Below, one piece after another: positions 1 to 64,000 of a stretch of 64,000 nucleotides of DNA. Each line of letters begins with the position of its first letter. Position 1 is the stretch's first letter. A program made the translations under genes and the position numbers. Source of the stretch: a bacterium BMS3Bbin10 (GTDB taxonomy: Bacteria; Pseudomonadota; Alphaproteobacteria; Rhizobiales; Methyloligellaceae); NCBI GenBank assembly GCA_002897995.1, contig BDTT01000083.1, positions 1 through 64,000 of the forward strand, given 5' to 3'. The notes under the pieces were generated by a model, which saw only the letters and a list, made by a program, of their open reading frames with translations, was not told the origin of the DNA and made no database searches.

Positions 1-108
1 TTCAGCAAAATCAAGGAGTTCAGAGGCGTGAACACCAGATACGACAAAACCGACACAAGCTACGAAGCAACCTGGTCCATCGCCGCAACCATCATCGCAT
101 TGCGCTAA
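1..108 (+). pseudogene. IS5-family transposase, C-terminal end (cut by window edge)
   Basis: The first frame is open from base 1 and encodes 35 residues ending in a TAA at 106-108. The peptide has the pattern K-x-FRxxxTRYDKxxxxY near its start and an IAATIIALR end, which is the usual C-terminus of DDE transposases of the IS5 family (IS427-like group). The rest of the gene lies upstream of the window, so I cannot tell whether the element is intact. The sequence after the stop, read on the minus strand, begins with a GGGTCTGTGGACAT motif that would be the terminal inverted repeat, next to a CTAG that could be the target. Confidence 0.7.
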
Positions 109-126
109 ATGTCCACAGACCCTAGA
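109..126. repeat. probable terminal inverted repeat of the IS5-like element
   Basis: Directly behind the transposase stop is a sequence whose complement starts CTAGGGTCTGTGGACAT. Its position, and its likeness to a GGTCTGT end at 53880, suggest the element boundary. The other end is outside the window. Confidence 0.45.
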
Positions 127-158
127 GCATGATCCATTCATATTGAATCATGTTCTAA
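124..158. repeat. small palindrome of the Rhizobiales AGCATGAT type
   Basis: AGAGCATGAT and ATCATGTTCT flank a short centre, giving a hairpin of about 15 bp per arm. Palindromes with AGCATGAT arms are very common between genes in Rhizobiales genomes. It lies between the insertion sequence end and the 3' end of the PAP2 gene and could end that transcript. Confidence 0.55.
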
Positions 159-853
159 AGCCTGTGCTCGGGAATTCGAAGCCGCTCCGGAATGAGCATC
201 ATGATGCCCCTCACCAGGGGCAGGAACATCCTTGCCAGATAATAGCCAAGCGGCGTCGCCAGCAGCCAGCTGACAACCAGCAGGGCCGGGATCGCGCCGC
301 CGATCACGCCGTCCGTCAGCCAGTGCGCCCCGCCGACAAGACGCGGCAAGTTGAAAACCAGCGCCAGCAGCGAAGCCACGGCCGCGGTCCGCCACGGCCC
401 GAGAAAAATGAAGAACAGCGCAAATGTAACCAGGATGAATGCGTGGTCCCCCGGAAAGCTGGACCTGTCCGCGACCTTCGCGTCAATCGAAGGGACCAGT
501 TTGTCCAGCCAGAAGACGCCGTCGAGAACAAGCGTGGGGCTGGGGCGCGCATAGCCGATCCACTTGATGATAAGCGGGTGCAGCGACATGATTACGGCGC
601 CCATAAACAGGAGCAGCGCGCCGAGGGAGGCAAGCTTCATGTTCTGAACGTCGCGGGGCCTGCCCCAGAGCCACGATATGATAAGAAACAAAATCAGCGT
701 ACCGGAAAACACGTCCGTCCCCCGGTTATTGGCCAGCGCCCAGAACACCTGCCACCATTCACCGAGGCTCAATGACCCGTTGAGGAACCGGAAGGCGGCG
801 ACATCAAGCCGGTCCCACCAGCCGCGCGAAACCGGGAGTATCCAGCTCGCCAA
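155..853 (-). CDS. PAP2-family membrane phosphatase
   Basis: A 232-residue integral membrane protein of the type 2 phosphatidic acid phosphatase superfamily, which removes phosphate from lipid phosphates or undecaprenyl-type substrates at the membrane. The three signature blocks are present: KWIGYARP near residue 116, SFPGDHA near 137, and RLVGGAHWLTD near 171, with the catalytic His residues in the last two. About five hydrophobic segments surround them. The start used is TTG at 853. The frame stays open upstream to about 1024 and encodes a basic stretch plus another hydrophobic helix, but without ATG or GTG, so the true N-terminus is uncertain and may use a rare start. Substrate cannot be told. 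Confidence 0.8.
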   Translation of the reverse strand: MASWILPVSRGWWDRLDVAAFRFLNGSLSLGEWWQVFWALANNRGTDVFSGTLILFLIISWLWGRPRDVQNMKLASLGALLLFMGAVIMSLHPLIIKWIGYARPSPTLVLDGVFWLDKLVPSIDAKVADRSSFPGDHAFILVTFALFFIFLGPWRTAAVASLLALVFNLPRLVGGAHWLTDGVIGGAIPALLVVSWLLATPLGYYLARMFLPLVRGIMMLIPERLRIPEHRL

Positions 854-1087
854 CAGAAAAAACGCGGTCAGATGGGTCAGGACCAGCAGCCTCAGCCGCC
901 AGACCGGTTCGGGCAGGCGGGCGCCGGCATCGCTCCCCCCGGCGCGGACCTTGCCGCTCTTGATTTCCGCTTGTCTGGACAGAACCCTGGCCTCCTCCCG
1001 CTCGGGGACGTTGTAGCAGCAAAATCACGCAGGGAAAGTGGCGATTTCGATCGCGGATCACACCCTTGCCGGGGCGCCGGTCCGCAC

Positions 1088-1891
1088 CTAGCGGCCCCTG
1101 AATTCCGGCTTGCGTTTTTCCATGAAGGCGCGCCGCCCCTCGATGTAATCTTCCGAATCGAAGCAGGCCTGGACCATGGCCTCCAGTGCATCGAGATCGC
1201 GGTCTCCTGCGTCCCTGGCGATTTCGCGCGCGGCGCGCTTGATGGCGGCGATGGTCAGCGGCGCGTTTTCGGCGATGCGCCGGGTGATGTCTTCGACCGT
1301 TTCATCGAGATCGCCCTCCGGGACGCTGGCATTGACCAGCCCCATATCGAAGGCTTCGCGCGCCGGGAACTGCCGCGCGGTGTAAAACATCTCCATGGCG
1401 CGCGAGACGCCGATGACATCGGACAGCCGCTTGAGGCCCGTATAGCCATATCCCAGCCCCAGCCTGGCGGCCGGGATGGCGAAGCGCGCGTCTTGCGTGC
1501 ATATGCGCAAATCGCAGCACAGCGCGAGATTGACCCCGCCGCCGATGCAATAGCCCTTTATGCGCGCGAGGGTGGGTTTGGGGAAATTATAGAGCCTGTC
1601 GCAGGCTGCCGCTGACGCGGCCGCATAGGCCGCGACGGCCTCCCGCGTGGCGCGCTCGGATTCAAACTTCGAAATGTCGGCGCCCGAAACAAATGCCTTG
1701 TCCCCGGCGCCGCTCAGGACCAGCACGCGGATGCCTTCGTCTTTTTCGAAATCGCTCACCACGGCGCTCATGGCCTCCCACATATCGAGGGAAACCGCAT
1801 TGTGCCTGGCCGGGTTATTGAAGATCACATATCCGACCGCGCCATCCTTGCGGCCGATCAGCTTTTCGTCGGTGGCTGCGATATCCAGCAT
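1088..1891 (-). CDS. enoyl-CoA hydratase/isomerase family protein
   Basis: A 267-residue crotonase-fold protein that would hydrate or otherwise act on a CoA thioester. The oxyanion-hole segments are visible: SGADISKFE near residue 69 and KGYCIGGGVNLALCCDLRI near residue 112, followed by an AxxGLGYGYTGLKRL block. Length is normal for the family. The gene lies 30 bp downstream of a CaiB-type CoA-transferase on the same strand, so the two probably work on one acyl-CoA: one enzyme attaches the CoA, the other processes the acyl chain. The usual second catalytic Glu position is replaced by a glycine-rich GYGYT loop, so simple hydratase activity is not certain. Confidence 0.9.
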   Translation of the reverse strand: MLDIAATDEKLIGRKDGAVGYVIFNNPARHNAVSLDMWEAMSAVVSDFEKDEGIRVLVLSGAGDKAFVSGADISKFESERATREAVAAYAAASAAACDRLYNFPKPTLARIKGYCIGGGVNLALCCDLRICTQDARFAIPAARLGLGYGYTGLKRLSDVIGVSRAMEMFYTARQFPAREAFDMGLVNASVPEGDLDETVEDITRRIAENAPLTIAAIKRAAREIARDAGDRDLDALEAMVQACFDSEDYIEGRRAFMEKRKPEFRGR

Positions 1892-1921
1892 GCTAGGCGC
1901 CTTTCCCGATTGCCGCCATTT

Positions 1922-3109
1922 TCAGATGACGCCCCTGGCCCGCAGGCCCCCGATCTCGTCCGCGCCGTAGCCCAGGGACTCCAGAATTTCATCGTCATGC
2001 TCTCCGCGGGCGGGCGGCGGCGTGCGCAGCCCGGCTTTCGCGCGGCTCATGATGATCGGCTGGCCGAGATACTGCGTCTCGCCGCGCTCATGCGAGGGGC
2101 CCGGCCACACCAGCCCCAGATGCAAAACCTGCGGCATGGCGAACACCTCGTCTATGGCGTTGATCTCGCCGCAGGGCACGCCGGCGGCGTTCATTTTCTC
2201 AATCCAGCTGGCGGAGCTATCCGTCATTATCCGGGCTTCAATCAGCGCATTCAGCGCGTCGCGGTTCTTCGAGCGCGCCGCGCCATCGGCAAAATCCGCG
2301 ATGTCCAGCTGCGGGTCGTCCAGCAGGTCCCTGAGCAGCTCCCACATGGGCTGGCCCGCGACGGCGATATTGATGTAGCCATCGGAGGTTTTGAACACGC
2401 CGGTGGGAATGCTGGTGGGATGATTGTTCCCCGCCTGGCCCGGCACCTCGGCGTCCATCAGCCAGCGCGCCGCCTGGAAGTCCAGCATGAACGCCTGCGC
2501 CTGCAAAAGGGAAGTCTGCACCCATTGCCCTTCGCCGGAGCGCTCGCGTTCAAGCAGCGCCATCAGGATCGCCTGGGCGCAGAAATGCCCGGCGCATAAA
2601 TCGGCGATGGGAATGCCGACCCGCATCGGCCCCTCGCCGGGCTTGCCGGTGATCGACATGAGCCCGCCCATCCCTTGCGCGATCTGGTCGAAGCCGGGCC
2701 GGTCGCGGTAGGGGCCCTCCTGGCCAAAGCCGGAGATCGAGGCATAGACCAGCCCCTTGTTGAGGTCTTTGAGAGCGTCATAATCGATGCCGAGACGGGT
2801 TTTCACGCCGGGGCGGAAATTCTCGACGATAACGTCGGCGGTGGCCGCCAGCTTCTTAAAGACCTCGAGACCCTCCTTCGATTTCAGATTGAGGGTGAGG
2901 CTGCGCTTGTTGCGGTGCAAATTCTGGAAATCGGGACCCGAGCGCGGACCGCCCATTCCGCCCTTGTCATCGCCGCCGGGCTCCTCGATCTTGATGACGT
3001 CCGCGCCCCAGTCGGCCAGCTGGCGCACGCAGGTGGGGCCCGAGCGCACCCGCGTCAGATCCAGAACCCGGTAGGGAGAAAGAGGGCCTTCAGGTGAATC
3101 GGATGGCAT
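1922..3109 (-). CDS. CaiB/BaiF family CoA-transferase
   Basis: A 395-residue class III CoA-transferase, the family that moves CoA between carboxylic acids with an aspartyl-CoA intermediate. It begins with the standard VLDLTRVRSGPTCVRQLADWGADVIKIE block, has NKRSLTLNLK and SGFGQEGPY motifs, and carries the expected catalytic Asp in GIPIADLCAG near residue 168. ATG at 3109. It is followed at 30 bp by an enoyl-CoA hydratase on the same strand, suggesting a two-gene operon for one carboxylic acid or acyl-CoA. It resembles formyl-CoA and acetyl-CoA:oxalate type transferases in general form, but the substrate cannot be read from sequence. Confidence 0.9.
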   Translation of the reverse strand: MPSDSPEGPLSPYRVLDLTRVRSGPTCVRQLADWGADVIKIEEPGGDDKGGMGGPRSGPDFQNLHRNKRSLTLNLKSKEGLEVFKKLAATADVIVENFRPGVKTRLGIDYDALKDLNKGLVYASISGFGQEGPYRDRPGFDQIAQGMGGLMSITGKPGEGPMRVGIPIADLCAGHFCAQAILMALLERERSGEGQWVQTSLLQAQAFMLDFQAARWLMDAEVPGQAGNNHPTSIPTGVFKTSDGYINIAVAGQPMWELLRDLLDDPQLDIADFADGAARSKNRDALNALIEARIMTDSSASWIEKMNAAGVPCGEINAIDEVFAMPQVLHLGLVWPGPSHERGETQYLGQPIIMSRAKAGLRTPPPARGEHDDEILESLGYGADEIGGLRARGVI

Positions 3110-3136
3110 GGAATACCGTAATGGACCCTGGCCCGG

Positions 3137-3691
3137 TCAGCGCCTGATGCGGGTAATCTTCGTGCCCTCAAGAGTCAAATTATACATCAGACCCTTATTG
3201 TTGAACACAAAGCCGATAATGGGATCGAGTATATTATTGGTGTCGACCTGCCCGGCCACGCCAACGGTTATCAACGCGACCGACCCGTCCACGCCGATTT
3301 CAAATCCCGCGCGCGACTGGAAGCCCGCCAGTGCGGCGGGGGTCATGAACATGATGATGACCGAGCGGGTCTGGATACCAAGCTGGAACCCGATCGATGC
3401 GCCGATGATATTGAAATAGCCGGCCGTCTGACCGCGCACATGCATCACGCCCTCGCCATATTCCCCGCCGATGCCGATGCCGGCCTTGACGATGGAGGGG
3501 AAAACGAGAATGGCCTCCGCCTTGTTGGCGAGATCGCGCCCGTTGATGACGCGTCTGAAAAACTGATCGAGCGTGACCTTCGCATCCGCATCGATCGCGG
3601 CGGCCGATGCCGCACGCGCTGTGTCAACCGAGTGAAATGAAACGGCGGTCACCGCGAGAAAGGCAACAAGAAGAAATCTGATAGCGCGCAT
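3137..3691 (-). CDS. secreted SYLF (Ysc84-type) lipid-binding domain protein
   Basis: 184 residues with an N-terminal signal peptide (MRAIRFLLVAFLAVTAVSF, cleavage likely after TARA near residue 27). The rest is a SYLF domain: the KAEAILVFPSIVKAGIGIGGEYGEG block, the GQTAGYFNIIGASIGFQLGIQ block and a C-terminal glycine and valine-rich beta segment. SYLF domains bind phosphoinositide-like lipids in eukaryotes; bacterial periplasmic members have no settled role. It stands just upstream of the CaiB/enoyl-CoA hydratase pair on the same strand with only 27 bp between, so it may be co-transcribed. Confidence 0.85.
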   Translation of the reverse strand: MRAIRFLLVAFLAVTAVSFHSVDTARAASAAAIDADAKVTLDQFFRRVINGRDLANKAEAILVFPSIVKAGIGIGGEYGEGVMHVRGQTAGYFNIIGASIGFQLGIQTRSVIIMFMTPAALAGFQSRAGFEIGVDGSVALITVGVAGQVDTNNILDPIIGFVFNNKGLMYNLTLEGTKITRIRR

Positions 3692-3799
3692 GGTTGAGGG
3701 TCCTCCCCTAGCCGGCCCGATGGTCCAGTAGAATCAATTTACAGCATATCGCGGAAAAATGGCTTGATGAAGGGCACATTTCCATTTCCGCCGACGGGT

Positions 3800-4675
3800 T
3801 TAGGGCGATTGCCTCCCGCCCAGAAACCGGTCGATCCAGCGTTCATAGTCCGAATTGCGCTTGACGGCATCACTGAGCCCGGTCGCGGGCAGCCCCGGCA
3901 GATCGGCCGGTTTCACCCCTTCGCGCAACGCTTTCATCGTCTCGTGGACGGCCCTGTAGGCCACGGCGGCGGGCTGGTGGCCCTGGAGGCAAAGACGCAC
4001 GCGCTGCCCGCTCAGATAGTCCAGGTCCATGATGTCCGCTCCCACGCCGCCAATGATCAGCGGCAGCGCGACCGCGGAGGCGGCGGCCTCGAGCTGCTCC
4101 TTTGTCTTCACGCCAACGAGAAAAATCGCATCGACCCCGCATTTTTCGTAAGCGATGATCCTGCGCAGCGCGTCATCGATGGTGCTTTTCCACATGGCGC
4201 CGGTGCGCCCGGCGATCGCCAGAGCGGTATCGGCCCGGGCCGCGAGCGCGGCTTTCATTTTGCCGATCCCCTCCTCGATTGAGGTGAACTCAGTGTCGCG
4301 CGGCTGGCCATAAGCCATCGGCAGCACCGTGTCCTCGATGGACATGCCGCAAATGCCGCTCATTTCCAGCTCTTCGACGGTGCGCATGACGTTGAGCGCA
4401 TTGCCATAGCCATGATCGGCATCCACCATCAGGGGAAGTTCCCCGGCGCGGCAGATGCGCCGGCACTGCTCGGCGAACTCGCTGAGCGTAATGACGATAT
4501 GGTCCGGCGCGCCGAGCACCGTGAGCGAGGCGACGGAGCCCGCGAACATCCCCGTTTCAAAGCCCAGATCCTCGGCGATGCGCGCCGAGACGGGATCGAA
4601 TACGGAAGCGGGGTAAACACACCGGTCCCCTTCCAGTATGGCGCGAAAGGCCTCACGCCGCTTCTTGAACCGCAT
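3800..4675 (-). CDS. oxaloacetate decarboxylase, isocitrate lyase/PEP mutase superfamily
   Basis: 291 residues, matching the PA4872-type oxaloacetate decarboxylases over the whole length as I recall them: an opening R-x-x-F-R-A-I-L, then CxxPASVFDPVSARIAEDLGFE, GSVASLTVLGAPD, the metal-binding DADHGYGNALNVMRTVEELE near residue 88 and a GICGMSIEDT block. Cytoplasmic and Mg-dependent in the known members. I start at ATG 4675; the TTG directly before it is less likely, and a GAGGAGAG ribosome site fits the ATG. In place of the usual IIARTN motif it has IAGRTGAMW, so substrate preference may differ. Confidence 0.82.
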   Translation of the reverse strand: MRFKKRREAFRAILEGDRCVYPASVFDPVSARIAEDLGFETGMFAGSVASLTVLGAPDHIVITLSEFAEQCRRICRAGELPLMVDADHGYGNALNVMRTVEELEMSGICGMSIEDTVLPMAYGQPRDTEFTSIEEGIGKMKAALAARADTALAIAGRTGAMWKSTIDDALRRIIAYEKCGVDAIFLVGVKTKEQLEAAASAVALPLIIGGVGADIMDLDYLSGQRVRLCLQGHQPAAVAYRAVHETMKALREGVKPADLPGLPATGLSDAVKRNSDYERWIDRFLGGRQSP

Positions 4676-4711
4676 CAATCTCTCCTCAAGCGGCTTCGAT
4701 GAAACTGTAAG

Positions 4712-4794
4712 CCAGGCCCGCCCGCTCCCCCTTGCCCAGCCACCCCAAGGGTACCATTACGGGGTGGCTGGGCAAGGGGGAGCGGGCGGCCTGG
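4712..4794. repeat. long palindromic repeat, family A, copy 1
   Basis: Two arms of about 34 bases (CGCTCCCCCTTGCCCAGCC and its complement) are nearly perfectly complementary around a 14-base centre containing GGTACC. The same sequence recurs at 10978, 15189, 19892, 58379 and, diverged, at 60298. A GATGAAACTGT remnant to the left suggests this copy is inverted relative to those with a right-hand tail. It lies upstream of the oxaloacetate decarboxylase gene and behind the photolyase gene. Confidence 0.9.
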
Positions 4795-4838
4795 AATACT
4801 GTAAAAAACACCCGATAACCGGTCCCGGGCGAACCCTA

Positions 4839-6299
4839 TTACGACCCGCCCTTGATCGTCTCATAAGCGCCAAGCGCCCTTGCCCGCGCCGCCGCCAGAT
4901 CGACGATGGGTTCGGGATAGGTTTCGCCAAGGCGCACCCGCGCCCCGGCCAGCAGTTTTTCGCTTGCCCGCCAGGGCGCGTGGATATGTTTTGCGGGAAG
5001 TTTGGCGAGTTCGGGCACCCAGCTCTTCACATAGGCTCCCCCGGGGTCGAGTTTCCTTCCCCGAAGCACCGGATTGATGACGCGGCCGTGGGCGGCGGCG
5101 TCCGCGCCGCAGCCCGCCACACGCTGCCAGTTTACCGCATTGCTCGCCGGATCCGCATCCACCAGCGTATCGCGGAACCAGTCGGCGCCGCTCTGCCAGG
5201 AAATGAGCAGATGTTTCACGAGAAACGACGCCGCGATCACCCGCACCTCGTGATGCATCCACCCGGTGGTCCACAACTCCCGCATTCCCGCATCGATTAT
5301 TGGAATTCCGGTGCGCCCCTCCTGCCAGGCTTTCAGGTCCGCATCGCCGCCGCGCCAGGGGAAGTCTGCGAATTCGGTATCGAAGGGCGAGGAGGCGAGG
5401 TGCGGCCAGTGAAACAGCAGATGTTGCGGGAATTCCCGCCAGACCAGCGCCGCCAGGAAACTCCGCGCGCCGGCCTCCAGATTGCGCCCTTTTGCCGCGG
5501 CCGCGGACACCGCGAGGCTGACCGCGTTCCAGACCTCGCGCGGGCTGATTTCGCCGAAATGCAAATGCGGCGAAAGGCGCGACGTACCCTCCACGCCGGG
5601 GAACGCGCGCGCGCGCGCGTAATCCTCGAGACGGTCGCAGATCAGCCCCTCGAGCCGGGCCCGCGCGCCGGTTTCGCCCGGCGTCCAGGCCGCGGAAATG
5701 CTCGGCCCCCGGTCCTGTTCGGAAGATTGTAAATTCCACAGCTCGAGAGTGTCGCTTTCCACGCCCTCTGGCACACGCGGCATTGACGGCGGAGCCTTGA
5801 GGACCTTGCCGGGCGCGGCCAGTTTCATGCAGGACTTTTGAAATCTCGAGAACAGGTGATGGGGCGCGCGCCCATCGGAGCGGACGTCTTCGGGCTCGAA
5901 CAGAAGCGAGCCTGAAAACCGGCGGCAGCGCACGCCTGCCCCTTCCAGCGCGCGCTGAAGCGCGCCCTCCAGCTTCACCGCCCGAGGCTCATAGCCCCGG
6001 CTCCAGTAAATCGCGCTTGCCCCGGTTTCGCGGGCAAGATCGGCAAGCACATTCAGCGCCGGTCCGCGCGCAAGCACAAGCCGGCTGCCGCGTCTGCGCA
6101 AATCGGAATCGAGGGACTGGAGGCTTTCATGCAGCCACCAGCGGCTCGCGGCTCCAGGCACCGGGCGTCCCGGCGTTTCATCGTCATGAATGTAAACCGG
6201 AACGAGCGGGGCCCCCATGCCCACGGCGGCACTGAGCGCCCCGTGATCATGCAGCCTGAGATCGCGCCGGAACCAGACGATGATAGGCTGAGCAGTCAT
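4839..6299 (-). CDS. phr: deoxyribodipyrimidine photolyase (DNA repair by light)
   Basis: 486 residues, the usual class I photolyase size. N-terminal antenna-binding domain opens with IVWFRRDLRLHDHGAL; the FAD domain carries EGTSRLSPHLHFGEISPREVW near residue 255, FLAALVWREFPQHLLFH, GIPIIDAGMRELWTTGWMHHEVR and DADPASNAVNWQRVAG. It would bind FAD and split cyclobutane pyrimidine dimers with blue light. Some normally invariant positions differ: the family WMHNRVRM is WMHHEVRV here and WQWVAGSGADAAPYFR is WQRVAGCGADAAAHGR, so activity or lesion preference could be altered. No SOS box was seen upstream. Confidence 0.92.
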   Translation of the reverse strand: MTAQPIIVWFRRDLRLHDHGALSAAVGMGAPLVPVYIHDDETPGRPVPGAASRWWLHESLQSLDSDLRRRGSRLVLARGPALNVLADLARETGASAIYWSRGYEPRAVKLEGALQRALEGAGVRCRRFSGSLLFEPEDVRSDGRAPHHLFSRFQKSCMKLAAPGKVLKAPPSMPRVPEGVESDTLELWNLQSSEQDRGPSISAAWTPGETGARARLEGLICDRLEDYARARAFPGVEGTSRLSPHLHFGEISPREVWNAVSLAVSAAAAKGRNLEAGARSFLAALVWREFPQHLLFHWPHLASSPFDTEFADFPWRGGDADLKAWQEGRTGIPIIDAGMRELWTTGWMHHEVRVIAASFLVKHLLISWQSGADWFRDTLVDADPASNAVNWQRVAGCGADAAAHGRVINPVLRGRKLDPGGAYVKSWVPELAKLPAKHIHAPWRASEKLLAGARVRLGETYPEPIVDLAAARARALGAYETIKGGS

Positions 6300-6428
6300 T
6301 CAGGTTTGTAATCCTCGCAGCCAGAGATTGTTGCCATTGCCGCCCGTTCGCCTTGGCGCCGGGGGCCACGTTCGCACCTATGCGCGATTCGCCCGGCCAA
6401 GTCCCATGCAGGAAAGCAAATGCGGTGT

Positions 6429-6953
6429 TTATGTGTCCGACGGCTTCTCGAGAAGCCGCTGCGCCTCGGCATGCAGCGCCCGCGATTCTTCGCCGAAGCA
6501 GCAGAAGATGACGCGGGCGAGGCTGCCCGGATCGCGCATTGCCTCCAGCACGGTCCCGACCGCGATATGGGCGGCGCGCGGGGCGGGAAACCCGTAGATG
6601 CCGGTCGAGATGGCGGGGAAGGCAACCGAACCCAGATCATGGCTTGCAGCAAGGTGCAGCGCGCCCCTGTAACAGCGGGCAAGCGCCGCATCCTCGCCCT
6701 GCTCGCCGCCGCCCCAGAGGGGACCGACCACATGGATCACCCGTTTCGCGGGGAGATCGTAACCCTTTGTGATCCGGGCCTCGCGCGCCGGGCACGGGCC
6801 AAGCGCCGCGCATTCCGCCGCCAGTTCCGGCCCCGCCGCAGCGTGAATTGCGCCGCACACGCCGCCGCCGGGCGCGAGGTCGCGATTGGCGGCATTGACA
6901 ATGGCGTCAACCTCCAGCGCCGTAATATCAGCAACGACGATTTCGATCTTCAC
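6429..6953 (-). CDS. macrodomain protein, probable O-acetyl-ADP-ribose deacetylase
   Basis: A single macro domain of about 174 residues. Family blocks are clear: KIEIVVADITALEVDAIVNAANRDLAPGGGVCGAIHAAAG with the ADP-ribose-binding Asn and GGGV, then PAKRVIHVVGPLWGGG and AFPAISTGIYGFP. Such proteins remove ADP-ribose or acetyl groups from ADP-ribosylated targets. I prefer GTG 6953, which gives the usual MacroD N-terminus and has a GGGAGAA ribosome site; ATG 7031 would add 26 residues lacking family similarity. Divergent from znuC. Confidence 0.85.
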   Translation of the reverse strand: MKIEIVVADITALEVDAIVNAANRDLAPGGGVCGAIHAAAGPELAAECAALGPCPAREARITKGYDLPAKRVIHVVGPLWGGGEQGEDAALARCYRGALHLAASHDLGSVAFPAISTGIYGFPAPRAAHIAVGTVLEAMRDPGSLARVIFCCFGEESRALHAEAQRLLEKPSDT

Positions 6954-7049
6954 GCCCAATATTGTTCTCCCGGTTGCCTCAACGCGCAGTGTATCATAGA
7001 CGCGCTTCGGGCTATTGATGCGGTCAGTCATTCACATGCGGGAGTGCCG

Positions 7050-7811
7050 GTGGGACAGCGAAGAAAGAAATCTCAGGCGCCCCTCATCGCGGCTGAAGGG
7101 CTTGTCCTGCGGCGCGGCGGGCGGGCGATCATCGAGAATGTGGACATCGCCGTTTCCGCCGGCGAGATCGTCACGCTGGTGGGGCCCAACGGCGCGGGGA
7201 AGACGTCGCTGGTGCGGCTGCTTCTGGGACTGGCGGCCCCCGACGCCGGGACCATCACGCGAGCGCCGGGGCTGACAATCGGATATGTTCCGCAGCGCTT
7301 CAGCGTCGATGCGACGATCCCGCTGAGCGTCGGGAGATTTCTGACGCTCACCGCCAGCCGCGACGACGCGGCCGCCGCCGCCCTGCTGGAGGAAGTGGGC
7401 GCGGGGCATCTTGAGGGCGCGCAGGTCTCCTCTTTGTCGGGCGGCGAGTTCCAGCGCGTCCTGCTCGCCAAGGCGCTGATGGGGAACCCGCAGTTTCTGG
7501 TGCTGGACGAGCCGGTGCAGAATGTGGACTTTTCCGGCGAGAGTGAACTCTACGCGCTGATCGGGACCATCCGCGATACCCACGGCTGCGGCATCCTGCT
7601 GGTCTCGCATAATCTCCATGTGGTGCTCGGCGCAAGCGACCGGGTGGTCTGCCTCAACCACCATGTGTGCTGTTCAGGCGTGCCCGATTCCGTCGCCCGG
7701 CATCCCGAATATGAGCGCCTGTTCGGCGCCGGGGCCGCCAAAAGCTACGCCCTCTACGCCCACACCCATAACCATAGCCACGATCTGTCGGGGGATGTGT
7801 CGGAGGATTAG
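7050..7811 (+). CDS. znuC: zinc ABC transporter, ATP-binding protein
   Basis: 253 residues. Walker A GPNGAGKTSL near residue 49, signature LSGGEFQRVLLAKAL, Walker B FLVLDEP and the switch His in LVSHNLHVVLG are all present, and the tail is His-rich (YAHTHNHSHD), as in ZnuC proteins. It drives zinc import together with the permease ZnuB, found 2.3 kb further at 10156. The start is GTG 7050 behind a GGGAG; GTG 7044 is possible. The longer open frame upstream overlaps the macrodomain gene and is not used. In most relatives znuC and znuB are adjacent; here two opposite-strand genes separate them. Confidence 0.9.
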   Translation: MGQRRKKSQAPLIAAEGLVLRRGGRAIIENVDIAVSAGEIVTLVGPNGAGKTSLVRLLLGLAAPDAGTITRAPGLTIGYVPQRFSVDATIPLSVGRFLTLTASRDDAAAAALLEEVGAGHLEGAQVSSLSGGEFQRVLLAKALMGNPQFLVLDEPVQNVDFSGESELYALIGTIRDTHGCGILLVSHNLHVVLGASDRVVCLNHHVCCSGVPDSVARHPEYERLFGAGAAKSYALYAHTHNHSHDLSGDVSED

Positions 7812-7869
7812 GAGATTTTCCGGGGCGGCGAATTCAGGAACGGAGCCGAAATCCGGCACCCCGCGGCGT

Positions 7870-8409
7870 TCACTTCATTGCCTTGCGGTCCTGCATTATT
7901 TCCAGGATTTTCTCGGCGCCTACCTGACCGGCGACCCCGCAGACCTTCAAACACCCTGAATCGCTGTGGCCACCGGCGTCCAGGAAGGCCTGATAGTCGT
8001 CGGGGTCCGTCATATCGAAGGGTCTGCCGTAAACCTTCTCGTGGATTTGTTTACACAGGGTGCCATTCAGCTCTCCCTCAAACCCGAACTGCTTCTTCAT
8101 CTCATCCTTGAATCTGTCAATAAGGTCCGCGGAGGGTTCCATGGAATCACGATAAACTTCCGTATCCTCCATATTTTCCCGCCCGATCACCAGGCCCAGC
8201 CCCATAAGCGCCCCGATAAGGGCGCCACAGGTTTCACCGTGGCGCGCGATCCCGCCGGAGAGCACCGTAGCGGCCTTGAACACCTCATTGTTGCCAATAC
8301 CGAATTCATCCTGAAGGCTCAATAAAACACCTTGCGAGCATCCGCTATGCCGGTCGTTCTCATGTGCATTCTTCTTAACCCTCTGTATACGCTCATCATT
8401 TGTTGGCAT
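7870..8409 (-). CDS. C_GCAxxG_C_C family (redox-type) protein
   Basis: 179 residues of the family named for its cysteine pattern: HSGCSQGVLLSLQDEFG near residue 22, then GGIARHGETCGALIGALMGLG (the GCAxxG block, with TCGALIG), and two more Cys near the C-terminus (SGCLKVCGVAG). The family is thought to bind a metal or cluster and act in redox chemistry, but no reaction is established. The ATG at 8409 follows a strong AGGAGG at 5 bases, so I prefer it to the GTG two codons earlier. It lies between znuC and znuB on the opposite strand. Confidence 0.8.
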   Translation of the reverse strand: MPTNDERIQRVKKNAHENDRHSGCSQGVLLSLQDEFGIGNNEVFKAATVLSGGIARHGETCGALIGALMGLGLVIGRENMEDTEVYRDSMEPSADLIDRFKDEMKKQFGFEGELNGTLCKQIHEKVYGRPFDMTDPDDYQAFLDAGGHSDSGCLKVCGVAGQVGAEKILEIMQDRKAMK

Positions 8410-8561
8410 CTCCACCTCCTGTCCTTTGCCGGCCTGTCCCGGCGCTCTCCCCTCGGGGCCGCGAGCGGAATTTGTTGCGTCAGCGCATCAATGCCGGCTT
8501 TCACGATGAAGCAGACGTCGAATCTGTTCAGCGGATAGCAGACAGCCGGCTCTGCTTGCCA

Positions 8562-9977
8562 CTACTCCGCGGCCTTGAGCTGCCGCCTCCCGCCCGTTGC
8601 CCGTTCCATCTCCATCGCGCCGGACTGCGCGTGCGCCGGATAGGGCATCGCCGCGACAGGGCCGAACTTCTTCAGCAGTTTTTTGATCGCCGTGCGGTAG
8701 CGGTAATGCTGCACTTCGAGTTTGTGGCGCGGCGAGTCGATATATTTCACCCCATGATCGGTGGCCGGATTCGCGGTCGCCTTGGTCTTGCGGAACCATT
8801 GGGCTTTTTCCGGCGCGCATTCCTGGGCCACCAGGAACGCGGCGATCAGTTGCGCCTGATAGTCGGCCAGCTGCCAGAACCCGCCATCGGCCGGCTGCAC
8901 CAGTCCGCAGGCGAAAAGATTGTCCATCTCCCGGTGGAACACTTTCAGGAACAGGGGCGAGGACCCGTCTTCATTGGCCAGATAGCTCTTGTCCATGAAG
9001 GGAAATGTCAGGCGATAGCCGGTGGCGTAAACGATCAGATCGACTTCGCTTTCCTCACCGTCGGTGAAAATGACCTTGTTCCCGTCGAGCCGCTCGATGT
9101 CGCGGCGCGGCGTCACGCGCCCATGGGCGAGATGGTCGAGATAGGCGGATGCCGAGTTGGGAAAGGACTTGAGAATTTTGTGATCGGGTTTCGGCAATCC
9201 GAGGCGGTCATAGGGCCCGACGACAAAGTAAACCGCCACCCCGTACATCCAGCGCAGGAAACGGCGCGGAACGGGCCAGCGCTGGGTGCGGTCAAGCCAC
9301 TTGTCGAGGGGCCGGCCGAAGATGAATTTGGGCAGGAAATAATAGGTCCGCCGCATGGAATGCTCGACCGAGCGCGACAATTGCGCGGCGTCCGCCGCCA
9401 GGTCGCAGCCGGTATTGCCCGCGCCCACGACAAGTACCCGCTTGCCGCGCAACTGGTCTCTCGTCTTGACCTCGATGGCGTGCAGCGTCTCGCCGGTGAA
9501 GGCGCCGGGATAGTCGGGCAATCTCGGGTCCCAGTGATGGCCGTTGGAGACGATCACGCCGTCATAGACGCGCGGGCGCTTGTTGCCGGACACGGTCACC
9601 AGCCATTTGTCGCCGTTTTTCTCGACCTTCTCGACGCAGGTATTGAACGTAATGAGGTCATAGAGGGCAAAATGGCGCGCATATGAGCGCACATAGTCAA
9701 TCGCCTGATCCTTGCTCAGAAACTGCGGTACGCCCTTCGGCATATTGAAATCGGTGTATTTCGTCAGGCTCCTCGAGGTGTTGAGGCAGATGGTCTCATA
9801 GACGTGGCTCGCGCTCTGCGGGTTCCATATGCCGCCCACGTCGGACTCTTTCTCAAAGCAGTCGAAGGGAATGCCGCGCTCGGCGAAATTCTTCACCACC
9901 GCAAGGCCGCAAGCGCCCGCGCCGATCAGGCAGTAGCGTTTTGTGCTTTCCGCACTCACGTTTCTTTTTGTCCTCAT
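8562..9977 (-). CDS. flavin-containing monooxygenase (FMO/Baeyer-Villiger type)
   Basis: 471 residues. FAD-binding GAGACGLAVVKNFAERG near residue 18, a GGIWNP block, the FMO fingerprint region VIVSNGHHWDPRLPDYPG near residue 152, the NADPH-binding VVGAGNTGCDLAAD near residue 188, and the late YATGYRLTFPF motif. Such enzymes insert an oxygen atom in small organic molecules with NADPH and O2. ATG 9977 is chosen because the FAD site then lies at the usual distance; the frame continues upstream to 10067 with no family similarity. The substrate is unknown. It stands between znuC and znuB on the opposite strand. Confidence 0.88.
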   Translation of the reverse strand: MRTKRNVSAESTKRYCLIGAGACGLAVVKNFAERGIPFDCFEKESDVGGIWNPQSASHVYETICLNTSRSLTKYTDFNMPKGVPQFLSKDQAIDYVRSYARHFALYDLITFNTCVEKVEKNGDKWLVTVSGNKRPRVYDGVIVSNGHHWDPRLPDYPGAFTGETLHAIEVKTRDQLRGKRVLVVGAGNTGCDLAADAAQLSRSVEHSMRRTYYFLPKFIFGRPLDKWLDRTQRWPVPRRFLRWMYGVAVYFVVGPYDRLGLPKPDHKILKSFPNSASAYLDHLAHGRVTPRRDIERLDGNKVIFTDGEESEVDLIVYATGYRLTFPFMDKSYLANEDGSSPLFLKVFHREMDNLFACGLVQPADGGFWQLADYQAQLIAAFLVAQECAPEKAQWFRKTKATANPATDHGVKYIDSPRHKLEVQHYRYRTAIKKLLKKFGPVAAMPYPAHAQSGAMEMERATGGRRQLKAAE

Positions 9978-10155
9978 TTCGCCGGACACCCCGAGACGCC
10001 GCTTGCGATGGGAGTGTCCTTCAAGTAAGCCGCACCGACGAATAGCATAAAACCGGTCTTCGGGCATACGCCGGAAAAGGTGGTTTTCGGCCGCGCGGCG
10101 TGCGAAGCCTCGTGGCCGGATTCAAGCTATGGCCCGATTTAAGCTACGGTGGGAC

Positions 10156-10953
10156 ATGCTCGACGATTTTCTGATCAGGGCCGCGGTCGCCGGCATCGGC
10201 GTGGCGCTCGTTGCCGCGCCGCTGGGGTGTTTCATCGTCTGGCGCCGGATGGCCTATTTCGGGGCCACCATCGCCCATAGCGGCCTGCTGGGCGTGGCCG
10301 TCGGCCTGCTGCTGGCCATCGATCTCACCATCGGCGTCATTGCGGTGGCGCTGGCGCTGGCCGCCATTCTGACGCTTCTTCAGCGCTCGACCACCCTGCC
10401 CCAGGACACCATATTGGGCATTCTGGCGCATGTGGCGCTGGCCGGCGGGCTGATCGCCGCAGCCGCGCTTGGCGGCAACCGGTTCGACCTGATGGGATAT
10501 CTGTTTGGCGATATTCTGGCCGTCGGAACTCGCGATCTGCTGTGGATTTACGGCGGCGGCGTGGTCATTCTCGGCGTCACCGCCTGGATCTGGCGGCCCC
10601 TGCTCGCCATATCGGTGCATGAGGAACTGGCCCGGGCCGAGGGCGTGAACGCGGCGCGCGTGAATGCGCTGTTCATGCTGCTGCTGGCGTTCACCGTGGC
10701 CCTCGCCATGAAGCTCGTCGGTATCCTGCTGATCGCCTCGCTGCTGGTCATCCCGGCGGCGGCGGCGCGGCCCTTTTCCTCGACGCCGGAACAGATGGCG
10801 GTGATTTCCGCCCTGGTCGCCGCGCTCGGGGTCATTGGCGGTATCGCCGCCTCCTACTGGCTCGACGCGCCCGCCGGGCCGGCCATTGTCATGGCGCTGG
10901 CGTCCCTCTTTCTGGTGTCGTTCATTCGCGGTTCTCTCGGCGCCGGGCGGTAA
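10156..10953 (+). CDS. znuB: zinc ABC transporter, permease protein
   Basis: 265 residues with about eight membrane helices, the ABC-3 type permease fold. The opening MLDDFLIRAAVAGIGVALVAAPLGCFIVWRRMAYFGATIAHSGLLGVA and the KLVGILLIASLLVIPAAAAR block near the C-terminus are typical ZnuB sequences. It forms the inner-membrane channel for zinc with ZnuC. ATG 10156 has a GGTGGG upstream; ATG 10129 would add nine unlikely residues. It is separated from znuC (7050-7811) by two minus-strand genes, so it needs its own promoter. No gene for the periplasmic ZnuA was found here. Confidence 0.9.
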   Translation: MLDDFLIRAAVAGIGVALVAAPLGCFIVWRRMAYFGATIAHSGLLGVAVGLLLAIDLTIGVIAVALALAAILTLLQRSTTLPQDTILGILAHVALAGGLIAAAALGGNRFDLMGYLFGDILAVGTRDLLWIYGGGVVILGVTAWIWRPLLAISVHEELARAEGVNAARVNALFMLLLAFTVALAMKLVGILLIASLLVIPAAAARPFSSTPEQMAVISALVAALGVIGGIAASYWLDAPAGPAIVMALASLFLVSFIRGSLGAGR

Positions 10954-10977
10954 CGGCTTTCCCGCCCTGATGGACAC

Positions 10978-11058
10978 ACCCGGCCACCCGCTCCCCCGGC
11001 CCAACCACCCGTAGATGGTACCCTTGGGGTGGTTGGGCCGGGGGAGCGGGTGGCCGGG
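10978..11058. repeat. long palindromic repeat, family A, copy 2
   Basis: Arms of about 33 bases, CCCGGCCACCCGCTCCCCCG and onward, complementary with few mismatches around a centre with GGTACC. It lies between the end of znuB and ispG. It has no TTTCATG tail. Confidence 0.9.
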
Positions 11059-11121
11059 TAACAACGCAAGAGAATCCACCGCTCGCTGGCCAAGGACCCC
11101 CGCAATGTCTTATTTAGAGCA

Positions 11122-12354
<1,233 letters not shown>

Positions 12355-12389
12355 GGATTGATACCGTCTCTCATTGAGAGCGGCTCCTG

Positions 12390-12541
12390 TCCGATGCTTC
12401 GAGACGCGCCCAAAAGGGCGCTCCTCAGCATGAGGCATGCATCCATTTTTCGATCATAAAACCTCATCCTGAGGAGACGCCCCCGGGTCTTGCCTCCGGC
12501 AAGCCCGAGGACAGGCTCCGCGTCGTCTCGAAGGATGTGCG
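12390..12541. repeat. palindromic repeats of the CTTCGAGACG/CTCAGCATGAG type (family C), two units
   Basis: The first unit, 12390-12435, pairs ATGCTTCGAGACGCGCCC with GGGCGCTCCTCAGCAT. The second, 12461-12537, pairs CCTCATCCTGAGGAGACG with CGTCTCGAAGGATG and has an inner hairpin. This repeat type is widespread in Rhizobiales intergenic DNA. The units fill the convergent gap between ispG and ispA and may terminate both transcripts. A third unit lies at 28501. Confidence 0.75.
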
Positions 12542-12576
12542 GATCGGTCAGGCCGTGCGGCCCCGGGGACAGGGCA

Positions 12577-13470
12577 TCAGCTCTCCCGGCGGCTGACGAA
12601 ACGCGCGGTCTCAATGAGGGCCGCCGCGCGCGGGCCGAAATGATCCAGCGCCGCGATGGCCTCGGCCTCCAGCCGCTCAAGCTCCGCGCGCGCCGCATCC
12701 ACCCCGAGCGCCGCGACCAGCGTCGCCTTGCCGGCGCCGCCATCCTTGCCGGTCTCCTTGCCGAGCTTCGTCTCATCGCCGGTGACATCGAGCAGATCGT
12801 CGGCCAGTTGGAAGGCCCGGCCCAGCGCACGCCCGAAACGCTCCAGCGCCATATGGTCGCCGCTCGCGGCCCGGCCCAGAATGGCCCCCGCAACACAGGC
12901 ATACTCGATCAGCGCGCCGGTCTTGAGCCCCTGCAAGTGGCGTATTTCATCAATGCGGGCCGGTTTGCCTTCCGCTTCGAGATCGAGGGACTGCCCCCCG
13001 GCCATCCCCCCCCAGCCCGCCGCGCGCGCGAGCGAAAGCGTCAGCGCGCCGCGCACCGCCGCGTCGCCGTGAGTCTGGGGCGTGGCCAGGATTTCAAAGG
13101 CAAGCGTCAGCAGGCCGTCCCCGGCGAGTATTGCGGTGGCTTCGTCAAACGCCAGATGCAGCGTCGGCCGGCCGCGCCGCAGGGCATCGTCATCCATGGC
13201 CGGCAGATCGTCATGGACGAGCGAATAGCAATGAACGCATTCGAGGGCCACCGCCGCGTCGAGCGCGTTCTCGAGTTTGACGCCAAACAGCCCGGCGCAT
13301 TCGATAAGCAGAAAGGGCCGAAACCGCTTGCCGCCGCCAAGCGCGGCGTAGCGCATGGCTTCCGCCAGCCGTTCGGGCGGCTGCCTCGGCCCGCGCACCC
13401 CCGAAAGATGGTCGGCGAGCCGCTGCTCGACGCGCGCCGCGACCGCCACAATCTGTTCCGGCATTTTCAT
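12577..13470 (-). CDS. ispA: polyprenyl (farnesyl/geranylgeranyl) diphosphate synthase
   Basis: 297 residues, a short-chain trans-prenyltransferase that joins isopentenyl diphosphate units. The GGGKRFRPFLL substrate block lies near residue 47, the first aspartate-rich motif DDLPAMDDD near residue 84 and the second, DDLLDVTGDE, near residue 225. Spacing in the first motif (DDLPAMDDD) is the bacterial FPP/GGPP form. ATG 13470 gives the family N-terminus; the frame runs on to 13659 but would overlap the divergent mtgA gene. It uses precursors from the pathway of the neighbouring ispG. Confidence 0.92.
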   Translation of the reverse strand: MKMPEQIVAVAARVEQRLADHLSGVRGPRQPPERLAEAMRYAALGGGKRFRPFLLIECAGLFGVKLENALDAAVALECVHCYSLVHDDLPAMDDDALRRGRPTLHLAFDEATAILAGDGLLTLAFEILATPQTHGDAAVRGALTLSLARAAGWGGMAGGQSLDLEAEGKPARIDEIRHLQGLKTGALIEYACVAGAILGRAASGDHMALERFGRALGRAFQLADDLLDVTGDETKLGKETGKDGGAGKATLVAALGVDAARAELERLEAEAIAALDHFGPRAAALIETARFVSRRES

Positions 13471-13558
13471 AAGGCACCCATGTATTTCCCTTAAGTGTTT
13501 TTGCCCAACGCGTCCATGTCCGTTGCTGCGGCGTTGCGGGAACGCTAAAAGAGCGCCC

Positions 13559-14248
13559 ATGTCTTCGCGCCGCCGAACCATTGTGAGACTGCTGGCCGGA
13601 ATTGGCGCATTCGCCCTGATTGCGGTGCCGGCGGTCATACTGCTGTTTCGTTTCGTCAACCCGCCCTATTCAAGCCTGATGATCTCCAGCGCCCTTGCCG
13701 GTCGCACCCTCAAGCATAAATGGGTTTCGCTGGAGAACATCTCGCCATATCTGGTGCGCGCCGTCGTCACTTCCGAAGATGCGCGCTTCTGCCGCCACCG
13801 GGGGGTCGACTGGGGTGAGCTTGAAGACGCGATAGAGCGCGCCGGGGAACGCGGCGGGGGCCCGCGCGGCGCCAGCACAATCCCCATGCAAACGGCCAAA
13901 AACCTGTTCCTCTGGCAACGGCGCAGCTATGTCCGCAAGGCCATCGAAATTCCGCTCGCCTATGTGATGAGCGCGCTCTGGCCGAAACGGCGCATGCTGG
14001 AGATATATCTCAATATCGCGGAGTGGGGCCCCGGCGTTTTCGGCATCCAAGCCGCCGCGCGCCACCATTTTCGCACAACCGCCGCCAGGCTGAGCCCGCG
14101 GCAATCGGCGCAACTGGCCGCCGCCCTGCCGAACCCGCATGTTCGCAACGCCGGCCGGCCGGGGCCCAAAACACGCGCCCTGGCCCGGCGTATGGAAAAG
14201 CGGGTGAAGCGCGCCGCCGCGCCGCTCGATTGCATCTACCCGAAATGA
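13559..14248 (+). CDS. mtgA: monofunctional biosynthetic peptidoglycan transglycosylase
   Basis: 229 residues: one N-terminal membrane anchor (residues 11-30) and a GT51 glycosyltransferase domain. Motifs are TSEDARFCRHRGVDW with the catalytic Glu, GASTIPMQTAKNLFLW, RKAIEIPLAYVM and LNIAEWGPGVFGIQAAA. It polymerises lipid II into glycan strands on the periplasmic side. There is no transpeptidase domain, as expected for MtgA. ATG 13559 follows the 88-bp gap that separates it from the divergent ispA. Upstream in-frame sequence overlaps ispA and is not part of it. Confidence 0.93.
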   Translation: MSSRRRTIVRLLAGIGAFALIAVPAVILLFRFVNPPYSSLMISSALAGRTLKHKWVSLENISPYLVRAVVTSEDARFCRHRGVDWGELEDAIERAGERGGGPRGASTIPMQTAKNLFLWQRRSYVRKAIEIPLAYVMSALWPKRRMLEIYLNIAEWGPGVFGIQAAARHHFRTTAARLSPRQSAQLAAALPNPHVRNAGRPGPKTRALARRMEKRVKRAAAPLDCIYPK

Positions 14249-14408
14249 TGCGCCCGCACCGGCCCTCAACCACTGGCATTCAACCGGGAATGTAAGTATA
14301 AGGACTGCGATTAAGCCCGGCCGCACCGGTAAATTTCCGGTCCCGAGCGTCTCGGGCCATTGCCGGGCGAGGGCTGGCGGCGGGCGACAAATTATGGAGA
14401 GACTTTAA

Positions 14409-14594
14409 ATGGCTGTTCCCAAGAGAAAAGTGTCGCCGGCAACGCGCGGGCAACGCAGATCTTCCGACGCGCTGAAGAACCCGACCTATGTCGAAGACAA
14501 GGACAGCGGCGAGTTGCGCCGGCCGCACCATATCGATTTGAAGACCGGGATGTATCGCGGACGCCAGATTCTGGAGCCGAAGGAAGACTTTTGA
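14409..14594 (+). CDS. rpmF: 50S ribosomal protein L32
   Basis: 61 residues beginning [18 protein letters not shown] and containing the alphaproteobacterial signature [18 protein letters not shown]. Complete and of normal length. The ATG at 14409 is preceded by GGAGAGAC. The gene is followed at once by a double hairpin (14597-14691) that could serve as its terminator. Confidence 0.97.
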
Positions 14595-14596
14595 GT

Positions 14597-14751
14597 GCTT
14601 CCGGAAAAGCGGGAACCGGTTTTCCGGCAAGAAGCGCGATAAAATAAAGAATTAGGGTCCGGTTTTGATTCTATCAAAATCGAAAAGACCCTGGAGCGTT
14701 TTTTTCGGTCCTCCGGGCGACCCGCTCCGGCTTCATGGAAAACCGCACTCA
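14597..14751. repeat. composite palindromic repeat (family B) with remnant of family A
   Basis: Two hairpins: CCGGAAAA...TTTTCCGG around GCGGGAACCGG at 14600-14627, and GGGTC...GACCC enclosing GGTTTTGATTCTATCAAAAT at 14655-14691. After them come a short CGACCCGCTCCGG remnant of the family A palindrome and the TTCATGGAAAACCGCAC tail. The same order occurs at 58256-58484, where the family A palindrome is intact. It separates rpmF from the next gene. Confidence 0.75.
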
Positions 14752-14767
14752 ACCTGAGGAATTCGCC

Positions 14768-15169
14768 ATGTTGCTGAGTTTGCCGTATCTGATCCTGTCG
14801 GTGATCGCCTATAATGCAATCGTGTTCATGACGGGCACGTCATTCGAAACGATCGTCTTTCAGGTGCCGATGATGTCAGGCGCCATGTGGACGTTCACCC
14901 TCTCCGACATGCTGATCACGGGCACGCTTTTCCTGCTCTTTATCGAGATCCTCAAGGCGACGCGGACAAGCGGAAACTCCCTGGTCGATCATGCCCTGTC
15001 GACCATCGTTTTCATTATCTGCATTATCGAGTTTCTGGTGGTTCCCGAAGCCGCGACGTCGCTGTTTTTCTTCATTACGCTGATTACGCTGATCGACGTG
15101 ATCGCCGGATTTTCCGTCACCATCCGCGCCGCGCGGCGTGATTTCGCGGTGGGGCCGCAGTCTTTTTAG
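14768..15169 (+). CDS. small integral membrane protein, four helices
   Basis: 133 residues with four clear membrane segments (about residues 3-20, 40-55, 72-88 and 93-115) and a short basic C-terminus. I do not recognise the family, though proteins of this size and pattern occur in many alphaproteobacteria. The ATG at 14768 follows TGAGGAATT; an ATG at 14735 in the same frame lies inside the repeat tail and is unlikely. No partner gene is obvious; it lies between rpmF and a palindromic repeat. Confidence 0.7.
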   Translation: MLLSLPYLILSVIAYNAIVFMTGTSFETIVFQVPMMSGAMWTFTLSDMLITGTLFLLFIEILKATRTSGNSLVDHALSTIVFIICIIEFLVVPEAATSLFFFITLITLIDVIAGFSVTIRAARRDFAVGPQSF

Positions 15170-15188
15170 GAGTGCTTTGCAAAATATT

Positions 15189-15271
15189 CCCGGCCACCCG
15201 CTCCCCCTTGCACGGGCCACCCCAAGGGTACACTCACGGGGTGGTTGGGCAAGGGGGAGCGGGTGGCTCGG
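15189..15271. repeat. long palindromic repeat, family A, copy 3
   Basis: Arms CCCGGCCACCCGCTCCCCCT and the complement on the right side, with several mutations in the left arm, which reads TTGCACGGGCC where TTGCCCAACC is expected. The right tail CGGTTTCATCGAAACCG follows at 15274. It lies directly behind the small membrane protein gene. Confidence 0.88.
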
Positions 15272-15359
15272 CGCCGGTTTCATCGAAACCGTCCTGGCGC
15301 CCAATGATCTTGCCAGGCCCATGCATGAATGGGGACGGGGCCTGGCGCGGGTGCGGGGG

Positions 15360-15674
15360 TCAAATCTTCAGATCGCTGGCCGGCCGGATGCGCGGTGCAT
15401 TGCGCATGGCGGCCTCTGCTCCATAACTTCTGATTGCCGCATCGAGACGTTCCGCACGCTGCTTGCGCCGAACCGAAACACCATCATATTGCAGGGCCAG
15501 ATGCGCCAGAAATGCCGATGCCCGGCGGTTCCGGCTGGCGCCAGGGGGCGCGCGCCGGTGTTGGAGGGTGTCCGGCACAGGTATAATTGCACGGCTTTCG
15601 GACTTCGCCACCTGCGATGTCTGGCGGCTCCTGTCCTGCGCGCCCTGTATTTGCATCATCCTGGTGATCTTCAT
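15360..15674 (-). CDS. small basic hypothetical protein
   Basis: 104 residues, rich in Arg and Ala, with the pattern FLAHLALQYDGVSVRRKQRAERLDAAIRSY in its C-terminal half. Helical segments of this kind occur in short conserved alphaproteobacterial proteins of unknown role, but I cannot name a family. The N-terminal third looks disordered. A hairpin with GCCAGGCCC/GGGGCCTGGC arms at about 15313-15347 lies behind its stop and could be its terminator. It might instead be non-coding. Confidence 0.5.
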   Translation of the reverse strand: MKITRMMQIQGAQDRSRQTSQVAKSESRAIIPVPDTLQHRRAPPGASRNRRASAFLAHLALQYDGVSVRRKQRAERLDAAIRSYGAEAAMRNAPRIRPASDLKI

Positions 15675-15814
15675 TTGGTTAACCGGAAACCGGTTCCCTG
15701 TCTCATTTTGCGACGTTCTGGCTTAAGCGTCGCAAGTCCCGGGCCAACATCGGGCTTTGTTAAGGTTTTCCTATTCTTAACACTTGTTTTCTAGTGTGAC
15801 CGCTTGTTGAGAGT

Positions 15815-15904
15815 ATGGCAGCGAACAAGACCAGCGCAGCAAATAGCAGGCGCTCGCACCGGGCGGCAAGAAGGTCATCGTTTGCCGTGGGGGTAAGCGC
15901 GTGA
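15815..15904 (+). CDS. possible 29-residue leader peptide
   Basis: A short open frame encodes a Ser, Arg and Ala-rich peptide (MAANKTSAANSRRSHRAARR, then nine more residues). Its TGA stop shares three bases with the GTG start of the following EAL-domain gene (GTGA), the arrangement seen in translationally coupled pairs. No homologue is known to me; it may be chance. Confidence 0.3.
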   Translation: MAANKTSAANSRRSHRAARRSSFAVGVSA

Positions 15905-17691
15905 GCAATACAAAAACAACCGAACCCCTTGAACTGACTTCCGCGCCCGGTTCTCCGGAGCCGAACGCCAATGGTCAGGCCATTGACCAGGATGCGGCAA
16001 CTCCCGCATTCGACCCCCTCCCGGCCCTGGATGCCGCCAATGAAACCGCTTACCAGTGGGACTTCGCCAGCGACAAGATGGTGTGGGCCGACAATGCCGT
16101 CCAGCAACTCGAGGTAACCGATCCAGGCAGCCTGAACAGCGGCGCCGCCTTCCACCAGCTGATCGACGCCGAATTCGCCAGCCCGCATTATGATGCGATC
16201 CGTTCGCTGTCCGGCACGAATGATGGAGATGAGCTGCGCTATTCCATCCAGTACAAGTTCCGGCCCAACGGCCGGCGCAGCTCGGCGGTCCTGTGGGTCG
16301 AAAATCATGGCCAGTGCATACCCGGACCGCTCGGCAAACCCGCCTTCGCGCGCGGCATCATACGGGTTATCAACAATCGCTATCAGGAGGAGCAGCGGCT
16401 CCTCTATCTGAGCCGGCATGACGAGCTCACCGGGCACCTCAACCGAATTGCGCTGAATAACGCCCTCGAAGAGGCGCTGGCGGAGCTGAAAAAGGAGAAT
16501 GGCAACGGCGCCTTCATCATGGTGGCGGTGACGAACCTCAGCCATGTGAACGAAGTCTATGGCTTCGATATTGGCGACGAGATGATCCAGATCGTCGGAA
16601 TGCGCCTGCGCTCAGGTCTGCGCGATGGCGATGCGATTGGCCGCTATTCTTCGAACAAGTTCGGCCTGTTGCTGCGGCATAGCGGCCCCGACGAGCTGAA
16701 AATCATCGCCCAGCGATTTCACGATTCAATCCGGGATTCGGTGATCGAGAGTTCCGCCGGCGCGCTCTCCACCGGCATTTGCCAGGGCTGCATTCTCCTG
16801 CCTCAGCAGGCCGATACGGTGCCTTTGCTGCTGTCGCGGTCCCTCGAGGCGCTGGAGCGCGCCAAGGCGTCCCCAAGCGACGCAATTTCGATCTACGAGC
16901 ACTGCGAGCAGCGCGAGTCACAGCGCCGCAAGAATATCGCCATGGCCGACAGGATCATCCGCGCCCTGAACGAACGGCGCATGATTCTGGCGCTTCAGCC
17001 CATCGTCAAGGTAGCGGATCGCAAACCGGCCTATTACGAGGCGCTGGTGCGCATGCGCGAGCCCAACGGCGATATTGTGGCGGCCGGCGAATTCATCCCC
17101 ATCGCCGAGTGTCTCGGGCTGGTCAGACTGATCGATCACAGGGTGCTGGAACTCTGCATCAGGCTGCTCAAGGCGGCCCCGAACCTCAATCTGTCTCTCA
17201 ACGTGTCCGGCGAGACCGCTTCCGACTCGGCCTGGCTCAACGCGCTGCGCGGGCTGGCAAAGGGAGAGCGCTCCCTGACCCGGCGCATGATGGTCGAAAT
17301 CACCGAAACGGCGGCCATCACCGACTTTGAGGAATCAATCCGCTTCGTCAATTCCCTGAAAGAGTTGGGCTGCCGGGTCGCCATCGACGATTTCGGCGCG
17401 GGCTATTCCTCATTCCAGAAACTGCGCATGCTCGACTTCGATATGTTCAAGATCGACGGGTCATTCGTGCGCGATCTGCCCAACAGCCGGGAAGACCAGA
17501 TTCTGGTTCGCGCATTTGTGGATCTGGCGCAAAACTTCACCATGGATACGGTCGCGGAATGGGTGACGGACGAAGCCACCGCCAAACTGGTTGAAGAGGC
17601 GGGCGTGTCCTACATGCAGGGCTTTTATCTGGGTGAACCCAAGCTCGTCGACTTCGAGCAGAACGCACGGCCGCAAAGCCAGATTTCCTAG
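15901..17691 (+). CDS. c-di-GMP phosphodiesterase with PAS-like and degenerate GGDEF domains
   Basis: 596 residues, no membrane segment. Residues about 45-165 resemble a PAS sensor; residues about 170-330 form a GGDEF domain in which the catalytic motif reads SSNKF (in GRYSSNKFGLLL), so it should not make c-di-GMP. The EAL domain from about 350 has YYEALVRM, LSLNVSGE, VEITETAAI, AIDDFGAGYSS, FKIDGSF and QGFYLGEP, so the metal and base residues of a working phosphodiesterase are kept. It would lower c-di-GMP in response to a PAS signal. The start is GTG 15901. PhaR follows on the opposite strand. Confidence 0.9.
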   Translation: MSNTKTTEPLELTSAPGSPEPNANGQAIDQDAATPAFDPLPALDAANETAYQWDFASDKMVWADNAVQQLEVTDPGSLNSGAAFHQLIDAEFASPHYDAIRSLSGTNDGDELRYSIQYKFRPNGRRSSAVLWVENHGQCIPGPLGKPAFARGIIRVINNRYQEEQRLLYLSRHDELTGHLNRIALNNALEEALAELKKENGNGAFIMVAVTNLSHVNEVYGFDIGDEMIQIVGMRLRSGLRDGDAIGRYSSNKFGLLLRHSGPDELKIIAQRFHDSIRDSVIESSAGALSTGICQGCILLPQQADTVPLLLSRSLEALERAKASPSDAISIYEHCEQRESQRRKNIAMADRIIRALNERRMILALQPIVKVADRKPAYYEALVRMREPNGDIVAAGEFIPIAECLGLVRLIDHRVLELCIRLLKAAPNLNLSLNVSGETASDSAWLNALRGLAKGERSLTRRMMVEITETAAITDFEESIRFVNSLKELGCRVAIDDFGAGYSSFQKLRMLDFDMFKIDGSFVRDLPNSREDQILVRAFVDLAQNFTMDTVAEWVTDEATAKLVEEAGVSYMQGFYLGEPKLVDFEQNARPQSQIS

Positions 17692-17699
17692 ATCGCTTT

Positions 17700-17730
17700 T
17701 CGTTTTGATGGAAGCAAAACAAGAAGCCAT
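17700..17730. repeat. degenerate family B hairpin
   Basis: CGTTTTGATGGAAGCAAAAC forms a small hairpin related to the GGTTTTGATTC-ATCAAAAC hairpins at 14665 and 58333. It lies in the convergent gap between the EAL gene and phaR and may terminate transcription. Confidence 0.45.
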
Positions 17731-17772
17731 CTCGTCTCCGGAGCGGAAGGCCCGGAATACTTCCAAAAGGCT

Positions 17773-18411
17773 TTAACTGGTATTCTTGGAGAGCTGGTCG
17801 AGCTTGTTTTGCATGGCGGTCATTTCCGCCTTCAAAGCCTCGATGTCGCCCGGCTTCCCTTTAGATTTCGCACCTGCATCCGCCGCGGCGCCGCCTTTTC
17901 CGGTTTCGGACTTGTCATCCTGGTTGGCGGCTTCGGCGTTGCCCATGGCGGTGTTAAAGGGTTTGAACATGCCCATCGCTTTTTCGAACATCGCGAAGTT
18001 CATCCGCGCCTGATCCTTGACCGCATCGAAGGGCAGCACGCCGAAGGCATCTTCCATCTGTTTGCGGTACTGGTCCTGCTGGCTGGTCAGCTTGTCCAGG
18101 GAGAACTCCAGATAGCTGGGAACGAGCCGTTCAATGCTATCGCCGTAGAACCGGATCAGCTGCCGCAGGAAACCGATGGGAAGCAGATTCTGACCCTTGC
18201 TCTCCTGATCGACAATAATCTGCGTCAGCACCGCATGGGTCAGGTCTTCGCCGGTCTTGGCGTCATGCACGGAGAAATCGCGCTCCGCCCTGACCATCTC
18301 AGCCAAGTCGTCGAGCGTCACGTAAGAGCTGGTATCGGTGTTGTAGAGACGCCGGTTGGCGTACTTCTTTATGACGATCGGATCGCCCTGCGACTCTGAT
18401 TCATTTGACAC
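17773..18411 (-). CDS. phaR: polyhydroxyalkanoate synthesis regulator PhaR
   Basis: 212 residues. The N-terminal PHB/PHA accumulation regulator DNA-binding domain opens with VIKKYANRRLYNTDTSSYVTLDDLAEMVR, followed by FSVHDAKTGEDLTHAVLTQII; the PHB-binding repeats follow (FLRQLIRFYGDSIERLVPSYLEFSLD). The tail is Lys and Ala-rich with a final coiled segment. PhaR represses phasin and PHA genes and is released by binding polymer. I choose GTG 18411, which gives the family N-terminus; the open frame continues to 18492. It is divergent from phaA-phaB, the usual setting in Rhizobiales. Confidence 0.92.
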   Translation of the reverse strand: MSNESESQGDPIVIKKYANRRLYNTDTSSYVTLDDLAEMVRAERDFSVHDAKTGEDLTHAVLTQIIVDQESKGQNLLPIGFLRQLIRFYGDSIERLVPSYLEFSLDKLTSQQDQYRKQMEDAFGVLPFDAVKDQARMNFAMFEKAMGMFKPFNTAMGNAEAANQDDKSETGKGGAAADAGAKSKGKPGDIEALKAEMTAMQNKLDQLSKNTS

Positions 18412-18681
18412 GACGGGATACGTCTCCAACTGGACCGTTTGTGACTTTATGCCGCACTGCAATAGGATTAGCATAGATATTGTGCGTAGCACTAGAAGAT
18501 TTGGGTGGTAGCGTAAAGGGCGCGCCTTGGAATGCGCGCTCCGCTGGTCATTATCCCAATGGCTACGCGACCTTTGGGGGGAATTCTCAAGAGCGGCGGG
18601 GCAAGGTAAGAGTTAAAGTGTGGTTTGCCGGGCGCCGGTCCTCGCAATAACAGGTGAAATTTCACGCTACGGAGAGCAGTC

Positions 18682-19869
18682 ATGAGTGACAGGGACGCAA
18701 TTGTAATTGCCAGTGCGGCGCGCACGCCGGTCGGATCGTTCGGCGGAGGCCTGAGCAGTTTGCCGGCCCATACGCTCGGTCAGGTCGCGATAGAAGCGGC
18801 ATTGTCGCGCGCAAAAGTCGAGCCGGGCGATGTTTCTGAAGTCATCCTCGGACAGATCCTGACCGCCGGCATGGGTCAGAACCCGGCCCGCCAGGCGTCG
18901 ATCGCCGCCGGCATTCCCGTTGAGGCTCCGGCCTGGGGCATGAACCAGTTATGCGGTTCGGGACTGCGCGCGGTCGCGCTCGGCGCCCAGCAGATAGAGG
19001 ACGGCTCGAGCGGCGTGGTTGTCGCCGGCGGACAGGAAAATATGAGCCTGGCGCCGCATTGTTCGCATTTGCGCGACGGCACGAAAATGGGAGATGTCAA
19101 ATTCATCGACACCATGATCCGCGACGGGCTGTGGGACGCCTTCAACGGCTATCACATGGGCGCCACGGCGGAGAATGTCGCGCGCAAGTACCAGATCACA
19201 CGCGATGAACAGGACGCCTTCGCCGCCAGTTCGCAGAACAAGGCGGAAGCCGCGCAGAAGGCCGGCAGATTCAAGGACGAGATTGCGCCGGTGACGGTTC
19301 CCGGCCGCAGGGGAGACACCGTTGTCGAAGAGGATGAATACATCAAGGAAGGGGTGACCGCAGAGGGCCTGGCCAAGCTCCGCCCGGCCTTCGACCGCGA
19401 AAACGGCACAGTGACCGCCGGCAATGCCAGCGGCATCAATGACGGCGCGGCCGCGGTGGTGCTGATGAGCTCGGGCGAAGCGGGCAGGCGCGGCATCGAC
19501 CCGCTGGCGCGGATTGTGTCCTGGGCGCATGCAGGCGTCGATCCGGCGATCATGGGCACCGGCCCGATCCCGGCGTCGCGCGCGGCGCTTGAAAAAGCGG
19601 GATGGACGACTGACGATCTCGATCTGGTGGAGGCCAATGAGGCCTTCGCGGCGCAGGCCTGCGCGGTGAACAAGGAGCTCGGCTGGGATACCGGCAAGGT
19701 CAATGTCAATGGCGGGGCCATCGCCATCGGCCACCCGATCGGCGCATCGGGCGCAAGGGTGCTCGTCACCCTGCTGCATGAAATGCAAAAGCGCGATGTC
19801 AAGAAAGGCCTGGCCACTTTGTGCATCGGCGGCGGCATGGGCATCGCCATGTGTGTGGAGCGCGGTTGA
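18682..19869 (+). CDS. phaA: acetyl-CoA C-acetyltransferase (beta-ketothiolase)
   Basis: 395 residues of the thiolase family. The nucleophile is in [11 protein letters not shown] near residue 89; the catalytic His and second Cys lie in [16 protein letters not shown] and TLCIGGGMG; the NEAFA block is present. It condenses two acetyl-CoA to acetoacetyl-CoA, the first step of polyhydroxybutyrate synthesis. The ATG follows GGAGAGCAG. The reductase gene phaB lies next on the same strand, after a long palindrome, and the regulator phaR is divergent. Confidence 0.95.
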
Positions 19870-19891
19870 GCGGGCGTCTTTCAGAAATAGT

Positions 19892-19998
19892 CCCGGCCAC
19901 CCGCTCCCCCTTGCCCAACCACCCCGCAATGGTACCCTTGGGGTGGATGGGCAAGGGGGAGCGGGTGGCCGGGCTTGCGGTTTCATGAAAAACCGCAC
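19892..19998. repeat. long palindromic repeat, family A, copy 4, with tail
   Basis: A near-perfect palindrome at 19892-19973 (arms CCCGGCCACCCGCTCCCCCT onward; centre with GGTACC) followed by the tail GCGGTTTCATGAAAAACCGC at 19977-19996, itself a small palindrome. It lies inside the phaA-phaB operon, so a strong hairpin would form in the transcript between the two cistrons. Confidence 0.92.
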
Positions 19999-20037
19999 AA
20001 GAAAAAAGCTGTCCAGGCTCAGTCAGGGAGGGGAGTC

Positions 20038-20763
20038 ATGTCTAGAATAGCGGTAGTGACGGGTGGCACGCGCGGGATCGGCGCGGCCATTTCAATTGCC
20101 TTGAAGGATGTTGGTTGCACGGTGGCGGCGGTCTATGCCGGCAACGACGAGGCGGCGGCGAAGTTTAACGACAAGAGCGGGATCGCCGTCTTCAAGTGGG
20201 ATGTGAGCGACACGCAGGCCTGCGCCGAGGGACTGGCGCGCGTCGAGGGCGATCTCGGTGCGGTTGAAATTCTGGTCAACAATGCCGGCATTACCCGCGA
20301 TACGATGTTTCACCGCATGGATGTGGAGAAATGGCGCGCGGTGATCGATACCAATCTCAACTCGCTCTACAACATGTGCCGGCCCGTCATCGAGGGCATG
20401 CGGACGCGCGGCTTTGGCCGCATTGTCAACATCTCCTCCATTAACGGCCAGAAGGGTCAGATGGGGCAGACCAATTATTCCGCCGCCAAGGCGGGCGAGC
20501 TCGGCTTCACCAAGGCGCTGGCGCAGGAGAATGCCCGCAAGGGCATCACCGTCAACGCCGTCTGCCCCGGCTATACCGGCACCGAGATGGTGCTCGCGAT
20601 ACCCGAAAAAGTGCTCAATGAGAAAATCCTCCCCCTTATTCCGGTGGGGCGGCTTGGCGAGCCGGAAGAGATTGCGCGCTGCGTTGTGTTCCTCGCAGCC
20701 GACGATGCGGGCTTCATCACCGGCTCCACGCTGTCGGCCAATGGCGGCCAGGTCATGGACTAG
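20038..20763 (+). CDS. phaB: acetoacetyl-CoA reductase
   Basis: 241 residues, short-chain dehydrogenase. NADPH site TGGTRGIGAAIS at residues 8-19, NNAGITRD near 84, catalytic Tyr and Lys in YSAAK near 149-153, and the closing GGQVMD typical of PhaB. It reduces acetoacetyl-CoA to (R)-3-hydroxybutyryl-CoA for polyhydroxybutyrate. The ATG at 20038 follows GGGAGGGGAG, a good ribosome site. It is co-directional with phaA; the polymerase gene phaC is not in this window. Confidence 0.95.
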   Translation: MSRIAVVTGGTRGIGAAISIALKDVGCTVAAVYAGNDEAAAKFNDKSGIAVFKWDVSDTQACAEGLARVEGDLGAVEILVNNAGITRDTMFHRMDVEKWRAVIDTNLNSLYNMCRPVIEGMRTRGFGRIVNISSINGQKGQMGQTNYSAAKAGELGFTKALAQENARKGITVNAVCPGYTGTEMVLAIPEKVLNEKILPLIPVGRLGEPEEIARCVVFLAADDAGFITGSTLSANGGQVMD

Positions 20764-20784
20764 GGTCCCGAACTGCGCCCGATC

Positions 20785-21687
20785 ATGAGCACGCGCGCGG
20801 CAACCTGTATCGGCTGCATCGCCATTGTCCTGTGGTCGCTGCTCGCGCTTCTCACGACGGCGACCGGCAACGTCCCGCCGTTTCTGCTCGTTGCCTTCAG
20901 CTTTTCCATCGGAGGGACGCTGGGGCTCGGCTATCTGGCATGCACGCCCCGGGGGTTGAGATCGCTGGGTGAAATACCTCTAGGCGCCTGGGCCCTCGGT
21001 GTCGCCGGGTTGTTCGGTTATCACGCCCTGTATTTTCTGGCGCTGCGGTCCGCCCCCGCCCTTCAGGCCAATCTCATAAACAATCTCTGGCCGCTGCTGA
21101 TTGTGCTGTTCTCGGCCCTGTTGCCCGCGCGCGACCGGACCGGGGGCCTGAAATGGTGGCATCTGGCGGGCGCGTTTCTTGGCCTTTCCGGCACGGTTCT
21201 CATTGTATCTGGAGGGGACGGCGCGCGCGCAATGCAGGGCGAGGGAAACATTCCCTGGCTCGGCTATGGCGCGGCGCTGGCGGCGGCTCTGGTGTGGTCC
21301 GGCTATTCGGTGGCGAACCGGCGCTTTACAACCGTGCCAAGCACCAGCGTTGCGGGCTTCTGCGTTGCAACCGCCCTGCTGGCGGTTGGCGCTCATCTTG
21401 CGTTCGAGGAGACAATCTGGCCGGCAGGTCCGGTTGAATGGGCCGCGGTCGCGGGGCTGGGGCTCGGGCCGGTGGGCGCCGCCTTCTATGTCTGGGACCA
21501 TGGCGTGAAGCATGGCGATCTGCGCGTGCTGGGCGCAGCCGCATATGCAATCCCCGTATTGTCGACCCTCGCTCTTGTGGCATTCGGGCAGTCAACGGCG
21601 GGGCCGGCTCTGTGGGCCGCCTGCATCCTCATCACCGCCGGCGCGGTGCTGGCGGCCCGCGCGCTGCTGTTCGGGGCGCGGGATTAG
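20785..21687 (+). CDS. DMT-family exporter, YddG-like (aromatic amino acids)
   Basis: 300 residues, about ten membrane helices in two EamA halves. The blocks LFGYHALYFLALRSAPALQANLINNLWPLLIVLFSALL and YGAALAAALVWSGYSVANRRF and the ending with GPVGAAFYVWDHGVKHGDLRVLGAAAYAIPVLSTL match the YddG aromatic amino acid exporter group. It begins 21 bp after phaB and may be read through from it, but no functional link is evident. Confidence 0.85.
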   Translation: MSTRAATCIGCIAIVLWSLLALLTTATGNVPPFLLVAFSFSIGGTLGLGYLACTPRGLRSLGEIPLGAWALGVAGLFGYHALYFLALRSAPALQANLINNLWPLLIVLFSALLPARDRTGGLKWWHLAGAFLGLSGTVLIVSGGDGARAMQGEGNIPWLGYGAALAAALVWSGYSVANRRFTTVPSTSVAGFCVATALLAVGAHLAFEETIWPAGPVEWAAVAGLGLGPVGAAFYVWDHGVKHGDLRVLGAAAYAIPVLSTLALVAFGQSTAGPALWAACILITAGAVLAARALLFGARD

Positions 21688-21689
21688 GT

Positions 21690-22460
21690 TCAGGCGTTGT
21701 CCTTGCGCCGGCGCACTTCACCGAAAACTTCAAACGCCTCGCGTCCCTCCATGCCGAGATTGGCCTGAATCTCGGGGCTGCCGGGGCGCAGGAACGGATT
21801 GGTCTCGAGCTCGCGCATCAAGGTGGTCGGCACCGTCGCTTCGCCCTTTGCCCTCAATTCACGAACTTCGTCCGCGCGCGTCTGCAGGGCGGCATTGCCG
21901 GGCTCGACGCTCAGGGCAAACTCGGCGTTGGCGAGGGTGTATTCATGACCCGAATAGATCACCGTTTCGGGCGGCAGCGCGGCGATCTTCGACAGCGAAT
22001 TCCACATGGTCCGGGCATCGCCCTCGAACAGACGCCCGCACCCCAGCGTAAACAGGGTATCGCCGGTAAACGCGACATTCGCCTTCGGGATCCAGTAGGT
22101 GACATGCCCCGCGGTGTGGCCCGGCGTGTCGAATATTTTTACCGTGAAGGCGCCGAACTCGTAGGCGTCGCCCTCGCCCACCCGCACATCGATGCCGGGC
22201 ACGCGGTCCGCTTCATTGCGCGGCCCGACAATGGTGCAGCCGGTCGCGTCCTTCAGTTCCAGATTCCCGCCGGTGTGGTCGGCGTGATAATGGGTCGTCA
22301 GGATATGGGTGAGTGTCCAGCCCTTTTCGCCAAGGGCCTGTTTGACGGCGCTTGCCTCGGGCGCATCGATGGATGCGGTGAGGTTGCTTTCACTATCGTG
22401 GATGAGCACGCCGTAATTGTCGCTCAGGCAGGGAAACTGGTAAATCTCGAGTGTGGCCAT
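21690..22460 (-). CDS. gloB: hydroxyacylglutathione hydrolase (glyoxalase II)
   Basis: 256 residues of the metallo-beta-lactamase fold. Metal ligands are in THYHADHTGG near residue 58, TPGHTAGHVTYW near 113 and FTGDTLFTLGCGRLFEG near 131; the C-terminal substrate domain carries SGHEYTLANAEFAL. It hydrolyses S-lactoylglutathione to lactate and glutathione in methylglyoxal detoxification. ATG 22460; in-frame sequence beyond it is not conserved. gshB (52169) and a ChaC-like cyclotransferase (27904) also handle glutathione here. Confidence 0.94.
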   Translation of the reverse strand: MATLEIYQFPCLSDNYGVLIHDSESNLTASIDAPEASAVKQALGEKGWTLTHILTTHYHADHTGGNLELKDATGCTIVGPRNEADRVPGIDVRVGEGDAYEFGAFTVKIFDTPGHTAGHVTYWIPKANVAFTGDTLFTLGCGRLFEGDARTMWNSLSKIAALPPETVIYSGHEYTLANAEFALSVEPGNAALQTRADEVRELRAKGEATVPTTLMRELETNPFLRPGSPEIQANLGMEGREAFEVFGEVRRRKDNA

Positions 22461-22588
22461 GACGGATCCCGCTGTTCTTGAAATTTGATAAGGCAGCCGC
22501 GAACCTATCACCGCCCGGCCGCGATTCAAGTGCCATGCCGCATTTGAGCCTGATCGGAATGCGTGACGGAACATTGTGTCATCGCGAA

Positions 22589-22830
22589 ATGTTCAGCGCC
22601 TTTAGGGCCGCCGGACACGGCGACGCCAAGCCCCGGTTCAACCTCGGCATCGGCGACTTCAAGGGCAAGGGCGCAGGCCAGGATTATCTTCGGGCACATA
22701 TGTGGTTTGACCTGGCCGCCTCTCGTGGGGGCGCGGGAATGGACCCCCAAAAAGCGAGATGTCCTCGGCGCGCGGCATTGTATGGCGCAGCACCGCGAAA
22801 CGGTGGAGAGGATCCGGCCCCGGTCATGCC
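22589..22830 (+). pseudogene. remnant of a Sel1-repeat protein
   Basis: One frame reads GDAKPRFNLGIGDFKGKGAG followed by QDYLRAHMWFDLAASRGGAG, a recognisable Sel1 repeat. The similarity then continues in another frame (KKRDVLGARHCMAQHRETVER), so at least one frameshift has occurred, and no proper start or stop frames the unit. I read it as a decayed gene filling the gap between gloB and the methyltransferase gene. Confidence 0.6.
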
Positions 22831-22914
22831 AAGCTATTCAAAAGCCGTGCTGGTTTGCGTGCAAAATAGCAATAGGATAGTCACCTCGGAACATCTTCCC
22901 TCGGGGGCGCGCCC

Positions 22915-23655
22915 ATGCATGTCGATATTTTCGATCTTCGCGAATTCTACGCCCGCCCGCTCGGCGCGGTGGTCCGGCGCATAATCGTTCAGCGCCTGCG
23001 CGCGCGCTGGGGCGATGTGAAGGGCCTGGATGTCTTCGGGCTTGGCTACTGCGCGCCCTATCTCGACATATTCCGGGGCGAGGCCGCGCGCGTCGGCGCG
23101 CTGATGCCCGCATCGCAGGGGGTGATTGCCTGGCCGCAGAACAAGCCCCGGCAGGCCGTTCTCGTGCTCGAAGACGAGCTGCCGCTCGCGGACAGCAGCG
23201 CCGACCGTATGCTGGTGGTTCACGGGGTCGAGACAACCGAGCACACCAGCGCATTGCTGCGCGAGGTCTGGCGCGTGCTGGCGCCGGGCGGGCGGCTGAT
23301 CCTGGTGGTGCCCAACCGCGCCGGCCTCTGGGCCCGGTTCGACACCACGCCGTTCGGTCATGGCCGCCCCTATAGCCGGGGACAGCTGACGACACTCCTG
23401 CGCGAAGCCATGTTCGCCCCGCTCAATTGGGATCAGGCGCTGCATATGCCGCCCTTCAACTGGCCCGTCCTGCTGCGCTCGGCCATCGCCTGGGAGCGGG
23501 TCGGCGCGATTTTCTGGCCGGGGTTCTGCGGCGTGAATATTGTCGAGGCGACAAAGCAGATTTACGCCGCCACGCCGGAAGGCAAGCGCGTGCTCACCCG
23601 CGCACGCTTCCATCCGGTGCCCGCGGGCCCCATCACCGCGAGAGAAGAAAAATAG
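22915..23655 (+). CDS. class I SAM-dependent methyltransferase
   Basis: 246 residues. The SAM-binding motif is weak (LDVFGLGYCAPYLDIF near residue 36), then ELPLADSSADRMLVVHGVE near 84 and EVWRVLAPGGRLILVVPNRAGLWAR near 113, the usual type 11 methyltransferase order. The position divergent to gloB is common in alphaproteobacteria, but no substrate is established. Its last 23 bp overlap the 3' end of metW, which is on the other strand. Confidence 0.85.
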   Translation: MHVDIFDLREFYARPLGAVVRRIIVQRLRARWGDVKGLDVFGLGYCAPYLDIFRGEAARVGALMPASQGVIAWPQNKPRQAVLVLEDELPLADSSADRMLVVHGVETTEHTSALLREVWRVLAPGGRLILVVPNRAGLWARFDTTPFGHGRPYSRGQLTTLLREAMFAPLNWDQALHMPPFNWPVLLRSAIAWERVGAIFWPGFCGVNIVEATKQIYAATPEGKRVLTRARFHPVPAGPITAREEK

Positions 23656-24259
23656 CCTGCTCGCCAATCAGATTCTGCATCACATAGGGAATTTTCAGCC
23701 CCAGCGGCTTGCCATACGCATTGAGGGCGATCGATCGCTCGACCCCGGCATCGAGTTCATGACACAGGGCCGCGAAGTCCTTGATCGTGCAGAAATGGAT
23801 ATTGGGCGTGTCATACCAGGCGCTGTACAGGTTCGGCGTCACCGGCATGCGTCCCCTGAACATGATCTGCGCCCGGATGCGCCAATGGCCGAAATTCGGG
23901 AACGACACGATGGCGCGCCGCCCGATGCGCAGCAACTGCTCCAGAACCTCGCGCGGGCGGCGGGTCGCCTGGATTGTCTGGGAGAGGATCGCGTAATCGA
24001 ACGCATTGTCCGGATAATTCACCAGATCGGTGTCGGCGTCGCCCTGAACCACCGACAGCCCGCGCGCCACGCACTGGTTGACGCCGGCCTGTGAGATTTC
24101 GATGCCGCGCGCATCCACGTCCCGCGTCTCGGCGAGAAGACGCAGCAGCGCGCCGTCGCCGCAGCCGACATCGAGCACGCGGGCCCCGGGTTCGACCATC
24201 TGCGACAGCAGAACCAGATCGACGCGGGTGCCCTGGGGCAAGGGGGATTGCGTGTTCAT
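23633..24259 (-). CDS. metW: methionine biosynthesis protein MetW
   Basis: 208 residues with a methyltransferase-like fold: RVLDVGCGDGALLRLLAE near residue 27, GIEISQAGVNQCVARGL, and the MetW blocks AILSQTIQATRRPREVLEQLLRIGRRAIVSFPNFGHWRIR and TPNIHFCTIKDFAALC. MetW partners MetX in homoserine O-acetylation. The start is ATG 24259; it lies 15 bp after the metX stop on the same strand, so the two form an operon behind the SAM-II riboswitch at 25576-25640. Confidence 0.94.
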   Translation of the reverse strand: MNTQSPLPQGTRVDLVLLSQMVEPGARVLDVGCGDGALLRLLAETRDVDARGIEISQAGVNQCVARGLSVVQGDADTDLVNYPDNAFDYAILSQTIQATRRPREVLEQLLRIGRRAIVSFPNFGHWRIRAQIMFRGRMPVTPNLYSAWYDTPNIHFCTIKDFAALCHELDAGVERSIALNAYGKPLGLKIPYVMQNLIGEQAIFLLSR

Positions 24260-24274
24260 GGGCGCCTGCAATTC

Positions 24275-25489
24275 TCAGTCCCCCGCCGCGCCGGGAAGCG
24301 CAAGGCCGCGCCTCCTGGCGGCGGCCGACAGGAAGCCCGAGACCGCGTCGAACAGTTCAGGCTCCTCCAGCAGAAACGCGTCATGCCCCTTGTCGCTTTC
24401 AATCTCGACAAAGCTGACATTGGCGGCGACGGCATTCAGCGCCTGCACGATGGCCCTTGTTTCTTCGGTCGGGAACAGCCAGTCGCTGGTGAAGGACACG
24501 CAGCAGAACCGCGTGCCCGTGCCCTCGAACGCTTTTGCCAGAACGCCGTCATGGTCGGCGGCGAGATCGAAATAATCCATGGCGCGGGTCATGTAGAGAT
24601 AGCTGTTGGCGTCGAACCGGTCGACGAAAGTGTAGCCCTGGTGGCGCAGATAGCTTTCCACCTGAAAGTCCGCGTCGAAGCCGAAAGTGAGCGCGTCGCG
24701 ATCCTGGAGGTTGCGCCCGAACTTGCGATGCAGCGCATTGTCGGAAAGATAGGTGATGTGGGCCGCCATGCGGGCGACCGCCAGCCCCTTGCGCGGCAGC
24801 GTTTCTTCATCGAGATAGCGCCCGCCGCGCCAGTCCGGGTCGGCCATGATCGCCTGGCGGCCAACCTCGTGAAAGGCGATGTTCTGCGAGGTGTGGCGCG
24901 CGGCGGTGGCGATGGGTATGGCCGAAAAGACGCGGTCCTTGTAGGAGGCGGCCCATTCGAGCACCTGCATGCCGCCCATGGAGCCGCCGGCGACGCAGAA
25001 CAAATCCCTGATCCCCAGATGATCGAGCAGGCGCGCCTGCGCCCGCACCATGTCGGGAATGGTGATGACGGGAAAATCGAGGCCGTAGGGTTTGCCGGTT
25101 TCCGGGTTGAGGGACATGGGCCCCGTTGAGCCCATGCAGCCTCCCACATGGTTGGCGCACACCACGAAAAAGCGGTCCGTATCGATCGCCTTGCCGGGCC
25201 CCACCATGGTTTCCCACCAGCCCGGCTTATCGGTTACGGGATGGGTATTGGCCACATGCTGATCTCCGCTGAGCGCATGGCAGATGAGCACCACATTGGA
25301 TTTGTCTTCGTTCAGCGTTCCGTAGGTCTGGTAGGCGAGGGAGAAAGGCGCCAGCGCGCCGCCGCAATCGAGTTGCAGCGGCTCGCTTTGAGGGAAATGC
25401 ACAATCTGGCTGCCGGGCGCATGGGGTAGCGCCCGCGCGCGGCCTTTTGCGCCCTGGCCCGGCTTCGACGTCCACTTTGCCTCATTCAT
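24275..25489 (-). CDS. metX: homoserine O-acetyltransferase
   Basis: 404 residues, alpha/beta hydrolase fold. Family blocks: [10 protein letters not shown], the nucleophile elbow [14 protein letters not shown] near residue 167, [19 protein letters not shown] and [12 protein letters not shown] with the catalytic Asp and His. It acetylates homoserine in methionine synthesis. ATG 25489 gives the family N-terminus. The leader carries a SAM-II riboswitch (25576-25640) and an intrinsic terminator (25531-25568), so transcription is expected to stop when S-adenosylmethionine is plentiful. metW follows. Confidence 0.95.
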
Positions 25490-25530
25490 TTTCGCCTCGG
25501 GCAGCTCGTTAAGAAACCCCGACCGGCCGC

Positions 25531-25568
25531 AAAAAAACCCGGTCGGGCTGTGCGCCAAGACCGGGTTT
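25531..25568 (-). terminator. intrinsic terminator in the metX leader
   Basis: On the minus strand AACCCGGTC pairs with GACCGGGTT around a 14-base loop and runs into seven T. A second hairpin (CCGACCGG with CCGGTCGG, 25517-25548) uses the same GACCGG stretch and would exclude the first, so the pair looks like terminator and antiterminator. Confidence 0.75.
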
Positions 25569-25575
25569 CGAACTC

Positions 25576-25640
25576 CCGCGGCCTTTTAGCGACTTTTTTA
25601 GAGTGGCTGCAAGCCGGCCGGCCAAATCACCACTAAGGTA
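25576..25640 (-). promoter_or_regulatory. SAM-II riboswitch
   Basis: Read on the minus strand, the leader contains GTGGTGATTTGGCCGG, then GGCTTGCAGCCACTC, an A-run and GTCGCTAAAAGG, in the order and spacing of the SAM-II (metA) aptamer of alphaproteobacteria, including the conserved CTTGCAGCCAC and TCGCTAAA strands that form the pseudoknot. It stands about 90 bp upstream of metX and is followed by an intrinsic terminator. Confidence 0.92.
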
Positions 25641-25773
25641 CAGTAAAACCGTTAACGGGGTTGCCGGTCAAGGGGGTGGTGCGAAGTGAGGTTAAGATGT
25701 TGCTCCAACTTTCCTTTGATTTCGCACGGTGTGCAGCCTATTCAATGGGCGCCGCGCGTCAGGAGCTAGGCCA

Positions 25774-26886
25774 GTGAGCGACAAAACCACACCAACGCCG
25801 CGCCCCGGCATCATGGACATTACGCCCTATGTGCCGGGGACGAGCGAAATTGCTGGGGGCAAACCCGTGATCAAGCTGTCGTCCAACGAGACGCCGCTGG
25901 GTCCGAGCCCCAAAGCGCTTGCCGCCTTTGCCGGCGCCGATGAGCTTGCGCGCTACCCCGACGGATCGGCGGCTAAGCTGCGCGAGGCGATTGCCGAGCG
26001 CTACGGGCTGAACCCGGCGCGCATCGTCTGCGGCGCGGGCTCCGATGAACTGCTCGGGCTGCTGGCCCAGGCCTATCTGGGGCCCGGCGATGAAGCCATC
26101 TACACGAAGCACGGCTTTCTGGTGTACCGCATCGCCATTCTCGCCAATGGCGCAACACCGGTGATTGCGCCCGAAACCGAGTGCCGGGCTGACGTGGACG
26201 CCATTTTAGGCAAGGTGACGGGCGCCACGAAAATCGTCTTTCTCGCCAATCCGAACAACCCGACGGGAACCTATCTTCCCTTTGACGAGTTGCAACGTTT
26301 GCGAAAAGCGCTGCCCGGGCAAGTCCTGCTGGTGGTCGATGCGGCCTATGCGGAATATGTGCGCCGCAACGACTATGAGGCGGGACTGGAGCTGGTGGCC
26401 ACCACGCCCAATACGGTCATGACCCGCACCTTCTCGAAGGTGTACGGGCTGGCTGCCCTGAGGATCGGCTGGTGCTATGCGCCGGCCGCCATCGCCGATG
26501 TGCTGAACCGTATCCGCGGGCCCTTCAATGTGTCCGCGCCGGCTATCGCCGCCGCGGTGGCGGCCATTGGCGATGCCGCGCATATGGAAAAAGCGGTAGC
26601 CCATAACGAGGAGTGGCTGGCCTGGCTCACGGAAAAAATCGAGGCGCTTGGCCTCACCGTTACGCCCAGCGTGGCGAATTTCCTGCTGATCCATTTTCCG
26701 GACAAGGAAGGCCTGCGCGCAAGTGACGCGGACGCCGCCCTCACCGCAAACCGCATTCTCCTGCGCCGGGTGGAGGGTTACGGATTTCCCGATGCGCTGC
26801 GCATGAGCGTCGGCACGGAAGATGAAAACCGGCAGACGCTTGCCGTGCTGAAAGCGTTCATGGAACGTGGCGGGAGTTTATCATGA
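25774..26886 (+). CDS. hisC: histidinol-phosphate aminotransferase
   Basis: 370 residues, PLP-dependent class I/II aminotransferase. [73 protein letters not shown] and the PLP lysine in [15 protein letters not shown] are all present. It makes histidinol phosphate and often also aromatic amino acids. The GTG at 25774 follows AGGAG; the frame is open further upstream without similarity. It shares ATGA with the following tyrA, which suggests the enzyme here may serve tyrosine or phenylalanine synthesis. It is divergent from metX. Confidence 0.93.
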
Positions 26887-27818
26887 GCGAATTCGTGTTT
26901 GACCGCATCGCCCTCATCGGCTTCGGGCTGATCGGCTCGTCGATTGCGCGGGCCGCGCGCGCCAAGGGCGTGGTGCGCGAAATTTCCGGGACGGCGCGCT
27001 CGGAAAAAACGCGCGCACGCGTCCGCGAACTCGGCATCGCCGACAAGGTGGCGGAAACACCGGCGCAGGCTGTAGAGGGCGCGGAGCTGGTCATCGTCTG
27101 CGTGCCGGTCGGCGCCAGCGGGGCCATCGCGCGTGAAATCGCGCCACATCTGGCGCCGGGCGCGATCGTCACCGACGTCGGCTCCGTTAAAAGCAGCGTC
27201 ATCGCCGACATGGAGCCGCATATCCCCGACGGGTGTTTCCTGGTGCCGGGACATCCCATCGCCGGCACGGAGCAATCGGGCCCCGATGCCGGCTTTGCCG
27301 AACTCTTTACAAACCGCTGGTGCATTTTGACGCCGGGCGAAAAAGCATCCCCCGAAGCGGTCGAAAAGCTCACCCGCTTCTGGCAGGCGCTGGGGTCCGA
27401 TGTCGAGATCATGGAGGCCGGGCACCACGATCTGGTGCTCGCCATCACCAGCCATATTCCGCATCTGATCGCCTATAACATCGTCGGCACGGTGGCCGAC
27501 CTCGAGGCGGATACGCGTTCCGAAGTGATCAAATACTCCGCATCCGGGTTTCGCGATTTTACCCGGATCGCCGCCTCCGACCCGGCCATGTGGCGCGATG
27601 TCTTTCTCGCCAACAAGGACGCGGTGCTGGAAATGCTCGGGCGGTTTTCCGAAGACCTGTCCGGCCTGCAGCGGGCAATCCGGCGCGGCGACTCTGAGAC
27701 GCTGGAGGAGCTGTTTACCCGCACGCGCGATGTCCGGCGCAAGGTGATCGATGCGGGCCAGGAGACGGCGGAGCCCGATTTCGGGCGCATCCGGGCGATT
27801 TCCCCCGAGACGGACTAG
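26883..27818 (+). CDS. tyrA: prephenate/arogenate dehydrogenase
   Basis: 311 residues. NAD(P) site [16 protein letters not shown] at 9-24, [12 protein letters not shown] near 98, [17 protein letters not shown] near 122, and the helical C-terminal domain with [26 protein letters not shown]. It oxidises prephenate or arogenate toward tyrosine; cyclohexadienyl dehydrogenases (tyrC) have the same form. It overlaps hisC by four bases (ATGA), so the two are translated together. Confidence 0.93.
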
Positions 27819-27903
27819 GTCTTTTTACTGTCATTTCTCCGATTGATCCCCATCTGATTAGACGCGGCGATGCGTGATCGCGCGCGCAGAGACGGGAGAA
27901 GAC

Positions 27904-28434
27904 GTGTCTGATCTTTGGGTGTTCGGCTATGGCTCGCTCATGTGGCGTCCCGGCTTCGACTATGTCGAGAGCCGGCCCGCGCTGCTGCGCGGGGCGCACC
28001 GTTCGCTGTGCGTCTACTCCGTGGTTCACCGGGGCACCGCCCAGCGCCCCGGGCTTGTGCTCGGTCTGGATGCGGGCGGGTCATGCCGGGGTATCGCCTT
28101 CCGCGTGGAAGCAGGGGCCGCCCCGGCAACTCTGGAATATCTGCGGGACAGGGAGCAGGTTACAAAAGTTTATCTTGAGACCCGCCGGCCCGTTGCGCTG
28201 GACGGGGCCGGGCGCAAGGTGGAGGCGTTGTGCTTTCTGGTTGACCGGAGCCACCGGCAATATGCGGGCCGGCTGTCGGTTGCGCGGCAGGCGGAACTGG
28301 TGCGCGGCGGACACGGGCGCTCGGGAAACAATATCGACTATGTCGCCAACACGCTCCGCCATCTCGGCGAAATGGGCCTCGCGGAACCCGCGCTGGAACA
28401 GGTGATGACCAAAGTCGGGAAGGATGTTCCCTGA
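27904..28434 (+). CDS. ChaC-like gamma-glutamylcyclotransferase
   Basis: 176 residues. The opening LWVFGYGSLMWRPGFDY is the ChaC substrate-binding motif, followed by CVYSVVHRGTAQRPGLVLGLDAGGSC, the catalytic Glu in LRDREQVTKVYLET and GRSGNNIDYVANTLRHL. Members cleave glutathione to 5-oxoproline and Cys-Gly in the cytosol. GTG 27904 has GGGAGAAG upstream; an earlier GTG at 27874 is less likely. It follows tyrA on the same strand after 85 bp. Confidence 0.9.
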   Translation: MSDLWVFGYGSLMWRPGFDYVESRPALLRGAHRSLCVYSVVHRGTAQRPGLVLGLDAGGSCRGIAFRVEAGAAPATLEYLRDREQVTKVYLETRRPVALDGAGRKVEALCFLVDRSHRQYAGRLSVARQAELVRGGHGRSGNNIDYVANTLRHLGEMGLAEPALEQVMTKVGKDVP

Positions 28435-28465
28435 AGGTGAGCCCGGCCCTGACCGGAAGCATTCT

Positions 28466-28565
28466 AGGGCCTGTCGCAATCAATCCTATTCAATTTGCAC
28501 CTCATGCTTCGAGACGGCGCTTCGCGCCTCCTCAGCATGAGGCCAATTGAACACGAAACGCACTA
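28466..28565. repeat. palindromic repeat, family C, with flanking CTAG
   Basis: The core 28501-28542 pairs CTCATGC with GCATGAG around TTCGAGACGGCGCTTCGCG, and the pairing extends outward with TCAATT/AATTGA. CTAG occurs at both ends of the element (28464 and 28562). It lies between two convergent genes and contains the stop codon of the minus-strand gene. Confidence 0.6.
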
Positions 28566-29021
28566 GGCGCAAACGGACTCCGCGCCATCATTGGCCGGCG
28601 CGGAAACGCAAACCACGGGCGTCCGGCCCAGCTGGCGCGAGGAAAGATCGGCTTCGGCCGCCCGGCGCTGGCGCGCCGTCTCGGGCAGGAAATGAATATG
28701 AACCTCATTGGCGCCCAGCAGCGCGCCGCGCCGGCGCATATGCGCAAGGTTGAGGCTATCTGAATCAGAGACTGTCTGGCCGATATCGAGGGGCCGGCGC
28801 GTGCCGTCGCGTCCGCGGTGAACCAGGATATAATTGACTTTTCCCATCAGCGGACAGTCGATGAGCGCAAACACCGTATGCAGATAACGCATGCCCGATG
28901 CGCCGCGCCAATAGTGAAACGGCTGCTTGACCTGCTCCTCACGGCATACGAGCGCGGGCTCGTTTGCCGGGGCGCGGGCATCGCGGCGCATCTCTTTTCT
29001 AATGGTTTCGCTCATTATCAT
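28563..29021 (-). CDS. conserved protein of unknown function, probable SOS gene
   Basis: 152 residues from ATG 29021 (an ATG two codons later is also possible). I do not recognise a domain. The centre, YWRGASGMRYLHTVFALIDC then NYILVHRGRDGTRRPLDIGQ and SLNLAHMRRRGALLGANEVHIHFL, looks like a compact alpha/beta fold and gives the impression of a conserved alphaproteobacterial family; the ends are basic and less ordered. A perfect GAAC-N7-GAAC box lies 83 bp upstream, so expression under DNA damage by LexA is likely. The gene is alone on its transcript as far as can be seen. Confidence 0.7.
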   Translation of the reverse strand: MIMSETIRKEMRRDARAPANEPALVCREEQVKQPFHYWRGASGMRYLHTVFALIDCPLMGKVNYILVHRGRDGTRRPLDIGQTVSDSDSLNLAHMRRRGALLGANEVHIHFLPETARQRRAAEADLSSRQLGRTPVVCVSAPANDGAESVCA

Positions 29022-29103
29022 CGCATCGGCTGATTTGTTTTCGCTCTGATTCTTCAAGTGGTGTCGCTAAAGAGGTTTTCAAGCGGAATTGTGACGCGGA
29101 ATA

Positions 29104-29118
29104 GAACAAATACAGAAC
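29104..29118. promoter_or_regulatory. LexA (SOS) box
   Basis: GAACAAATACAGAAC is an exact match to the alphaproteobacterial SOS box GAAC-N7-GAAC. It lies 83 bp before the start of the unknown gene 28563-29021 (minus strand) and behind the end of the GFA gene, so only the former can use it. Confidence 0.75.
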
Positions 29119-29248
29119 ATATGCTGAGGAGGCGCATCCGTCAACAAATTATCGTTACGGCATTCACCCGCGCTGCGCCTCGGGCGAGGGGCGCAATGCG
29201 GCGCAGCAGGCAAATTCGAAAGGCGTTTGTTTGATTGTCCCCGCCCGG

Positions 29249-29719
29249 TCATTTATCCCGACCGGAGTTCCCGATCAGCTCATCGCGCCATCCCTTGAGA
29301 TCAGGCGGCTGGCTGGCATAGGCGGGAACATCGTCATCGAGGACGACCCAGGGCTGCTTGCGGCTAACCCAGATATGGGCGACGGGCTTTATGCTATGGG
29401 TTTCATCCAGCGTCCCCGCTTTGATGGTTACGAATTCCGGGGACCTGTCCGAGCGGTGGTAAAGACGCGTTCCGCATTGCCGGCAGAAGATGCACCGGGT
29501 CCTGGCGCCGCTGTCGGTCGACCGCACATATTCCGCCGTTTCCCCCTCGAGCGCCAAATCCTCGAATTTAAGCGGCATCGACAGTCCAAAGGCGGAGGCG
29601 GACTGCTTCTGGCATTCAAGGCAGTGGCAGACGTATATTTTATACGGTTTCGGCTCCAGGGCGTATCTCACCGCGCCGCACTGGCACCCGCCGGTTATTG
29701 CGTCTTTCGGCAAGGCCAT
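29249..29719 (-). CDS. GFA-family (CENP-V/GFA) zinc protein
   Basis: 156 residues. The zinc-binding pattern of the family is complete: GGCQCGAVRY near residue 11, VCHCLECQKQSASAFG near 31, and RCIFCRQCGTRLYH near 78. It is named after glutathione-dependent formaldehyde-activating enzyme, but most members have no proven reaction. The ATG at 29719 follows AGGAATGAGAGG; TTG 29749 would add ten residues. Confidence 0.85.
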   Translation of the reverse strand: MALPKDAITGGCQCGAVRYALEPKPYKIYVCHCLECQKQSASAFGLSMPLKFEDLALEGETAEYVRSTDSGARTRCIFCRQCGTRLYHRSDRSPEFVTIKAGTLDETHSIKPVAHIWVSRKQPWVVLDDDVPAYASQPPDLKGWRDELIGNSGRDK

Positions 29720-29784
29720 CCTCTCATTCCTGTATACGGGGACCGGCAATTAAGACGGACCGGCCGAGCGTCCGCAAGACGCGC

Positions 29785-32109
29785 TCAACTGCATTTGGAA
29801 AAGCCGCAGTTGCGGCAGGTGTGGCAGCCTTCCTGAAAGACGAGGGCGGCCTGCGCGCATTTGGGGCAATAGCGCAGGTCTTTCATCTGCTCCACTACGG
29901 CCCCGTCATGCGCCCCTTCGGGCGCGAAGCTCTGGGCGGGGGCAATGAAACCGGTGTCGATCATATGGCGTTCGATAATGCCGCCGATGGCCGCCAGCAG
30001 GCTCGGCACATAACGTCCCTCCATCCACTGGCCGCCGCGCGGATCGAACACGGCCTTGAGTTCCTCCACCACGAAGGAGACGTCGCCGCCCCTGCGGAAC
30101 ACGGCCGAGATCATGCGCGTCAGCGCCACAGTCCAGGCGTAATGCTCCAGATTCTTGGAGTTGATGAAAATCTCGAACGGCCGCCGCCGCCCGTCCTGAA
30201 TGATGTCGTTGACGGTGACATAGATGGCGTGGTCGGAGTCCGGCCATTTGAGCTTGTAGGTGAAACCGGGGAGCGAGGGGTCGCGTTGCAACGGCTCCGA
30301 CATGTAGACAATGCCGCCGCGCTCGCGCGGCGCGGGCGCCCCCGCGGCGCTCAGCGGCAGGCTCTCCTGGCGCTCGGGCTCCTCATGCGTCTCTTGCGCC
30401 GCGCTCGAAAGCACCGCGCCCGTGACCGGGTTCGGCCGGTAAGCGGTGCACCCCTTGAGGCCCAGCTCGAAAGCGCGCTCATAGAGCGGCCGGAAGTCCT
30501 CGAAGGGCATATCTTCGGGACAATTCACGGTTTTGGAAATGGCGCTGTCCACATGGACCTGGAGCGCGGCCTGCATGGTCAGATGATCGCCGGGGTTGAG
30601 GTCCGCGGTGGTGACGAAATTCTCCGTCAGCGGCGTCTCATCGCCGAACATGTGACGATAAAGACGATGCGCATAATCCTCGACCCGCTGCTCGGTCTGT
30701 TCGCCATCCTTGCCCAGCACGCGGCGGGTATATTGATAATCGAACACCGGTTCGATCCCGCTTGAGACGTTCCCGGCGAGCAGCGAAATGGTGCCCGTGG
30801 GGGCGATCGAGGTCAGCAGCCCGTTGCGCGGGCCGAGCGCGGAAATGATCTTTCTAACGTCCTTGTCGAGCCGCTCGATATGGGGCGCGGCCATATACTC
30901 CTTCTCGTCAAACAGGGGGAAGGCGCCCTTCTGGGACCCGAGTTCCGCGCTTGCCAGATAAGCGGCGCGCTCGATCAGCCCCATCCATCTGCGCGCCAGT
31001 CCGGCCGCTTTCTTCGACCCGTAGCGCCGCCCGCACATGATGAGCGCGTCGGCGAGACCGGTCACGCCGAGCCCGATGCGCCGCTTGGCCCGAGCCTCAG
31101 AGCGCTGCGCGTCGAGCGGATAGTTGGACACATCTATGGCGTTGTCGAGAAACCGCACCGCAACGCTCACAAGCTCGCCGAGCCTATCCTCATCCAGCGC
31201 CGCATCGCCGCTGAAGGGCTTGTCTATCAGGCGCACCAGATTGATCGACCCCAGAAGGCACGCGCCATGGGGCGGCAGGGGCTGTTCGCCGCAGGGATTG
31301 GTGGCGTAAATGGTCTCGCAGTAACTCAGGGGGTTGAGCGCGTTGATGCGGTCGATGAAGATGACGCCGGGTTCGGCATAGTCATAGGCCCCGCGCAAAA
31401 TCCTGTCCCACAGAACGCGGGCGCGCAGGGTCTTGAAGGTCTTTCCGCCAAAGGTCAGCTCCCAGTCCCTGTCCTCCTTCACCGCGGCCATGAAATCGTC
31501 GGTGACCAGCACCGAAAGATTGAACATGCGCAGCCGCGCGGCGTCGGCCTTCACCGAAATGAATTCCTCGATACCGGGGTGGTCGCAGCGCATGGTGCCC
31601 ATCATCGCGCCGCGCCGGGTGCCCGCCGACATGATGGTGCGGCACATGGCGTCCCACACATCCATGAAGGAAACGGGGCCCGAAGCCTCGGCGCCGATGC
31701 TGGAAACGGGTGCGCCGCGCGGGCGAAGGGGAGAGAAATCATGGCCGATGCCGCCGCCCTGCTGCATGGTCAGCGCGGCTTCTTTCACATTGTCGAAGAT
31801 CGAGGCCATGTCGTCCTCGATCAGCCCCATCACAAAGCAGTTGAACAGCGTGACGCTGCGGCCGGTCCCGGCGCCGGCCAGAATGCGCCCCCCGGGCAGG
31901 AACTCATATGACGACATGGCGTCTTCAAAGCGCTGCGCCCATAGCGCGCGTTCGGACGGGCTTTCGGCATCGGCGACAGCGCGCGCGACCCGCGACCATG
32001 TGTCGGCGAGTGTCGCGTCGCCGGGTTTGCCGTCATCGCCCTTGAAGCGATATTTCATGTCCCAGATCTCTTGCGAGATCGGACACTCCACCTGGAACTC
32101 TTTGCTCAT
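29785..32109 (-). CDS. nrdJ: ribonucleoside-diphosphate reductase, adenosylcobalamin-dependent (class II)
   Basis: 774 residues. Radical-enzyme core with MQQGGGIGHDFSPLRPRGAP, FMDVWDAMCRTIMSAGTRRGAMMG, the active-site NPCGEQPLPPHGACLLGSINL near residue 280, a TSIAPTGTISLLAGNVSSGIEP block, and a C-terminal zinc finger CPKCAQAALVFQEGCHTCRNCG with the redox cysteines. It makes deoxyribonucleotides using vitamin B12, which agrees with the cobaltochelatase genes at 59250-62279. ATG 32109. A LexA box lies 73 bp upstream. I found no cobalamin riboswitch. Confidence 0.96.
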   Translation of the reverse strand: MSKEFQVECPISQEIWDMKYRFKGDDGKPGDATLADTWSRVARAVADAESPSERALWAQRFEDAMSSYEFLPGGRILAGAGTGRSVTLFNCFVMGLIEDDMASIFDNVKEAALTMQQGGGIGHDFSPLRPRGAPVSSIGAEASGPVSFMDVWDAMCRTIMSAGTRRGAMMGTMRCDHPGIEEFISVKADAARLRMFNLSVLVTDDFMAAVKEDRDWELTFGGKTFKTLRARVLWDRILRGAYDYAEPGVIFIDRINALNPLSYCETIYATNPCGEQPLPPHGACLLGSINLVRLIDKPFSGDAALDEDRLGELVSVAVRFLDNAIDVSNYPLDAQRSEARAKRRIGLGVTGLADALIMCGRRYGSKKAAGLARRWMGLIERAAYLASAELGSQKGAFPLFDEKEYMAAPHIERLDKDVRKIISALGPRNGLLTSIAPTGTISLLAGNVSSGIEPVFDYQYTRRVLGKDGEQTEQRVEDYAHRLYRHMFGDETPLTENFVTTADLNPGDHLTMQAALQVHVDSAISKTVNCPEDMPFEDFRPLYERAFELGLKGCTAYRPNPVTGAVLSSAAQETHEEPERQESLPLSAAGAPAPRERGGIVYMSEPLQRDPSLPGFTYKLKWPDSDHAIYVTVNDIIQDGRRRPFEIFINSKNLEHYAWTVALTRMISAVFRRGGDVSFVVEELKAVFDPRGGQWMEGRYVPSLLAAIGGIIERHMIDTGFIAPAQSFAPEGAHDGAVVEQMKDLRYCPKCAQAALVFQEGCHTCRNCGFSKCS

Positions 32110-32181
32110 GGTTTTTTCAGATCCGGGGCGTAACCGCAGCCCTTTTAAGGTAATGCGCCCGTTGCGCCGGGTCAATCATAT

Positions 32182-32196
32182 GTTCGTGTTATGTTC
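32182..32196. promoter_or_regulatory. LexA (SOS) box of nrdJ
   Basis: The minus strand reads GAACATAACACGAAC, an exact GAAC-N7-GAAC. It is 73 bp upstream of the nrdJ start, a normal operator position, in an otherwise AT-richer gap between rpsT and nrdJ. Confidence 0.72.
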
Positions 32197-32333
32197 CAGT
32201 ATCGCCCCAAAGACACAAGAAAGGGTTACCGGAAAGGGAACAGGTGTATTTAACCCGGTTCGGGTGTGGAAAAAATGTTCCGGGGACCGGCAGCTCGCGC
32301 GAAAATGAGGGTGGTCAAGCCGGGATCAGACCC

Positions 32334-32600
32334 TTAAGCGCTCATCGCCTTGACGCGCGCGGAAAGGCGCGAAACACGCCGCGACGCGGTGCTCTTGTGC
32401 AGGATCCGGCGCTGGGCGGCCTGCATGATAACCGGCTGGGCCTTCTGTAATGCGTCCTGCGCCGCCTTCTGGTCGCCGGCGTCGATTGCGTCCTCGACCT
32501 GGCGCACATAGGTCCGCATGCGGCTGCGGCGGGACTTGTTGACCTCGGTTTTCCGGGCCATTTTGCGCACCGCCTTCTTCGCGGACTTCGTATTCGCCAT
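32334..32600 (-). CDS. rpsT: 30S ribosomal protein S20
   Basis: 88 residues beginning [20 protein letters not shown] and ending in the conserved [19 protein letters not shown]. Complete, normal length, all helical and basic. In most Hyphomicrobiales rpsT is followed by dnaA; here the next gene is nrdJ and no dnaA is in the window. Confidence 0.97.
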
Positions 32601-32741
32601 ATCTCAAACTACCTTGCTGCTCGAAGCTGGACCCTAAGTTTTGGGGGGCACAATTGGCCCGTTGTATAGTGCCACCCCGTTTGCCCGTCAACCGCGGCGC
32701 GCCGCCCTCTTCTCCGCGCCCGGCCAATCCGGTCTTGCCCT

Positions 32742-33515
32742 CTACTGGTTCTTGAAGCTGGCGGAGCGCTTTTCGACGAAGGCTTGCATGCCTTCCTTCT
32801 GATCGTCGGTCGCAAACAGGGAATGGAACAGCCGGCGCTCGAAGCGGATCCCTTCGGCCAATGTGGTCTCATAGGCGCGCTCCACCGATTCCTTGGCCAT
32901 ATAGACCGCGGGCGAAGAGAAGGATGCGATCTTGCCCGCCACCTTGAGGGCGTCCTCAATGAGCTTGTTGGCCGGAACCACGCGGCTCACCAGCCCGGCG
33001 CGCTCAGCCTCCTCGGCGTCCATGTTGCGCCCGGTGAGGCACATTTCCATCGCTTTCGACTTGCCCACCAGCCGGGTCAGCCGCTGCGTCCCGCCGGCGC
33101 CGGGAATAATGCCGAGATTGATTTCGGGCTGACCGAAAACGGCCGTATCGGCGGCAATGATGAAGTCGCACATCATGGCGAGTTCGCACCCGCCGCCGAG
33201 CGCATATCCGGCCACCGCCGCAATGACCGGAACACGGCAGCGCGCCACCCGCTCCCAGTCATGCAGGAAATTCTCCTTATAGGCTTCCACATAGGTCTTG
33301 GGCTGCATCTCCTTGATGTCGGCCCCGGCGGCAAAGGCGCGCTCGGAGCCGGTAATCACGATGCAGCCGATCTTCCCGCCCGCCTCGAACTTGTCGAGCG
33401 CATGGCCCATTTCGGTAATGAGTTGCGCATTGAGCGCATTGAGCGCGTCGGGGCGGTTTAAGGTTATGAGCCCCACCTTGCCCTTTTTCTCGACGGTGAT
33501 GGTTTCATACGCCAT
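32742..33515 (-). CDS. enoyl-CoA hydratase (short-chain crotonase)
   Basis: 257 residues, very close to canonical bacterial crotonases: [11 protein letters not shown] near residue 65, [20 protein letters not shown] near 102, the catalytic Glu region in [19 protein letters not shown], and [18 protein letters not shown]. It hydrates trans-2-enoyl-CoA in beta-oxidation. ATG 33515. It lies between mutM and rpsT, the usual alphaproteobacterial order. Confidence 0.95.
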
Positions 33516-33593
33516 GTCGGCTCCTAACAAATCGTCGTGGTGACTGGAATGAGAGTTTGATGAAATTTCCCGGGCCAGGGAGCGTTGAGCGGC

Positions 33594-34478
33594 TCAGCGC
33601 TGGCAGCCTGGGCAATAGAAGCTCGACCGTCCCCCTTGAACGATACGCCGGATGGTTCCCTCGCAGCCCGGCCGCCCGCATTCTAGCCCCTCCCGGCCAT
33701 AGACCGCAAACGAATGCTGGAAGTATCCCAGATCGCCTTCGGGCGCATGATAGTCCTTCAGCGTCGAGCCGCCGGCCCCGATCGCATCTTCGAGCACCGA
33801 TTTGATTTCAGGCACCAGCCTGCGCGCACCCGCGCTTGGGGCCCCTGAGCGCAATGCCAGTGTGCCCGCCGAGCGGCGCGGCGAGAGCCGGGCGCGATAC
33901 AGCGCCTCGCACACATAGATATTGCCGAGCCCCGCGACGATGCGCTGATCGAGCAGCGCCGCCTTGAGGCTGGTTTTCTTCGGCCCGCAGCGTTCGGCCA
34001 GATACCGAGGCGACAAATCCGCGCTCAGCGGCTCGACGCCGAGATTGGCGATAAGCCTGTGCGCTTCAAGCGTCTTCGCGCCGGCCAGAGCCATGAACCC
34101 GAAGCGGCGCGCATCGTTATAGGTGACGGTCGCGCCGTTGCTCATGGTGAAGACCACATGGTCGTGGCGGTCCCGCCCGCCCGCTTCATGGAGAAATTCG
34201 CTCCGGTTTTGTGCGTTGGCGCCCGGACGCCGGATCGTGAACCGCCCGCTCATGCCCAGATGCATGATGAGCACCTCCTCGCTCTCCAGGTGTGCGAGCA
34301 GATATTTCGCGCGGCGCCCGAGCGCGGTGATGCGCCGTCCCGTCAGCCGTTCCGCAAAGCGCTCAGGAAAAGGAAAGCGCAAATTGGCCCGGCGCTGTTC
34401 GACCCTCTCGAAGCGCGCATCCACCAGGACGCTTTCAAGCCCCCGGCGCACGGTTTCGACTTCGGGAAGTTCAGGCAT
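33594..34478 (-). CDS. mutM: formamidopyrimidine-DNA glycosylase
   Basis: 294 residues starting [15 protein letters not shown] with the catalytic Pro2 and Glu3. [40 protein letters not shown] and the C-terminal zinc finger [20 protein letters not shown] followed by FYCPGCQR are all complete. It removes 8-oxoguanine and FaPy lesions. ATG 34478 (the family start) is internal to the open frame. It is divergent from ubiE across 76 bp. Confidence 0.97.
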
Positions 34479-34554
34479 GGCGCTTCGACTTGCTGTAAAG
34501 TGACGCAGGGTCACGAGCATAGCGCGCGCAGTTGGCCTGCGCTATGTTCGGCCC

Positions 34555-35334
34555 ATGAGCCAGGGGACGACGGAAAACAACGGGCGCGCGGGAGAGGAGC
34601 AATTCGGCTTCACCCCGGTTGGCGAAGGCGAGAGGCAGGGGCTGGTCAACCGGGTCTTTGCGCGCGTCGCCTCGCGCTACGATCTGATGAATGACCTCAT
34701 GTCGGGCGGCCTGCACCGGCTGTGGAAAGACGACTTGATCAACTGGCTGGCGCCGCCCAAGGCCGCGAACACGTTCCGGTTGCTGGATGTGGCGGGCGGC
34801 ACGGGCGACATTTCTTCGCGTTTTCTCAAGGCCGCGGGCCCCGGCGCAAGCTGCACCTTATGCGACATCTCCGCCGAAATGCTCGGCGTTGCCAAGAACA
34901 GATTTGCCGGCATCGATGAGGACCGGCTCCAGATCATCCTCGGAGATGCGGTGGCCCTGCCGCTGCCCGATGATTGCTTCGACGCCTACACAATCGCCTT
35001 CGGCATCCGCAACGTCACCGATATCGATCGCGCGCTTGGGGAAGCGTGGCGGGTCCTCAAGCCCGGCGGACGCTTCTTGTGCCTGGAATTTTCTCACGTT
35101 GACGTGCCGTTTCTGGATACGGCCTATAAACAATACTCGACCCTGGCCATTCCCAGACTCGGCGGTATTGTCGCCGGCGATGCGGCGTCCTATCAGTATC
35201 TGGTGGAAAGCATCGCCAAATTCCCTGATCAGGAGAGCTTCGCCGCGCTCATCGGCGAGGCGGGCTTTGAGCAGGTCCGCTACCGCAACCTCACCGGCGG
35301 CATTGCCGCGCTCCATTCCGGGTGGAAGATTTAG
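34555..35334 (+). CDS. ubiE: ubiquinone/menaquinone C-methyltransferase
   Basis: 259 residues. [28 protein letters not shown] near residue 32, the SAM motif [43 protein letters not shown], and a C-terminal [10 protein letters not shown]-like [17 protein letters not shown]. It methylates the benzoquinol ring in ubiquinone synthesis. ubiB follows within a few bases on the same strand. Confidence 0.97.
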
Positions 35335-35339
35335 GTAAA

Positions 35340-36920
35340 ATGTTTCGTGCTATATTGAACATGGCCCGCCTGTCCCGGGCGGGTTTCACGATCCTGCGTC
35401 ATGGCGCGCGGGTCGTGCCCGATGACTCCAGCCTTCCCGGACCGGTGCAGATGTTCGCCCGGGTCACGGCTCCGATGCGCAGGCGCGCGCGGGCAAAAGG
35501 CAATGAGAAAAAACTTTCCGCGGCGCTGACGGATCTCGGGCCGAGCTACATCAAGCTGGGTCAGTTTCTGGCGACCCGCGACGATGTCGTTGGACCGGAG
35601 ATCGCGCGCGACCTCGCCCAGCTACAGGACAAGCTGCCGCCTTTTTCCATGAGCGAGGCGCGGCGCGCGGTCAAGGACGCACTGGGGGAGAGCGTGGAGG
35701 AGCTGTTCGCGGAATTCAGCGAGAGCGTCGCCGCCGCGTCCATTGCCCAGGTTCACAAAGCCGCCGTGCGCGAAGCGGACGGAACTCTCAAACCCGTCGC
35801 GGTGAAGATATTGAGGCCGCGCGTCGAGGCCCGCTTCCGCAAGGACCTCGAGAGCTACTATTTCGCCGCACGCATGATCGAGCGCTTCCACCCGCCGATG
35901 CGGCGCCTGCGCCCCTATGCGATTGTCGACACCCTCGCCAAATCGGTGGCCATCGAGATGGATTTGCGCATGGAGGCGGCCGCGATCTCCGAGATGGCGG
36001 AGAATATCGCGAATGACGAGGACTTCCGCGTGCCGGGCATCGACTGGGCCCGCAATTCGCGCCGGGTGCTCACCCTGGAATGGATTGACGGCATTCCCCT
36101 GTCGGATCATGGCGCCCTGAAAGCCGCCGGGCATGATTTGAAGAAACTCGGCACCATTTTGATGCAATCCTTCCTCAAGCACGCCATGCGTGACGGCTTC
36201 TTTCACGCCGACATGCACCCGGGAAATCTGTTCGTCGACAAGCAGGGCCGCATCGTCGCCGTCGACTTCGGCATCATGGGGCGCCTCACCCCCCGCGAGC
36301 GGCGTTTTCTGGCGGAAATCCTGCACGGTTTCATCACCCGCAATTATACCCGCGTCTCGGAGGTGCATTTCGAGGCCGGTTACATTCCGCGCAACCAATC
36401 GGTCGAGCTGTTCGCGCAGGCGCTCAGGGCCATCGGCGAGCCGCTGATGGACAGAACCGCGGATGAAATTTCCATGGCCCTGCTGCTTGGTCAGCTGCTC
36501 CAGTATACGGAAGTCTTCGAAATGGAAACGCAGCCGCAATTGCTGATGCTGCAAAAGACCATGGTGGTGGTCGAGGGCGTCGCGCGCAGTCTTGACCCGC
36601 AGCTTAATATGTGGACCACATCCGAACCGGTGGTGACGGAGTGGATGGAGAAAAATCTCGGCGTCGAGGGCAAGTTGCAGGACGCCGCGGAAGGCGTTGG
36701 GCAGGTCGGCCAGTTCGTCGGTGAAATTCCGAAACTTCTGGGCCGTGCGGAAATGGCGGCCGAAGCCTTCGCCGATATGGCCCATGACGGCATCAGGCTC
36801 GATCAGGGCACCATCAGCCGGCTGGCCGAGGAGCAATCCCGTCAGGGCCGCAGCGGCAACTGGGCGCTGTGGATTGGCGCACTGTCACTGGCGGCAATCG
36901 CGGCTGCCATGATCTTGTGA
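35340..36920 (+). CDS. ubiB: UbiB family protein kinase-like/ATPase
   Basis: 526 residues of the ADCK/UbiB atypical kinase family. The KxGQ block is LGPSYIKLGQFLATRDDVVG near residue 67, the invariant Lys is in VAVKILRPRV, and HADMHPGNLFVDKQGRIVAVDFGIMG has the catalytic Asp and metal-binding residues. A C-terminal membrane helix (about 508-526) anchors it. It supports ubiquinone synthesis, probably by handling lipid intermediates. ATG 35340 lies just after the ubiE stop; the 35322 start would overlap it. Confidence 0.95.
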   Translation: MFRAILNMARLSRAGFTILRHGARVVPDDSSLPGPVQMFARVTAPMRRRARAKGNEKKLSAALTDLGPSYIKLGQFLATRDDVVGPEIARDLAQLQDKLPPFSMSEARRAVKDALGESVEELFAEFSESVAAASIAQVHKAAVREADGTLKPVAVKILRPRVEARFRKDLESYYFAARMIERFHPPMRRLRPYAIVDTLAKSVAIEMDLRMEAAAISEMAENIANDEDFRVPGIDWARNSRRVLTLEWIDGIPLSDHGALKAAGHDLKKLGTILMQSFLKHAMRDGFFHADMHPGNLFVDKQGRIVAVDFGIMGRLTPRERRFLAEILHGFITRNYTRVSEVHFEAGYIPRNQSVELFAQALRAIGEPLMDRTADEISMALLLGQLLQYTEVFEMETQPQLLMLQKTMVVVEGVARSLDPQLNMWTTSEPVVTEWMEKNLGVEGKLQDAAEGVGQVGQFVGEIPKLLGRAEMAAEAFADMAHDGIRLDQGTISRLAEEQSRQGRSGNWALWIGALSLAAIAAAMIL

Positions 36921-36976
36921 TATAGCGCTGACGGCTGGGAATTGCCGGTGCATCTGCGTAAACCAACGGAGCCTTT

Positions 36977-37879
36977 ATGACCATTGATTCGAATGTGATT
37001 CTCAAGTCCCGGCCCGAGGATTTACTGGACCCGCCCGGTTATTTGCGGACGACCTTGACCCTGATCCGCAAACAGCCCTTCGGGGCGTTCGCGGCATCCA
37101 TCGTGCTGGTCATGCTGCTGGTGGGGATTTTCGCGCCCTATCTCGCGCCCTATGATCCGATTGAGGTCGCCTTCGAGAATATGCTCCGGCCCCCCGGATC
37201 GGACTTTCTCCTGGGGACGGATCAGTTTGGCCGCGATATTTTCTCCCGGCTCCTGTATGGCGCGCGCACGGCCCTTTTCGTCGGCTTCACGGGCGCCTTT
37301 GTCGGCTCCACCATCGGCCTCGTGCTTGGCGTGACAAGCGCCTATGTCGGCGGCAGGTTCGATCTGTATTTTCAGCGGGTCATGGACGTCTTTCAGGCGT
37401 TTCCGCTGATCATCATGGCGCTGGCCATCGTCTCGATTTTCGGACCGAGCGTGCAGAATGTCATCATCGCCATCACAATTCCCTTCATTCCCGATTGCGC
37501 CCGCGTCATTCGCTCGAGCGCCCTCGCCTTGCGTGAAATACCCTATATCGACGCGGCCCGCGCCAACGGCTTCTCAAACACCCGGATCGTGCTGCGCCAC
37601 ATGATACCGAATGTCATGGCGCCTTATCTGATTTTGGTCACCACATTCGTCGGGCACGCGATCCTCCTGGAGGCCTCGCTCTCCTATCTGGGTATGGGCG
37701 TTCAGGAACCCACACCCGCCTGGGGTCTTATGCTGCAAGGGGGCGCTGAAGAATATGTCGAAAGCGCGCCATGGATGGCGATCTGGCCCGGCATCGCCAT
37801 CTCGCTCGCGGTGTTCGGCTTCAACATATTCGGAGACGCCGCCCGCGACGTGCTCGATCCCAAGCTGCGCTCGCAATAG
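36977..37879 (+). CDS. ABC transporter permease, dipeptide/oligopeptide (DppC) type, orphan
   Basis: 300 residues. The N-terminal helix and PYDPIEVAFENMLRPPGSDFLLGTDQFGRDIFSRLLYGAR block, then about five more helices with the EAA loop ALREIPYIDAARANGFSNTRIVLRHMIPN and the ending WPGIAISLAVFGFNIFGDAARDVLDPKLR define the DppC/OppC group. Such a permease needs a DppB partner, an ATPase and a binding protein; none lies nearby. It sits directly behind ubiB on the same strand, inside a normally conserved cluster, and may pair with subunits encoded elsewhere. Confidence 0.88.
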   Translation: MTIDSNVILKSRPEDLLDPPGYLRTTLTLIRKQPFGAFAASIVLVMLLVGIFAPYLAPYDPIEVAFENMLRPPGSDFLLGTDQFGRDIFSRLLYGARTALFVGFTGAFVGSTIGLVLGVTSAYVGGRFDLYFQRVMDVFQAFPLIIMALAIVSIFGPSVQNVIIAITIPFIPDCARVIRSSALALREIPYIDAARANGFSNTRIVLRHMIPNVMAPYLILVTTFVGHAILLEASLSYLGMGVQEPTPAWGLMLQGGAEEYVESAPWMAIWPGIAISLAVFGFNIFGDAARDVLDPKLRSQ

Positions 37880-37991
37880 GAAATCCGGGCGGCGTTATTG
37901 AGGCCATGACCTGGGACGGGGAGACGGGAGACCGTCCGCCCCCATAATATGGTATGATACCGCCGTCTCGTTTCACGGGTTTTCGCATGCC

Positions 37992-38615
37992 ATGCTGATG
38001 CGCCGCGGCTTCATCTGTTTCCTGTTGTTGGCTGTTCTTGCCCTTGGGCATGGCCCGAGCCTGGCCGGCAAGATGCCGGTCACGGAAAACCCGCTTTATT
38101 TCCCCGGCCAGCTGCTCGTTGCCTCCCCCAATATTGCCGACCCCCGGTTCAGGAAAAGCGTGATTTACATGGTCAGGCACGATGCCACGGGAGCGGTCGG
38201 GATTATCGTCAACAAGGTTTTCGGCAAAGGGCCGGTCGCCAAACTGATGGAAGGCTTCGGGATGGACCCCAAAGGGGCAAGCGGAACCCTGGCGCTGCAT
38301 TTCGGCGGACCGGTGAAGCCGAATGACGCATTCATATTGCACAGCAGCGACTATAAGGGCGCCAGTTCGCGCGCCGTCGGGGGCACAATCTCATTTGCCA
38401 CCGACGTCGGCATTCTGCGCGCGATCGCGGATGGCAAAGGCCCGAGGCGCGTGCTGCTTGCGCTGGGCTATGCCGGCTGGAGGGCGGGGCAGCTCGGGGA
38501 CGAAGTGGTCCGCGGCGACTGGTCACTGGCCAAGGCGACCGAAGAGCTGGTTTTCAGCGATGGGCCCGGCGATGTCTGGGAACGCATTGTCGGCTCCTCC
38601 CAGGTGCCGCTCTAA
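37992..38615 (+). CDS. YqgE/AlgH family protein with signal peptide
   Basis: 207 residues. Residues 1-26 form a signal peptide (MLMRRGFICFLLLAVLALGH, cleavage probably after SLAG). The rest is a YqgE domain: FPGQLLVASPNIADPRFRKSVIYMVRHDATGAVGIIVNKVFG, LHFGGPVKPNDAFILHSSDY and LALGYAGWRAGQLGDEVVRGDW. Ordinary YqgE proteins are cytoplasmic and have no leader, so this is an exported paralogue. The family function is unknown. It lies 112 bp behind the orphan permease. Confidence 0.88.
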   Translation: MLMRRGFICFLLLAVLALGHGPSLAGKMPVTENPLYFPGQLLVASPNIADPRFRKSVIYMVRHDATGAVGIIVNKVFGKGPVAKLMEGFGMDPKGASGTLALHFGGPVKPNDAFILHSSDYKGASSRAVGGTISFATDVGILRAIADGKGPRRVLLALGYAGWRAGQLGDEVVRGDWSLAKATEELVFSDGPGDVWERIVGSSQVPL

Positions 38616-38625
38616 AGCCGGGGCT

Positions 38626-39018
38626 CTAGCGGGAATCCGCGCCGATGGCTTCCAGTGGAGGCCGGAAGGCACGCTCCGCGCCGATGCCGTAGGACCAGGG
38701 CAATCCGGCGTTTTTCCAGCCGTTGACGGAGCGTTTTCCATTGGCGTCAAGGTCGCCCTCATATCCGTCGACGATGCTGTAGACACGGGTAAATCCTTCG
38801 GCGGCGAGTTCGTCAACGACCCGCGCCGCGCCATATCCGGCCCGGCAGATCACAAAAATGACCGGGTCGGCGCCAAGTCCCTTGCGCTCGATGATTTCTC
38901 TCACCGCATCGGCAAAATGTTCGTTTTTCAGCCGGTTGTAGAATCGCCCGTCGCTCCCGAGCCGGTATCCGGGATGCAGGAACCCATGGGGGATGTTTGC
39001 GTCCGCGCCCTCCGGCAT
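38626..39018 (-). CDS. short rhodanese-like sulfurtransferase
   Basis: 130 residues covering the C-terminal two thirds of a rhodanese domain: FYNRLKNEHFADAVREIIE, the active-site loop VIFVICRAGYGAARVVDEL with the catalytic Cys near residue 58, and GYEGDLDANGKRSVNGWKNAGLPW. The N-terminal part with the DVR/E motif is missing, and the frame runs without a start codon back to the stop of the MFS gene just upstream, so the gene may be truncated at its 5' end. It may still be translated from ATG 39018. Confidence 0.75.
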   Translation of the reverse strand: MPEGADANIPHGFLHPGYRLGSDGRFYNRLKNEHFADAVREIIERKGLGADPVIFVICRAGYGAARVVDELAAEGFTRVYSIVDGYEGDLDANGKRSVNGWKNAGLPWSYGIGAERAFRPPLEAIGADSR

Positions 39019-39081
39019 GCCCTGAGGAAGTATCAGCCATGCGGGGCGCGCGGCCGTGGCGAAGCGGGCGCAAAGCCCGCG

Positions 39082-40275
39082 TCAGGCCCAATGGCGTGAG
39101 CGGAGGGAAACAAGCAGCAGCAGCAGGGCCGCCCCGGCGAAGGCCGCTCCGGTATAGAAGGCCATCGACGCGCCCAGCATCTGCCACGCCGCGCCGGCCA
39201 CGAGAGAGGCGAACAGAAGCGCGATGCCGTTTACGAGATTAAAGATGCCGAATGCCGTGCCGCGCAGATGATCCGGCGCGGCGTCCGCGACCAGGGCCGA
39301 CAGCAGCCCTTGCGTGAGCCCCAGATGAACGCCCCAGATCGCAACTCCGATCATGGCGACGGCGTATCCCGAGGCGCCGGCCAGTACCAGTTCGGCGAGT
39401 ATCAGCGCAACGAAACCAAGCGCCAGCAACACTCCTCTATCCATGCGGTCGGCCAGCACCCCCACCGGATAGGAGGACGCGGAAAAGACGACCATCATCA
39501 GCACCAGTACAAACGGCGACAGGCCGACCGGCAGCCCCAGATCCATGGCCCGCAGGGCGAGAAACGCCACCGAGAAGCGCGCCATCGCGAACAGCCCGCC
39601 AATGACGACGATCAGCCAGTATCTGCCGCTCATCTGCGCGAAATCGGCGCGACGCAGAGGAAGACCGCGCTTGTCCCTTCCGGCCGGAACAGCGTCCGGT
39701 TCCTCGACCCCGAACAGAAGAAACGCCATGCACAGCGCGGCGGGAATCAGGGCGAACCACAGAACAAGGGGAATATCGTCCGACAGCAGCGCCATCAGGG
39801 CAATAGCCAGAAGGGGACCTATGAAAGCGCCCGCCGCATCCATCGACTGGCGCAGGCCATAGGCGGCGCCCCGTATCGCGGGCGGCGTGATGTCGGCGAT
39901 CAGCGCATCGCGCGGCGCGCCCCGGATGCCCTTGCCGATCCGGTCGATGAAACGCGCCGCAAACAGGACCTCGACCGACTGCGCCAGGGGAAACAGCGGC
40001 TTTGTAATCGCCGCCAGACCATAGCCGATGACCGCCAGTATCTTGCGCTTGCCGAGCCAGTCGCTCAAGGCCCCGGAAAAGACCTTGGTAATGGATGCGG
40101 TCGCCTCGGCCACGCCTTCGATGAAACCGACAGCCGCCATGGAGATGCCGAGCGAGACAAACAGCGCCGGCAGCAGGGAGTGCACCAGTTCCGATGAGGC
40201 ATCCATGAACAGGGAGACGAAGCCGAGCGCCCAGACGCCGCTCGGTATTTTCTGCGCGTTTTTCAGCAACGCCAT
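39082..40275 (-). CDS. MFS transporter
   Basis: 397 residues, twelve membrane helices. The MFS loop motif appears as GALSDWLGKRKILAVIGYGL after helix 2 and again as GVLADRMDRGVLLALGFVAL after helix 8; RFIDRIGKGIRGAPRDALIADITPP and GLRQSMDAAGAFIGPLLA lie in helices 4-5. It resembles drug or small-solute efflux carriers, substrate unknown. ATG 40275 has GAGGCGGG upstream. It is divergent from an RpiR-type regulator, and two palindromes lie in its promoter, so that regulator probably controls it. Confidence 0.88.
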   Translation of the reverse strand: MALLKNAQKIPSGVWALGFVSLFMDASSELVHSLLPALFVSLGISMAAVGFIEGVAEATASITKVFSGALSDWLGKRKILAVIGYGLAAITKPLFPLAQSVEVLFAARFIDRIGKGIRGAPRDALIADITPPAIRGAAYGLRQSMDAAGAFIGPLLAIALMALLSDDIPLVLWFALIPAALCMAFLLFGVEEPDAVPAGRDKRGLPLRRADFAQMSGRYWLIVVIGGLFAMARFSVAFLALRAMDLGLPVGLSPFVLVLMMVVFSASSYPVGVLADRMDRGVLLALGFVALILAELVLAGASGYAVAMIGVAIWGVHLGLTQGLLSALVADAAPDHLRGTAFGIFNLVNGIALLFASLVAGAAWQMLGASMAFYTGAAFAGAALLLLLVSLRSRHWA

Positions 40276-40319
40276 TTTGCAGCCCGCCTCGCGGTTCACC
40301 GGCCAGGTCAACGGCAAAC

Positions 40320-40375
40320 GTAGTATTTACTACCATTTTTAATAGATATGTAGTATATACGACATACCGAGTCAA
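40320..40375 (-). promoter_or_regulatory. MFS-gene promoter with two palindromic operators
   Basis: On the minus strand TTGACT (40370-40375) and TACATA (40347-40352) are separated by 17 bases, a good sigma-70 pair. An 18-bp imperfect palindrome with core GTATATAC (40348-40365) overlaps the spacer and -10, and a perfect one, GTAGTATTTACTAC (40320-40333), lies just downstream of the likely start point. A repressor bound to both would block transcription. Confidence 0.6.
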
Positions 40376-40405
40376 CAAGATGAATCAGACCAGGGTCGCG
40401 ATGCC

Positions 40406-41314
40406 ATGGAACCGCCTGCCACCTTCAATGACCGGCTCAAAGCGTGCGCGGACCGGATAAGTCCCGCGGAGCAGCGCGTGGCCCGGTTTTTCCAGGAGAA
40501 CCGCGAAGAGGTTCTCATCGCCTCTGCCAGCGCGCTCGCACGCCAGGCCGGCACCAGCGACGCGACCGTGGTTCGCACGGCCAAGGCTTTGGGGTTTTCC
40601 GGCATGGAAGAGTTGCGGCGCACGCTGGCGCGCGAGCTGCGCGAAAACCTGTCCCCCGCCAGCCGGATGGCCCGAACGCTCTCGGAAGTGGGCGATGATC
40701 CGGGATCCGCCCTCGAGGTGACGCTGGATATTCATCAGAAATCCCTTGAGGGCCTGCGCCGCGACATCACCCCGGACCGCTTCCAAAGCGCCATTCGCGC
40801 CATTGCAGGCGCCCGGCGGGTGTTTATCTTCGGGATCGGGCCGTCGGCAGCGATGGCGGATTATTTCAAGGTTCAGCTCGGGCGGTTCGGCATCGACGCG
40901 CTGAGCCTGACGCAGACCGGCCTTCTGCTTGCCGACAGCGTGCAGAAATTCAAGCAGGGCGATCTCCTGATGATCTTCGCCTATGGCCGGGTGTACCGGG
41001 AGTTGCGCGTCCTGCTGGACCAGGCAGACCGGCGCGGGCTCGCAAAAATCCTTTTTTCCGATACGCTGGGCGCGAAACTGCGCGGCCGCGTCGATCTTGT
41101 GCTTCCCGTCGCGCGCGGCCGGGCGGATATGCTGAGCATGCATACCGCCACGCTTGCCCTTATAGAGGCGCTCCTCGTCGGCGTGGCTTCCGAGCGCCCG
41201 AAGGAAACCATCGCCAGCCTTGAAGCGCTGAACAAAGTCCGGACCGCGCTGGCCGGAAAAGAGATGGGCCTGCCGACCATGCAGTCGGGCGCCCGGGGGA
41301 AATCCGGGGTCTGA
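40406..41314 (+). CDS. MurR/RpiR-family transcriptional regulator with SIS domain
   Basis: 302 residues. The N-terminal helix-turn-helix covers about residues 8-85 (SPAEQRVARFFQENREEVLIAS, ALARQAGTSDATVVRTAKALGFSG); the SIS sugar-phosphate-binding domain covers about 125-265 with VFIFGIGPSAAMADYFKVQL and LLMIFAYGRVYRELRVLLDQA. Such regulators sense phosphorylated sugars or related ligands. It is divergent from the MFS transporter, which carries palindromic operators, and is the best candidate to bind them. Confidence 0.9.
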   Translation: MEPPATFNDRLKACADRISPAEQRVARFFQENREEVLIASASALARQAGTSDATVVRTAKALGFSGMEELRRTLARELRENLSPASRMARTLSEVGDDPGSALEVTLDIHQKSLEGLRRDITPDRFQSAIRAIAGARRVFIFGIGPSAAMADYFKVQLGRFGIDALSLTQTGLLLADSVQKFKQGDLLMIFAYGRVYRELRVLLDQADRRGLAKILFSDTLGAKLRGRVDLVLPVARGRADMLSMHTATLALIEALLVGVASERPKETIASLEALNKVRTALAGKEMGLPTMQSGARGKSGV

Positions 41315-41389
41315 AACGGAGGGTTTTCCCGGCCCGTCCGATCCTGTCTGTTTCTCAGGACCTCATTCTTTCTTACTGCTATGGTCAAG

Positions 41390-41410
41390 ATATTACCTTT
41401 AATGTAATAT
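41390..41410. promoter_or_regulatory. palindromic operator before coaBC
   Basis: ATATTAC-N7-GTAATAT is a perfect inverted repeat whose right edge is 6 bp before the coaBC start codon. This position would cover the promoter or ribosome site. Because the encoded protein carries a helix-turn-helix at its N-terminus, it is a candidate self-binding site. Confidence 0.6.
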
Positions 41411-41416
41411 TGAGCT

Positions 41417-42859
41417 ATGAAACTTGTCTCATGGCTCAAGAATAGTGGAATTTCGGCGCGTGAGCTTGCGTCTCGGGTCGAGACCACCGAGGCGACCATC
41501 TCCCGCCTGAAGAACGGCCACGCCCGGCCGTCGCTGGAGCTGGCGCAGCGCATCGCCGACGCCACCGGCGGCGCGGTGACGGCGAATGATTTTCTCGATC
41601 TTGGCCCCCAGGCGGCCTCGCATCCCTCAAACGGGCTGAACGGCGCGCGCATCCTGCTGATTATCTCAGGCGGGATTGCGGCTTACAAATCCCTCGATCT
41701 CATCCGGCGTTTGCGGGAGGCGGGGTGCGGGGTGCGGGTCATTCTCACGCGCGCGGCGCAAGAATTCGTGACGCCCCTGTCCGTGGGCGCCCTGGCCGGG
41801 GCCGCGCCCTACACCGATTTGTTTGACGCAAAAACCGAATTCGACGTGGGGCATATTCGTCTGGCGCGCGACAGCGATCTCATTATCGTCGCCCCCGCCA
41901 CCGCCAGCCTCATGGCGAAAATGGCCAGCGGACTGGCGGACGATCTGGCCACGGCTGTCCTTTTGGCGACAGATACCCGCATTTTGCTTGCGCCCGCCAT
42001 GAACCCGCGGATGTGGGCCAACCCGGCGACCCGGCGCAATGTGGCGCGGCTCGAGGGCGATGGCGTCTTCTTCATTGGTCCAGGTGAGGGAGAAATGGCG
42101 GAGGCCGGCGAGGCGGGTATCGGGCGCATGGCCGAGGCGCCGGAAATTCTCGGCGTCCTCGAAAATCTTGTTGGCCAGGCCGGCGCGAAGCCGCTCGAGG
42201 GCCGCCATGTGATCGTTACCTCCGGGCCGACCCGTGAGCCGATCGATCCGGTCCGCTATATCGCCAACCGCTCGTCGGGCAAGCAGGGCCACGCCATCGC
42301 CGCGGCGGCGGCGCGGGCGGGCGCGGATGTGACCCTGGTGAGCGGGCCGGTCCGGATCGCCGATCCCTTGGGCGTGAAAACCGTTCATGTGGAAACGGCG
42401 GCGGACATGCTGGCGGCGGTCGAGGGGGCCCTGCCCGCCGATATCGCCATCTTCGCCGCCGCCGTGGCCGACTGGCGCATGCGGGAGCAGAGCCGGGAAA
42501 AAATGAAAAAAACCGCCACGGATAACGAAATGAGCCTCGACCTTGTTCAAAACCCGGATATCCTGAAACTGGTGAGCCGGGGGCATCTGCGCCCCCCTCT
42601 CGTCATCGGCTTCGCCGCCGAAACACGGCAGGTGGTTGCCAACGCCGCGAAAAAGCGGCAGGCAAAGGGCTGCGACTGGATTGTGGCGAATGATGTGTCT
42701 GAAGGAACAGGGATTATGGGCGGCGACAATAATCGTGTTTCTCTGGTGACGAAAAGCAGGACCGAGGACTGGCCGGAAATGACCAAGGACAAGGTTGCGG
42801 AAAAACTCATCGCCAGAGCCGCGGAGCATCTTACCGCGCGAGAGGCGGCGGCGGAATAA
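41417..42859 (+). CDS. coaBC: CoaBC with an N-terminal helix-turn-helix: phosphopantothenoylcysteine decarboxylase / phosphopantothenate-cysteine ligase
   Basis: 480 residues in one open frame. Residues 1-62 are a Cro/C1-type helix-turn-helix: [20 protein letters not shown] followed by [20 protein letters not shown]. After a short linker the CoaC flavoprotein domain starts at about 76 ([22 protein letters not shown], then [10 protein letters not shown]), and the CoaB ligase domain at about 260 ([33 protein letters not shown]). The enzyme makes 4'-phosphopantetheine for CoA. Ordinary CoaBC is about 400 residues and has no such domain. There is no good internal start for CoaBC alone. Its stop overlaps the dut start (TAATG). 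Confidence 0.93.
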
Positions 42860-43329
42860 TGTCCCCATCCTCCCTGACCTTGCGCGTTGCGCTGCGCCGG
42901 CTCGAGCATGGAGAAGGTTTGCCCCTGCCCGCATATGAAAGCGGTCAGGCGGCGGGCATGGACCTTTGCGCCGCCCTGCCCGAAGGGGCGCCCCAGACTT
43001 TGACGCCGGGCGCGCGGGCGCTCATCGGAACCGGTTTCGCGCTTGAACTGCCGGAAGGCCATGAAGCCCAGATACGCCCGCGCTCGGGCCTCGCGCTGAA
43101 ACACGGCGTCACCGTGCTCAATTCCCCCGGCACGATCGATGCCGATTACCGGGGCGAGGTGAAAGTGCTGCTCGTCAATCTCGGGGGCGAGCCGTTTGAA
43201 ATCCTGCGCGGCATGCGCATCGCGCAGATGGTCATTCAGCCGGTTTCGCGCGCCGCGCTGGCCGAGGTGGAAGAGCTTACCGGCAGCGCGCGCGGGGCGG
43301 GCGGCTTCGGTTCTACCGGAACCGGTTGA
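42859..43329 (+). CDS. dut: dUTP diphosphatase
   Basis: 156 residues, trimeric dUTPase. Motifs: [38 protein letters not shown] near residue 77, and the flexible C-terminal arm [10 protein letters not shown] that closes the active site. It hydrolyses dUTP to keep uracil out of DNA and supply dUMP. ATG overlaps the coaBC stop, so the two are co-translated. A decayed copy of its 3' end lies at 44418-44518. Confidence 0.96.
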
Positions 43330-43341
43330 TCCAAAGGCTTA

Positions 43342-43446
43342 CCCCCTTACCCCACCCTCTCTCCTTGAGGGGAGAGGGATGCGAAGGGCTGGCGCAGCGA
43401 TGCCGGGCCTTACGCGAAGGCGGGTGAGGGGTGAAGAGCATATGTT
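43342..43446. repeat. palindromic repeat of the CCCCTTACCCC type
   Basis: CCCTCTCTCC and GGAGAGGG form an inner hairpin and CCCCTTACCCC pairs with GGGTGAGGGG at the far side. Such elements are common between genes in alphaproteobacteria. A remnant of its right end (GTGAGGGGTGAAGAG) also follows the dut fragment at 44523, so it belonged to the duplicated stretch. Confidence 0.6.
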
Positions 43447-43563
43447 CGCCGGAATAACGATCAGGATTGATTTTCAGAAAAAAGTGCGAAATTCCGGCGT
43501 CAGCCTGTCCCCGCCGAAGGTGGGGCCGGGGTCCCGGCAGGGCTGCGCGAACGGAGGCAAACC

Positions 43564-44237
43564 CTACTTCAACGGCTCCATGATCGAGTCCGGCCCGAGC
43601 TTGATGGTCAGGCGGATCGACGTGCGGGCTGAGAAGGCGGCGTCGCTGCCGATGACCGTGCCGTCCTGACGTCCCGCAGTAAATGGAGTCGTTGGAATAT
43701 CGACCGTGTTGTAAGCCATTTCCGGGACATAGGAGTAATATTCATACTCGCTCCTGAGAGAGAGAGTTGCCCGCCGGCCAAGAAGCTTGCGTGTTTCCAG
43801 CACAACGCCACCGATAAAGGAAACTTCGTCGCGGGATAGCGAAAGCGTGCTGGACGTGTTCGGCGTGGCGGAAAGATCATTTATCCGCCCCGAGTGAGAA
43901 GGTGCGCGGCCGTGGCGTGCGAGTGATGCCCATGATGCCCGGATTGAGGCTCCATGCCGATCCCAGGGATACGCCCCAATGATCGACCTCGCGCTCCACG
44001 GTCGATATGAGCGTATTGCCGGTGGCTGTGGCGGCGGCCACTTTCTCAGTAATGGCGGGATCGTCAAACAGCCGGTAACGGCACATCCGGCAGGGTTAGG
44101 ATTGCCGTGCCCGCACCGACGCTCACTGTCGCGCCGCCGACTTGCATGGAACCGGACTCCTGCGCGCCTGCCGGCAGCGTCAGGGACACTATCGCCGCGA
44201 GCGCGGCCAATTTGAGAATTTTGCGGTAATTTGTCAC
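43564..44237 (-). pseudogene. broken outer-membrane/beta-barrel protein gene
   Basis: Three frames are needed to read one protein. The GTG at 44237 starts a clear signal peptide (TNYRKILKLAALAAIVSLTL, then PAGAQ); the middle (VEREVDHWGVSLGSAWSLNP) is in a second frame and the end (TRKLLGRRATLSLRSEYEYY, then more beta strands to GPDSIMEPLK) in a third. Alternating hydrophobic strands suggest an outer-membrane barrel. At least two frameshifts mean no full protein is made. It lies between two copies of the dut 3' end. Confidence 0.7.
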
Positions 44238-44417
44238 GTGAGGCTCCCCCGAGCGCACGAAACGGCGCTTCTTCGTTGCGGGAATACTATCGGATTCCAA
44301 TGGCTTGTTGAGTCTTCGGGGCGCGGGACCCATAATTTTTCTTTCTTCTGTGGTAATTATGGTACAGTTCGAAAAAGCCAAGAAAAAGCAATGGGCTGTG
44401 CTGTACGCATAGTATTT

Positions 44418-44541
44418 GCGCAGATGGTGATTCAACCGGTTTCGCGCGCCGCGCCGGCCGAGGTGGAAGAATTTTCGTCAAGCGCGCGCGGGGCGGGGGG
44501 GGGTTGGTTCTACCGGAGCGGCGTGAGGGGTGAAGAGAGGG
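44418..44541 (+). pseudogene. duplicated 3' fragment of dut
   Basis: About 100 bp match the dut 3' end (from GCGCAGATGGT to TCTACCGGA, with about ten changes plus small insertions) and encode [20 protein letters not shown] in the dut frame. The last 20 bp repeat the end of the palindrome behind dut. It has no start and is not a gene; it shows a local duplication. Confidence 0.8.
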
Positions 44542-44583
44542 CGTGCACTGGTTCCAGCCGCGCCGTTGCGCTAAAACTCATCC

Positions 44584-45417
44584 ATGACACTGACGCGCGA
44601 AGAGATCGACCGCTACAAGCGCCATCTGGTGCTGCATGACGTCGGCGGTCAGGGCCAGCAGAAGCTCAAAGAAGCCAAGGTGCTGGTCGTCGGCGCGGGC
44701 GGGCTGGGTTCACCTGTACTCATGTATCTGGCCGCCGCCGGCGTCGGCACGCTCGGCATCATCGACGACGACATCGTGTCCCTCGACAATCTGCAGCGCC
44801 AGATCATCCATGACACCGCCCATGTGGGCGCGCTGAAAACGCAAAGCGCGGCCGAGGCGATTGCGCGCCTGAACCCGCATGTGGAAATGAAACTTCACTC
44901 CGAGCGCCTGACGGGCGAAAACGCGCTCGAAGTCATCTCGCAATATGACATCGTCGCCGACGGGTCGGACAATTTCGCCACGCGCTACCTCGTCAACGAC
45001 GCCTGTTACCTGGCCAGACGCCCGCTGGTGTTTGCCGCGCTGGGTCCCTTTGACGGCTATCTCACCACCTTCCGCGCCCATGAGAGGGGGGAGGACGGCA
45101 AGCCTTATCCCAACTATCGCTGCATCTTCCCCGAGGCCCCGCCGCCCGGAACGGTCGCCAACTGCTCGGAGGTCGGCATCCTCGGCGCGGTGGCCGGCGT
45201 CATGGGAACGCTCCAGGCGCTTGAAGTCCTCAAAGAGCTGCTCGGGCTTGGCGAGTCGCTCGCCGGGCGGCTGATGATCTACGATGCCCGCGCCTGCCGC
45301 TTCGAGACCGTCAATGTCGCCTGGGACCCCAACAACCCGCTCACGGGTAAAAACCCGGTCATCACCGATCTTTCCATCCATATGACGCAGCAGACGGCGG
45401 AGACCTGCGGCGCATAG
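44584..45417 (+). CDS. moeB: MoeB/ThiF-type adenylyltransferase
   Basis: 277 residues. The ATP site is VLVVGAGGLGSPVLMYLAAAGVGTLGIIDDD near residue 33, with DNLQRQIIH and the catalytic Cys region PGTVANCSEVGILGAVAGVMG. It adenylates the C-terminal glycine of a ubiquitin-like sulfur carrier (MoaD or ThiS). The two CxxC zinc pairs of E. coli MoeB are not seen, as I recall for alphaproteobacterial members too. The carrier gene is not nearby. In other alphaproteobacteria it also follows dut. Confidence 0.88.
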   Translation: MTLTREEIDRYKRHLVLHDVGGQGQQKLKEAKVLVVGAGGLGSPVLMYLAAAGVGTLGIIDDDIVSLDNLQRQIIHDTAHVGALKTQSAAEAIARLNPHVEMKLHSERLTGENALEVISQYDIVADGSDNFATRYLVNDACYLARRPLVFAALGPFDGYLTTFRAHERGEDGKPYPNYRCIFPEAPPPGTVANCSEVGILGAVAGVMGTLQALEVLKELLGLGESLAGRLMIYDARACRFETVNVAWDPNNPLTGKNPVITDLSIHMTQQTAETCGA

Positions 45418-45576
45418 GGCCGTCGGCGCCAAATCCCCGCCCCCGTCTTGAATTGCCATATTTGCGGACTATTTCATCTGTGCACTGTCTGTTGCGCCCT
45501 GTTTGCAAAAATGCGCAGCCCGGGGGGGCGTTCCAGGGGCAGGTGCATGCACTCCACGGATGCAAGGGAGAATGAC

Positions 45577-46002
45577 ATGACATCTTTACGGAGCATATCC
45601 GGCAAGGCGGCGATCCTGGCCGGCCTGACGCTGTCGTTCAACGGGCCGGCATCCGCCACCCCGCTCCCGGTTCTCGGACAAACCGGCGAGGCGCAGCTTT
45701 CCACGAACGGGGACAGCCTCGTCACCAAGGTTTCCGGCTGCCACCGCGCCAGGGCCTATGGCATGGTATACAAGTGGGGCTACCCGGCCTGGCACCGGCA
45801 TGCGGGGGCCCGCTGCCGGCCGGTTGCGGTGGCCGGGGCCGCGCTTTGTCACAGGGCGTTCAGAAAGCACTTCCACGCCGGGCTCGGCAATGTGTGGCAC
45901 AAACATGCCGGCCCCAACTGCGTGCCCGTCAGGGGCCGCGTATGGACGACCGGCCCGAAACTGGGCTGCGTCAAAATCGGCGCCGTCTGGATCTGTGGCT
46001 GA
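45577..46002 (+). CDS. small secreted Cys/His-rich protein with two repeats
   Basis: 141 residues. A signal peptide (MTSLRSISGKAAILAGLTLS, cleavage after ASA near residue 28) precedes a mature part of about 110 residues. Two units follow each other: CHRARAYGMVYKWGYPAWHR-HAGARCRPV and CHRAFRKHFHAGLGNVWHKH-AGPNCVPV, with the shared pattern C-H-R-A, W-H-[RK]-H-A-G, C-x-P-V. A last CVKIGAVWICG could close a disulfide. I recognise no family; metal binding or disulfide bonding in the periplasm is plausible. AAGGGAGAATG precedes the start. Confidence 0.75.
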   Translation: MTSLRSISGKAAILAGLTLSFNGPASATPLPVLGQTGEAQLSTNGDSLVTKVSGCHRARAYGMVYKWGYPAWHRHAGARCRPVAVAGAALCHRAFRKHFHAGLGNVWHKHAGPNCVPVRGRVWTTGPKLGCVKIGAVWICG

Positions 46003-46128
46003 CCCGTTCTCGCATTTCCGTTAAATCCGGAGTATTTTCCGTCATGGGGCCGCATCGCGCGGCCCCATGAATGTTGGGGGACGGGCCATCCTGCCGGTTT
46101 CATGACGCGGGCTTCGGGGAAATACGAG

Positions 46129-47208
46129 ATGACCGGAAACAGTAAATTCGAGGTGCTGCACGAGTTTGTCGAACCGGCGCGCGCAAATCTCTCTCCGGAG
46201 ACATGGGACTATCTGATGGGCGGCGCGGAAACCGAAACCTCTCTCAATCGCAACCGCATGTCGATAGACGCGCTGGCGCTGCGCCCGAGGGTACTGCGCA
46301 ATGTGGAGCATGTGGATTTGTCGGGGAAGTTTCTTGGGAGCAGTTGGCGGCTGCCGGTTCTGCTCGCGCCTATCGGTTCGCTTCAGGACATGACGAAAGG
46401 CGGCGGCAAGGCGCCGGCGCGGGCGGCGGCGAAGTTCGGCGTGGCGCATATGCTGAGCTCCTCCTGCGCGCCGGGGCTCGAAGAGGTGGCCGCCGCCGCG
46501 CCGCAGCATCCGAAAATCTTCCAGATTTATGTGCGCGGGGACGCAGGCTGGCTCGATGAACTGGTTCGCCGCGCCATCGATCACGGCTATATGGCAATCT
46601 GTTTCACCGTCGATCTCGACACCTTCGGGCGGCGCGAACGCGACATCGCCAAACGCTATCTGACCACCGCAAGGCGCAAGGCATCGGGCGAAGAACATCA
46701 GGCGCGCTTCTGCTGGAGCGATGTGGAGCGCATCAAGAAGAAGTTCGATATCCCGCTGATCCTGAAAGGCATCGCAACGCCGGGCGATGCCGCGCGCGCG
46801 GCCGGGATGGGCATCGACGCGGTTTATGTCTCGAACCATGGCGGGCGGCAGCTCGATCATGTTCAGGGCTCGACGGACGTGCTGCCGGAGATTGTCGAAA
46901 AGATCGCGGGCCGCGCGGAGATCATTGTCGATGGCGGATATATGCGCGGCAGCGACATCGTCAAGGCGATTGCGCTGGGGGCGGACGCCGTCGGCATCGG
47001 GCGTCTTCAGGGTCTCGCCGCGGCGGCCGGCGGAGAAGACGCCATTATCCGGATGCTGGAAATTCTCGAACAGGAAATAAAGCATTGCCTCATGCTGCTT
47101 GGCGTGACGTCATTTGCCGAACTCGACCCCTCTTTCGTCACCAGGGTCACGCCGCTGCAAAACAACTGGCTGGACAGCGCCTTCCCGCTTCTCAGGGAAG
47201 GCTATTGA
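46129..47208 (+). CDS. FMN-dependent alpha-hydroxy acid oxidase/dehydrogenase (LldD/glycolate oxidase type)
   Basis: 359 residues, TIM barrel. PVLLAPIGSLQDM, FQIYVRGDAGWLDELVRRA, FTVDLDTFGRRERD, the active His in VSNHGGRQLDHVQGS near residue 240, and IIVDGGYMRGSDIVKAIALGADAVGIGR with the FMN phosphate site. It oxidises L-lactate, glycolate or another 2-hydroxy acid. I start at ATG 46129 (GGGGAAATACGAG upstream); ATG 46102 is inside a repeat-like CGGTTTCATG. The aldo-keto reductase gene follows. Confidence 0.9.
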   Translation: MTGNSKFEVLHEFVEPARANLSPETWDYLMGGAETETSLNRNRMSIDALALRPRVLRNVEHVDLSGKFLGSSWRLPVLLAPIGSLQDMTKGGGKAPARAAAKFGVAHMLSSSCAPGLEEVAAAAPQHPKIFQIYVRGDAGWLDELVRRAIDHGYMAICFTVDLDTFGRRERDIAKRYLTTARRKASGEEHQARFCWSDVERIKKKFDIPLILKGIATPGDAARAAGMGIDAVYVSNHGGRQLDHVQGSTDVLPEIVEKIAGRAEIIVDGGYMRGSDIVKAIALGADAVGIGRLQGLAAAAGGEDAIIRMLEILEQEIKHCLMLLGVTSFAELDPSFVTRVTPLQNNWLDSAFPLLREGY

Positions 47209-47243
47209 GCGCGGCCCACGGCGCGCGCGAGGAGCGATCTGAA

Positions 47244-48215
47244 ATGGATTATAAACTACTCGGGCGAACCGGCCTGCGGGTTTCCGAGCTGTGTTTCGGC
47301 ACCATGTCCTTCGGCGGCGACGCCGATGAGAAAGAATCGGCGGCCATGTACAGGGCCTGCCGCGAAGCGGGGATCAATTTCTTCGATTGCGCCGACGTTT
47401 ACTCCAGGGGCAAGGCGGAGACCATCCTCGGCAAATTGATAAAGACGGAGCGCGATGAACTCGTCATCACCTCGAAATGCTTTAACCCGATGGCCGATGA
47501 CGTCAATGCGCGCGGCGGCAACAGGCGCCATATTCCGCGCGCCGTGGAGGCGAGCCTGAAGCGCCTTGGCACCGACCGGCTCGATATCCTGTTCATGCAT
47601 CGCTGGGACAAAACCGTGCCGCTGGAGGAGACCCTGCGCGCGCTGGAGCAACTGGTTTGCGACGGCAAGGTGCTGTATCTCGGCGCCAGCAACTGGGCCG
47701 CGTGGCAGATTGCCAAGGGTCTGGGGATCGCGGCGAAAAACCGCTGGCCGCGGCTCGACGTCATCCAGCCCATGTATTCGCTGGTGAAACGCCAGGCGGA
47801 GACGGAAATCTTTCCCCTCGCGCAAGAAGAGGGTCTCGGCGTCATCGCCTACTCACCCATTGGCGGCGGACTGCTGAGTGGCAAATATGGCGTGAAAGCC
47901 CGCCCCGACGCCGGGCGGCTGATGACCAATCAGGAATATATCCGCCGCTATGGCGAGGAGTGGGTGTTCGAAACGGCGGAAAAATTTTCCCAACTCGCCG
48001 GGGACAAGGGTCATCACCCGGTGAGCCTCGCGGTCGCCTGGGCGGCGAAACATCCCGCCCTGACCTGCCCGATCATCGGCGCCCGCAATCTGGCGCAGCT
48101 ACAGCCCTCCTTGAATTCCGTTGAAATCGAAATGAGCGACGAGCTGCACGGCGAAATCGCCGCCCTGTCGCGCACCCCGCCCCCGGCGACGGACCGGCGC
48201 GAGGAACAGCTTTAG
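47244..48215 (+). CDS. aldo/keto reductase
   Basis: 323 residues, NADPH-dependent barrel. Opening YKLLGRTGLRVSELCFGTMSFGG, catalytic tetrad in FFDCADVYSRGKAE (Asp and Tyr), VITSKCF (Lys) and ILFMHRWD (His), then GVIAYSPIGGGLLSGKY and CPIIGARNLAQL. It reduces an aldehyde or ketone to an alcohol; substrate unknown. ATG 47244 follows GAGGAGCG. It lies 35 bp behind the hydroxy-acid oxidase, probably in one operon, and overlaps the next, convergent gene by four bases. Confidence 0.92.
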   Translation: MDYKLLGRTGLRVSELCFGTMSFGGDADEKESAAMYRACREAGINFFDCADVYSRGKAETILGKLIKTERDELVITSKCFNPMADDVNARGGNRRHIPRAVEASLKRLGTDRLDILFMHRWDKTVPLEETLRALEQLVCDGKVLYLGASNWAAWQIAKGLGIAAKNRWPRLDVIQPMYSLVKRQAETEIFPLAQEEGLGVIAYSPIGGGLLSGKYGVKARPDAGRLMTNQEYIRRYGEEWVFETAEKFSQLAGDKGHHPVSLAVAWAAKHPALTCPIIGARNLAQLQPSLNSVEIEMSDELHGEIAALSRTPPPATDRREEQL

Positions 48216-49195
48216 GGCGGGTTTTGCCCGGCCCTGTCCGCGGCGGGACGCGACCTTGAAAATGCGTCTTCCGCCCGCTGTCTGAGTTGCCGGAACTTGT
48301 CCGATGCCTGCTCAAGGCGCAGCTCCCATTCGCGGTCGGGCACCTGGCCCTCTATGGTCGCGAAATACACCTGCATGAGCGCATAGATCGCCACCGGTTC
48401 AAGCAGGGCCGCCTTGAGCGACCAGGCGAGGATGAACGCCACGGCAATTGAAAGAAAGCCGATATCGCCGGGGAAAAGCGCAATCAGGGCGACAACCGGA
48501 CCCAGCAATACGAAAAAAATCACAAATGTCAGCGCCCACATCAAAAGCCACAGCCACGCGGCGTTTTTGATCATCACCTTGTAGTTCTGTGCGTACAGGA
48601 CCAGGGCCTGCCGGCTTGTTTCCCAGGGGTTGTCGGACCTGACATGAAAATTGTGGGCAAGGATGATCTCGTCCACATAGGTGACCGACATGCGCAATAT
48701 GGCGCTGATCAGCCGGGCAAGACCATTGAGCCCCGGGATTGGCAGGATCGTGGCGACCGTATTGAGAATGCCGGTTATCGTTCTCAATACGCCCTTGATG
48801 ATCTGGTCGAGGGCGAACAGCAGCGAGGCTTCGGCGAATTTCTGTTTCACCATGCCTGACGCATAGTCGATCTGGCCCCTGCCGCCGGGCATCTCGCGCC
48901 CGTCATGGACAAGAACGAGAACGGCAATATGGCCGGCCTTGACCAGATAGAGGATGTATTCGCGGCCCAGATACAGGAGGCCCGACACACCGGCGAAGCC
49001 GAACAGGCCGCCATAAAACGCGCCGCCGCCCTGGCCGCCGGAAAACGAGGTGAAACCGTAGCCGATCGCACCGCCGATTCCCGTCGCTATTATGTAGAGC
49101 AGCGAGATTCCCAAATAGACCAGCATTCGAAGAATGATGAACGGCGCCGTACGAACCATGGCGCCGAAGGCGTCGGAGAGTTTAAAATCCCACAT
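48212..49195 (-). CDS. integral membrane protein of unknown function
   Basis: 327 residues with about five to six membrane segments: residues 18-40, 58-80, a glycine-rich segment before it, then two strong helices near 215-240 and 245-270. A cytoplasmic C-terminal tail is charged (EWELRLEQASDKFRQLRQRA). The middle third has the helix-breaking TGILNTVATILPIPGLNGLA. I know no named family. It lies between the aldo-keto reductase and the lppC gene. Confidence 0.75.
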   Translation of the reverse strand: MWDFKLSDAFGAMVRTAPFIILRMLVYLGISLLYIIATGIGGAIGYGFTSFSGGQGGGAFYGGLFGFAGVSGLLYLGREYILYLVKAGHIAVLVLVHDGREMPGGRGQIDYASGMVKQKFAEASLLFALDQIIKGVLRTITGILNTVATILPIPGLNGLARLISAILRMSVTYVDEIILAHNFHVRSDNPWETSRQALVLYAQNYKVMIKNAAWLWLLMWALTFVIFFVLLGPVVALIALFPGDIGFLSIAVAFILAWSLKAALLEPVAIYALMQVYFATIEGQVPDREWELRLEQASDKFRQLRQRAEDAFSRSRPAADRAGQNPP

Positions 49196-49288
49196 GAGGG
49201 TTCCGCTTTCCTGTTGCCGGCCTTGTCTTGCGTCGCGATCCCGGTCGGGATCGGCATGACAGACAAGCCGCGCGCCACGCCACAGGCC

Positions 49289-50524
49289 CTAAAACTGCGC
49301 CCTGCCGAAGGTAATCGGCGCCGGCTGGATAACGCGCGCGCCGAATTTCTGGACTTCGAGGATCGCCAGACCGCGTTCGGATGTGCCGTCGGGCAGCAGG
49401 CGGAACAGGCCGTCGACGCCGGCAAAGCCGCGCGCGCGGGTGAGCTGTCCGGTTGCATAGCGCCTGCCGGGCTTGCCCCGGGACAGGGCTATGGCGACGC
49501 CGACGGCGTCATAGGCGAGGCTTGCCAGGCGCGGCGGGGTCGTCTCATAGGATTTCACATAGCGCTGGGTAAAGCTGCGCCAGCCCTTCGGGTCCGGCGC
49601 CGGGAACCAGCCGCCGACCAGCGGCTTCTCGCGGCCCACATTGGCATAGTCCCAGAGCCCCGTGCCGAGCAGTTTCACTAAGGTGGTATCGATCTCGAAA
49701 TAGGGCATGAGCGCGGAGACCGTCGGCAGGGATTGCTGGCCCACCGGGATGAACAGCGCATCGATGCGCGGCGGTATCGACGGGTCGTCGGATTTGGCGA
49801 ATTCCGCCAGGCGCCTGGCCGGCTCCAGCATGGAGTTGGCGTCGAGCGGGAAGCGTTCAAGCGCCACCAGCTGGCCGCCCTGTTGGGCCACCGCGCCTCT
49901 GAACGCCCGCTCCACGATTTTGCCGTAAGCGCTCTTGGGTATGAGCGCGCCGAAATTCGTCTTTCCCTGGCTCATGGCGAAGGACACGATCAGGGGCACG
50001 TCGCGCCCGGCGAGAAAGCTCAGGAGATAGACGCCATTGCCCGCCACGCTCTGATCGGAAGAAAAAGCGATCATCGGCACATTGGCAGGGCGCGTGACCT
50101 GCGCGGCCGCGGTGACGGATTTTGCGAACAGCGGGCCGATAACCAGTTCCGCTCCGGCCTGGACGGCCGATGCCGCGGCTTCCCGCGCGCCTTCCGGCGT
50201 GCCCTTTGTGTCCCGGGTCATCAGGGTGACGGTCGGATTGTCGAGATCGAACAGCGCGAGTTCGCCCGCCTGCTTCAGCGCCATGGCGATACTCGCGGCG
50301 CCGCCCTTGCCGCTGAGCGGCAGCAGAAGGGCCACCTTGACGCTCGGGCGGGGCTGGCCGGGCTGGGCGGAACCGAATTGACCCTCGCCATCGACGCCGC
50401 CGGAGACCTGCCCGCGCCGCGATCCGCCGCTCGCGCAAGCGGCAACCAGCAGGGCGACCACGCACAGCAGCGCCATGCGCCTCAATGCGCCGAACGGCGT
50501 GTCAGTTGAAAGGGTCAATCCCAT
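49289..50524 (-). CDS. LppC/LpoA-type periplasmic-binding-fold lipoprotein
   Basis: 411 residues. A lipoprotein signal with lipobox LVAAC (Cys near residue 30) is followed by a type I periplasmic-binding fold: VKVALLLPLSGKGGAASIAMALKQAGELALFDL, ELVIGPLFAKSVTAAAQ, NVPMIAFSSDQSVAGNGVYLLSFL and GLWDYANVGREKPLVGGWFPAPDPKGWRSFTQRY. Family members activate penicillin-binding proteins in gammaproteobacteria, or are annotated as LivK-like binding proteins. Its place next to rsmI, yraN and gshB, divergent, is the standard alphaproteobacterial arrangement. Confidence 0.87.
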   Translation of the reverse strand: MGLTLSTDTPFGALRRMALLCVVALLVAACASGGSRRGQVSGGVDGEGQFGSAQPGQPRPSVKVALLLPLSGKGGAASIAMALKQAGELALFDLDNPTVTLMTRDTKGTPEGAREAAASAVQAGAELVIGPLFAKSVTAAAQVTRPANVPMIAFSSDQSVAGNGVYLLSFLAGRDVPLIVSFAMSQGKTNFGALIPKSAYGKIVERAFRGAVAQQGGQLVALERFPLDANSMLEPARRLAEFAKSDDPSIPPRIDALFIPVGQQSLPTVSALMPYFEIDTTLVKLLGTGLWDYANVGREKPLVGGWFPAPDPKGWRSFTQRYVKSYETTPPRLASLAYDAVGVAIALSRGKPGRRYATGQLTRARGFAGVDGLFRLLPDGTSERGLAILEVQKFGARVIQPAPITFGRAQF

Positions 50525-50823
50525 CGGCCTTTTCGTCCGGTTGCGGCGGAAAAAACCCGCACCGGTGTCTCGCGGTTCATCAAGGGCCGCATAATTGCGG
50601 CGTGTCTTTGTTTTTCAGTCTACGCAGGGAAGCGGCAATGGTCATCCACAATTGTGTCACGGGTGTAGAAATCAGTCAGGTCAAGGACTCATAAAGAGCC
50701 GTCATTCCATTTGGTCAGGAGCCGGTATTCCCCGGAATTCCTGAAAAAAATACCACCTAACCGCAAAGTGGGGCGTCAACAAGATGGACGCGCGCGCGCT
50801 TCATCGCCTAGATTTCGCATCCC
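50525..50823. other. divergent promoter region of lppC and rsmI
   Basis: 299 bp without an open frame that I can support. It must hold the start signals of both genes. I saw no clear palindrome or SOS box. Confidence 0.5.
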
Positions 50824-51759
50824 ATGCCAAAAGATGACATCAAGCCCGCCGCACCGGCCGGCGCGAGAGGCCGCGGCCTTGTCTCGCGCGGCGCGGATGC
50901 GCTTGAGGAGGAACTGGCCAAGCCGCTTGGGCCCGGCCTGTATCTCGTCTCGACGCCGATCGGCAATCTCGCCGACATATCCTTGCGCGCGCTGGCCACG
51001 CTCGCGCGCGCCGACCTCATCTATTGTGAAGACACCCGCCACAGCCGCAAGCTGTTCCGCCATTTTGGCGTAGCCGGCGAGGTTCATGCCTATCACGACC
51101 ATAACGCCGCCCGGGAGCGCCCGCGCATCCTTGCCCGCATCGGCGCGGGGCAATCGGTGGCTCTGGTGTCGGATGCGGGAACGCCGCTCATTTCCGATCC
51201 CGGCCACAAACTCGCCCGCGAGGCGCTCGCGGCCGGATTTGCGGTCATCTCCCTTCCCGGCGCGTCCGCCGCGCTGGCCGCGCTGACATCTTCGGGCCTG
51301 CCCACCGACCGCTTCTTCTTTGAAGGCTTCCTGCCGCCCAAACGCGGGGCGCGGCGCAAGCGCCTTGAAGCCCTGAGCGGCATCCCGGCGACGATCGTGT
51401 TCTTTGAAGCCCCCTCCCGGCTGGAGGCCATGCTTAAGGACGCGGGCGATATTTTGGGAGCGCGCGAGGCGGCGATCGCAAAAGAACTCACCAAGCTGCA
51501 TGAGAGTGTGTCGCGCGGAACATTCGCGGAATTGGCCTCGCGGGCGGGAGACGAAATAGCGCTCAAGGGCGAGTTCGTCGTCCTTGCCGGCCCGCCGCCG
51601 CCCGCCGATGTCAGCGATGCCGACATCCGCGCCGGGCTCGAGGCGGTGCTGGGCGGCGGGTCCCTGCGCGACGGCGTGAAGGATGTGGCCGATATGCTCG
51701 ATGTGCCGCGCAGGCGCGTCTATGCGATTGCGCTTCAGCTGAAGGGCGGTCCGGCATGA
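50824..51759 (+). CDS. rsmI: 16S rRNA 2'-O-methyltransferase
   Basis: 311 residues. The SAM-tetrapyrrole methylase fold shows [38 protein letters not shown] near residue 38, [20 protein letters not shown] near 115 and [17 protein letters not shown]. It methylates C1402 of 16S rRNA. The C-terminal RsmI domain ends [21 protein letters not shown]. yraN overlaps its stop (ATGA). Confidence 0.96.
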
Positions 51760-52118
51760 GCCGGCCCTCGCGCCGCGCGGCCGAGCGCCGGGGGCAATGG
51801 GCCGAGACACTGGCGGCGCTCTGGCTTCAGGCAAAGGGCTACCGGATCGTTGCGCGGCGATTCCGCTCGCGCGCCGGCGAGATCGATCTCGTCGTCCGGC
51901 GCGGACGCCATCTTGCCTTCGTGGAGGTCAAGGCGCGCGCACGCGCCGCGCAGGCCGCCTGGGCGGTGACGCCGCGCCAGCGCGCCCGCATCGCCCGCGC
52001 GGCGGAACACTGGCTGGCCATCAACGGCGCGGGGCAGGACCTCGATATGTCGTTCGACGTGGTGCTGATCGCGCCCTGGACGTGGCCGCGTCATATCGCC
52101 TCTGCATTTCGGGTTTGA
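51756..52118 (+). CDS. yraN: YraN/UPF0102 family nuclease-like protein
   Basis: 120 residues of a Holliday-junction-resolvase-like fold. [51 protein letters not shown] has the Glu, GEIDLV and the VEVK that form the metal site. Its role is not settled. The start overlaps the rsmI stop by four bases, so it is translated with it; gshB follows. Confidence 0.95.
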
Positions 52119-52168
52119 CGCGGGCGCGGACAAAGGTCAGCCTGCATGAAAATCTCAAGGAGAGTGAA

Positions 52169-53110
52169 ATGGGCCTCAAAGTCGCGTTTCAGATGGACCC
52201 GATCGACCGGATCGACATCAGGGGCGATTCCACATTTGCGCTGCTGCTGGAAGCGCAGGCGCGCGGCCATGATCTGTTCTACTACACGCCCCAGAACCTT
52301 GCCTTGCGCAATGACGAGCTGAAGGCGCACGGGCACACGCTTGAAGTTAAGGATACCGAAGGCTGCCACTACACCCTGTCCAACCCGCGCACGGTCGATC
52401 TGGGGGATCTGGATGTGGTGCATCTGCGCCAGGACCCGCCCTTCGACATGAGCTATATCACCACCACCCATCTGCTCGAGCGCGTCCACCCCGAAACCCT
52501 GGTGGTCAACGATCCGGCCAGTGTGCGCAACGCGCCGGAGAAAGTCTTCGTGCTGGATTTTCTCGATCTGATGCCGCCGACCATGGTGACCCGCTCGCTC
52601 GATGACGTGAAGGAATTCCGCGCCGAATACCGCGACATCATCGTCAAGCCGCTCTATGGCAATGGCGGCGAGGCCGTGTTCCTCCTGAAAGAAGACGACA
52701 CCAATCTGGCGTCGCTGGTCGAGCTGTTCCAGCTCATGCTGCGCGAGCCCTTCATGGTGCAGCAATATCTCCCGCAGGTGCGCGCGGGCGACAAGCGGAT
52801 TATCCTCATCGACGGCAAGCTGGCCGGGGCCATCAACCGCGTGCCGGCCCCCGACGAGACCCGCTCCAACATGCATATCGGCGGCACGCCAAAGCCCGTC
52901 GACCTCTCGGCCCGCGACCATGAGATCTGCGAGCGGCTGGGGCCGGAGTTGAAGGAACGGGGCCTGATCTTTGTCGGCATCGACGTGATCGGCGACTATC
53001 TCACCGAGATCAACGTCACCTCCCCCACCGGCATCCGCGAGGTGAGGCGCTTCGGCGGCAACGACCTCGCCGCCATGATCTGGGACGTGATCGAGGAGCG
53101 CGTGGGGTAA
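52169..53110 (+). CDS. gshB: glutathione synthetase
   Basis: 313 residues, ATP-grasp. [27 protein letters not shown] near the start, the ATP loop [38 protein letters not shown], and the ending [17 protein letters not shown]. It joins gamma-glutamylcysteine to glycine, the last step of glutathione synthesis. ATG 52169 follows AAGGAGAG. Downstream of rsmI-yraN, as usual. Confidence 0.97.
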
Positions 53111-53117
53111 GGTGCGC

Positions 53118-53843
53118 TCAGCTCTCCTTAGCGGGAGGTTTGTTTCCTCTTTTCCGCGTGGCCGATGCTTTGCCAGCCCTGGCCTTACCAGAGGCCTTCG
53201 GGGGTTTTCCCGCCCTTGACGTTTTCACCGCGCTCTTCTTCGCCGTGCCGCGCCGGGCGGCGGTCTTCTTCTTTGTCTTCGCGCCCGCCTGTTTGCGGCG
53301 CTTTCGTGTGGCGGGCGCTTTCTTCTTCGGCGGTTGTTCAATGGCGGCGGCAATCTCGCCGGCCTGGCGCTCAAGCTGCATCTCGGTGAGAATACGCTGT
53401 TCGGTGGCGTAGCGCTCCACCGTGCGGCGCAACACTGCGCGATAGGCAAGATATGCATGCGCCGCCAGCCCCAATCCCCATCCCAGCAGCGGCCAGATGA
53501 ACCATATGTTCTCGGGAGACCGGGTGAGATTGATGAAGATCAGAAGCGCGTTGACGGCAAGATAAACAAACAGATGCACCGCAACGCCGCGCACCTCCGC
53601 CTCGCCCAGAAGCTGCCCCTCGCCGCCCCTGCTCTGCATCCATTGGCCAAGTCCGTGGGCGGCCACGCCGATGCCCCAGCCGCCGAGCGCCCACAGCGCC
53701 CACCAGTTTTTCGCCTCGCCTTCGCCAGGAGTTTGAAAGGCGTTTATCGCCAGCAGGACGACGTTGACCGCCGCATATGCGGCAAGATGGATAAGGAAAG
53801 CCTTGCGGCTGGGCGTCGCGGCCATGTTGGTCATGCCTCCCAT
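53118..53843 (-). CDS. double 2TM-domain membrane protein with histone H1-like tail
   Basis: 241 residues. Two copies of the 2TM domain lie in tandem: FLIHLAAYAAVNVVLLAINA with WGIGVAAHG (about 12-65) and HLFVYLAVNALLIFINLTRS with WGLGLAAHAYLAYR (about 85-135). A coiled segment (EQRILTEMQLERQAGEIAAA) follows, then about 75 residues of Lys, Ala and Arg with KKKAP and TRKR motifs, very like histone H1 or AlgP tails. The tail should lie in the cytoplasm and could bind nucleic acid. Start ATG 53843; ATG 53825 is also possible. Convergent with gshB. Confidence 0.8.
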   Translation of the reverse strand: MGGMTNMAATPSRKAFLIHLAAYAAVNVVLLAINAFQTPGEGEAKNWWALWALGGWGIGVAAHGLGQWMQSRGGEGQLLGEAEVRGVAVHLFVYLAVNALLIFINLTRSPENIWFIWPLLGWGLGLAAHAYLAYRAVLRRTVERYATEQRILTEMQLERQAGEIAAAIEQPPKKKAPATRKRRKQAGAKTKKKTAARRGTAKKSAVKTSRAGKPPKASGKARAGKASATRKRGNKPPAKES

Positions 53844-53876
53844 GCTGGCGGGCGAAGGCCCGGATGAATCACCGGG

Positions 53877-53900
53877 CTAGGGTCTGTTGAGGTTCAGGGG
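53877..53900. repeat. possible insertion sequence end
   Basis: CTAGGGTCTGTTGAGGTTCAGGGG begins like the end of the IS5-like element at 109-126 (CTAGGGTCTGT). No transposase lies beside it, so it could be a scar or chance. Confidence 0.3.
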
Positions 53901-53986
53901 ACACACTAACCAATGACACGGGCCCCACAAAGGGCGCGATGCCGCGCGCCGGAATTCATTTGGCCGGTTTCTTCACGCCCGCGCCC

Positions 53987-55147
53987 TCAGCACCGCTGGT
54001 TGAAACGGCGCCCTGCGAGCGCGGCGGCGATGTTGATCTTCTGAATATCGATCGTGCCCCCGGCAATGCCCCAGCCCCAGCCGTCGCGCAGCTTCTGCTC
54101 AAGCGGGAACTCCCTGGAATAGCCATAGCCGCCCATCAGCTGCATCGCCTTTCCGGTGACCTCCCGGACCATTTCATTGGCGAAGCACTTGGCGATTGAA
54201 CTGTCCGCCACCGACGGCAGGCCCTTCTGCGCATTGACGACGGCCCGGTAGAGCAGCAGGCGCGCGGCATCCAGTTTCATTTTCATTTCCGCGATCTGCA
54301 ATTGTACGGCCTGGAAGTCGATAATCGGCTTCCCGAACTGTTCGCGTTCCTGCACATAGTCGAGCACGGCATCGAATGCGGACTGGGCGATGGCGAGGCT
54401 CATGGTGGTGTTGCCGCAGCGCTCAAGGTCAAACGCCTCCATAAGCTTGCCGAATCCGCCTGCGTCGATGACAAGGTTTTCCTCCGGCACCTCCACATTG
54501 TCGAAGAACATGTCGGCGCTCGGGATGCCGCGAAACCCCATATGGCGTTCGGGCTTTCCAAAGGTCAGCCCGCCGCGCTCCTTCTCGACGAGGACCGCCC
54601 CGATGCCCTTGGCCCCCGGCGCATCGGACATGCGCGCATAGACCAGATAGGCATCGGCGTGCCCCGCGCCCGAACACCATCGCTTCTGGCCATTGACGAC
54701 AATCTTGCCGCCGGCGACGCTGGCGGATGTTTTCAGATCGGTCAGGGCGGTCCCGGCATTTGGCTCCGACATCGCCACGGCAACCGTCATCTCGCCGCTA
54801 CAGACTTTGGGGATTACGCGCTGACGCAATTCCTCGGGCGCAAAATGTTCAATCGCGAGTATGGGTCCGAAGCTCGATTCGAAAATCGGAAAGGCCACGG
54901 CGGGAGAGACTTGCGCCACCTCCTCCAGCACCAGCACCGCATCGAGATGGCTCATGCCGCCGCCGCCATACTCCCGCGCGATATTGACGCCGAGGAAGCC
55001 GAGGCCGGCATAGCGCCTTACGATTTCCCGCGGCGCGGGCCTGTCGTCATCCTCCACCTGCCGCGCCACATCGCGAAGCTCGGCCCTGGCGAACCGGCGC
55101 ACCGTGTCGCGCAGGCGTTCCTGTTCCTCGCTGAAGCTGAAATCCAT
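53987..55147 (-). CDS. acyl-CoA dehydrogenase
   Basis: 386 residues. Three-domain flavoenzyme: N-terminal helices (FSFSEEQERLRDTVRRFARAEL), the FAD block AVAMSEPNAGTALTDLKTSA near residue 123, and the C-terminal REQFGKPIIDFQAVQLQIAEM and QLMGGYGYSREFPLEQKLRDG. The usual catalytic Glu of IYEGT is replaced (IAGGT), but a Glu is present in FDLERCG, the position used by isovaleryl- and long-chain-type enzymes. The CaiB-type CoA-transferase gene is divergent from it, 98 bp away, suggesting a shared acyl-CoA substrate. Confidence 0.92.
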   Translation of the reverse strand: MDFSFSEEQERLRDTVRRFARAELRDVARQVEDDDRPAPREIVRRYAGLGFLGVNIAREYGGGGMSHLDAVLVLEEVAQVSPAVAFPIFESSFGPILAIEHFAPEELRQRVIPKVCSGEMTVAVAMSEPNAGTALTDLKTSASVAGGKIVVNGQKRWCSGAGHADAYLVYARMSDAPGAKGIGAVLVEKERGGLTFGKPERHMGFRGIPSADMFFDNVEVPEENLVIDAGGFGKLMEAFDLERCGNTTMSLAIAQSAFDAVLDYVQEREQFGKPIIDFQAVQLQIAEMKMKLDAARLLLYRAVVNAQKGLPSVADSSIAKCFANEMVREVTGKAMQLMGGYGYSREFPLEQKLRDGWGWGIAGGTIDIQKINIAAALAGRRFNQRC

Positions 55148-55245
55148 CTCTTTCTCCCGGTGACCTTATGGTGAAATCCGTTATGTATCGTGGCAGGAAC
55201 GGGCCTCGCGCGTAAACTGCGCGATGGCGTTGGCTGGAGGATGCA

Positions 55246-56511
55246 ATGACCGGAACGTTATCCGATGGCGCGGGGGACCGCCACACCGAGGGCGCGCTTT
55301 CCCATATCCGCGTGCTGGATCTGAGCCGCGTGCTGGCCGGTCCCTGGGCGGCGCAGATGCTCGGCGACATGGGCGCCGACGTGATCAAGGTGGAGCGGCC
55401 GGGACATGGCGACGATACCCGCGTCTGGGGCCCTCCCTTTATTCCAGGTGAAAATGGCGAAAGGGGCGATGCCGCCTATTTCACCGCCGCCAACCGCAAC
55501 AAGCGCTCCCTCGCCATCGACTTTTCCGACCCGCGCGGGGCCGGGATAGTCCGGCGGATGGCGGCAAATACGGATGTAATCCTTGAAAATTTCAAGGTTG
55601 GCGGCCTGAAGAAATTCGGTCTCGACTATGAAAGCGTCGCGGCGGAAAATCCGTCCATTGTCTATTGCTCGATCACCGGCTTTGGCCAGGACGGCCCCTA
55701 TGCGGCGCGGCCCGGTTACGACTATGTCATCCAGGGAATGAGCGGCCTCATGAGTATCACCGGCCGGCCGGACGGCGCGCCGGGAGACGGGCCGCTCAAG
55801 GCCGGCGTCGCCACATCCGATCTGTTTGGCGGCATGTATGCGGGAACCGCCATTCTTGGCGCTCTCCTCCATCGCGAACGCACGGGCGAGGGTCAGTATC
55901 TGGATATCTCGCTGCTTGAAGCGCAGGTCGCCGGGCTCGCCAATCAGGGCGCGGGCTTTCTCACGGCCGGCGTGATTCCGCGCCGCATGGGCAACAGCCA
56001 TCCCAATGTCGCGCCCTACCGGGTCTACCCGGTGGCGGATGGCGATTTTATCCTCGCGGTTGGAAATGACGGCCAGTTCTCCCGCGCCTGCGAGGCCCTT
56101 GGCCTCGAGCATCTGAGGGACGACCCCCGGTTCGCGACCAATGCGGCACGGGTGGAAAACCGCGTTGCCCTCGACACCGCGCTGGAAGAGGCGCTCGGCA
56201 AATGGACGCGCGACGACCTGATCGCCGTCCTTGAACAGGCCAGCGTGCCATGCGGGCCGATCAACCGGGTCGATGAAGTGTTCGCCGATCCGCAGATCAG
56301 ACATCGCGCCCTGGTGGAGGTCTGCGCACGGGACGACGGGACGGAAATTCCCGTTGTCGCCTATCCGGTGAAAATGTCCATGACCCCGGCAACCTGCCGC
56401 CGGGCGCCGCCAACCCTCGGTGCGGACACGTTCGACATTTTGCGCGAGGAACTGGGAATGCGGGAGAAGGAGCTGGAACAGCTGCGGAGCGAGGGGGTCA
56501 TATCCTGTTGA
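55246..56511 (+). CDS. CaiB/BaiF family CoA-transferase
   Basis: 421 residues, class III CoA-transferase. IRVLDLSRVLAGPWAAQMLGDMGADVIKVERPGHGDD at the start, NKRSLAIDFSDPRG, SITGFGQDGPYAARPGYDYVIQGMSGLMS, and the catalytic Asp in VATSDLFGGM near residue 189. It resembles succinyl-CoA:D-citramalate or mesaconate type transferases in general, substrate unknown. TGGAGG precedes the ATG. It is divergent from the acyl-CoA dehydrogenase gene, and a second CaiB protein in this window (1922-3109) is paired with an enoyl-CoA hydratase. Confidence 0.92.
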   Translation: MTGTLSDGAGDRHTEGALSHIRVLDLSRVLAGPWAAQMLGDMGADVIKVERPGHGDDTRVWGPPFIPGENGERGDAAYFTAANRNKRSLAIDFSDPRGAGIVRRMAANTDVILENFKVGGLKKFGLDYESVAAENPSIVYCSITGFGQDGPYAARPGYDYVIQGMSGLMSITGRPDGAPGDGPLKAGVATSDLFGGMYAGTAILGALLHRERTGEGQYLDISLLEAQVAGLANQGAGFLTAGVIPRRMGNSHPNVAPYRVYPVADGDFILAVGNDGQFSRACEALGLEHLRDDPRFATNAARVENRVALDTALEEALGKWTRDDLIAVLEQASVPCGPINRVDEVFADPQIRHRALVEVCARDDGTEIPVVAYPVKMSMTPATCRRAPPTLGADTFDILREELGMREKELEQLRSEGVISC

Positions 56512-56600
56512 ATCCGGAGTGGTCCTGAACCGCCGTCGGCGGCAATCACCATCGGGAGTCCTGTCGAATGTCATGGCCTCGAAGGGTTGCAAAGTTACAT

Positions 56601-56615
56601 GTTCATATATTGTTC
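56601..56615. promoter_or_regulatory. LexA (SOS) box of comM
   Basis: GTTCATATATTGTTC fits GTTC-N7-GTTC exactly, the complement form of the alphaproteobacterial SOS box. It lies 109 bp before the comM start, the only gene it can serve on that side. I recall comM as a reported LexA target in alphaproteobacteria. Confidence 0.75.
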
Positions 56616-56723
56616 TTGTGATCGGGTTCTTCCTTTGCTACATTCCCCGGCATCCAGGCGAGGGGTACTCCCGGCCGCAACCACCCGGTTAGGCGGCCGG
56701 CCGGGAATAAGATCGGGGCATCC

Positions 56724-58256
56724 ATGTTTGCGCAGGTTTCGACGGTTGCGTTCGAGGGCATCGAAGCCAAGCCTGTCGACGTGCAGGTGCAGATTATGCC
56801 GGGGCTGCCCGCCTTCACGCTTGTCGGCCTGCCCGACAAGGCGGTCGCGGAGAGCCGGGAGCGGGTGCGCGGGGCGCTGGCGGCCATTGGCCTGGCGCTG
56901 CCGCCCAAACGCATCACCATCAATCTCGCGCCCGCCGATCTTCCCAAGGAAGGCAGCCATTACGACCTGCCGATAGCGCTGGGCCTGATGGCCGCCTGCG
57001 GCGCGGTCGCGCCCGATGCGCTCTCCGGATACTGCGTCATCGGCGAATTATCGCTTGACGGGTCCATTACCGCCGTGACCGGCGCGCTGCCCGCGGCCAT
57101 GGGCGCGAACGCGCTGGGCAAGGGCCTGATATGCCCGCGGGCCAGCGGCGCGGAGGCCGCCTGGGCGTCAAACGAGATGAACCTGCTGGCGCCGCCCAAT
57201 CTGCTGGCGCTCATCAATCATTTCAAGGGCCTGCAGACGCTTGCCCGCCCCGAGCCGGCGCTGGAGAAAGAACCCGGCGCATTGCCCGACATGGCCGAGA
57301 TAAAGGGGCAGGAGAGCGCCAAACGGGCGCTGGAAGTGGCCGCCGCGGGCGGGCATAATTTCCTGATGATCGGCCCGCCGGGCGCCGGCAAGTCGATGCT
57401 GGCGCGGCGGCTTCCCTCGATCCTGCCGCCGCTGACCGCGAAGGAGATGCTGGAAGTCTCGATGGTTCATTCCATGGCCGGCGCCTTGTCCGGGGGGCAG
57501 ATGGGCCGGGCGCGCCCGTTCCGCGCGCCGCATCATTCAGCCTCCATGGCGGCGCTTGTGGGAGGCGGCACCAAGCCCAGGCCCGGCGAGGCGGCGCTCG
57601 CCCATCTGGGGGTCCTGTTTCTCGACGAACTGCCTGAGTTTTCCCCCCAAGCACTGGATGCGCTGCGCCAGCCGCTGGAAGCGGGCGAGACGGTAATCGC
57701 GCGCGCCAATCACCGCATCACCTATCCTTCGAGAATCCAGTTGATCGCGGCCATGAACCCATGCCGCTGCGGGCGGGCCAATGAGCCCGGCTTCGCCTGC
57801 CCTCAGGGCAGGAATTGCGCGGACCGCTACCAGGCCCGCGTTTCGGGGCCGCTGCTCGATCGGATCGACTTGCAGATTGAAGTGCCGACGGTCACGGCCG
57901 CAGATCTCATCATGCCGCCGGCGGCGGAGGCAAGCGACGCGGTGCGCGGGCGGGTCCTTGCCGCGCGGGTCCTGCAAAACGAGCGCTATGCGGGGCTTGA
58001 ACGCAGGGGCGTGCGCACCAATGCCGATTGCGCCGGGCCGCTGCTGGAAGAAATCGCGGCGCCGGACAGGGCCGGGATGACGCTGCTGCGCGAGGCGGCC
58101 GAAACCCTGCGGCTTTCCGCGCGCGGCTATCACCGCACGCTTCGCGTGGCGCGCACGCTGGCGGATCTCGATGGCGCCGATGCGGTCGCGCGCGTTCATA
58201 TCGCCGAGGCGCTGAGCTACCGGGGAGAGACGCTCAAACGGCAGATTGCAGCCTAG
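56724..58256 (+). CDS. comM: ComM/YifB-type Mg-chelatase-like AAA ATPase
   Basis: 510 residues. N-terminal Lon-protease-like fold (FEGIEAKPVDVQVQIMPGLPAFTLVGLPDKAVAESRERVR), the Walker A GPPGAGKSMLARRLPSILPPL near residue 216, Walker B LFLDELPEF, the FRAPHHSAS block and a zinc-like C-x-C patch NPCRCGRANEPGFACPQGRNC. ComM is a branch-migrating helicase that integrates DNA during natural transformation. A LexA box upstream agrees with a recombination role. Confidence 0.95.
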   Translation: MFAQVSTVAFEGIEAKPVDVQVQIMPGLPAFTLVGLPDKAVAESRERVRGALAAIGLALPPKRITINLAPADLPKEGSHYDLPIALGLMAACGAVAPDALSGYCVIGELSLDGSITAVTGALPAAMGANALGKGLICPRASGAEAAWASNEMNLLAPPNLLALINHFKGLQTLARPEPALEKEPGALPDMAEIKGQESAKRALEVAAAGGHNFLMIGPPGAGKSMLARRLPSILPPLTAKEMLEVSMVHSMAGALSGGQMGRARPFRAPHHSASMAALVGGGTKPRPGEAALAHLGVLFLDELPEFSPQALDALRQPLEAGETVIARANHRITYPSRIQLIAAMNPCRCGRANEPGFACPQGRNCADRYQARVSGPLLDRIDLQIEVPTVTAADLIMPPAAEASDAVRGRVLAARVLQNERYAGLERRGVRTNADCAGPLLEEIAAPDRAGMTLLREAAETLRLSARGYHRTLRVARTLADLDGADAVARVHIAEALSYRGETLKRQIAA

Positions 58257-58484
58257 TGCGCATCACCGGTAAGCGGGAACCGGTTATCGGAGAAATGATA
58301 CGCATAAACAAAAAATCAGATCGCGGTTTTGATTCCATCAAAACATGAAGCGATCTTGGGCGCTTTCGCGGCAATCCACGCCACCCGCTCCCCCTGGCCC
58401 AACCACCCCGTGAGTGCACCCTTGGAGTGGTTGGGCCAGGGGGAGCGGGTGGCGGGGCTCTTCCGGTTTCATGGAAAACCGCAC
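58256..58484. repeat. composite repeat: family B hairpins, family A palindrome (copy 5), tail
   Basis: In order: GCATCACCGGTAAGCGGGAACCGGTTATCG-type hairpin (58260-58290, as a mutated pair), GATCGCGGTTTTGATTCC / ATCAAAACATGAAGCGATC (58319-58356), the family A palindrome at 58379-58455 (centre GTGAGTGCACCCTT), and the tail CGGTTTCATGGAAAACCGCA (58463-58482). It fills the gap between comM and the dnaJ-like gene. Confidence 0.85.
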
Positions 58485-58590
58485 TGGGCCCCGGCCCCGG
58501 CCACCTGGTTCAGCCCGGCGCCGGGGACAAGTCGCCGCATATGTCAGCTTCTTGTTTTGTTAGGCTCGTGACCTCATAATACTCAGTCCT

Positions 58591-59217
58591 ATGAAACTGG
58601 ACTCCAAATATTTCGACTGCATCCGCGTCAAGCCGGAAGAGGACCGGTTGCGGAGCGACCAGGACCCGGTCTGCGAGTGGCCCGAATGCCGCAATTCCGC
58701 GCAGCATCTGGCTCCCAGGGGCCGCGGGCGCGAAGGGCAGTATTTCAATTTCTGCCTCGCTCATGTGCGCGAATACAACAAGTCCTACAACTATTTCAAC
58801 GGGATGAGCGACCAGGACGTCGCCGCCTTCCAGAAGGCCAACGTGACCGGCCACAGGCCCACATGGCGGGTCAATGTGAACAGCCGCAAAAAAGCCGGCG
58901 AAGGCGCCGGCCCGGGAAATCCGGAAGGCTTCACCCACGGGTTCGACTTCAAGGACAGCTTCCGCCTCTTCGGGTCAATCGGCGGCAAGGGACGGCGCGA
59001 AAAAGCATTCGCGAAACCGGTCAGAAATGCCGAGCGCAAATGCCTCAAAGCGCTCGATCTCAATGCCTCGGCGACGGGCAAGGAGATCAAATCCCGCTTC
59101 AAGCTGCTGGTGAAACGGCATCACCCGGACCATAATGGCGGCGACCGCCGCTCCGAGGATAAGTTGCGTGAAGTGATCCAAGCCTATAATTATCTGAAAG
59201 AAGCTGGGCTCTGCTAG
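58591..59217 (+). CDS. J-domain protein (DnaJ-like)
   Basis: 208 residues. The C-terminal 60 residues are a J domain: [49 protein letters not shown] with the HPD motif. The N-terminal part has a C-x4-C-x16-C-type cluster ([13 protein letters not shown] ... [16 protein letters not shown]), unlike classic DnaJ. This form is constantly found just before cobS in alphaproteobacteria, where a role with the cobaltochelatase or BolA has been guessed but not shown. cobS follows after 32 bp. Confidence 0.93.
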
Positions 59218-59249
59218 AGACCGGCGGCCGTTACGCGGCGTTTGCCGCG

Positions 59250-60266
59250 ATGGCATTTTATATGGACATCCAGCCAATGACAGTTGCAACGAATGGTGAT
59301 GCCGCCGGCATGCCGGATATGTTCGTATCCGTGCGGCAGGTTTTCGGCATCGATACCGACCTTGAGGTTCCCGCCTATTCGCAGGCCGAGGAGCATGTTC
59401 CCGAAAACGACCCCGACTATCTGTTCAGCCGGGACGTGACGCTGGCTATCCTCGCCGGGTTCAAGCACAACCGCCGGGTGATGATTCAGGGCTATCACGG
59501 CACCGGCAAGTCGACCCATATCGAACAGGTGGCGGCGCGCCTCAACTGGCCCTGCATCCGCATTAATCTCGACAGCCATGTGAGCCGCATCGATCTCATC
59601 GGCAAGGATGCCATCGTCATTCGCGACAACAAGCAAATCACCGAATTCAAGGAAGGCATCCTGCCCTTCGCGCTGCAATCGAACATGGCGCTGGTGTTCG
59701 ACGAGTATGACGCCGGGCGTCCCGATGTGATGTTTGTCATCCAGCGCGTCCTGGAGGTGAAGGGCCGGCTCACATTGCTGGATCAGAGCAAGGTGATCCA
59801 CCCCCATCCCTGCTTCCGGCTGTTCTCGACCACCAACACAATCGGTCTCGGCGACACCAGCGGCCTCTATCACGGCACCCAGCAGATCAACCAGGGCCAG
59901 ATGGACCGCTGGAACATCGTCGCCACGCTCAATTATCTGCCCCATGACGATGAGGCCAATATCGTTCTGGCCAAGGCCAAGAGCTACCGGACCGAGGAGG
60001 GCCGCAAGATCGTGGGCAATATGGTCCGTGTGGCCGATTTGACGCGCAGCGCCTTCATCAATGGCGATCTGTCGACCGTCATGAGCCCGCGCACGGTCAT
60101 CATCTGGGCGGAGAACGCGGAAATTTTCAACGATGTCGGTTTCGCATTCAATTTGAGTTTCCTGAACAAATGCGATGAGCTGGAGCGCGGTCTGGTGGCC
60201 GAGTTCTATCAGCGCTGCTTCGGCGAGGAGTTGCCCGATTCAACGGCCAATGTCGTATTGAGCTGA
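59250..60266 (+). CDS. cobS: cobaltochelatase subunit CobS
   Basis: 338 residues, AAA ATPase. Walker [19 protein letters not shown] near residue 86, Walker [57 protein letters not shown]. With CobT and CobN it inserts cobalt in hydrogenobyrinic acid diamide in aerobic B12 synthesis. Several ATG codons at 59250-59278 could be the start; the first is given. A diverged palindrome separates it from cobT. Confidence 0.96.
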
Positions 60267-60297
60267 GTGGATTCCACAGGCGTGGAATTGACCCGGC

Positions 60298-60365
60298 CAT
60301 TCCGCTCCCCCTCCCAGCCGCCCGGTAGCGTATCCTCGCGGTGGCTGGGAGGGAGAGCGGAATGG
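60298..60365. repeat. long palindromic repeat, family A, diverged copy 6
   Basis: Arms CCATTCCGCTCCCCCTCCCAGCC and the complement GGCTGGGAGGGAGAGCGGAATGG with centre TAGCGTATCCTCGC. The CGCTCCCCC core is shared with the other five copies but the outer arm is changed on both sides in a matching way, so pairing has been kept. It lies inside the cobS-cobT operon. Confidence 0.85.
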
Positions 60366-60395
60366 TTAAAGCCAAACGGAGAGTGAACAAGGCTC

Positions 60396-62279
60396 ATGCC
60401 CGCAACGCCAAAAAACAAGGACGGACCGGCCGAGCCCTTCAAGCGCGCGCTGGCGGCGGCCACGCGGTCCATCGCGGGCGATGAAAAGCTTCAGGTCGTG
60501 TTCGGCTCCGACCCGCCGGGTTTGCATAACGGCATTGCCCGCCTGCCCGAGCCCGCGCGCGTTCCCAAGCCGCCGGAGATTGCCGCGATCCGCGGCCATG
60601 CGGATTCGATAGCGCTCAAGGCCGCCTGCCACGACAGCAAAATACATCGCAAAATAGCACCTGCCTCGGGGACCGCGCGCGCGGTGTTCGAGGCGATCGA
60701 GCGCACCCGCGTGGAAGCCATCGGCGCACGCGCCATGACGGGCATGGCGCAAAATCTGACCGCCAAGGTCGAAAGCCAGTATGCACGCAGCACCTATGGA
60801 AACATCACCGAGCGGGACGAGGCGCCGCTGGATGAAGCGCTGGCCCTGCTTGTGCGCGAGCGGCTGACGGGCGAAGCGCCGCCTGAAAAGGCGCTGCCGC
60901 TGGTCGATATCTGGCGTCCCTGGATTGAGCAGCGCGCCGCGGCCGCGCTGGACCGGATGGACGGCCGGATCGAGGACCAGGCGGCGTTCGGGCGGCTGGT
61001 GCGCGATTTGCTGTCCTCGCTGGATTTGTCGGATGATTTCGACCCCTCCGAGCAGGAGGACGGCGAGGATACGGAGGCCGATGAGCAGAACACCCTTTCG
61101 GACGGCGGCGAGGACGAGGAGGCCGGCGAGCAGGGCGAGCAGCGCGGCGATGAACAGGGCCTTGGCGAAGGCGAGGGCGGCGAGGAGATGGATCCCGCCG
61201 ATCTCGATATGCTGGATCAGCTCGACGGGGAGGCGGAGAGCGACGGTCAGCCGCAGGACGCCCCGCCCTGGCGGCCCAACGCTTCCGTTCTCGATAATCC
61301 AGGCGCCTTCGGCTACCAGATCTATACACGCGGCTTCGACGAAACCGTCGCCGCGGACGAGCTGTGCGACGCCGAGGAACTGGAGCGCCTGCGCGCCTTT
61401 CTCGACAAGCAGCTGCAGGGCCTGCACGGCGTGGTGGCGCGGCTCGCGAACCGGCTGCAACGCCGGCTGATGGCGCAGCAGAACCGCGGCTGGGATTTCG
61501 ATCTGGACGAGGGCCTGCTGGACGCAACCCGTCTGCCGCGCATCATCATCGACCCGATGAATACCCTCTCCTTCAAGCAGGAGCGTAACACCGAGTTCCG
61601 CGATACCGTCGTCACCCTGCTGCTGGACAATTCGGGCTCCATGCGCGGGCGGCCCATCATGGTGGCGGCCTGCTGCGCCGACATTCTGGCGCGCACGCTC
61701 GAGCGCTGCGGCGTGAAGGTCGAGATTCTCGGCTTCACCACCCGCGCCTGGAAGGGCGGGCGATCCCGCGAGAAGTGGCTGGCCAATGACAAACCGGTTT
61801 CGCCGGGGCGGCTGAATGATCTGCGCCACATCATCTACAAACCCGCCGATGCGCCCTGGCGGCGCTCACGGCGCGCGCTGGGACTGATGATGCGCGAGGG
61901 ACTGCTGAAGGAGAATATCGACGGGGAAGCGCTCACCTGGGCGCATAGCCGGCTGCTGGCGCGGCCCGAACAGCGCCGCATCCTGATGATGATCTCCGAC
62001 GGCGCGCCGGTCGATGATTCCACCCTGTCGGTGAATTCGGGCTGTTATCTGGAACAGCATCTCAGGCAGGTCATCGAAGAGATCGAAACCCGTTCTCCGG
62101 TCGAACTCATCGCCATTGGCATCGGTCACGACGTCACCCGCTATTACCGGCAGGCGGTGACCATCACCGATGCGGAGGAACTCGCGGGCGCGATTACCGA
62201 TCAACTGGCCGAGCTGTTCGGTGACGGCGCCGGCGCGGCAAAGCCGGCGCGAAGGCACAGCGCGGGACGCCTCCATTGA
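60396..62279 (+). CDS. cobT: cobaltochelatase subunit CobT
   Basis: 627 residues. N-terminal helical part, a long acidic segment at about 212-270 ([20 protein letters not shown] and more), then a C-terminal von Willebrand A domain with the metal site [10 protein letters not shown] near residue 409 and the second [11 protein letters not shown]. It partners CobS and CobN in cobalt insertion. The following gene overlaps its stop by four bases (TTGA). Confidence 0.96.
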
Positions 62280-63325
62280 CGAGGGGGCGCGCGAATGCCG
62301 GCTCCTGGCGCGTGCTGGCGGCGCTCTGCGCGGCGCTTGCGCTGTGGCCGGCCGCCAGCACGCCAAGCGAGGCGCGCGCCCATGCCAAATCTTCCGCCAT
62401 CAAGGTCGGCTCCGAGCGCATTCTGTTCGACCGTGACAAGCCGGGCAGGCGGCGCTACGGCAAACTGGAATGGCTCGGAACTCTGAGATTGACATCCCCC
62501 TCACCCGATTTCGGCGGCTTTTCCGGACTTGCCCTGGACAGGACCGGCACGCAAATGCTCGCCATTTCCGACCAGGGTCGCTGGCTCGGGGCCGAGATCG
62601 TCTACCGCGAGGGACGCCTGGAAAAACTCCGCAACGCCAGGATCGGACGCCTGCGCGGGCTGGACGGCAAGCCGCTCGGCGGAAAGGTTCTGGCGGATTC
62701 CGAATCGGTGGTGTTTGCCAGCCCCGGCACGCTCACCGGAAAGGCTTATGTCTCGTTTGAGCGCAGACACCGGATTGCCGAATACAAGGTCACATCGGCT
62801 GGCTTCGGCGCGGCGATACGCAATCTCAAACTGCCCAAGCGCGCCAGATCGATGAGCCGGAACAAGGGTCTTGAAGGGATTGCCATGCTGCGCGCCGGGC
62901 GCTCCAAGGGCGCGCTGCTGGCCTTCGCGGAGGAATATCTGGATGGGCAGGGCGACCATACCGGCTGGCTGATCGGCGGCCCCGCGCCGGGGCTTGTGAA
63001 GCTCAAGCGGCTGCGCGGTTTCGCGGTCACCGATCTTGCCAGCGCGGGCAATGGCGATGTCATCATTCTTGAACGGCGCTTCCGGTTTTCCGAAGGGGTG
63101 AAAATGCGCCTGCGCCGGGTGAAGGCCGCCGAGGTGAAGCGCGGCGCATTGCTCGGCGGCGAGATATTGTTCGAGACGGGCGATCTGCGCGAGATCGACA
63201 ATATGGAAGGGCTGGCCGTCCACCAGGACGCGCGGGGGCGCGACATCCTCACGCTGATTTCAGACAACAACTTCAATACCCGCCTCCAGCGGACGCTGCT
63301 GATGCAGTTCGCGATTATCGAGTGA
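62276..63325 (+). CDS. secreted phytase-like (esterase-like) domain protein
   Basis: 349 residues. A signal peptide runs from about residue 10 ([20 protein letters not shown]). The mature part is a beta-propeller-like domain of the esterase-like phytase family: [55 protein letters not shown] and the conserved [25 protein letters not shown]. The substrate is unknown. The TTG start at 62276 overlaps cobT, as in other alphaproteobacteria where it often follows cobT. Confidence 0.85.
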
Positions 63326-63581
63326 AAAACGGAAAGCGCGTTTCAGAAGCGGGCTTTTCTCCCCCCATGCATCTGCTAATGTGAATGTCCGCTCTATGTG
63401 TGGCTAGGGTTCCGCTGAACCATGTCTTCGGGCATTTCAGGTCCGGACCGAGCGCCACGAAACGCCGCGGCGTCAGACAGACGCCGGACAGACCCGGCAG
63501 ACACCTTAAAGACGAAAAGGCTCGAGGGGATAGGCGGGTGCGGTTTCGCACGGCCCCTGTTTTTGTCTTTGAGGTGACCCC
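63326..63581. other. gap between the phytase-like gene and the DMT transporter
   Basis: 256 bp. I see no open frame of note, palindrome or SOS box. A GAGGTGA ribosome site ends it at 63571. Confidence 0.5.
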
Positions 63582-64000
63582 ATGACCCCTCTTGCGCTCG
63601 CTCTCGTTCTCGCCGCCGCTGTATGCCACGCCACCTGGAATGTGCTCGTCAAACGCATCAATGGCGGGCCGGAACTCGTCTGGCTGTTCTCGCTCATTTC
63701 GGCAGTCTTGTATCTGCCGGTGGCGGCCTGGGTTCTTGTGGTTCAGCGCCCGGTGCTCGGCCCGCGTGAAATCGCCTTCTGCATCGTCAGCGCCGCTCTG
63801 CATCTGGGTTATTTCCTGCTGCTGCAACGCGGCTACAGGAAAGGCGATCTGTCGCTGGTCTATCCGACCGCCCGCGCGACCGGACCGCTCCTGTCGGTCG
63901 CCTTCGCCGTCTTGGTCCTTGGCGAGCGGATCACCCTGCCCGTTATTCTCGGCGGGACCGCCATCGTCACCGGCGTCATATTTCTCACAGGCGGTTTCAA
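63582..64000 (+). CDS. EamA/DMT-family transporter (5' part, cut by window edge)
   Basis: The frame from ATG 63582 runs to the window end and encodes the first 139 residues. Four to five hydrophobic helices are visible, beginning LALALVLAAAVCHATWNVLV, with the EamA-type VYPTARATGPLLSVAFAVLVLGERIT near residue 93. This is the first half of a ten-helix metabolite exporter. GAGGTGACCCC precedes the start. Confidence 0.88.
   Translation, partial: MTPLALALVLAAAVCHATWNVLVKRINGGPELVWLFSLISAVLYLPVAAWVLVVQRPVLGPREIAFCIVSAALHLGYFLLLQRGYRKGDLSLVYPTARATGPLLSVAFAVLVLGERITLPVILGGTAIVTGVIFLTGGF

Follow-up and report, generated by a model that had tools for sequence, protein, structure and literature searches.

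To our knowledge, little is known about the transcriptional control of CoA synthesis in bacteria. The locus described here raises the question of why a gene for CoaBC, an enzyme of this pathway, should begin with a DNA-binding domain, and of whether its product could govern its own expression. In the sections of PMC7794376 drawn on here, the CoaBC described begins at the CoaC domain, carries no DNA-binding domain, and is controlled through inhibition by CoA thioesters. A preliminary description of the window (the whole stretch of 64,000 nucleotides that was analyzed) proposed that a single frame encodes a Cro/C1-type helix-turn-helix (HTH) and a complete CoaBC, and that the enzyme adjusts transcription of coaBC-dut itself in response to its substrate, CTP, FMN or CoA, much as BirA or PutA would.

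The fused gene is indeed a single open frame: the ORF at 41417-42859 (+) starts with ATG and encodes 480 amino acids without an internal stop. Its composition is as first proposed. Pfam places HTH_3 at residues 7-51 (E 1.3e-8; 35.2 bits against a cut-off of 23), Flavoprotein at residues 78-247 (1.4e-31) and DFP at residues 260-443 (8.5e-70), and the NCBIfam CoaBC model TIGR00521 covers residues 74-466 with 406.2 bits against a cut-off of 219.7 (Table 1). The CoaBC of M. smegmatis (6tgv) aligns with residues 78-454 of the fused protein. The whole genome to which the window belongs (G000; a draft of 3.18 Mb in 137 contigs) contains one CoaBC match; the enzyme should therefore come from the fused protein, which is expected to be active. 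Between Met1 and the GGIAAYK motif at residue 85, the sole in-frame ATG, GTG or TTG is the GTG at codon 54, which lies within the HTH, exactly as had been noted.

Table 1. Features of the fused coaBC locus, in coordinates of the window
Feature	Position	Strand	Remarks
Proposed operator dyad ATATTAC-N7-GTAATAT	41390..41410	.	core TTACC-N5-TGTAA at 41393-41407
TG-TAATAT, possible extended -10 element	41403..41410	+	6 nt before ATG; tentative
HTH domain	41417..41593	+	residues 1-59; HTH helices 14-20 and 25-32; final motif GAVTANDF
Linker	41594..41641	+	about residues 60-75; variable, predicted disordered
CoaBC enzyme	41642..42856	+	CoaC flavoprotein decarboxylase ~76-247; CoaB ligase ~260-466
dut, dUTP diphosphatase	42859..43329	+	NCBIfam NF001862, 199 bits

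The preliminary description had suggested a search for the same HTH-Flavoprotein-DFP architecture among relatives, and it is present in 9 of 30 genomes of the family, each with a match that starts from residue 1 (G000, G001, G002, G004-G007, G010 and G012, the gene being divided over two contigs in the last). In the remaining 21 family genomes, 19 matches start at residue 47 or later, one genome (G025) has a C-terminal fragment and one (G003) has no match. Among 31 sampled genomes from other families of the order, no CoaBC match begins at residue 1; 30 of them have a match, which starts at residue 25 or later in 29 and comprises the C-terminal end only in G043. Across the genomes sampled in the order, an N-terminal HTH on the cofactor-synthesis enzyme CoaBC is confined to one lineage. 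Seven fused genes found in named records belong to metagenome assemblies of Hyphomicrobiales or Hyphomicrobiaceae. CoaBC is matched by 61 plasmid records, and the five matches listed start at query residue 64 or 74, without the HTH. A scan of 35 coaBC loci with flanks of up to 1.5 kb revealed no stand-alone HTH gene adjoining an unfused coaBC, its only match (L163) being the fused gene of G012.

The fused domain is well kept. HTH residues are conserved across the nine fused genomes, dN is below dS for the HTH in all seven pairs computed (0.083 and 0.399, respectively, for L001/L002), and linker dN exceeds HTH dN in 7/7 pairs; judged from these sequence comparisons, the HTH is under purifying selection.

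The surroundings of the fusion are also shared. The dut ATG starts at 42859, which is also the final base of the coaBC stop codon, and dut lies 3' of the fused gene in all nine genomes, truncated by the contig end in one of them. The two genes are probably in the same operon and, since the start of one overlaps the stop of the other, control of coaBC would probably extend to dut. Upstream of the fused gene, five loci examined carry what we take, from a motif, to be the C-terminus of a UbiB-like protein. With dut on one side and the UbiB-like end on the other, the fusion appears to occupy an older coaBC locus. Two particularities of the window may be mentioned. A gene for an RpiR/SIS-type regulator (Pfam) stands immediately upstream of coaBC at 40406-41314; no tblastn match to it was found within up to 3 kb upstream at the loci of the other eight fused genomes. 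The 3' end of dut (43222-43329) is repeated about 1.2 kb downstream, at 44418-44526 (87% over 83 nt, followed by 72% over 36 nt), which might reflect a partial duplication or an insertion dividing the region.

If the HTH acts on its own gene, a binding site might be expected close by. The palindrome that had been reported just upstream of coaBC is there, and reads ATATTAC-CTTTAAT-GTAATAT. When the nine fused genes are aligned on their ATG without gaps, a consensus dyad TTACA-N5-TGTAA appears at a fixed distance from the start codon: TGTAA, then 9 nt, then ATG is found in 9/9, and the left arm has at least four of its five bases in 7/9, the other two (L005 and L006) having the right half only at the common position. 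The arms pair at 37 of 45 positions, compared with a mean of 22.4 (sd 1.7, maximum 29) when the left side was shuffled 2000 times and the right side kept; as the nine genes are related, these shuffles overstate independence. In single-gene tests of 100 shuffles each, two of the nine CoaBC dyads reach p <= 0.05. TTACA or TGTAA occurs within 60 nt upstream of all nine fused genes, versus 1 of 32 HTH-less coaBC genes whose start codons were picked by script; this like-for-like comparison concerns counts of the 5-base half-site only, the 6-base half-site having been counted in the controls alone (0/32). Conservation of the right half may be due in part to a promoter (-10) element. The extended -10 element of Table 1 would yield a leaderless transcript; a generic scan of 41250-41500 returned no sigma-70 promoter, so that promoter and leaderless start can both be proposed only tentatively.

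The core pattern TTACMTWYNATGTAA has one exact match in the 3.18 Mb of the window genome, at the dyad upstream of coaBC, and none at one mismatch. At up to two mismatches there are 32 matches, in which the coaBC site figures once per strand; a reversed control has 20. The single exact copy argues for a dedicated autoregulation, as far as a count based on one pattern can suggest it, operators of different sequence escaping such a count. A search of 14 related genomes that allowed up to one mismatch placed exact copies at coaBC in G005, G006 and G007 and a one-mismatch copy at coaBC in G012, so that the pattern reaches coaBC in four of the eight other fused genomes; it misses coaBC in G001, G002, G004 and G010 because the sites there are too divergent from it, and G002 has an exact copy elsewhere than at coaBC. 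The idea of a regulon around the operator was considered and rejected, the near-matches being little above the control pattern; seven of them were inspected and had no gene or pathway in common. One of these near-matches (G000 C22, before meaB) lies, by eye, just 5' of a HigB-like toxin frame. The same stretch of the window genome (L233, position 1617) contains a perfect palindrome, TTACGTATCACGTAA, between meaB and the HigB-like frame, which is probably a toxin-antitoxin operator.

What kind of HTH is this, and where did it come from? AlphaFold2 predicts with high confidence a five-helix domain of the Cro/C1 type (mean pLDDT 91.4 over residues 1-64; helices 3-10, 14-20, 25-32, 40-49 and 56-59), followed by linker residues 61-72 with pLDDT below 50. 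The full-length model, built with 8 sequences, is only moderate (mean pLDDT 72.5), and no quaternary model was therefore derived. When the HTH was used to search PDB structures, no match reached E 0.001; the nearest folds were those of DNA-bound HigA, ClgR, DdrO and CylR2 (TM to the query about 0.72-0.76), DNA-bound HigA having the best E (0.026, with TM 0.74), together with one that we presume to be the 434 repressor domain. Eight phage records match the HTH (E 6e-5 to 2e-3), four of them annotated as Cro-like. In Methyloligella halotolerans (L091), a stand-alone HTH gene adjoins a divergent repressor with matches to phage families of the CI type, and two relatives of the HTH match the YdaS profile, below its cut-off. 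Small HTH proteins of the Cro-like, YdaS-like and HigA types resemble the CoaBC HTH in sequence and fold, but they stand alone or pair with toxins, whereas the latter is fused to a metabolic enzyme. From these resemblances, descent of the HTH from a phage Cro gene is likely.

The same class of HTH is present on other proteins. In named genomes, a search seeded with one peptide pattern of the HTH yielded 200 confirmed stretches. The 80 best of them comprise 66 HTH-RibBA fusions, 7 HTH-CoaBC fusions, 3 stand-alone genes and 4 fusions to 2-oxoglutarate dehydrogenase (OGDH) E1, of which three are in Parvibaculum records and the fourth in another alphaproteobacterial assembly; Pfam was applied to one RibBA and one OGDH example, and BLASTP against examples of this kind served to assign the others. 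Within the order, HTH matches at 1e-5 occur in 121 of 297 genomes, although many of the weakest are probably generic HTHs, and the best 30 loci are 27 RibBA and 3 CoaBC fusions. Matches occur in 40 of 385 genomes of the class at 1e-8 and in 15 of 398 genomes of a sample of the phylum, all 15 within the class of the window. The 43 class and phylum loci divide into 22 stand-alone or unassigned genes, 9 RibBA, 6 glutamine-synthetase (GS)-type and 3 MeaB fusions, and one each with CoaBC, OGDH and a chaperone of the TorD/nitrate-reductase-delta type; Pfam confirmed one GS, one MeaB and the TorD fusion.

As to their distribution, HTH-RibBA fusions are common in Rhizobiales (Bosea, Methylobacterium, Microvirga, Rhodoblastus, Phreatobacter), with the 66 named loci within L043-L122 (for example, L055 and L061) and 27 more within L123-L152. 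HTH-OGDH E1 is found in Parvibaculum and relatives (L057-L060, L186), and fusions to the MeaB GTPase occur in genomes of about 1.4 Mb (L199, L202, L205). One contig from a genome of the class carries four stand-alone HTH genes near each other (L210).

A tree of the HTH was calculated for 74 of 138 genes, on only 67 columns. The CoaBC HTHs form one group (support 86/92), and those of the OGDH, MeaB and GS fusions are each grouped as well. The deepest branch as drawn has CoaBC, RibBA, OGDH and TorD on one side, and GS and MeaB, amid stand-alone genes, on the other. Partner labels, with stand-alone and other counted among them, need 12 changes on this tree, and we read tree and label changes together as several separate grafts of one HTH class. 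The residues of helix 25-32 differ among the CoaBC, RibBA and OGDH fusions, and the sequences of the dyad arms differ among the CoaBC, RibBA and MeaB fusions.

Dyads before these genes were examined one gene at a time for the 138 HTH genes that remained once duplicates and those with less than 60 nt upstream or less than 38 bits had been removed. A dyad, for example ATTTCAGTTTGACTGAAAT, precedes many HTH-RibBA genes and stops about 22-25 nt short of the start; 42 of 87 are significant singly (p <= 0.05). Over 69 of these 87 upstream stretches, chosen as non-redundant and including two that are visibly misaligned (L075 and L121), the arms pair in 73.8% of cells, compared with 63.3 +/- 1.2% (maximum 66.9%) in 1000 redeals of the right arms, a comparison made with relatedness uncontrolled and with the dyad centre chosen on the same data. 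At one pair of the RibBA dyad, C-G, T-A and A-T are all used, both arms having changed. The MeaB fusions have a dyad TTAACC...GGTTAA that ends 1 nt 5' of the ATG (p <= 0.01 in two of three, 0.06 in the third), and the dyad of the single TorD fusion has p 0.03. Tested singly, one stand-alone gene out of 22 has a significant dyad, and neither the 4 OGDH nor the 6 GS fusions have one; the best OGDH dyad, TTGCC-N5-GGCAA, is present 5' of the start in two genes and is not significant singly.

How, then, might the fused protein work? We consider it probable, on the strength of these sequence comparisons, that it is a bifunctional CoaBC enzyme whose N-terminal Cro-type HTH would bind the dyad upstream of coaBC and repress the promoter of coaBC-dut. 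Being only 62 residues long, the HTH alone is unlikely to dimerize strongly, and the CoaBC oligomer would present pairs of HTHs, on flexible linkers, to the dyad; the mycobacterial CoaBC is described as a dodecamer in the sections cited of PMC7794376. An HTH bound there would block RNA polymerase, since the dyad shares bases with the presumed -10 region and stops 6 nt short of the start codon. More enzyme would then mean more repression, and the level of enzyme would be held steady. In this scheme we infer the DNA binding, the repression (as opposed to activation), the dimerization driven by the enzyme and any effect of CoA thioesters, CTP or phosphopantothenate on binding. Of the original proposal, the part in which an enzyme adjusts its own transcription thus gains support by comparison (the conserved HTH, the dyad at its own promoter, the half-site in 1 of 32 HTH-less genes, the covarying dyad before RibBA), and the part in which it senses substrate, CTP, FMN or CoA finds no direct support. 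More tentatively, and with some reserve, we suggest that a cassette of some 62 residues with a Cro-type HTH, probably derived from phages, has in Alphaproteobacteria been grafted repeatedly onto the N-termini of metabolic proteins unrelated to each other (CoaBC, RibBA, OGDH E1, MeaB, GS-type and TorD-type), oligomerization of the partner turning it into a gene-specific dyad repressor that would serve as a general homeostat of enzyme amount without a metabolite signal.

Such pure concentration sensing is a serious alternative to gating by a ligand. With gating, the CoaBC part could sense CoA thioesters, or CTP and phosphopantothenate, at the CoaB site and switch binding by the HTH, so that transcription would track CoA status; this would refine the autorepressor reading and is compatible with it, and we regard it as possible, if rather doubtful. 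In the sections cited of PMC7794376, CoA and acyl-CoAs inhibit mycobacterial CoaB (IC50 38-148 uM) and acetyl-CoA competes there with CTP and phosphopantothenate, which makes a ligand plausible by analogy; a precedent is offered by NadR (PMC12421817), which is switched by ATP and NAD. However, the same HTH class is also found on RibBA, OGDH E1, MeaB, GS-type and TorD-type proteins, and a short, variable linker that is predicted to be disordered does not suggest rigid coupling. We know of no ligand shared by these partners, and the want of an obvious one favours pure concentration sensing.

Other readings depart further from autorepression. Cro/C1 proteins can also activate, or regulate other genes, and near-matches of the operator elsewhere in the genomes would suit an HTH that activates its own promoter or acts chiefly on other genes. 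Yet the dyad lies across the start and the presumed -10 region, as is typical of repression, and the numbers for the own genome (32 matches versus 20 for the reversed pattern, one exact and zero with one mismatch) speak against a role at other genes; we find this reading improbable. Still more improbable, in our opinion, is that a deletion joined a prophage Cro gene to coaBC and that the HTH, its relic, serves today as a mere leader or translation start. The Cro-like proteins among its stand-alone relatives (four of the eight phage records) and the HTH gene beside a divergent CI-type repressor in L091 agree with such an origin, but a mere relic fits poorly with purifying selection and residues conserved over nine genomes, with a dyad that is nearly missing where the HTH is missing, and with the presence of this HTH class on other proteins, including RibBA with its covarying dyad. 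Finally, we give hardly any credence to an artefact of assembly or annotation, or to internal initiation that would yield a plain CoaBC. The window does come from a draft in 137 contigs, and weak in-frame start codons exist in the HTH or linker of 8 of the 9 fused genes. The fusion is nevertheless common to nine separate genomes, and an error of sequencing or assembly joining two genes was rejected on that ground. The commonest internal codon, GTG54, is lost in three of the nine (L005, L006 and L008), and L006 lacks in-frame ATG, GTG and TTG codons ahead of the enzyme; an internal start at CoaBC was likewise rejected, no start codon being common to the nine genes.

Enzymes that repress their own genes are known: BirA and PutA, with which the fusion had been compared, do so through a winged HTH and a ribbon-helix-helix, respectively, and their ligands are known. 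These DNA-binding folds differ from the Cro/C1-type HTH of CoaBC, and NadR is a better parallel than either. According to the cited part of PMC12421817, NadR of Enterobacterales is a trifunctional protein in which an HTH (residues 1-57) is fused to two NAD enzymes, and most NadR orthologs outside Enterobacterales are without the HTH; NadR and HTH-CoaBC thus share a small N-terminal HTH on a cofactor-synthesis enzyme and a restriction to one lineage. They differ in that NadR acts on several operons, whereas HTH-CoaBC belongs to the CoA pathway and has one candidate site, at its own promoter. By this analogy, HTH-CoaBC is like NadR in architecture and logic and is not a NadR: its enzyme domains are those of CoaBC. 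BzdR, presented in the cited part of PMC3602430 as a model of an enzyme turning into a regulator, also has an N-terminal DNA-binding domain, a linker and an enzyme-like domain; its shikimate-kinase-like domain has lost its activity, whereas HTH-CoaBC, as the sole CoaBC of its genome, should be active.

Among the open-licence literature matches listed, none describes an HTH-CoaBC or HTH-RibBA fusion, or any other regulator joined to CoaBC. HTH-CoaBC offers a testable putative autoregulator with a defined candidate operator for CoA synthesis. A fusion of this sort would provide synthetic feedback with a compact design, and the recurrence of the HTH would indicate a general, easily built route by which enzymes come to control their own level.
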